Position numbers and translations under genes: made by a program
DNA from: a virus
Reading direction: 5' to 3' (one strand)
DNA: 20,840 nucleotides
IMG/VR virus record: IMGVR_UViG_3300011113_000650
Location: 1-20,840 of that record
Shown here: positions 1 through 20,840 of the stretch, in pieces
Position numbering within the stretch: the stretch's first letter is position 1
Layout: each line of letters begins with the position of its first letter
The notes under the pieces: generated by a model
What the model was told of the DNA's origin: nothing
Databases searched by the model: none
The model's input: the letters and a program-made list of their open reading frames with translations, nothing else

Positions 1-106
1 CCTCTGCGGCGAGGCTTGCGATCTGATCTTGCAGCACACGGATTTCGTTATCTCGCTCCTCGCAGTCGCAATCCTCATGTTCTCCGGCTGAGCAATGGAT
101 ACACAC
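1..106 (-). CDS. Cys-rich small protein, 3' end beyond window (partial)
   Basis: An open frame starts at a GTG (106-104) and runs off the left edge after 35 codons. A strong ribosome site, GAAGGAG, lies 8 nt upstream and overlaps the end of the preceding coiled-coil gene. The N-terminus has Cys at residues 2, 5, 13 and 15 (CxxC then CxC with an intervening His), which could bind a metal. An acidic, helix-prone stretch beginning EERDNEIRVLQDQ follows and looks like the start of a coiled coil. Base composition differs sharply from the other genes: 56 of the first 100 bases of the window are G or C. The family is not recognised and the function is unknown. The ribosome site and unbroken frame support the gene; its product cannot be judged from this fragment. 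Confidence 0.55.
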   Translation of the reverse strand, partial: MCIHCSAGEHEDCDCEERDNEIRVLQDQIASLAAE

Positions 107-108
107 GA

Positions 109-408
109 TCACATCTCCTTCTTAGTATTACTGTTATGTTTTACCACGATTTCCAATACTTTTCTCAATTCAGCGATTTCGTGGCGAAGTTGAGACATTT
201 CCTCTCTGATAAGCCTAAGTTCATGTACTGTATTAGCAGGAGCTTTGCGGATTTCTTCTGCTACTCTATGTTTTTCCCAGTCTCGTTCAAATTCCTGTTC
301 TTGTGCTTCGGGTGTACTAAACCACGGTACTTCTACTGCACATGTAGTATATATTGTTGTTAGTAAGATAGAGCCCAATATAATAAATATTAACAGTCTT
401 TGTTTCAT
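109..408 (-). CDS. Exported coiled-coil protein, duplicate copy A
   Basis: This is a 99-aa protein if started at the ATG at 408 (MKQRLLIFII...). An in-frame ATG at 426 would add six residues. I prefer 408 because it gives a clean N-terminal signal or anchor (K-R then about 16 hydrophobic residues). A GGAGG lies 11 nt upstream, rather far. A Cys at residue 23 (TTC-A) is only a poor lipobox match. The C-terminal half (about 62-90) is a charged heptad-like coiled coil (HELR...LRHEIAELRKVLE). It is a paralogue of the gene at 509-826: from LRHEI to the end, 20 of 26 residues are identical by my count. An exported or membrane-anchored coiled coil of this size could be an inner-membrane spanin or a structural adhesin, but nothing in the sequence decides this. 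Function unknown. Confidence 0.75.
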   Translation of the reverse strand: MKQRLLIFIILGSILLTTIYTTCAVEVPWFSTPEAQEQEFERDWEKHRVAEEIRKAPANTVHELRLIREEMSQLRHEIAELRKVLEIVVKHNSNTKKEM

Positions 409-410
409 AA

Positions 411-500
411 TTAATTTTTCCTCCATATTTTAGCTGTTGCTTCTTGCGAACTATTAAGTTTACGTTTATCTTTTCGCCATTCGGTTAGCGCTTCTTCCAT
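411..500 (-). pseudogene. Truncated duplicate of the C-terminal half of the 72-aa gene
   Basis: A 29-codon frame (MEEALTEWRKDKRKLNSS...) sits between the two coiled-coil paralogues. It matches residues 39-72 of the gene at 829-1047 (MEEALAEWRKDIHKLNS...), with several substitutions and loss of the segment around IDKMWG. The N-terminal 38 codons are absent: homology stops abruptly at an AGAT shared with the end of the upstream coiled-coil gene. It starts at the ATG that is Met39 of the intact gene and stops 2 nt before the next ATG. It could still be translated as a short coupling leader, but it reads best as a remnant of the tandem duplication. Confidence 0.6.
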
Positions 501-508
501 AACGCTTT

Positions 509-826
509 TTATATCTCCTTCTTGGTATTGCTGTTATCTTTTATCATCATTTCCAATACTTTTCGCAATTCATAGATTTCATGGCGAAGTTTTCTAATTT
601 CTGTGCGTAATTCATGAATTTCTTTTACTTGATTCACAGGAGCCTCTTGTTTTTCTTTTTCTAAACGATCTTGTAATCGTTCGCGTCGTTTGTCCTCTTC
701 TATCAGTTGTGGTGGAAGACCCAGGGGAACGGATCGCCCTATCATTGTAACGGAGACGGCTTGAGAAACCGTGTATGTAGTACATAGTATTGCCAATACA
801 ATAAATATAACATATCCTTGTTTCAT
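509..826 (-). CDS. Exported coiled-coil protein, duplicate copy B
   Basis: This is a 105-aa protein from the ATG at 826 (MKQGYVIFIV...). A GTG at 844 is possible and would make 111 aa. The first about 24 residues form a signal peptide or membrane anchor ending near SQAVS. The middle (42-62) is very rich in Arg, Lys and Glu (EEDKRRERLQDRLEKEKQE). Residues 66-96 form a heptad-like coiled coil (HELRTEIRKLRHEIYELRKV). It is paralogous to copy A at 109-408, with the C-terminal 26 residues the most conserved and the region just after the signal peptide unrelated or fast-evolving. This copy sits next to the intact 72-aa gene. The product is probably a membrane-tethered or periplasmic coiled coil; function unknown. 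Confidence 0.75.
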   Translation of the reverse strand: MKQGYVIFIVLAILCTTYTVSQAVSVTMIGRSVPLGLPPQLIEEDKRRERLQDRLEKEKQEAPVNQVKEIHELRTEIRKLRHEIYELRKVLEMMIKDNSNTKKEI

Positions 827-828
827 AA

Positions 829-1047
829 TTAATTTTTCCCCCACATTTTATCAATCCAATATTTAGCTGTTTCTTCTTGCAAACTATTAAGTTTGTGTAT
901 ATCTTTTCGCCATTCGGCTAAAGCTTCTTCCATAACACTTTTTATATCTGCAATTTCTGGATAACCATTCATTTGTGGCACTTTAAGTCTCATAAACATA
1001 TTGCGTAAGTTGGTATAAGCAGATGTCTCAGAATCTTTTTTACTCAT
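829..1047 (-). CDS. Small hypothetical protein, 72 aa
   Basis: The start is an ATG overlapping the stop of the upstream nuclease gene (ATGA), with GGGAG about 6 nt upstream. The 72-aa product is hydrophilic and mostly helix-prone (MEEALAEWRKDIHKLNS, QEETAKYWIDKMW), with no membrane segment or recognisable motif. Its C-terminal 34 codons were duplicated and survive in degraded form at 411-500. The tight coupling suggests it is made with the PD-(D/E)XK nuclease and could be an accessory to it, but that is only positional. Function unknown. Confidence 0.75.
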   Translation of the reverse strand: MSKKDSETSAYTNLRNMFMRLKVPQMNGYPEIADIKSVMEEALAEWRKDIHKLNSLQEETAKYWIDKMWGKN

Positions 1048-2087
1048 TCTGTACTCCCTGGTGCTTTATAACTACCAACACTAAAATTTGGCTTGGTATA
1101 TTCTTCTACAACAACATCCATGCCCTTAACCTCAAGATCGTGCTTTAACTGTTCACACTTTGTCATAGTTTGATTTATTGGAGTAACTTGATTTGTTCTA
1201 TATTCTTGTAATGGAAATATATTAGTGTTTTCAAAAGTAGTTTTTCCAAAATGACATAACTTATTGCATTGCCACGTTCTATTTAGTCTGGGTTTAGTAG
1301 TATCTTTGATTTTTTCAAATTTTTCTCGTAACATAGTTTCGGTTGTTATAAGATCTTTTTTATCGAACAATATGCTAAAAGGACCACCATCATTGATAAA
1401 ATTAATAGTTATCATAATATGATCTATATCAGGATACAAATGATGTGCAGCATAGTGATAGATCATTAGTTGAGGATCTTTTTGTAATTTTTCTGGTGTC
1501 TTTTCTTCTCCTGTTGACCAATTTAATCGTCGTCCCGATTTCCAATCTATAATTTCCAAAAAATTATCATCTACTTTTGTAATAAGATCTATTGTGCCCT
1601 TGAGTGCTAGATTGCCTTTTATTTTACCATTAGGAGTATCGTAAGAATATTTAGCCCAAGGTTTATTTATTTCAAAATCAAATTGTTGTTCAGGACAAAC
1701 GATGTTTCTGTTTCTGGGGTCAAACATTCCACCGTTGAATTCGATAGCCTTGTGTACCCAATTGTAACAGTCTATGCGGTCTTTGTCAAGCCATTTGTGG
1801 TGAGGGTTGGATGCTGAATAGTGGTCATATACTATGTTGATTATTTTATCAAGATTATATTTTTTAGTACTAATTTTTCCAACAATATCGTCGTTGATAA
1901 TGGTTTGATCGTTTTGTTGAGCAAATTTAATAATTGCCAATATTTCTAATACTTTATGAACAATAGTACCTTTATCAGCTTTTAATCCACTTGGACCTCT
2001 CCAGCCAAGCACATATTCTCCAAAATACTGCATCTCACAATGACAATGAGTATTAAAACTAGAAGATCTAAAGTATGTAATTATCAT
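1044..2087 (-). CDS. PD-(D/E)XK nuclease, RecB/Cas4-like
   Basis: This 347-aa protein has the RecB/Cas4-type nuclease layout. The N-terminal motif reads S-S-S-F...C-x-C...Y near residues 8-25, followed by a GTIVHKVLE helix (Gly40, His44). The catalytic core is Asp167 in KGTIDLI, then Asp181-x-Lys183 in EIIDWKSGRR, with Gln206 (DPQLMIYHY) as the motif that usually follows. Cys15 or Cys17 together with Cys274 and Cys278 could hold an iron-sulfur cluster as in Cas4 and AddB, but the usual third C-terminal Cys is not obvious. The family cuts or resects DNA ends, which suits recombination-linked phage replication beside RecA. The gene is ATGA-coupled to the dNMP kinase upstream and to the 72-aa gene downstream. 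There is no CRISPR array or cas1/cas2 here, so a Cas4 role in adaptation is not supported. Confidence 0.85.
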   Translation of the reverse strand: MIITYFRSSSFNTHCHCEMQYFGEYVLGWRGPSGLKADKGTIVHKVLEILAIIKFAQQNDQTIINDDIVGKISTKKYNLDKIINIVYDHYSASNPHHKWLDKDRIDCYNWVHKAIEFNGGMFDPRNRNIVCPEQQFDFEINKPWAKYSYDTPNGKIKGNLALKGTIDLITKVDDNFLEIIDWKSGRRLNWSTGEEKTPEKLQKDPQLMIYHYAAHHLYPDIDHIMITINFINDGGPFSILFDKKDLITTETMLREKFEKIKDTTKPRLNRTWQCNKLCHFGKTTFENTNIFPLQEYRTNQVTPINQTMTKCEQLKHDLEVKGMDVVVEEYTKPNFSVGSYKAPGSTE

Positions 2088-2848
2088 TCACTCTTTTCTC
2101 CTAATAATTCTACTGCTATAGGATATAGCAAATCGCACTGTTCTTTGATACTAATATTTTGATTATCTAATACATAATTAAAATTACTCCAGTCATATTT
2201 ATCTGGATCTAGAGCAACCTCTGGTTCTGCTGTAGAATTTTCTAAATTTCTTGTTAGTCTAATAACGACCCCATTATTGTTTTTTATTTCTTCTATTTCA
2301 TCAGGAAATCTGGTGTCATTATTGAGGGCTATTTTGGGTTGATCAATAGATATTTTATTAATTGTACTATTGTGCCAACACTTTGGATATATGTGTCTAA
2401 AAATTCCTGTTCCGATATATTCCATCACATCTCTACCTGTCATAAAACCCCTTTTATATGACATGGTGGGCATATCGTCCCACTTTAAATGAGTAAAAGT
2501 ATTTTTTATATCTTCATCATAACACTGTTCATATGATAAGCCTAAAATATTCATACAGACATCTCTTTTTAAGCTATCTGCAAAGCTATATATCTTAATA
2601 GTAGAAGATAAATATTGTATTACTTCATTTACTTCGTAATCAATTTCTCCTACTCCCATATAATATTTTTGGATATCAATAGACTCTATAATAGAGTCGT
2701 CTTGTTTTTTAACACATATAAATCCTCTACTGTTTAGCCAGATATCTTTAAAAGTATTGGTATTTACCATATACAAACTATATATAAAATTGCAAGCTGT
2801 ATTTTTTCCAGATTGTTTTTTTCCAGAGAATGCTATTATTTTTGTCAT
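2084..2848 (-). CDS. Deoxynucleoside monophosphate kinase-like P-loop protein
   Basis: This is a 254-aa protein with an N-terminal P-loop, GKKQSGKNT (residues 9-17). It then has FADSLKRDVCMNILGL, a segment typical of the phage T4 gp1 dNMP kinase family, and NDTRFPDEIEEIK followed by VVIRLTR in the C-terminal half. The family phosphorylates dNMPs to dNDPs at the expense of ATP in the cytoplasm, supplying precursors for phage DNA and sometimes for modified bases. It overlaps the primase by 4 nt (ATGA) with AGGA 7 nt upstream, and the next nuclease by another ATGA. The fold call is firm. The exact substrate cannot be read from the sequence. Confidence 0.85.
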   Translation of the reverse strand: MTKIIAFSGKKQSGKNTACNFIYSLYMVNTNTFKDIWLNSRGFICVKKQDDSIIESIDIQKYYMGVGEIDYEVNEVIQYLSSTIKIYSFADSLKRDVCMNILGLSYEQCYDEDIKNTFTHLKWDDMPTMSYKRGFMTGRDVMEYIGTGIFRHIYPKCWHNSTINKISIDQPKIALNNDTRFPDEIEEIKNNNGVVIRLTRNLENSTAEPEVALDPDKYDWSNFNYVLDNQNISIKEQCDLLYPIAVELLGEKSE

Positions 2849-3948
2849 AGTGTTATCCTATCTATAATTTGATCTTTTATTTCTTCTCCAGTTAATTCCG
2901 CTACATCATTTTTACTTATTCTGATATTTTCAATATTATAGGTTCTAGCACACTTTAGTTCAATCTGTTTTCTTGCTAATTCTCCAGCTTCATCATTATC
3001 CATAAGAACTATTAGTTTTAGAGCCCCGCATGTATCCAACAACATCTTTTGCTTATCTGTTAAATGAGCCCCAAATGTGGCTAAACTATTATGTATTCCG
3101 TACTCTTCTAATTTCCATACATTACCGGGACTTTCTACTAGTATAACCTCTCCGCTTTTCAGAATATGTTCTTTTGCAAACCATATGTTGTATAAATGAT
3201 TTTCTGCAACAAATCCAGAATTATGTCTCCATTTTGGTCCAGAATCATTGATGCTTCTTCCTGTACAACCAATCATATACTTATAAGAACTATCGTATAT
3301 TGGTGCAACAGCCCTGTTGTACATTTCTTTATTTGGATTATAGCAGTCGAATGTGTCGTATCTGGTTAATATTTTTTCACTAAATCCTCTATTTAAGAAA
3401 TATTCACTTGGACTTTGCAATGAAGACAATATCTTATCTCTTAGTATTCCATTATTTTTTGTTTTATTATCATTTAATATAGAACAATTACGAACAAATG
3501 ATGAATTAAGATTTTTTTGTATTTTAATCTTAGAGATATCGTCTATCCCAAGAAAATTTTGAATAAATTTAATAGTATCATCAAAACTAACTGTAGAGTC
3601 TCCCCTTTTGTTCCAGTCAAATTTTTGTTTTGACAATACACCACGCACAAATCCTATAATAGAACCCATAAATATTTTCTCACACTGATGAGTTCTGCAT
3701 TTCCAGTTGCCTTTGTAGTCTTCGCCAACATAATAAATATTTAAAGCGGAAGCATTATCCCCATCATGAATGGGACACGCACAACTTATATATTTATCTC
3801 TGATCTGATAGTCAGATATGTTTAAGACAGTAAATAAGTCTTCTATTCTGTCAGATAGTTTATCACATATAATTTTCAATTGATCCTGATTAATCGAATG
3901 GAATGTTTTCGTCTTCTTCAACGTCAAACCCTTCGTCGTTGTTTCCAT
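2845..3948 (-). CDS. dnaG: DnaG-type primase with zinc and Toprim domains
   Basis: This 367-aa protein has a zinc-binding N-terminal module: Cys58-P-I-His61 (ACPIHDGDNAS) and Cys84/His87/Cys89 (KCRTHQC). It also has a Toprim domain with Glu272 (VESPGNVW) and Asp317-x-Asp319 (LIVLMDNDEAGE). In the usual E-G-x-x-D Toprim motif the second acid is Asn276 here. The enzyme makes RNA primers on the lagging strand with the DnaB-type helicase encoded just upstream. It is shorter than bacterial DnaG (about 580 aa) and lacks a C-terminal helicase-binding domain. The start is uncertain. The ATG at 3948 gives a 59-nt overlap with the helicase gene and a poorly spaced GGAG. A TTG at 3879, preceded by AGGA and just after the helicase stop, would remove 23 residues without touching the domains. 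Confidence 0.92.
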   Translation of the reverse strand: METTTKGLTLKKTKTFHSINQDQLKIICDKLSDRIEDLFTVLNISDYQIRDKYISCACPIHDGDNASALNIYYVGEDYKGNWKCRTHQCEKIFMGSIIGFVRGVLSKQKFDWNKRGDSTVSFDDTIKFIQNFLGIDDISKIKIQKNLNSSFVRNCSILNDNKTKNNGILRDKILSSLQSPSEYFLNRGFSEKILTRYDTFDCYNPNKEMYNRAVAPIYDSSYKYMIGCTGRSINDSGPKWRHNSGFVAENHLYNIWFAKEHILKSGEVILVESPGNVWKLEEYGIHNSLATFGAHLTDKQKMLLDTCGALKLIVLMDNDEAGELARKQIELKCARTYNIENIRISKNDVAELTGEEIKDQIIDRITL

Positions 3949-5341
3949 TATTCTTTTTTAACTCCAATCTAGTTTTACCCTCGATAACTTTTGCACACCA
4001 GCCCTTCATGTAGCAATTAATGTAATCATTATCATCAAGACCTCCTCCATGTCTAGCAATTAATGGTAATAATTTTCTATTGCCGTTGGTGGGTCCGTCC
4101 TCTGCTATTTCTTCATCTGTTTTTCTTTTAAACACAGTGAAGTTGCTGCACAACCATATAATTCTATCCGATTGACTAACAGTGTCCGTACTATCCTTGG
4201 TTATACCGTCTCTATTTAATTGAACAAATGCTATAATAGGAACATTGTATTTTCTGGCAAAATTATGCAAAGATGTCATCATAAAACCAAGCATTTGATA
4301 TTCTTTTAGGTCTTGAGAAATACCGCTAGAATCCATTAGCTTTAAATAGTCGTAAATTATAACACATGGCTTGGTTGATCCGTCTGGATTAAAACCAACC
4401 TTTTTAATAATCCATCTTCTCATAATAGATAGCTGTTCTTCAAACGGTTTACCGGGAATTGGTTTGTAGTACAGCGGCATATTCTTTAATTCTTCTCTAG
4501 CCTTATCTATTTTCATTTCTTGGTTTGGAGATTCTACGAACTTGCCAGTTTCTATAGTATTAATATCTACTTCTGTCATCATAGCAATAACTCTATTAAT
4601 ATGGTCCGTTTTTGTCATTTCAGTATCCATATTTAATACCGGAATACCTAGTTTAGCTATATGATAACCTATATTATCTGCTAAAATGGTTTTTCCTGTT
4701 TTTGGTCGTGCCCCGATAACATTAATTGTTCCTGGCCTCAAACCTCCACCAATAGCAAAGTCATATGCTGGAAATCCTGTGCTAATACCAACTTGTTCAA
4801 TAGGATGTTCTTTTAGATTGTTAATATATTCGTCTAAACCATCTCCAATTGTTGTTGGATTGTTATCGCCATCCTCCAGGGATGATGCGAATGTTAAAAT
4901 TGGTTCTTCGGCAACACCCATTATATGGGCGATACTTTCTGAGCCATCTATTTCAAGAATATTAGACTTTATTTGCTCTACTTTGTCGTGTAGTTTTCTA
5001 GCTATTTCTAGTTTCTTTATTTTGGTAGCAAATTTTCTAAGATTATCTAATTGTACAGGAAAATCTAGAATGGCTCTCAGGTGTTGAACCTCTTCCTTTT
5101 TTTCTAGTATATGGTCTAGATTGAGTTCTTTGGCCGCGGAATAAATAGAGGCAACATCTACTGGTCCTATTTTTTCTTCATTAAAAATTTTTTGTAAACA
5201 TTTCCACAATATAACATTACTACTGATAGTAAAGCTATGTTCGGATAATAAATCTGCAACCTCTAAGTATGGAGTTTCTCCGTGCTTACAGATAATAGAA
5301 ATTACTGCTCGTTCAGCAGATGGGTCGCACAAGATATTCAT
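3890..5341 (-). CDS. dnaB: DnaB-family replicative DNA helicase
   Basis: This 483-aa protein matches DnaB length and order. Residues 1 to about 100 form a DnaB N-terminal domain (CDPSAERAVISIICKHGETP resembles the usual opening). A linker leads into a RecA-fold motor. Walker A is GARPKTGKT (210-218). DTEM (239-242) corresponds to the DnaB SLEM motif. Walker B is VIIYDYLKLM (327-336), and Gln374 in FVQLNR is motif H3. Arg429 in ARHGG fits the arginine-finger region. It unwinds the fork ahead of the phage polymerase and recruits the primase downstream. The last residues, FDVEEDENIPFD, closely resemble the acidic tip of bacterial SSB (consensus DDDIPF), which is unusual for a helicase. The start is the ATG at 5341, just after the stop of the zinc-finger gene. 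Confidence 0.95.
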   Translation of the reverse strand: MNILCDPSAERAVISIICKHGETPYLEVADLLSEHSFTISSNVILWKCLQKIFNEEKIGPVDVASIYSAAKELNLDHILEKKEEVQHLRAILDFPVQLDNLRKFATKIKKLEIARKLHDKVEQIKSNILEIDGSESIAHIMGVAEEPILTFASSLEDGDNNPTTIGDGLDEYINNLKEHPIEQVGISTGFPAYDFAIGGGLRPGTINVIGARPKTGKTILADNIGYHIAKLGIPVLNMDTEMTKTDHINRVIAMMTEVDINTIETGKFVESPNQEMKIDKAREELKNMPLYYKPIPGKPFEEQLSIMRRWIIKKVGFNPDGSTKPCVIIYDYLKLMDSSGISQDLKEYQMLGFMMTSLHNFARKYNVPIIAFVQLNRDGITKDSTDTVSQSDRIIWLCSNFTVFKRKTDEEIAEDGPTNGNRKLLPLIARHGGGLDDNDYINCYMKGWCAKVIEGKTRLELKKNNGNNDEGFDVEEDENIPFD

Positions 5342-5344
5342 GTA

Positions 5345-5725
5345 TTAATTTGCCGCTCCTGTAGAACAACTGTTGCATCTATATCTTTTGGTGTCGTAAA
5401 CTAACGATGGATTAACTCTTTCTTCTTCTCCGCATTGTCTACATTTAACATCTATAAAAGAAAATTCTCTACTTCTTTCTGTTGGCACTTTGTCTTTATT
5501 AAGTATTTTGTCTATTTTAGTATCTTGCTTATGACTATCTTTTATAGACATAGTATCAAATAAATTTTTAGATTTTTTTGTATTACGGCGAGCTTTTTTA
5601 TTTTTTGTTTTAATTTTATTTGGTTCTGGTTCTTGTTCTTGTTCGTTGCTATCTAATAAAGAGGATAGTAGACCAATTAGTTGTTTTATTTGATCAGGAT
5701 TATTTTTTAGTGCTTCAAGATCCAT
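5345..5725 (-). CDS. Small C-terminal zinc-finger protein
   Basis: This is a 126-aa protein with three visible parts. A helical N-terminus (1-27) is rich in Leu. A disordered linker holds an EQEQEPEP run followed by a Lys/Arg-rich stretch (about 30-80). A C-terminal zinc ribbon (about 92-122) has CRQCG and CNSC as its two Cys pairs. Such architecture fits a nucleic-acid or replisome-binding adaptor. It begins at an ATG at 5725 with AAGGTG upstream and ends 3 nt before the DnaB helicase gene. A helicase-loading role is conceivable from position only; no loader domain is seen. Function unknown. Confidence 0.75.
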   Translation of the reverse strand: MDLEALKNNPDQIKQLIGLLSSLLDSNEQEQEPEPNKIKTKNKKARRNTKKSKNLFDTMSIKDSHKQDTKIDKILNKDKVPTERSREFSFIDVKCRQCGEEERVNPSLVYDTKRYRCNSCSTGAAN

Positions 5726-6200
5726 TTTTCACCTTATTAATTTGTACATTTTGAATAGCTTCTGATAAATTTTTGATACAATTAGCCAAATACGACAATC
5801 TATCTACTCTTTGTTTAGCGTATCTGCGAATATTGTTTAAACTAGACGCTTTATCATTATGTTTTATAGCCTGAATAGATTTTTCATTATACCCATAGCC
5901 CTTATAGGTATTAAGTTCATCTGCTATAACTTCTTTAATATAATCGTCGGCCCAGTTATATCTACTTATTTCTCTATTTAATGATCGTTGAATATGAAAT
6001 GAAAATTGCACCAGTCTAACCATAATTTCTGCACAATCATCTTTAGTTAGTTTTTCTATTTCATTGCGTTGCATACTGATATAGTTTTGTAATTCATCTT
6101 CTGGTAAATTATTAGGAATATATTTAGGTAATCCTAAAGACTTTTCGTATTCGTCTAATAAAGAGTCCCACTTTTCCATATCTTCTTTAGCAGACTTCAT
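5715..6200 (-). CDS. Hypothetical helical protein, 161 aa
   Basis: I do not recognise this protein. It is hydrophilic, strongly helical in composition, and rich in Asn, Lys, Glu and Asp, with conserved-looking segments such as RLVQFSFHIQRSLNREISRY (67-86) and RRYAKQRVDRLSYLANCIKN (124-143). There are no membrane segments and no metal motif. It overlaps the VSR-like nuclease upstream by 14 nt and the zinc-finger gene downstream by 11 nt, so it belongs to the replication operon. The position between RecA and DnaB suggests a replisome accessory protein; that is inference. Confidence 0.7.
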   Translation of the reverse strand: MKSAKEDMEKWDSLLDEYEKSLGLPKYIPNNLPEDELQNYISMQRNEIEKLTKDDCAEIMVRLVQFSFHIQRSLNREISRYNWADDYIKEVIADELNTYKGYGYNEKSIQAIKHNDKASSLNNIRRYAKQRVDRLSYLANCIKNLSEAIQNVQINKVKNGS

Positions 6201-6591
6201 GTATTAATTTTCTCCAATCTTCTTGTTTATTGTATGGTAATTCGATAAACGATATATTGTTCATCTCGCACCACTGTTGTTTTTCTTTATCTTTTAATTT
6301 AGCTTTTGCAAATCCTGCGAGATTATGATGAAAATGAGCTACAAACTTATAATGTTGTTCTCCATGTACCTCTATGCACTGTCTCATTAGAGGAATATAG
6401 AAGTCCAAATATACAATATCGTTTTTTCTGAGATATACAGGAACCTCTTCTAATATCATTAAGGTTGGATATATTTCTTTTAATATATTTCTGGCCTCAA
6501 GATGAAGAGAGGATTTTGCAGCAGAGATTGCAGAACATCCGTTTACATTCCATGATACTAAATTATTGTCCAGATCTCTTACTTTATGCAT
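6187..6591 (-). CDS. VSR-like / EDxHD-type small endonuclease
   Basis: This is a 134-aa protein with a core resembling the PD-(D/E)XK-fold enzymes of the VSR and I-Bth0305I type. Asp63 lies in YLDFYIPLM, then the strand CIEVHGEQHY has Glu74, His76, Gln79 and His80. A basic helix (AKAKLKDKEKQQWCEMNN) and ISFIELPY follow. In this group the Asp and the E-x-H/D-G-x-Q-H strand form the active site for nicking or cutting duplex DNA. The reading could be a free-standing homing endonuclease or a repair/recombination nuclease. Its position directly after RecA (8-nt overlap) inside the replication operon favours a phage-maintained function. The fold assignment is from motifs only. Confidence 0.65.
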   Translation of the reverse strand: MHKVRDLDNNLVSWNVNGCSAISAAKSSLHLEARNILKEIYPTLMILEEVPVYLRKNDIVYLDFYIPLMRQCIEVHGEQHYKFVAHFHHNLAGFAKAKLKDKEKQQWCEMNNISFIELPYNKQEDWRKLIHEVC

Positions 6592-7597
6592 GAGTCTTTA
6601 ATCCAAACATATTCTTAATTTCATTGTCTAATTTAGCAAAAGCGTCTGGATTTTCTAATAAGAACGATCTTATTTTTTCGGTGCCCTGGAACTTGGTTTT
6701 TTCGTCACTCAAAAACGACAAGGTATACCACGAGCCACCCTTTTCAATTAGTCCAGAATTAACCGCGATATCTATAATTTCCTTATATTTATCTATACCT
6801 TGACCATATCTAATATAGCTCGTACACTCTCCGTTTGGTGCCCCGAGTGCTGTTACTGGTGCCGTCCAGACCACTTCCTGGCCTATTATAGCCCCATCCT
6901 GAGTCAAAGTCCATGGTTTATGAAATTTTGCTTTCAGCTTAACATCAACTTGATAGCCGATTGACTGTCCACTCTTTTCTTTCCACTCAGAATAGCCGGT
7001 GCCAGGATTAGCCATCAGGTGGGTAATACCTATTAAAATAACCTTGTTGACAGCAACGGGTTGTGCGACCTTGCGACAAAATTTAGCAATTAATTTTGCT
7101 CCATCTGCCCTTTGTAACTTATCCATATCGTTTGTCATCTCTGTTTCAGTACATAGAGATGAATATGAGTCAATTATAATAACACATCCGGGCTCAGTGT
7201 TAATTAGTCTGTCAGCTATTTGTAAAAATTTTTCTCCAGTCAGAATATTGCCTTGTTCTGATCCTATTATGGTTAGTTTATCTTTGTTTAATCCCGGTAT
7301 GCCTTCCAAATCTCTTGCTTTAATTCTTCCTTCAATATTTAAGTAATATACATTTCTACCACCATATTCTGGTTTTTGGGCATTAGCTGCAAATGTTAGT
7401 GTCGTGACTGTTTTTCCGCATTTTGGTTGACCAGTTAATGTAACTGTGCTTCCTTCTGGAATACCCCCATGTAAAATAGCATCAATAGCAGGACTAATAG
7501 GAATAACTATACTTTTTCGCTCTATAATATTATTAGCGCTAACGATAATACCATCACCAAAATCTTTTTTTATACTATCTAGTATTTTATTGGTCAT
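6584..7597 (-). CDS. recA: RecA-like recombinase
   Basis: This is a 337-aa protein from the ATG at 7597, which has AAGGA 8 nt upstream; a TTG at 7603 is too close to that site. Walker A is GQPKCGKT (56-63). Glu89 in YLNIEGRI fits the catalytic glutamate, and VIIID (139-143) is Walker B. HLMANPGTGYS followed by a Gly-containing loop matches the L2 region. The C-terminal part (GQGIDKYKEIIDIAV...LIEKGGSWYTLSF) is typical of bacterial RecA rather than T4 UvsX, as is the FLLENPDAFAKLDNEIK end. It forms filaments on single-stranded DNA and promotes strand exchange, giving recombination-dependent replication and repair. It overlaps the preceding orphan by 11 nt and the VSR-like nuclease by 8 nt. Confidence 0.92.
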   Translation of the reverse strand: MTNKILDSIKKDFGDGIIVSANNIIERKSIVIPISPAIDAILHGGIPEGSTVTLTGQPKCGKTVTTLTFAANAQKPEYGGRNVYYLNIEGRIKARDLEGIPGLNKDKLTIIGSEQGNILTGEKFLQIADRLINTEPGCVIIIDSYSSLCTETEMTNDMDKLQRADGAKLIAKFCRKVAQPVAVNKVILIGITHLMANPGTGYSEWKEKSGQSIGYQVDVKLKAKFHKPWTLTQDGAIIGQEVVWTAPVTALGAPNGECTSYIRYGQGIDKYKEIIDIAVNSGLIEKGGSWYTLSFLSDEKTKFQGTEKIRSFLLENPDAFAKLDNEIKNMFGLKTHA

Positions 7598-8024
7598 TTT
7601 CAAGATCCTTAAGTAAATTTATAATGTTTGTTTTGCCGGTTTTGCCGCCCATTCTTGGAACAACAATATTGATATTAGCATCAACTCTTTTAATATCCAT
7701 AGTTGGCTTGGATTTTTCCTGCTGCAATTTGGCCTGTTCTCGTTCTATTATAGGAGCTAGGTGGGGTGCCCTCAAGGAATAAATTTTTTGTGCTTCCTGC
7801 GAAGTAAGAGCCTTGATAATTGCTAATTCATCATATTGTTTAAGTAACTTATTTGCTGAACCTATTTGATTTCTAAAAAAACCACTCCATTCTTTATTGG
7901 TCCAAAATCTATAATGCAAATCTTTTTTATTGAGCTTTGCCTTTTTTTCACATATTAATTCAGTTATATATTGTGCGGCAGAGACATCTTTACCATTTGA
8001 GTATTTTGAAGGATATTTTTTCAT
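7587..8024 (-). CDS. Hypothetical protein, 145 aa
   Basis: I do not recognise this protein. It is basic and soluble, with an N-terminal domain holding an aromatic cluster (LHYRFWTNKEWSGFFRNQIG, 47-66). A helical middle (LLKQYDELAIIKALTSQEA) follows, then a Lys/Gln-rich linker, and a C-terminal patch with RMGGKTGKTNIINLL. That patch has a Gly-Lys-Thr but no Walker B, so I do not call it an ATPase. The start ATG overlaps the HTH gene stop by 4 nt and there is no clear ribosome site, which implies translational coupling. The gene directly precedes RecA, so a recombination or single-strand-binding accessory is possible. Confidence 0.7.
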   Translation of the reverse strand: MKKYPSKYSNGKDVSAAQYITELICEKKAKLNKKDLHYRFWTNKEWSGFFRNQIGSANKLLKQYDELAIIKALTSQEAQKIYSLRAPHLAPIIEREQAKLQQEKSKPTMDIKRVDANINIVVPRMGGKTGKTNIINLLKDLENDQ

Positions 8025-8326
8025 GAGTTTGGTCTAAAAATACATTCATCCTTTTTTGGAGGTGTACTCATATTTCTTGTCTTTTCACCAATTTCTGAGC
8101 CTGTTTTTGTCATAACCATAACTCCTCGTTGTTTTCCAGATTGAGAAGTATTGATCAATCCATTGGGTGATGTCGGTTTAGTCACTGGTTCTGTTTTGGG
8201 ATTTTTATCTAAAACTCCTTTTACCGTCTTTTCTGTAATATTTAGTTCGGACGATATTTCTGATAGTGTCTTATTTTGATCCCTAAGATATAAAATCGCA
8301 TATGTTTGTTCTGTTGATAGTTTCAT
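8021..8326 (-). CDS. Small helix-turn-helix protein
   Basis: This is a 101-aa protein with an N-terminal helix-turn-helix (about 3-40): EQTYAILYLRDQNKTLSEIS then NITEKTVKGVLDK. This pattern resembles sigma-region-4 or transposase-like HTH units. The rest (41-101) is Pro, Ser, Thr and Lys-rich and probably disordered, ending in a Cys-containing tail. The start is the ATG at 8326 with AAAGGGG 7 nt upstream, overlapping the upstream orphan by 4 nt. It could be a phage transcription regulator or a DNA-binding accessory of the replication module. The HTH is a pattern judgement without a named family. Confidence 0.7.
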   Translation of the reverse strand: MKLSTEQTYAILYLRDQNKTLSEISSELNITEKTVKGVLDKNPKTEPVTKPTSPNGLINTSQSGKQRGVMVMTKTGSEIGEKTRNMSTPPKKDECIFRPNS

Positions 8327-8721
8327 TGTAGACCCCTTTCTGCTAGTATTAAATGTGCATTATTTTTTGTTTTTAGAAAAGATAAATAAAGATTAAAAAT
8401 ATTTTCATTTACTTCTTTCATTCTCCATTCTTCTTTTCCTGTTTTTCTGGAATAAGCATTGGCTCTACCTTCACTATATAGCCCAATTGGGTTATATATT
8501 CTGCCATATGCACCGACCTTGATCTGATATCTAGTTTTGTTCTTGACTAAATTATTTTCTGAGTCATAATAGCATATTTTTTTTGCCAAAACCTTTCCAT
8601 TATCTTCTTCGACTCTCGGCATATTAGATTCGTCCAAATAGTCTTGCATACCCTTGAGTGTATAATACTCTGTTTGTTTTGATAGATCTTCTTGTTCCTT
8701 AATCGTAAATATATCAGACAT
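8323..8721 (-). CDS. Hypothetical protein, 132 aa
   Basis: The product is soluble, mixed alpha/beta and not recognised. It has a charged N-terminus, then strand-rich segments (VLAKKICYYDSENNL, TRYQIKVGAYGRIYNPIGLY) and a helical C-terminus (NENIFNLYLSFLKTKNNAHL). It has a strong ribosome site (AAGGAG, 8 nt before the ATG at 8721) and overlaps both neighbours by 4 to 8 nt. No catalytic or metal-binding pattern is evident. Function unknown. Confidence 0.72.
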   Translation of the reverse strand: MSDIFTIKEQEDLSKQTEYYTLKGMQDYLDESNMPRVEEDNGKVLAKKICYYDSENNLVKNKTRYQIKVGAYGRIYNPIGLYSEGRANAYSRKTGKEEWRMKEVNENIFNLYLSFLKTKNNAHLILAERGLQ

Positions 8722-9049
8722 CGTATTTCTCCTTTATTAGATTTTGTAAATAGCTGGTCATATTGGAAACTATATCTTCTGTCATACCTTGTGCGTTTTG
8801 ATCTTTTAATACAGGAATCTCATAATGTGTTTTTATTTTTTCTAATATGTTTTCCGACACTGTTAATGATGAACCATTTTCTACTATATCTATATCTAGT
8901 TTTAGTCTTATAAATAAAGACAGTGGTTCTGTATCTGCGACACTATTTTCTTTTTGTATTTTTTGTTCTATTTTATTCATTTTCTCCAGTATCTCGTAGA
9001 ACTTTTTAATTTCTTCTGGAGAAGGAATATCTAGATCATTTATTTCCAC
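8714..9049 (-). CDS. Hypothetical acidic protein, 111 aa
   Basis: I place the start at a GTG (9049-9047) overlapping the TAG stop of the zinc-ribbon gene, because a perfect AGGAGG sits 6 nt upstream. A longer TTG-started form from 9073 would lack such a site. The product is acidic and helical (EEIKKFYEILEKMNKIEQKI), with a middle strand-like part (SLFIRLKLDIDIV) and a helical end. It has no known motif and no membrane segment. Function unknown. Confidence 0.7.
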   Translation of the reverse strand: MEINDLDIPSPEEIKKFYEILEKMNKIEQKIQKENSVADTEPLSLFIRLKLDIDIVENGSSLTVSENILEKIKTHYEIPVLKDQNAQGMTEDIVSNMTSYLQNLIKEKYDV

Positions 9050-9411
9050 TATTTTCCTCCTAATTTTTTCCAATTTGGCTTAGATGTCTTTTTGACTCTA
9101 TTCCATCCTTTTGGTAAGGGATCATTCGGTTTATTTAGCTTATATTCATTGTGTTTTCTATATAAATGTTCTTTTTGGTCGTCGCTCATTTTATCTCTAT
9201 TTCTATTTGCTAAATCTCCAATAGTTTTTAGTTCGCTATCGGATTTTTTAACCGATCCAGAAATATTACTCAGGTCGGTGGGGTAATCTCTGTCAAGACA
9301 AATACTATTGCATTTATCGCACGAAAATCTGCCACTATCATACTGTTTATATGATAATACTAGACTAAAACGATTTTCACAATCTCTACAGACAAAGGAA
9401 TATTCTGGCAT
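9049..9411 (-). CDS. FmdB-like zinc-ribbon protein
   Basis: This is a 120-aa protein beginning MPEYSFVCRDCENRF at the ATG at 9411, which has AGGAGA a few bases upstream; an upstream ATG at 9438 lacks this support. The first 40 residues form a zinc ribbon with CRDC and CDKC. The opening M-P-x-Y-x-F-x-C-x-x-C is typical of FmdB-type putative regulatory proteins. The C-terminal part is Lys, Asn and Pro-rich and ends in a basic tail. In phages such ribbons are often unassigned. The gene lies between the HNH nuclease and an orphan, in the same operon. DNA, RNA or protein binding is plausible; the role is unknown. Confidence 0.75.
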   Translation of the reverse strand: MPEYSFVCRDCENRFSLVLSYKQYDSGRFSCDKCNSICLDRDYPTDLSNISGSVKKSDSELKTIGDLANRNRDKMSDDQKEHLYRKHNEYKLNKPNDPLPKGWNRVKKTSKPNWKKLGGK

Positions 9412-9419
9412 ATATTCTC

Positions 9420-9983
9420 CTAAATATAAATCTCCCATTCTTTGGGTATGTTTTCTTTTATAGTATGAAGATATTCGTATACTCTCAAGTATTTTATATT
9501 CTTATTTGGAACCGTTGGATAGTTAGCAATCTTCATACCACATTGTTCTAATGTTTTATTTCCCTTTTTTCTATTACAGTCAATGCAAGATGTAACTATA
9601 TTGGTCCATGTTGTTGGAGAAGTTATTTTTTTCCATTTAGATTTTGGTATTAGGTGATCATATGTTAGTTGTGAAAAATCAAAAATCCTATTGCAATATT
9701 GACAAGTATAATTATCTCTTATAAAGATATTTTTTCTTGAGAATTTAATTTCTTGATTTTTTATATTTAAAAATCTTTTTGTTTTTACAACAGCAGGGAT
9801 CGGGTATTTTTTATTATTAACCCCCTGAATATAATCATCTTTATAGAAGTCTATTATTTCAATACCTGAATTAGTATTATTTTCATATTTCGTATTCCAT
9901 GTTAAAGCCTTTTGCCAAGATATAACAGATAATATAGAATAGTCGGCATTTAATACTAAGCATTTTATATTATGGTTTTTCAT
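9420..9983 (-). CDS. HNH endonuclease
   Basis: This is a 187-aa protein. The N-terminal portion (1-80) resembles the extension found on many bacterial and phage HNH proteins (VLNADYSILSVISWQKAL). The HNH nuclease fold spans about 88-145: a zinc knuckle with Cys94-x-x-Cys97 (YTCQYC), the catalytic pair in LTYDHLIPKSK (Asp109, His110), Asn128 in WTNIV, and Cys133-x-x-Cys136-Asn137 (SCIDCNRKKG). All expected residues are present, so it is probably active. It could be a free-standing homing nuclease next to phoH or a phage DNA-processing enzyme. It starts at an ATG 14 nt inside the phoH 3' end. Confidence 0.9.
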   Translation of the reverse strand: MKNHNIKCLVLNADYSILSVISWQKALTWNTKYENNTNSGIEIIDFYKDDYIQGVNNKKYPIPAVVKTKRFLNIKNQEIKFSRKNIFIRDNYTCQYCNRIFDFSQLTYDHLIPKSKWKKITSPTTWTNIVTSCIDCNRKKGNKTLEQCGMKIANYPTVPNKNIKYLRVYEYLHTIKENIPKEWEIYI

Positions 9984-10698
9984 AACTTTCTAAACGACTT
10001 AAAATATCCACAATAATTGGATTTCTAACAATGTCGCATCCTTCTAGTTTAGATATTCCTATACTATTTAACTTATCCAATCTTTCTATCATAGATAGAA
10101 AACCACCCTGAATATGTTTTGACAAATCAGACTGATCTATATCACCCGTCAATACCATTTTACTACCCATGCCTATTCTTGTCAATAGCATTTTTAGTTG
10201 TTCGTATGTTGCGTTTTGGCATTCATCAGCAACTATAAAACAATTATGAAAATTTCTTCCTCTCATTAACCCAAGGGGCACGACTTCTATTTTATTATTT
10301 GTTTTTAAACTAGAATATTCAGCAGGAGAAACAAAGGTTAGTATTTCATCAATAATTGGCAATAAATAAGGATGTAATTTTTCCTCTGCGGAACCAGGAA
10401 GATAGCCAATTTTTTCTCCAGCCTCTATCACAGGTCTAGTTATAATTATTTTATTAACTTTTTTATCGTATAGATATTCAATTGCCATTCCGACAGCAAT
10501 ATGCGTTTTTCCTGTTCCCGGTAATCCCTGACAAAATGTAATAGTATTTTCTGCTATATTTCTAATATATTCAAATTGATTTTCGCTTCTAGGCTTTAAC
10601 TTTTTTCTAATATGAGATGTATTCGGTGAATCAATACTGTTTGTTAGATCAATTGGTTTAGAGTTTTTCTTTGATACTCTTTTATTATTTTTTTTCAA
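9970..10698 (-). CDS. phoH: PhoH-like P-loop ATPase
   Basis: This is a 242-aa protein, shorter than bacterial PhoH, as is usual in phages. A basic, disordered N-terminus (1-40) precedes the ATPase core. Walker A is GLPGTGKT (58-65), the PhoH signature ITRPVIEAGEKIGYLPGS spans about 86-103, Walker B is FIVADE (154-159), and LTGDIDQ (183-189) is the sensor. An arginine-rich MRGRNF loop lies between. It starts at a TTG (10698): no ATG or GTG is available after an in-frame stop, and AAGGG lies 6 nt upstream. PhoH is common in marine and other phages, where its role (phosphate stress, RNA or nucleotide metabolism) remains unsettled. A hairpin at 10715-10742 lies just before the ribosome site. Confidence 0.94.
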   Translation of the reverse strand: MKKNNKRVSKKNSKPIDLTNSIDSPNTSHIRKKLKPRSENQFEYIRNIAENTITFCQGLPGTGKTHIAVGMAIEYLYDKKVNKIIITRPVIEAGEKIGYLPGSAEEKLHPYLLPIIDEILTFVSPAEYSSLKTNNKIEVVPLGLMRGRNFHNCFIVADECQNATYEQLKMLLTRIGMGSKMVLTGDIDQSDLSKHIQGGFLSMIERLDKLNSIGISKLEGCDIVRNPIIVDILSRLESYEKP

Positions 10699-10714
10699 GT
10701 ATTACCCTTTGCTT

Positions 10715-10742
10715 TATTAAGGTAAACGATTTCACCTTAATA
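10715..10742 (-). promoter_or_regulatory. Inverted repeat / RNA hairpin upstream of phoH
   Basis: The arms TATTAAGGT (10715-10723) and ACCTTAATA (10734-10742) are perfectly complementary over 9 bp. Inside them AAA and TTT can pair across a CGA loop with one bulged base. It lies between mazG and phoH, ending about 8 nt before the phoH ribosome site on the minus strand. No U-run follows on either strand, so it does not look like an intrinsic terminator. It may be a translational control hairpin, an RNA-processing site or an operator. Confidence 0.5.
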
Positions 10743-10751
10743 TATACACCG

Positions 10752-11126
10752 CTATGATTTTTTAGTAATAAAAGGTTGTAGTTGTGGAGGTTGCCAATTA
10801 TCTGGCTTTAGAACCTTTCCATCTTCTCGTTTTTTTACTTTACCAGTTGTAACATCTACTTTTGCAAAATTAGTTTGCATAACCTCGTCCCACGCCCCTT
10901 GAGCGTCTGCTCCCATTGAATGAATAGCTCCAGTTGTAACTACCAATATATCTACCAGTGCGTCTAGTTTTTCAACATTGTCGTCATCATCTATGGCTTC
11001 GTTTAATTCTTGTAATTCTTCTCTAATTAAATTAACATATAAGTTAAATTGTCTACTATTATATGATTCTACTGTTTGATCACAGGCTACCATAAACTTT
11101 TCTTGATCTTCGAACGGATTTCCCAT
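10752..11126 (-). CDS. mazG: MazG-like nucleotide pyrophosphohydrolase
   Basis: This is a 124-aa all-alpha NTP pyrophosphatase. Residues R-E-E-L-Q-E-L (35-41) provide the E-E-x-x-E metal site and EKLDALVDILV (52-62) the second acidic cluster. The C-terminal signature KVKKREDGKVLKPDNWQPP is seen in phage MazG/PRA-PH-like proteins. It hydrolyses (d)NTPs or alarmone-like nucleotides to monophosphates, which fits the nucleotide-pool genes beside it. The start is the ATG at 11126, with GAGGG 5 nt upstream at the very end of nrdA. A GTG at 11138 is possible but lies inside nrdA. The substrate cannot be told from the sequence. Confidence 0.85.
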   Translation of the reverse strand: MGNPFEDQEKFMVACDQTVESYNSRQFNLYVNLIREELQELNEAIDDDDNVEKLDALVDILVVTTGAIHSMGADAQGAWDEVMQTNFAKVDVTTGKVKKREDGKVLKPDNWQPPQLQPFITKKS

Positions 11127-11127
11127 A

Positions 11128-12783
11128 TTATCCCTCACAACTATTACAGGTTAAGATATTACGCATTAATTCTTGAGCCGGATTGGCAGATCTCTGATAG
11201 TAGAAGCTTTTTATACCATTTTCCCATCCATAAATTAATAAATCGCTAACATCCTTGGCTGGACAAGATGGAGGGATCATTAAATTTAAAGATATGCCTT
11301 GATCTACATATTTTTGTCTTTGAATATTTTGAATAACTATTTCTTTCTGTGAAATCTCACCAAATGTTTTAAATACATCCTTTTCTTCTTTACTAAGAAA
11401 TTTAAAGTGTTGGACCGATCCTCCATGAACAAGGATATCTTTCCATACGTCCTCGTTATCTCTGTCTTTTTCTTTTAGTAATTTTTTGAGATGAGGATTT
11501 TTAAACGTAAAACTACCTTTAGCTAATTTCTTAACATAGTAATTACTATTATGGGGTTCTATACTAGAACTTACTTGACCAAGAATAAAACTACTACTAG
11601 TTGTTGGTGCGATAGCTAGGGTGGTTGTGTTTCTGCGACCATATCCTTTTAATACTTCTGGCTCACCATAAAGTTTAGCTAATTCTATAGTAGCTTTATC
11701 TGCACGACCCCTAATCGTCTTCCAAATAGTAGTATTTAAAAGTTTGGCTTCCATACTATCAAAGGACATCATCTTAGATTGCAATAAAGAATGCCAACCT
11801 AAAGCGCCCATACCCAATGCCCTATTAGCTAATGCAAAATCATGAGCGTGTCTCATAAAGAAGCTATCCTTAGTTTTTCTGATAAACTCTTCATTAACAG
11901 CATCCAAGAAATATATCATTGTTTCAATAGCGTCTGTGTTGATAATTTCATCCCAATTAGCAAGATTAAGAGAAGAAAGAACACAAACAAACGACCAGTG
12001 CAAATTAGATGGTAACATAATTTCTGTACAAAGATTACTTGCATTTATTAGCAAACGCTGATCTTTGTATACTTGTGGTGCTTGGTTATTCGCATTATCA
12101 GTAAAAAAGATATAAGGATAACCAGTTTCAAATCGCTTTTTGATTATCTTGGCCCAAATTTTTCTCTTTTCCTTATCTCCTCCCGTCATGCTTCGCATCC
12201 AAGCATCGGTTACGGTAACTCCAATGCTTATATTTTGGATGGGATGTCCCTCGGATCTGATTTGCAGAAATTCTTCGATATCTGGATGCTCAACAGGTAA
12301 ATACGCGGCAAAAGAGCCTCTGCGAGTTGATCCTTGAGAAACAATATCAGAAACTTTATCATACAGTTCCATAAAGTGTACGGGACCGCTAGATTTTCCT
12401 CCATCGGAATTAATAATACTCCCTCTGCAACGAACATCACCAAAGTATCCGCTCGTTCCGCCACCTAACTTGCTCATCATTCCTACTTCAGCATTTTTAT
12501 ATAGAATTTCTTCCATGGTATCTGGAATATAGGAATTAAAGCAACTAACAGGACAACCCCTACCAGTACCAAAATTAACCCAGACAGGAGTGCTTAGAGA
12601 ATAAAATCCACGACCCATATAGTCTTCGAACTTGTCTGCAAAACCCTCTATATTAAGAATATTTTGTGCTGTTTCTGCTATTTCTCTAATTCGTTCTTCT
12701 GGAGAGACACCTTCTCGCAGATAATCTCTTTCTAAGAATAAACGACTATGAGAATTAAGCCAATAATATTTTTTATCACTCAT
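11128..12783 (-). CDS. nrdA: Class I ribonucleotide reductase, large (alpha) subunit
   Basis: This is a 551-aa catalytic subunit that reduces ribonucleoside diphosphates to deoxy forms. The redox Cys is Cys81 in CPVSCFNSY, paired with Cys267 (FVCVLSSLNL). The radical-site triad Asn250/Cys252/Glu254 lies in NLCTEIMLP. Tyr528-Tyr529 (SFYYQRS) form the radical-transfer pair. The C-terminal swinging arm is Cys546-x-x-Cys549. It is about 200 residues shorter than E. coli NrdA (761 aa): the N-terminus goes straight into the barrel with no ATP-cone, so dATP shut-off is probably absent. The start ATG overlaps the nrdB stop (TGATG). Beta precedes alpha in transcription order. No thioredoxin or glutaredoxin gene is visible here, so reducing power probably comes from the host or from elsewhere in the genome. 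Confidence 0.96.
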   Translation of the reverse strand: MSDKKYYWLNSHSRLFLERDYLREGVSPEERIREIAETAQNILNIEGFADKFEDYMGRGFYSLSTPVWVNFGTGRGCPVSCFNSYIPDTMEEILYKNAEVGMMSKLGGGTSGYFGDVRCRGSIINSDGGKSSGPVHFMELYDKVSDIVSQGSTRRGSFAAYLPVEHPDIEEFLQIRSEGHPIQNISIGVTVTDAWMRSMTGGDKEKRKIWAKIIKKRFETGYPYIFFTDNANNQAPQVYKDQRLLINASNLCTEIMLPSNLHWSFVCVLSSLNLANWDEIINTDAIETMIYFLDAVNEEFIRKTKDSFFMRHAHDFALANRALGMGALGWHSLLQSKMMSFDSMEAKLLNTTIWKTIRGRADKATIELAKLYGEPEVLKGYGRRNTTTLAIAPTTSSSFILGQVSSSIEPHNSNYYVKKLAKGSFTFKNPHLKKLLKEKDRDNEDVWKDILVHGGSVQHFKFLSKEEKDVFKTFGEISQKEIVIQNIQRQKYVDQGISLNLMIPPSCPAKDVSDLLIYGWENGIKSFYYQRSANPAQELMRNILTCNSCEG

Positions 12784-13754
12784 CAGAACAAATCCTCTGC
12801 ATCAAAACTTTGACTATTTTTTGCATATTCTACCGGACGACTATGGAAAAAGTCTGTCATATTATTACCTAGAATCTGTTCGTCAAACCAAGATGTTTTT
12901 GCTATTTGGGTTTGGTCTACTTCAAAGATTTTAGAGTATCCAGTTTGAACTAGTGATTCGTTCATTCTATTTTTAATAAATTCCATTAGTAGTGGAGAGT
13001 TTAATTTTTCGTGATTGTATCCATTAACGATCCATTCAATTATCTCACATTCATATTTAACAGCCTCTTTAGCCTCATATATTATTTTTTGTTCTAATTC
13101 ATCGTCAAATAATTCAGGATATTCTAGTCTGATAGTATTAATTAACTTAATGCCAATCTGAGCATGTAGATTTTCCTCTCGACTAGTATATTCTACTTGC
13201 TTATTAGTATCTTTTAGTAAGTTTTTGTATCTGCCAAACCAACTAATAGTATAAAACTGAGAAAATAAAGCAATATTCTCTACAAATAATGTGAATAGTA
13301 TTAGAGAGTAAATAAATTGTTTTTTATTGTCAGAGTGAAATTTATGTAGGTGTTTTCTCAGATAGTTTACCCTACCTTGTATAATAGGTAATTGAAGTAT
13401 GTTGTCAAAGCTATCATCTATTCCCAAAACCTCTAATAGTCTCTCATATGCGTCTCCATGTATAACTTCAACATTAGCCATTACATATCCCATATCATTG
13501 ATTGATGGGTGTGGTAGATTATCTCCTAATTTAGCCCAAAACTTTTTCACGCTAATTTCTAGTTGACCGATAGTAGATAATGCTCTAATAATAATTTCTT
13601 TTTCTTCTTTTGAAAGATTTACTTTAAAGTCTTGAATATCACTACTAAAACTGAACTCTTTATCAGTCCAAAATCCATTGTGCATGGCAGCAATAAATTC
13701 TTGAGTCCATGGATAATAATCTGGCTTGCGAGCAATTTGTTCATCAAATATCAT
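12783..13754 (-). CDS. nrdB: Class I ribonucleotide reductase, small (beta) subunit
   Basis: This is a 323-aa ferritin-like radical subunit. I choose the ATG at 13754 (ATGA overlap with the dCMP deaminase stop) because AGGAGA lies 7 nt upstream; the frame also stays open to 13802. Metal ligands are Glu66 (GQLEIS), Glu96 and His99 (VEVIH), Glu159 (LFVENIALF), and Glu194 and His197 (EENLH). Tyr103, seven residues after Glu96, takes the place of the E. coli radical Tyr122. Glu66 aligns with E. coli Asp84, where Asp is usual. The acidic C-terminus AEDLF fits the tail that docks into the alpha subunit. It makes and stores the radical used by NrdA next door. Confidence 0.95.
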   Translation of the reverse strand: MIFDEQIARKPDYYPWTQEFIAAMHNGFWTDKEFSFSSDIQDFKVNLSKEEKEIIIRALSTIGQLEISVKKFWAKLGDNLPHPSINDMGYVMANVEVIHGDAYERLLEVLGIDDSFDNILQLPIIQGRVNYLRKHLHKFHSDNKKQFIYSLILFTLFVENIALFSQFYTISWFGRYKNLLKDTNKQVEYTSREENLHAQIGIKLINTIRLEYPELFDDELEQKIIYEAKEAVKYECEIIEWIVNGYNHEKLNSPLLMEFIKNRMNESLVQTGYSKIFEVDQTQIAKTSWFDEQILGNNMTDFFHSRPVEYAKNSQSFDAEDLF

Positions 13755-14257
13755 ATATTGTTCTCCTTTAGTGGATAGGAATCTAATACACCTTTCATCC
13801 ACTCAAGATTTGGTAGAACATAATGAATTTTTAATCCTGATAATTCTATAAATTGATCAAAAACTTTTTGTTCATTGTGATCAAATAAATGAGTTCCATG
13901 AGACTGTAGCATATATACTTCGCTAATTCCTTCTTGCCATAGACTCATTATACAACTATTGCAACTTTGACCAGTAATGTATGCTATTCCGTCGTCTGGT
14001 CTAATAACACAATTAGCTAGAGCATTTCTTTCCGCATGAATCATCCATGAATATTTATATGGTCTATTTGTTGGTAATTTACTATCGTCTAGACCCCTAG
14101 GAAAATCATTATATCCTATTCCTAGTACTCTATTTTTTCTATCAGTAATCACACATCCGTGTTGGGTATGAATATCATGGCTTTTTTGGGATATTATTTT
14201 GGCTAGTCCCAGATAATAATCTATCCAATTATCACAGCGAATATATTGATTTTCCAT
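13751..14257 (-). CDS. dCMP deaminase
   Basis: This is a 168-aa cytidine-deaminase-fold protein. The zinc site is His74-Ala-Glu76 (HAERNALANC) plus Cys99 and Cys102 (GQSCNSC), with the usual P before the first Cys replaced. Upstream signatures (HDIHTQHGCVITDRKNRVLG, GYNDFPRG) are typical of deoxycytidylate deaminases. It turns dCMP into dUMP, feeding dTMP synthesis. It leads the nrdB-nrdA-mazG run. The ATG at 14257 has AGGA 7 nt upstream, only a couple of bases after the 3' end of the tRNA gene, so tRNA and enzyme share a transcript. No thymidylate synthase is visible in the window. Confidence 0.93.
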   Translation of the reverse strand: MENQYIRCDNWIDYYLGLAKIISQKSHDIHTQHGCVITDRKNRVLGIGYNDFPRGLDDSKLPTNRPYKYSWMIHAERNALANCVIRPDDGIAYITGQSCNSCIMSLWQEGISEVYMLQSHGTHLFDHNEQKVFDQFIELSGLKIHYVLPNLEWMKGVLDSYPLKENNI

Positions 14258-14271
14258 AATTTATTCCTGAA

Positions 14272-14344
14272 AGCAAGAGATGGGAGTCGAACCCACAACC
14301 ATCAGATTGGAAATCTAACGCTCTACCAATTGAGCTACTCTTGC
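14272..14344 (-). tRNA. tRNA-Gly (anticodon UCC)
   Basis: A full cloverleaf is readable on the minus strand. The acceptor is GCAAGAG with CTCTTGC, the D arm is GCTC/GAGC, and the anticodon stem is TTAGA/TCTGA with loop TTTCCAA. That gives anticodon TCC in positions 34-36. The T arm is GTGGG, TTCGACT, CCCAT. The discriminator base is U, as usual for bacterial tRNA-Gly. CCA is not encoded. It reads GGA and GGG codons, which could help translate phage codons rare in the host. It sits between two protein genes in one transcription unit. Confidence 0.96.
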
Positions 14345-14350
14345 GTTATA

Positions 14351-14563
14351 TTACTTATCCTCGATATTTATCCAACCAATAATAGATCCTGTGCCCGTTA
14401 GAGCCGCACCAGTATATATAATTTCAGCTTTTCCAATGGGCTCCCAGTTACAGTTTACGGCTTTATAAATACACATTATTTCGCCAATAATAGCTAGTAC
14501 CGGAATGCAGAATAGTAGAGTTGACAACATAACTATTAGTAGATAACCAAAAAAATCTTTCAT
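14351..14563 (-). CDS. Small two-helix membrane protein
   Basis: The start is taken as the second ATG (14563), because AGAAGG lies 6 nt before it; the first ATG (14569) abuts that site. The 70-aa product has a hydrophobic N-terminal helix (FFGYLLIVMLSTLLFCIPVL) running into IIGEIMCIYKAV, then a second hydrophobic stretch (EIIYTGAALTGTGSIIGWI). It is the first gene after the consensus promoter at 14606-14634 and lies 6 nt before the tRNA. It is an inner-membrane protein by composition; family not recognised. Confidence 0.7.
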   Translation of the reverse strand: MKDFFGYLLIVMLSTLLFCIPVLAIIGEIMCIYKAVNCNWEPIGKAEIIYTGAALTGTGSIIGWINIEDK

Positions 14564-14605
14564 TTTCATCCTTCTATAAGATAGTTTTCAGACCGTAGAC
14601 CTATC

Positions 14606-14634
14606 ATTATATCCGATGGGAGGAAGGATGTCAA
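14606..14634 (-). promoter_or_regulatory. Consensus sigma-70 promoter
   Basis: On the minus strand a perfect -35 box TTGACA (14634-14629) is followed by exactly 17 bp and a perfect -10 box TATAAT (14611-14606). Transcription should start near 14599. The -35 box overlaps the stop codon of the GlsB/YeaQ-like gene. The first gene read is the 70-aa membrane protein, then tRNA-Gly, dCMP deaminase, nrdB, nrdA and mazG. A 12 of 12 match with ideal spacing in the longest non-coding gap of this stretch is very unlikely by chance, and implies use of the host housekeeping polymerase. Confidence 0.9.
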
Positions 14635-14879
14635 TTCTTTTCCGAAAGCTTGTTAAACACTATTAGAGCTAGTATGGAACCCGCGACACCCATAACGACA
14701 CCCGTTGGGCCAAGCGGAGTTAATCCTAGTAGATAGTTTACAGCGCCTCCAACATATGATCCGGCGACTCCTAATGCTACCGTTTTCCAAAAACCAAAAT
14801 TTTCGTCCCCAGGTACTATGCTTTTAGCCACGCTACCTACAAATAACCCATAAACTCCCCAAATCAGTAAACTAAGCAT
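14631..14879 (-). CDS. GlsB/YeaQ/YmgE-like membrane protein
   Basis: This is an 82-aa protein with three hydrophobic segments: LSLLIWGVYGLFVGSVAKSI, a glycine-rich middle (VALGVAGSYVGGAVNYLLG), and a final helix (GVVMGVAGSILALIVF). The pattern of a first helix ending in an A-K-x-x-x-P-G loop (AKSIVPGDENFG) followed by W-x-T and a GxxGxxxGG helix is characteristic of the transglycosylase-associated / GlsB stress family. These are short inner-membrane proteins of unclear function in bacteria. It overlaps the upstream gene by 8 nt and has AAGGA 7 nt before its ATG. In this phage it may alter the host membrane; that is inference. Confidence 0.75.
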   Translation of the reverse strand: MLSLLIWGVYGLFVGSVAKSIVPGDENFGFWKTVALGVAGSYVGGAVNYLLGLTPLGPTGVVMGVAGSILALIVFNKLSEKN

Positions 14880-15264
14880 AATATAATCCTTCTACGAGTG
14901 TTTTTACATCTTCATCACTAATATTTTGACCATACTCTATAAGGCTATTTGTTAATGCAAATTGATATTGTTCGTATAAATCGGGCGGTAGTTCTTTTTT
15001 AATTAATTTTTTTATTCTTACTTTGGTCCAAAAACCTCTTTTTGAACTCAAATCTCTTATTTCTTTTGAATACAAATCATATATATCTTTTTTATCTTTA
15101 ATGCTAGATAGTTCAGATTTATTACATTCTTGTATAATTCTAATAATTGTTAGAACAATACTAATAACAGATAAAACTATCAATACGCTACCAAAATTTT
15201 GTGTTGGTTTAAGATCGCTTTTTTGAACAATTTGATTAGCAATATCTTCTAATTTTTTTCTCAT
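14872..15264 (-). CDS. Membrane-anchored hypothetical protein, 130 aa
   Basis: The protein has a short cytoplasmic helix, one transmembrane segment (about 24-43: FGSVLIVLSVISIVLTIIRI), and a charged domain of about 85 residues. That domain is rich in Lys and Asp (IKDKKDIYDLYSKEIRDL, VRIKKLIKKELPPDLYEQY). The loop order suggests a single-span protein, with topology unclear. It begins 1 nt after the stop of the exported Cys-motif gene and overlaps the GlsB-like gene by 8 nt. No family is recognised. Confidence 0.7.
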   Translation of the reverse strand: MRKKLEDIANQIVQKSDLKPTQNFGSVLIVLSVISIVLTIIRIIQECNKSELSSIKDKKDIYDLYSKEIRDLSSKRGFWTKVRIKKLIKKELPPDLYEQYQFALTNSLIEYGQNISDEDVKTLVEGLYYA

Positions 15265-15265
15265 A

Positions 15266-15592
15266 TTATCTTCTTATAATAATACTTTTAGGAGGTTGAG
15301 CATTAGGAACAGAACATGTGCCACTAGCACAGTTTTCAGGAGAAGCTCCGATTTTTTTATTTGGAGGAATACAATACTGACATTCTGTTGTATTTAATTT
15401 ATCGCCAGAAACTACCTTGCCAGTACCCTTGCATACTGGACAGTCTTTTCTAAGAGGCTTTTTTTCTTCTTGTTGAATATTTCTGGCTTTAATTATACCT
15501 CCAGCAAGAACAACTCCAGCTTTTGTAGAAACATCATATGATATAGAAGAAAATGCTAGAGATAATATTCCTAATGCAAATAACTTATTCAT
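15266..15592 (-). CDS. Exported protein with a DnaJ-like Cys motif
   Basis: This is a 108-aa protein with a signal peptide (MNKLFALGILSLAFSSISYD). It then has CPVCKGTGKV (residues 51-60), the C-x-x-C-x-G-x-G unit of DnaJ-type zinc fingers, and a second pair in TECQYC. Together these can form one four-Cys zinc site. Two further Cys occur near the end (ENCASGTCSV). DnaJ fingers normally act in the cytoplasm, so a secreted version is odd and the cysteines might be disulfide-bonded in the periplasm. Start ATG at 15592 with AAGG 7 nt upstream, inside the end of the 57-aa gene. Function unknown. Confidence 0.72.
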   Translation of the reverse strand: MNKLFALGILSLAFSSISYDVSTKAGVVLAGGIIKARNIQQEEKKPLRKDCPVCKGTGKVVSGDKLNTTECQYCIPPNKKIGASPENCASGTCSVPNAQPPKSIIIRR

Positions 15593-15758
15593 TGAATAGC
15601 CTTTTTAGTAATTTTTTACGAACTGGTTTATGATTATCCGTTTTTGTTTCAGGTGGAGTTTCTTCGGTCTTTTTAAGATACATATCGCACAATTTTTTAA
15701 TAAAATCCAATATTGTATGAAATAATCTGTTTAATACGATTCTATCTAATAATCTCAT
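15585..15758 (-). CDS. 57-aa amphipathic small protein
   Basis: This complete frame is short enough to escape a 60-codon cutoff. The ATG at 15758 overlaps the TGA of the cysteine peptidase (ATGA), and GAGG lies 7 nt upstream. The stop at 15585 overlaps the next gene by 8 nt. It exactly fills a gap that would otherwise be empty in a densely packed operon. The product starts MRLLDRIVLNRLFHTILDFI, an amphipathic or weakly hydrophobic helix with a single Cys at residue 24. It then has a Pro/Thr/Glu linker and a basic tail ending KKLLKRLFNE. It might bind membranes or the adjacent peptidase. No family is recognised. Confidence 0.75.
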   Translation of the reverse strand: MRLLDRIVLNRLFHTILDFIKKLCDMYLKKTEETPPETKTDNHKPVRKKLLKRLFNE

Positions 15759-16678
15759 GAGTAGTCCTCAAAACCATAGGATTTTAATTTTTGTGGAGGA
15801 AAGCCATCAAAATTGCTAAAAGCATAAGCTCCATTTTGTCGTAGCATACCGGCGGCGACTTCTGCTCTGATTAAAAAAGAACCGTCTGGAATTGGACCCC
15901 ATTCTGGATGACCTCCCGAATTCCAGATTCCCCAGCTATTTTGTACTAAAAACGATGGCTCGTTACCGGTGTCGTCGCAAGCCACCCAGGCCATAGCATG
16001 AGCCCACGACCCTTGTGGTTTAGCAAATCCCTTGCTATCTCTTCTATTACTAAAACCATACATACTACAAACACTGATACCGTAACCATTAGCAAGAGCA
16101 TCTCTAGCCTCTTCTATGGTTCTGATAAGTGAAACTGTTTTAATTTGATGATCATTAGCTAAATCTAATACTTTGTCTGGAACTCCCCTGGTGCCCCAAT
16201 TAGCCCCTATAACGCCGTTATATTTTGATAAGTCTACAACTCCGTAATTTTTTCTAACTAAAATACCACCAGCTTTACTAACGAATTCAGAGGCTCTGGA
16301 ACAACTCATTCCGCCGCCTCCGTGGCCCCTAAAACCGTAAATAGCTTCTGTGGCTCCGCGAGCATCCCAATTTTCTCTTTGGCCCTGTACGTCAATTTCA
16401 ACGGCTCTAGATACATCACAGGCGTGTCTGGTGGCGTGACTAACGCAATCTGGTTCTGTTTGTCTTTCGCTAAAAGCCTTTTTATCAAATTTTAATACGC
16501 TTTTGTACGGTAGACTAAGTTTACCTTTGCCAGAATTTGTTATTTTTCTAGAAGCATCTCCAAACATAGGATGTTTTAGAGTACCCATAAAATAATCAAA
16601 ATGATGGGGTTCGTAAATACATCCCTGAACACCCTTTTTGTATAGATTTAATAGATCTTCTGGAGAGTATCTTGGCAT
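15755..16678 (-). CDS. Papain-fold (C1-like) cysteine peptidase
   Basis: This is a 307-aa protein with all landmarks of papain-type peptidases in order: Gln73 (oxyanion hole) and nucleophile Cys78 in RQTEPDCVSHATRHACD, His227 in SWAHAMAWVACDD, and Asn247 in VQNSWGIWNSGG. A glycine-rich segment (GFRGHGGGGMSCSRASEF) lies between Cys and His. The N-terminal 70 residues could be a short propeptide or a targeting region; no signal peptide is seen. C1-type peptidases are rare in phages. Possible roles are virion maturation, cleavage of host proteins or cell-wall peptides, or inhibition of host defences. It starts at the ATG at 16678 with AAGGTAAC just upstream, and is coupled to the 57-aa gene. Its neighbours are nearly all membrane or exported proteins. 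Confidence 0.88.
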   Translation of the reverse strand: MPRYSPEDLLNLYKKGVQGCIYEPHHFDYFMGTLKHPMFGDASRKITNSGKGKLSLPYKSVLKFDKKAFSERQTEPDCVSHATRHACDVSRAVEIDVQGQRENWDARGATEAIYGFRGHGGGGMSCSRASEFVSKAGGILVRKNYGVVDLSKYNGVIGANWGTRGVPDKVLDLANDHQIKTVSLIRTIEEARDALANGYGISVCSMYGFSNRRDSKGFAKPQGSWAHAMAWVACDDTGNEPSFLVQNSWGIWNSGGHPEWGPIPDGSFLIRAEVAAGMLRQNGAYAFSNFDGFPPQKLKSYGFEDYS

Positions 16679-16687
16679 AATGTTACC

Positions 16688-17185
16688 TTATTTTGAAGCC
16701 TTGTGCCATGCCCACGCTATTGATTGGAATGCTTCCACAGCCTTTTTTCTAAGTTCATCATTTAATTGAACAGAATCGTCGCCAATCGCCGTAACCACGA
16801 GTGAGCGAGAGTTTTCAGCATAGTTGGGATATTTACCTTTAATATCCAAATTTATTAGTAAAGCACTCAAAGAATTTGCTTGCTTAATTTCTTCTGTATT
16901 TTTTATAACAACATCTTTATCTCCATCTAAAGAAATAAGGGTTGCTATATCTAGATAAAAGTCTTGCATTACTTTTGCATCTTTTTTACAGTCTGAATTA
17001 ACAACTAGACTTTCTACTATTTTTTCAGCATGTGCTATTAGATAATCGGGAGGACTTGGTGGAGCTATAGAATCAATAGTAGTATTAGTAGATGGTTTTC
17101 TATATATAAAATTTGTTTTTGATAATCCAAGAAAAAGTAAAGAAAGTCCTAAAGCTAAAACAATAAAATTTTTATTTGAGTTCAT
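16688..17185 (-). CDS. Signal-anchored hypothetical protein, 165 aa
   Basis: I take the ATG at 17185 (MNSNKNFIVLALGLSLLFLG), which gives a classic N-terminal anchor at residues 6-21; an ATG at 17212 would add nine residues with no ribosome site. After a Pro/Ser/Thr-rich linker (PSTNTTIDSIAPPSPPD) comes a helical domain to the C-terminus (EKIVESLVVNSDCKKDAKVM through AVEAFQSIAWAWHKA). Probably a periplasmic domain held by an uncleaved anchor. It overlaps the upstream gene by 14 nt and ends 9 nt before the cysteine peptidase, of which it might be a partner or substrate. Family not recognised. Confidence 0.7.
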   Translation of the reverse strand: MNSNKNFIVLALGLSLLFLGLSKTNFIYRKPSTNTTIDSIAPPSPPDYLIAHAEKIVESLVVNSDCKKDAKVMQDFYLDIATLISLDGDKDVVIKNTEEIKQANSLSALLINLDIKGKYPNYAENSRSLVVTAIGDDSVQLNDELRKKAVEAFQSIAWAWHKASK

Positions 17186-17567
17186 TAGTTTTACTTTCTG
17201 ATAATGAAGCATTTAGACTAGGAAAAAGTTTATCCATTAATTCTACCGCCTGTTTATTTTTGCAGTTTTCTGCCAAATCTCTAGTATGTTTCCAAGATAC
17301 TATTAATTCTACAAATGAATCGGATACTGGTTTCTTTTCTGATACAACAGAAGATAGTACTGTTTGTGGATTTGCCACATCACTAGATGGTTTGGATAAT
17401 GTTTGTTTGGACTTGGAAACTAAATCTGTAACTAATTTCTTTAGTCCGCCCAGCTTGTCCTGGAACAGAAAATACAACAGTAATCCGGCACCAGCATATA
17501 GGAATAAATCTGATGTTGATAAACCAGCAGAAAAATCATCAAATGTTTGAGTAAAAAGTTCATTCAT
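17172..17567 (-). CDS. Membrane-anchored hypothetical protein, 131 aa
   Basis: The protein has one transmembrane helix near the N-terminus (about 20-36, DLFLYAGAGLLLYFLFQD) and then an apparently cytoplasmic, Ser/Lys/Val-rich linker. The C-terminal helical part contains a possible conserved core (VSWKHTRDLAENCKNKQAVE). The ATG at 17567 has AAGGA 7 nt upstream. It overlaps the 165-aa anchored protein by 14 nt, so the two may form a membrane complex. No family is recognised. Confidence 0.72.
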   Translation of the reverse strand: MNELFTQTFDDFSAGLSTSDLFLYAGAGLLLYFLFQDKLGGLKKLVTDLVSKSKQTLSKPSSDVANPQTVLSSVVSEKKPVSDSFVELIVSWKHTRDLAENCKNKQAVELMDKLFPSLNASLSESKTNELK

Positions 17568-17571
17568 ATTA

Positions 17572-17979
17572 TTATCCTTTGTTAACTAAAAGAGAATTGA
17601 CTGTTCCATCCTTGGAAAAAACACCTAGATCCTTAAATGTATCTACCGCAGCATCTATAGAAGCAGCAACAAATATCATAACAATCTTTTTGACGTAAGA
17701 ATGTAAAACCGATTCTAATATTTGCGGAACAAAAGGAACATCTACTACCTTAAATACACCGTCATAAAAATCTGATACAATTTTTAATACAAGTTCTTTT
17801 CTTTCTGTTTTAGCAACATCTTTACCAAAAACTTGCATCACATAAACACAACTATTTGTCAGTTTGTTTAGGGTTTTCCACGCTTCGTTTAGGGCCACCC
17901 TTCTTACCTCTGCTAGACTTTCTTTTGCTTGTATTGACACTTTTTGTAGTTCCACTAGTGCTATTTCTGATGGACTCAT
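17572..17979 (-). CDS. Hypothetical protein, 135 aa, overlapping the holin-like gene
   Basis: Start ATG at 17979 with GGAGA 5 nt upstream, which is a good ribosome site even though it lies inside the preceding gene. The first 128 nt are shared with the 3' end of the holin-like gene in another frame. The product is helical and fairly hydrophobic (VYVMQVFGKDVAKTERKELV; DVPFVPQILESVLHSYVKKI; MIFVAASIDAAVDTFKDLGV) and may associate with membranes, though no segment is a clear transmembrane helix. Not recognised. Confidence 0.72.
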   Translation of the reverse strand: MSPSEIALVELQKVSIQAKESLAEVRRVALNEAWKTLNKLTNSCVYVMQVFGKDVAKTERKELVLKIVSDFYDGVFKVVDVPFVPQILESVLHSYVKKIVMIFVAASIDAAVDTFKDLGVFSKDGTVNSLLVNKG

Positions 17980-18202
17980 TTAACATCTCCTTTTTTATAT
18001 GTAATCTACTATTAACATATTTATATAAAATAACTAATTGACCACCTATCAATATACAAGACTCTACTCCATGACTAACATCTCTGATAAGATCTTCTTT
18101 TTTCTCAAAATCTCCAATAATACCCAATAGAAATAGTCCACTAAAGATAAAACTAACTAAAGTAAACCAAAATTCACTAGTTTTGTAGCCCGGTTTGTTC
18201 AT
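17852..18202 (-). CDS. Holin-like two-helix membrane protein
   Basis: This is a 116-aa protein starting NKPGYKTSEFWFTLVSFIFS. A K-x-G-Y-K-T-x-E-F-W opening immediately before a hydrophobic helix is common among small phage proteins annotated as putative holins. Helix 1 is about 11-29 and helix 2 about 47-64 (ESCILIGGQLVILYKYV). The remaining about 50 residues are a very basic, Ser/Thr/Gly-rich tail (KSVNTSKRKSSRGKKGGPKR), typical of a cytoplasmic holin tail but unusually long. That tail is encoded almost entirely in the 128-nt overlap with the next gene. It would form or regulate membrane holes at lysis. There is no recognisable endolysin beside it, so the call is tentative. Confidence 0.65.
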   Translation of the reverse strand: MNKPGYKTSEFWFTLVSFIFSGLFLLGIIGDFEKKEDLIRDVSHGVESCILIGGQLVILYKYVNSRLHIKKEMLNESIRNSTSGTTKSVNTSKRKSSRGKKGGPKRSVENPKQTDK

Positions 18203-18203
18203 A

Positions 18204-18470
18204 TTAGTTTAATCCAGACGGATAACTCTTAACAAAAATACCATTATAGAATCTGTTACCATATTTATCGTCCAATACCGATATTGCTGGAGTGCTATAA
18301 ATATTGTTGTGATATCCAAAAACACCACTAACTCCAGATACTGTATTTTGCGGACCTATTTGTTCATATTCAAAAAAACCTGTGACTGTGGCATTTGTTA
18401 CAATTCCACCATTTTTAATAGTAACCCCAGATTTTGCAACAGTTATATCGGTATATGGTCTAGTTGGCAT
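18204..18470 (-). CDS. Hypothetical beta-rich protein, 88 aa
   Basis: The product is rich in Gly, Val, Thr and Asn, with alternating hydrophobic patterns suggesting beta structure (TVAKSGVTIKNGGIVTNATV, GVSGVFGYHNNIYS). It has no signal peptide or membrane helix. The ATG at 18470 has AAGGT 6 nt upstream and the stop is 1 nt before the holin-like gene. Such composition is compatible with a small virion surface or decoration protein. No family is recognised. Confidence 0.68.
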   Translation of the reverse strand: MPTRPYTDITVAKSGVTIKNGGIVTNATVTGFFEYEQIGPQNTVSGVSGVFGYHNNIYSTPAISVLDDKYGNRFYNGIFVKSYPSGLN

Positions 18471-18480
18471 AGGTTAACCT

Positions 18481-18792
18481 TTATGTTTGAGATTCTATTC
18501 TGTTTTCTATTGATTCTAGTGTTTTACTAAGCACGGCCAATTGAGTTTTTAGTTCCATCATAACCTCGGTGTTTCGTTGTAATGCTGATGCAAACTGAAT
18601 TTGTGTTTCTTTATGAGTATTTAGCTTTTCCATAATATATTGTTTATCATTTACATATGGAGATTGAGTTTCTATAAGTTTAATGATCTCTTCTTTGGAT
18701 AATAAATTTTTACCCACAGTAAGCCAAAAGCCAACTCCAGCAATTATAATACCTACGGATGTTGTACCAACATATTCCCAAATTTGTGTCAT
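18481..18792 (-). CDS. Membrane-anchored coiled-coil protein, 103 aa
   Basis: I place the start at the ATG at 18792 (MTQIWEYVGTTSVG), which has GAGG 9 nt upstream. The longer frame (ATG at 18822) would begin inside the terminator hairpin and has no ribosome site. The N-terminus contains one transmembrane helix (about 10-27, TSVGIIIAGVGFWLTVG). The rest is soluble and ends in a coiled-coil-like stretch (MMELKTQLAVLSKTLESIEN). It is the first gene after the terminator and close to the holin-like gene. The layout resembles inner-membrane spanins or small holin accessory proteins, but no Pro-rich linker or partner lipoprotein is seen. Confidence 0.72.
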   Translation of the reverse strand: MTQIWEYVGTTSVGIIIAGVGFWLTVGKNLLSKEEIIKLIETQSPYVNDKQYIMEKLNTHKETQIQFASALQRNTEVMMELKTQLAVLSKTLESIENRIESQT

Positions 18793-18809
18793 AATAATAT
18801 ACCTCATAT

Positions 18810-18842
18810 AAAAATAAGCCAACGACCGAAATCATTGGCTTA
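18810..18842 (-). terminator. Rho-independent terminator
   Basis: Read on the minus strand, an 11-bp stem (TAAGCCAATGA pairing with TCGTTGGCTTA, one U-G wobble) closes a TTTCGG loop. It is followed at once by five T residues. On the plus strand the same wobble would be a C/A mismatch, so it is oriented for leftward transcription. It lies 31 nt after the stop of the gene at 18874-19437 and before the membrane-protein cassette. It would end or attenuate the upstream transcript and isolate a strongly expressed gene. Confidence 0.88.
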
Positions 18843-18873
18843 TAAAAAACTCGTTAATGAGCGAATATATTTA

Positions 18874-19437
18874 TCAGCCAGTTTTGGCCTTGTAATCGTT
18901 GTTTCTCACTGGCACGCCACCCCTAACATATACCAAATCTCCTGGCGATGTTCTACTTGGAATAGAGGCATTATCAGTACCGAGACTATCTACTGCTACT
19001 GTTGGTGCAGAACTAAATGTACCAGTAACAATATTCCAGGTGCCCGCTCTAATAGCAGTAGTAACTCTACGAGTTCTAAGAGTTTCTAGTTTGTGAATAC
19101 TTCTAGTTAAACTAGGAACATTAGAAGCATTTCGTAGTGCTGTTGATGCTACGCCAGCCAAAGTAGTAGTAACCAAAGCGGTAATAGGAGTTCTTGCACT
19201 ATAGCGGAATGTTCCGGCTGTTAATGCTTTTCCGGCATAATCTTTAACTGTTACAGAATCTTCGATTACTGTTGAACCAAATACGCCAGCATTATATCTT
19301 GTAACAGATACATTGGATAGTAGTCCAGATGCAAGCGATCCACCCCTTGTTGTGGAGCCACCTTTATTTTTTGCTCCACTACCAGTCACGTTTGGAGGTA
19401 GTGTATATGCTGATCCGTTTGTTTTTGCTTCTGCCAT
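18874..19437 (-). CDS. Gly/Ser/Thr-rich hypothetical protein, 187 aa, possibly structural
   Basis: The protein is unusually rich in Thr, Ser, Ala, Gly and Val and contains no Cys. It has a flexible N-terminus (AYTLPPNVTGSGAKNKGGST) followed by beta-type segments (SVTRYNAGVFGSTVIEDSV, FRYSARTPITALVTTTLAGV, AGTWNIVTGTFSSAPTVAV). It has an excellent ribosome site (GGAGA before ATG 19437), its own leader hairpin (19455-19481) and its own terminator (18810-18842). It therefore appears to be a separately controlled and possibly highly expressed gene. This fits a virion component such as a decoration, head or tail protein, but no family is recognised. Confidence 0.75.
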   Translation of the reverse strand: MAEAKTNGSAYTLPPNVTGSGAKNKGGSTTRGGSLASGLLSNVSVTRYNAGVFGSTVIEDSVTVKDYAGKALTAGTFRYSARTPITALVTTTLAGVASTALRNASNVPSLTRSIHKLETLRTRRVTTAIRAGTWNIVTGTFSSAPTVAVDSLGTDNASIPSRTSPGDLVYVRGGVPVRNNDYKAKTG

Positions 19438-19454
19438 GTTTTTCTCCAGTATAG

Positions 19455-19481
19455 AAGGTGATATACTACTCTATACACCTT
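19455..19481 (-). promoter_or_regulatory. Leader inverted repeat upstream of the Gly/Ser/Thr-rich gene
   Basis: The arms AAGGTG/CACCTT and TATA/TATA form a nearly perfect 10-bp stem with one bulged base and a 6-nt loop, ending 17 nt before the ATG. No U-run follows, so it is not a standard terminator. Its AAGGTG arm echoes the AAGGT arm of the phoH leader hairpin. It could stabilise the mRNA 5' end, mark an RNA-processing site, or be an operator. The 84-nt gap around it is very AT-rich and shows no good sigma-70 boxes. Confidence 0.45.
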
Positions 19482-19521
19482 AAAATATAAAGATTAAAAT
19501 ATTTTGTTTTTGCTAAAATAG

Positions 19522-20178
19522 TCAGTTGATTGAAGATATTTCGCAGATTCTATTTAGGGATGGTATAGAATAGGATCTAAAACCATATAAATTAGTATTA
19601 GATACTATACTGTAATGTTTATCGTTCCATATTTTACCATTACAGATAATTTTCATGTCTGGTATTTTTTTTGATATAAGACTACACACTATAAGATTGT
19701 CGGATATGTCGTCTAAAAAATAACCAGTAGAAGGTAGTATAGTGTGTATATGATTAGAATTTAATAGTTGACACATTTTATATAGACTGTCCACTTGAAA
19801 TATTCTATATTCTAATATATATCTTAGTTCAATTCCAGCTTCATTACAAATTTTATATTGAGTTTCAATATCTAATTTAATTTTATCATATTTTCTATTA
19901 CATAAAGAATGAGTAGGGATCATTAGTTCTATTATTGATGATCCATCTTTAATAGCAGATAGAATACTAGCAGACCTAAGAGAAGTATTAGAATAACCAA
20001 GGGGGTAGTCAATTACCGTGGCTATTTTTATAGAAGATTTGAGATTATTTTTTGCTAATTTAGTATGAGACGGTAATACTGATACACTATTAATATTTAG
20101 TTTATTAATATTATCAAAATCTGTTTTTAATTCATTATCGTTATATGATATGTCATAATTAGCATATTCTATTAACAT
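19522..20178 (-). CDS. DERA-fold (DeoC-like) protein lacking catalytic lysines
   Basis: This is a 218-aa protein of the deoxyribose-phosphate aldolase fold. It has a VSVLPSHTKLAKNNL strand-helix, the signature ATVIDYPLGYSNTSLRSA (53-70), DGSSIIELMIP (78-88), and an ILPSTGYF block (147-154) matching I-K-T-S-T-G-F of DeoC. At the Schiff-base lysine position (E. coli Lys167) the residue is Leu148. At the second lysine (E. coli Lys201, in K-x-x-G-G-x-R) it is Ile178, before CNGKIW. E. coli Asp102 aligns with Glu84. It therefore probably cannot act as an aldolase and may be a repurposed sugar-phosphate-binding protein. It is coupled to the ClpP-like gene by a TAATG overlap. The alignment is by eye; the fold call is fairly sure. 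Confidence 0.72.
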   Translation of the reverse strand: MLIEYANYDISYNDNELKTDFDNINKLNINSVSVLPSHTKLAKNNLKSSIKIATVIDYPLGYSNTSLRSASILSAIKDGSSIIELMIPTHSLCNRKYDKIKLDIETQYKICNEAGIELRYILEYRIFQVDSLYKMCQLLNSNHIHTILPSTGYFLDDISDNLIVCSLISKKIPDMKIICNGKIWNDKHYSIVSNTNLYGFRSYSIPSLNRICEISSIN

Positions 20179-20840
20179 TATTTTAGCTTTTTAAGGTGGT
20201 TTATATTTTGAAATTTTTTTTCACCCAAAATTCCATCTGCAAAACCATAATACACCGCATCTGTTGGAGTTAGTATCCAATCTCCTTTGCTAGCTAGTTG
20301 TGACTGAATATGTTTCTTTGCTATTAATTTTTTCCATTGTTTTTCTTTGTTCATCGGACTATGCATAAATTTTTCAGTAAAGATATCAATCATTTTATCG
20401 GATTCTTTTTCGTTCCACTGAACGCTATTTATGACCGTTTTTGGATTATCACTAGCTGGGGCGCCATAAGATCCATAATGAATTAGTACATAAGTATTTG
20501 GTGTGAGAATGCGATAATCGGCAGCTTGAAAAATAATACTACTAGCGCTTTCTACCTGAGAGTAGGCTAATACTATTAATTTTGATTGACAAGCCTTCAT
20601 GCTGTCATAGATACCCATACAATCTACCCAGTTTCCTCCTGGTAGGTGCATATGTATTAGAATAGGATCTTGATTTAACAAGTCTAGGTATCTTAGATTT
20701 TTGGTGAAGGAAACCGCACATCTATAATCGACATAAGATCCGTATTCTTCGTCGGCTTCGCTACTAGACTCTATATAAGGATGTAAATATAGTTCTCTAT
20801 TCTTTTCGTCTATATCAAAAGTATGAATATTGTATATGTC
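20178..20840 (-). CDS. clpP: ClpP-like serine protease, 5' end beyond window (partial)
   Basis: The frame is open from the stop at 20178 to the window edge, at least 220 codons. An internal TTG at 20681 should not be taken as the start, because the upstream part contains the N-terminal ClpP strand (IDEKNRELYLHPYI). Core motifs follow: ILIHMHLPGGNWVDCMGIYD (the usual S-P-G-G turn), SASSIIFQAADYR with the nucleophilic Ser (the first Ser aligns best), and PNTYVLIHYGSYG with the catalytic His. GDWILTPTDAVYYGFADGIL carries the probable catalytic Asp. In phages ClpP-fold proteins often act as head-maturation proteases, but this one is beside a DERA-like gene with no capsid gene in view. A host-directed or Clp-ATPase-partnered protease is equally possible. 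Confidence 0.88.
   Translation of the reverse strand, partial: DIYNIHTFDIDEKNRELYLHPYIESSSEADEEYGSYVDYRCAVSFTKNLRYLDLLNQDPILIHMHLPGGNWVDCMGIYDSMKACQSKLIVLAYSQVESASSIIFQAADYRILTPNTYVLIHYGSYGAPASDNPKTVINSVQWNEKESDKMIDIFTEKFMHSPMNKEKQWKKLIAKKHIQSQLASKGDWILTPTDAVYYGFADGILGEKKFQNINHLKKLK

Follow-up and report, generated by a model that had tools for sequence, protein, structure and literature searches.

The window analysed here is a stretch of 20,840 bases from record IMGVR_UViG_3300011113_000650, whose recognisable genes lie on the minus strand. Positions 14351 to 18792 are occupied by twelve small open reading frames, all on the minus strand, flanked on one side by family 18, a 218-aa gene and a ClpP-like gene and on the other by a tRNA-Gly and a dCMP deaminase gene. 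Family 18 (18874..19437, minus strand; 187 aa) looks structural by eye and is linked to the module in both the lake and the marine groups of relatives described below. The ClpP gene of the window is located upstream of the module, unlike that of the marine relative G430, where a ClpP-like gene (gene 141, 121531-122184; L200), possibly encoding a head-maturation protease, is found just before the terminase gene. A plus-strand open reading frame at 14246-14401, which would encode an RDGSRTHN-like peptide, lies antisense to the tRNA-Gly region and is probably not a gene.

Using a strict hydropathy rule (a Kyte-Doolittle mean of ≥ 1.6 over 19 residues, or an N-terminus resembling a signal peptide), seven of the twelve products were classified as membrane or exported proteins. 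For comparison, three related phage genomes have 9-11% such genes (binomial P = 3e-5 to 9e-5), and the share inside the window itself is 25% (P = 0.014). The 131-aa and 135-aa proteins fall near the strict threshold (1.40 and 1.47, respectively), and at a relaxed threshold of 1.3 transmembrane (TM) segments are predicted in all homologues of both (family 0b, 54/54; family 0a, 54/54). The first-pass annotation, which had counted a signal peptide or TM helix in eight of eleven genes, was therefore a fair description, and its observation stands because of the difference from the three related genomes.

In the direction of reading, the 113-aa gene comes first; its start is probably at 18792, which gives a family 16 protein of 103 aa (18481..18792) with an N-terminal TM helix and a coiled coil. 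One TM segment is present in 41/41 relatives, a relative weakly matches phrog_1009 (unknown function), and the marine gene at this position has a C-terminal domain that appears PAS-like by eye. A small TM and coiled-coil protein encoded upstream of the peptidase at L103:4194-4769 carries a domain judged by eye to be PAS-like. Family 10 (18204..18470; 88 aa) is soluble, without TM segments, and is often followed by inserted fibre-like genes in relatives. Family 7 (17852..18202; 116 aa) combines two predicted TM helices, one strong and one weaker, with a strongly basic C-terminal tail; the window protein has no match in Pfam or PHROG and may be termed holin-like by its topology. Its gene overlaps by 128 bases with that of family 0a (17572..17979; 135 aa), a protein with a hydrophobic C-terminal half; next comes family 0b (17172..17567; 131 aa), with a weak N-terminal TM helix and a helical C-terminal part. 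The 174-aa gene downstream probably starts at 17185, giving a family 3 protein of 165 aa (16688..17185) in which an N-terminal membrane anchor, the single TM segment in 79/79 relatives, precedes a conserved domain, a layout that could be called spanin-like. Matches to holin families were weak (single weak hits and, in PHROG, one marginal match with E = 0.027), and the holins of the module are putative assignments made from topology.

Four families are encoded on the other side of the peptidase gene. Family 9 (15585..15758; 57 aa) has an amphipathic or weakly hydrophobic N-terminal helix and a basic C-terminus, and family 4 (15266..15592; 108 aa) a signal-like N-terminus and a CxxC-CxxC zinc-knuckle-like motif. 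Family 5 (14872..15264; 130 aa) has one TM segment near the N-terminus, conserved in 71/71 relatives, and a basic soluble domain. Family 6 (14631..14879; 82 aa) has three TM segments at the relaxed threshold, again in 71/71 relatives, and resembles Transgly_assoc proteins: the window protein falls short of the cut-off for PF04226 (GlsB/YeaQ/YmgE, Transgly_assoc) with an E value of 0.014, while eight members of the family alignment match at E ≤ 0.01 (best E = 1.7e-7). In the lake group, families 3 and 4 showed no lipobox; lipobox-like signals occur in some marine family 4 proteins. The last open reading frame, encoding a 72-aa one-TM protein (14351..14569), lacks homologues in 80 related loci and probably lies outside the conserved module.

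The enzyme in the midst of these genes is a 307-aa protein (15755..16678, minus strand), identified as a C1A-type, papain-fold peptidase by its predicted fold and by the active-site residues Q73, C78, H227, and N247. These four residues are invariant across the 81 orthologues of a first set of relatives. The protein has neither a signal peptide nor a TM segment, and the latter is absent from 81/81 orthologues as well. In a second, mostly marine set of 84 peptidases, the Gln-to-Cys motif is present in 84/84, a strict His pattern in 70/84 and a strict Asn pattern in 80/84. A structure model based on a deep alignment (pLDDT 88, pTM 0.91) gave 176 fold matches in the PDB at E ≤ 1e-3, the best of which was xylellain; a first model, for which the input was limited to close orthologues, was of poor quality (pLDDT 45) and was discarded. 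Together, the predicted C1A fold and the invariant catalytic residues bear out the proposal that the window encodes a complete C1-type cysteine peptidase.

Sequence searches were far less informative. The peptidase matched no Pfam family at E ≤ 0.1, including the C1 peptidase family, and no PHROG, and a PDB sequence search, run with the protein itself and two profiles, yielded no convincing relative. The phage enzyme has the predicted fold and the Q-C-H-N set in common with the C1A family (papain, cathepsins, bacterial xylellain), but is too divergent to be recognized by Pfam or PDB sequence searches and sits in a phage operon. A tblastn search of 50,697 phage records with the peptidase and four of the small membrane proteins gave no match, and the peptidase was not found in cultured phages. 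The first-pass statement that papain-like peptidases are uncommon in phages nevertheless needs a qualifier, as a viral fold library contains other phage C1A proteins, one of them named peptidoglycan-binding, along with some weakly similar lysins. Those C1A proteins (from uncultured Caudovirales and Streptomyces phage Shady) share the fold, but identity in the matches is only ∼12-22%. Papain-fold phage lysins of the CHAP and NlpC/P60 types have a papain-like fold and the exit role proposed below in common with our peptidase; its fold matches, however, are to C1A proteins with an NSWG motif, and no CHAP domain was found in the records.

Relatives of the peptidase in IMG/VR comprise 133 close and 180 further stretches, two sets that may partly overlap, from lake and marine sources. 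The second set was reached via a relative with 53% identity to the peptidase. For brevity, 'lake' and 'marine' serve as labels, rather than as the habitat of each locus, for 80 related loci in the first set and for the second set, the seed contig of which comes from a SAR202 metagenome-assembled genome (MAG). The usual order in the lake loci is 7-0a-0b-3-peptidase-9-4-5-6, often preceded by fibre-like genes and followed by dCMP deaminase. Where enough flanking sequence is available, the partners are present in 77/77 (family 3), 71/71 (family 0), 65/71 (family 7), 59/72 (family 9), 68/72 (family 4), 62/69 (family 5), and 65/67 (family 6) lake loci. In the marine group the core is rearranged: the peptidase is found with families 4, 0b, 3 and often 5, accompanied by other small hydrophobic proteins. 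The SAR202 MAG carries the module a second time, in a more divergent form (peptidase, small membrane genes and family 4; L189), on a different contig. The cassette is thus genuine and conserved, and searches of the open-licence literature turned up no description of a comparable module. A peptidase without a signal peptide, with nucleotide-metabolism genes as downstream neighbours, would also suit an enzyme acting on host or phage proteins in the cytoplasm during host takeover, its membrane neighbours being unrelated; this is very unlikely, since the peptidase keeps its place among the membrane genes throughout the lake loci and in part also in the marine relatives.

By the general view, a lytic tailed phage requires a peptidoglycan-cutting enzyme in order to exit its host. 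In a survey of 224 jumbo phages, lysozyme-fold proteins were nearly universal (PMC7824862). The initial observation that the window lacks a standard endolysin holds well beyond it: Phage_lysozyme, Amidase_2, SLT, CHAP, and M23 domains were absent from 20 related records of 117-230 kb, among them those of L038 and L079, in searches for these five families (M15, GH19, GH25, and NlpC/P60 being outside this set) that gave matches in control genomes. One of these records, G002 (230,097 bases), is probably a complete genome, because its ends overlap by 115 bases. When 128 G002 proteins with a length of 85 aa or more, together with several large virion or fibre-like proteins, about half of its proteins, were scanned against Pfam, no peptidoglycan hydrolase appeared among the families listed, the best 25 of each part of the scan, with two and three weak families lying beyond the cut in two of the parts; about 60 proteins that by eye looked like known enzymes or structural proteins and all proteins below 85 aa were left out, and the tape-measure protein was covered by the family searches alone. 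A similar scan of a marine genome showed no peptidoglycan hydrolase among the best 25 families listed, with nine weak ones beyond the cut. The G002 scan did yield one trypsin and one subtilase, and a subtilase is present in 16/20 of the related records. An unrecognised peptidoglycan hydrolase is possible in these genomes.

The module can be compared with the holin-endolysin-spanin cassettes of tailed phages. Both have small TM proteins beside an enzyme without a signal peptide, downstream of fibre-like genes, and the module genes are clustered in the lake relatives as expected of such a cassette. On the other hand, the enzyme is a C1A-type protease, and the putative holins and spanins of the module are likened to known ones by topology and layout rather than homology. 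Because the defining peptidoglycan hydrolase was sought and not found, the module is not a canonical holin-endolysin-spanin cassette; it may still work like one. As none of the usual wall-cutting enzymes was found, lysis by these phages may proceed through an attack on the protein of the host wall and not on its peptidoglycan.

We therefore propose, with about an even chance of being right, that the module is a lysis (egress) cassette: a cytoplasmic C1A protease would take the place of the endolysin, be released by holin-like proteins and be aided by exported thiol proteins that open a disulfide-linked protein wall. Late in infection, the inner membrane would be permeabilised by holin-like proteins, represented in the window by family 7 and in the marine relatives by two other small hydrophobic families. 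The signal-less peptidase would then exit and cut wall protein or peptide cross-links, assisted by the one-TM and exported partners (families 3, 4, 5, and 6), with family 4 keeping the thiol protease reduced and opening wall disulfides. Lysis genes usually sit near, and downstream of, fibre genes, and fibre-like genes are found upstream of the module. The group is known from uncultured phages alone, and it is from its genes that we infer the lysis role, as well as the identity of the holin, the timing, the substrate, the reducing role and a planctomycete host. The weak holin matches count against this reading, as do the lysozyme sensitivity of planctomycete peptidoglycan, a paralogue without the catalytic Cys beside a fibre-like gene and the MAG bins, which point elsewhere (see below). 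Of the earlier suggestion of an envelope-directed module for lysis or membrane remodelling, the envelope part is thus supported by the C1A-type peptidase, the conserved membrane proteins and the lack of a usual endolysin in the records searched, and its lysis part is put forward conditionally.

The neighbourhood also allows a reading in which the peptidase, along with part of the small proteins, is packaged or tail-associated and opens the envelope from outside or processes virion proteins. Besides the linkage to fibre-like genes and to the structural-looking family 18, this reading draws on a paralogue of the peptidase (515-627 aa) found downstream of family 6 in about ten loci (L036, L038, L046, L048, L051, L052, L057, L064, L067, and L079), which has lost the catalytic Cys, has gained a Cys-rich insert, and in most of these loci is followed by a fibre-like gene, hinting that the papain fold can also have a binding or virion role. 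We nonetheless consider a virion or entry function fairly unlikely: the terminase-capsid-tail block of the complete genome is on the opposite strand and distant from the module, the ClpP-like gene just before terL in the marine relative is a better candidate for head maturation, and several one-TM and three-TM proteins would be atypical virion components of a tailed phage. A role as prohead protease was set aside, as the peptidase is not encoded among the head genes around portal and capsid.

Alternatively, the membrane proteins and the protease could alter host surface proteins without lysis, in envelope remodelling or superinfection control. The diverse small membrane proteins exceed a minimal lysis set, and the exported thiol protein and the Transgly_assoc-like family 6 would be at home in such a function. 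It is unlikely, however, in view of the tight linkage of the genes and because, with no recognised lysis enzyme found, lysis would otherwise be left without a candidate.

A specific form of the lysis proposal concerns the thiol chemistry of the module. In many marine relatives, the gene directly downstream of the peptidase encodes an exported protein with a thioredoxin-type CxxC domain. This domain is present in 24/26 long marine family 4 members and the motif downstream of the peptidase in 32/71 marine loci; Pfam thioredoxin matches were obtained for one protein of the marine genome, and family 4 of the lake group, including the window, is without the domain. Published work describes the envelopes of Planctomyces as made of cysteine-rich protein joined by disulfides (PMC3035269), although planctomycetes also possess lysozyme-sensitive peptidoglycan (PMC4432640). 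A reductant combined with a thiol protease would suit a disulfide-held protein wall. The thioredoxin fusion fits other envelope roles too, and that an exported thioredoxin-type protein and a papain protease reduce and cleave the wall of planctomycete-like hosts, with no peptidoglycan hydrolase involved, is a possible but rather doubtful scheme.

Genes for DUF1501 proteins, found in 15/34 phage records (12 of these in the marine set), hint at planctomycete-type hosts. This family is strongly expanded in planctomycetes and relatives, and the best match of one phage DUF1501 protein in a plasmid set was from Singulisphaera, a planctomycete. Moreover, the N-terminus of one subtilase resembles, by eye and by pattern, the planctomycete LEPR-XLL export signal. 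Perhaps, then, these phages infect planctomycete-type bacteria; the host is presumptive because two relatives belong to MAGs binned as Flavobacteriales and SAR202, bins that disagree with each other. Dehalococcoidia hosts were rejected: the only match among 393 genomes of this class was the SAR202 MAG itself (two contigs), which makes mis-binning likely.

If the lysis proposal is true, these widespread large phages, which share a conserved protease module and in which no peptidoglycan hydrolase was found, would be an exception to the general view of phage exit. The module would then provide a new kind of candidate lytic enzyme and a testable way to study how phages kill bacteria whose walls are unusual, as well as the disputed protein wall of planctomycetes.

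The related genomes have further features of their own. The tape-measure protein of G002 (gene 271, 178748-196336; L090-L091) is 5862 aa long, implying a very long tail; its counterpart in G012 has 1958 aa. The major capsid protein encoded at L083:2719-3726 matches gp27 of Bacillus phage G (PDB 6wkk, E = 4.6e-9; 21% identity by tblastn). Finally, genes 195 and 196 of G002 (L087:4210-5135) encode tandem SET-domain proteins, with Pfam SET matched in two members and the position assigned by eye.
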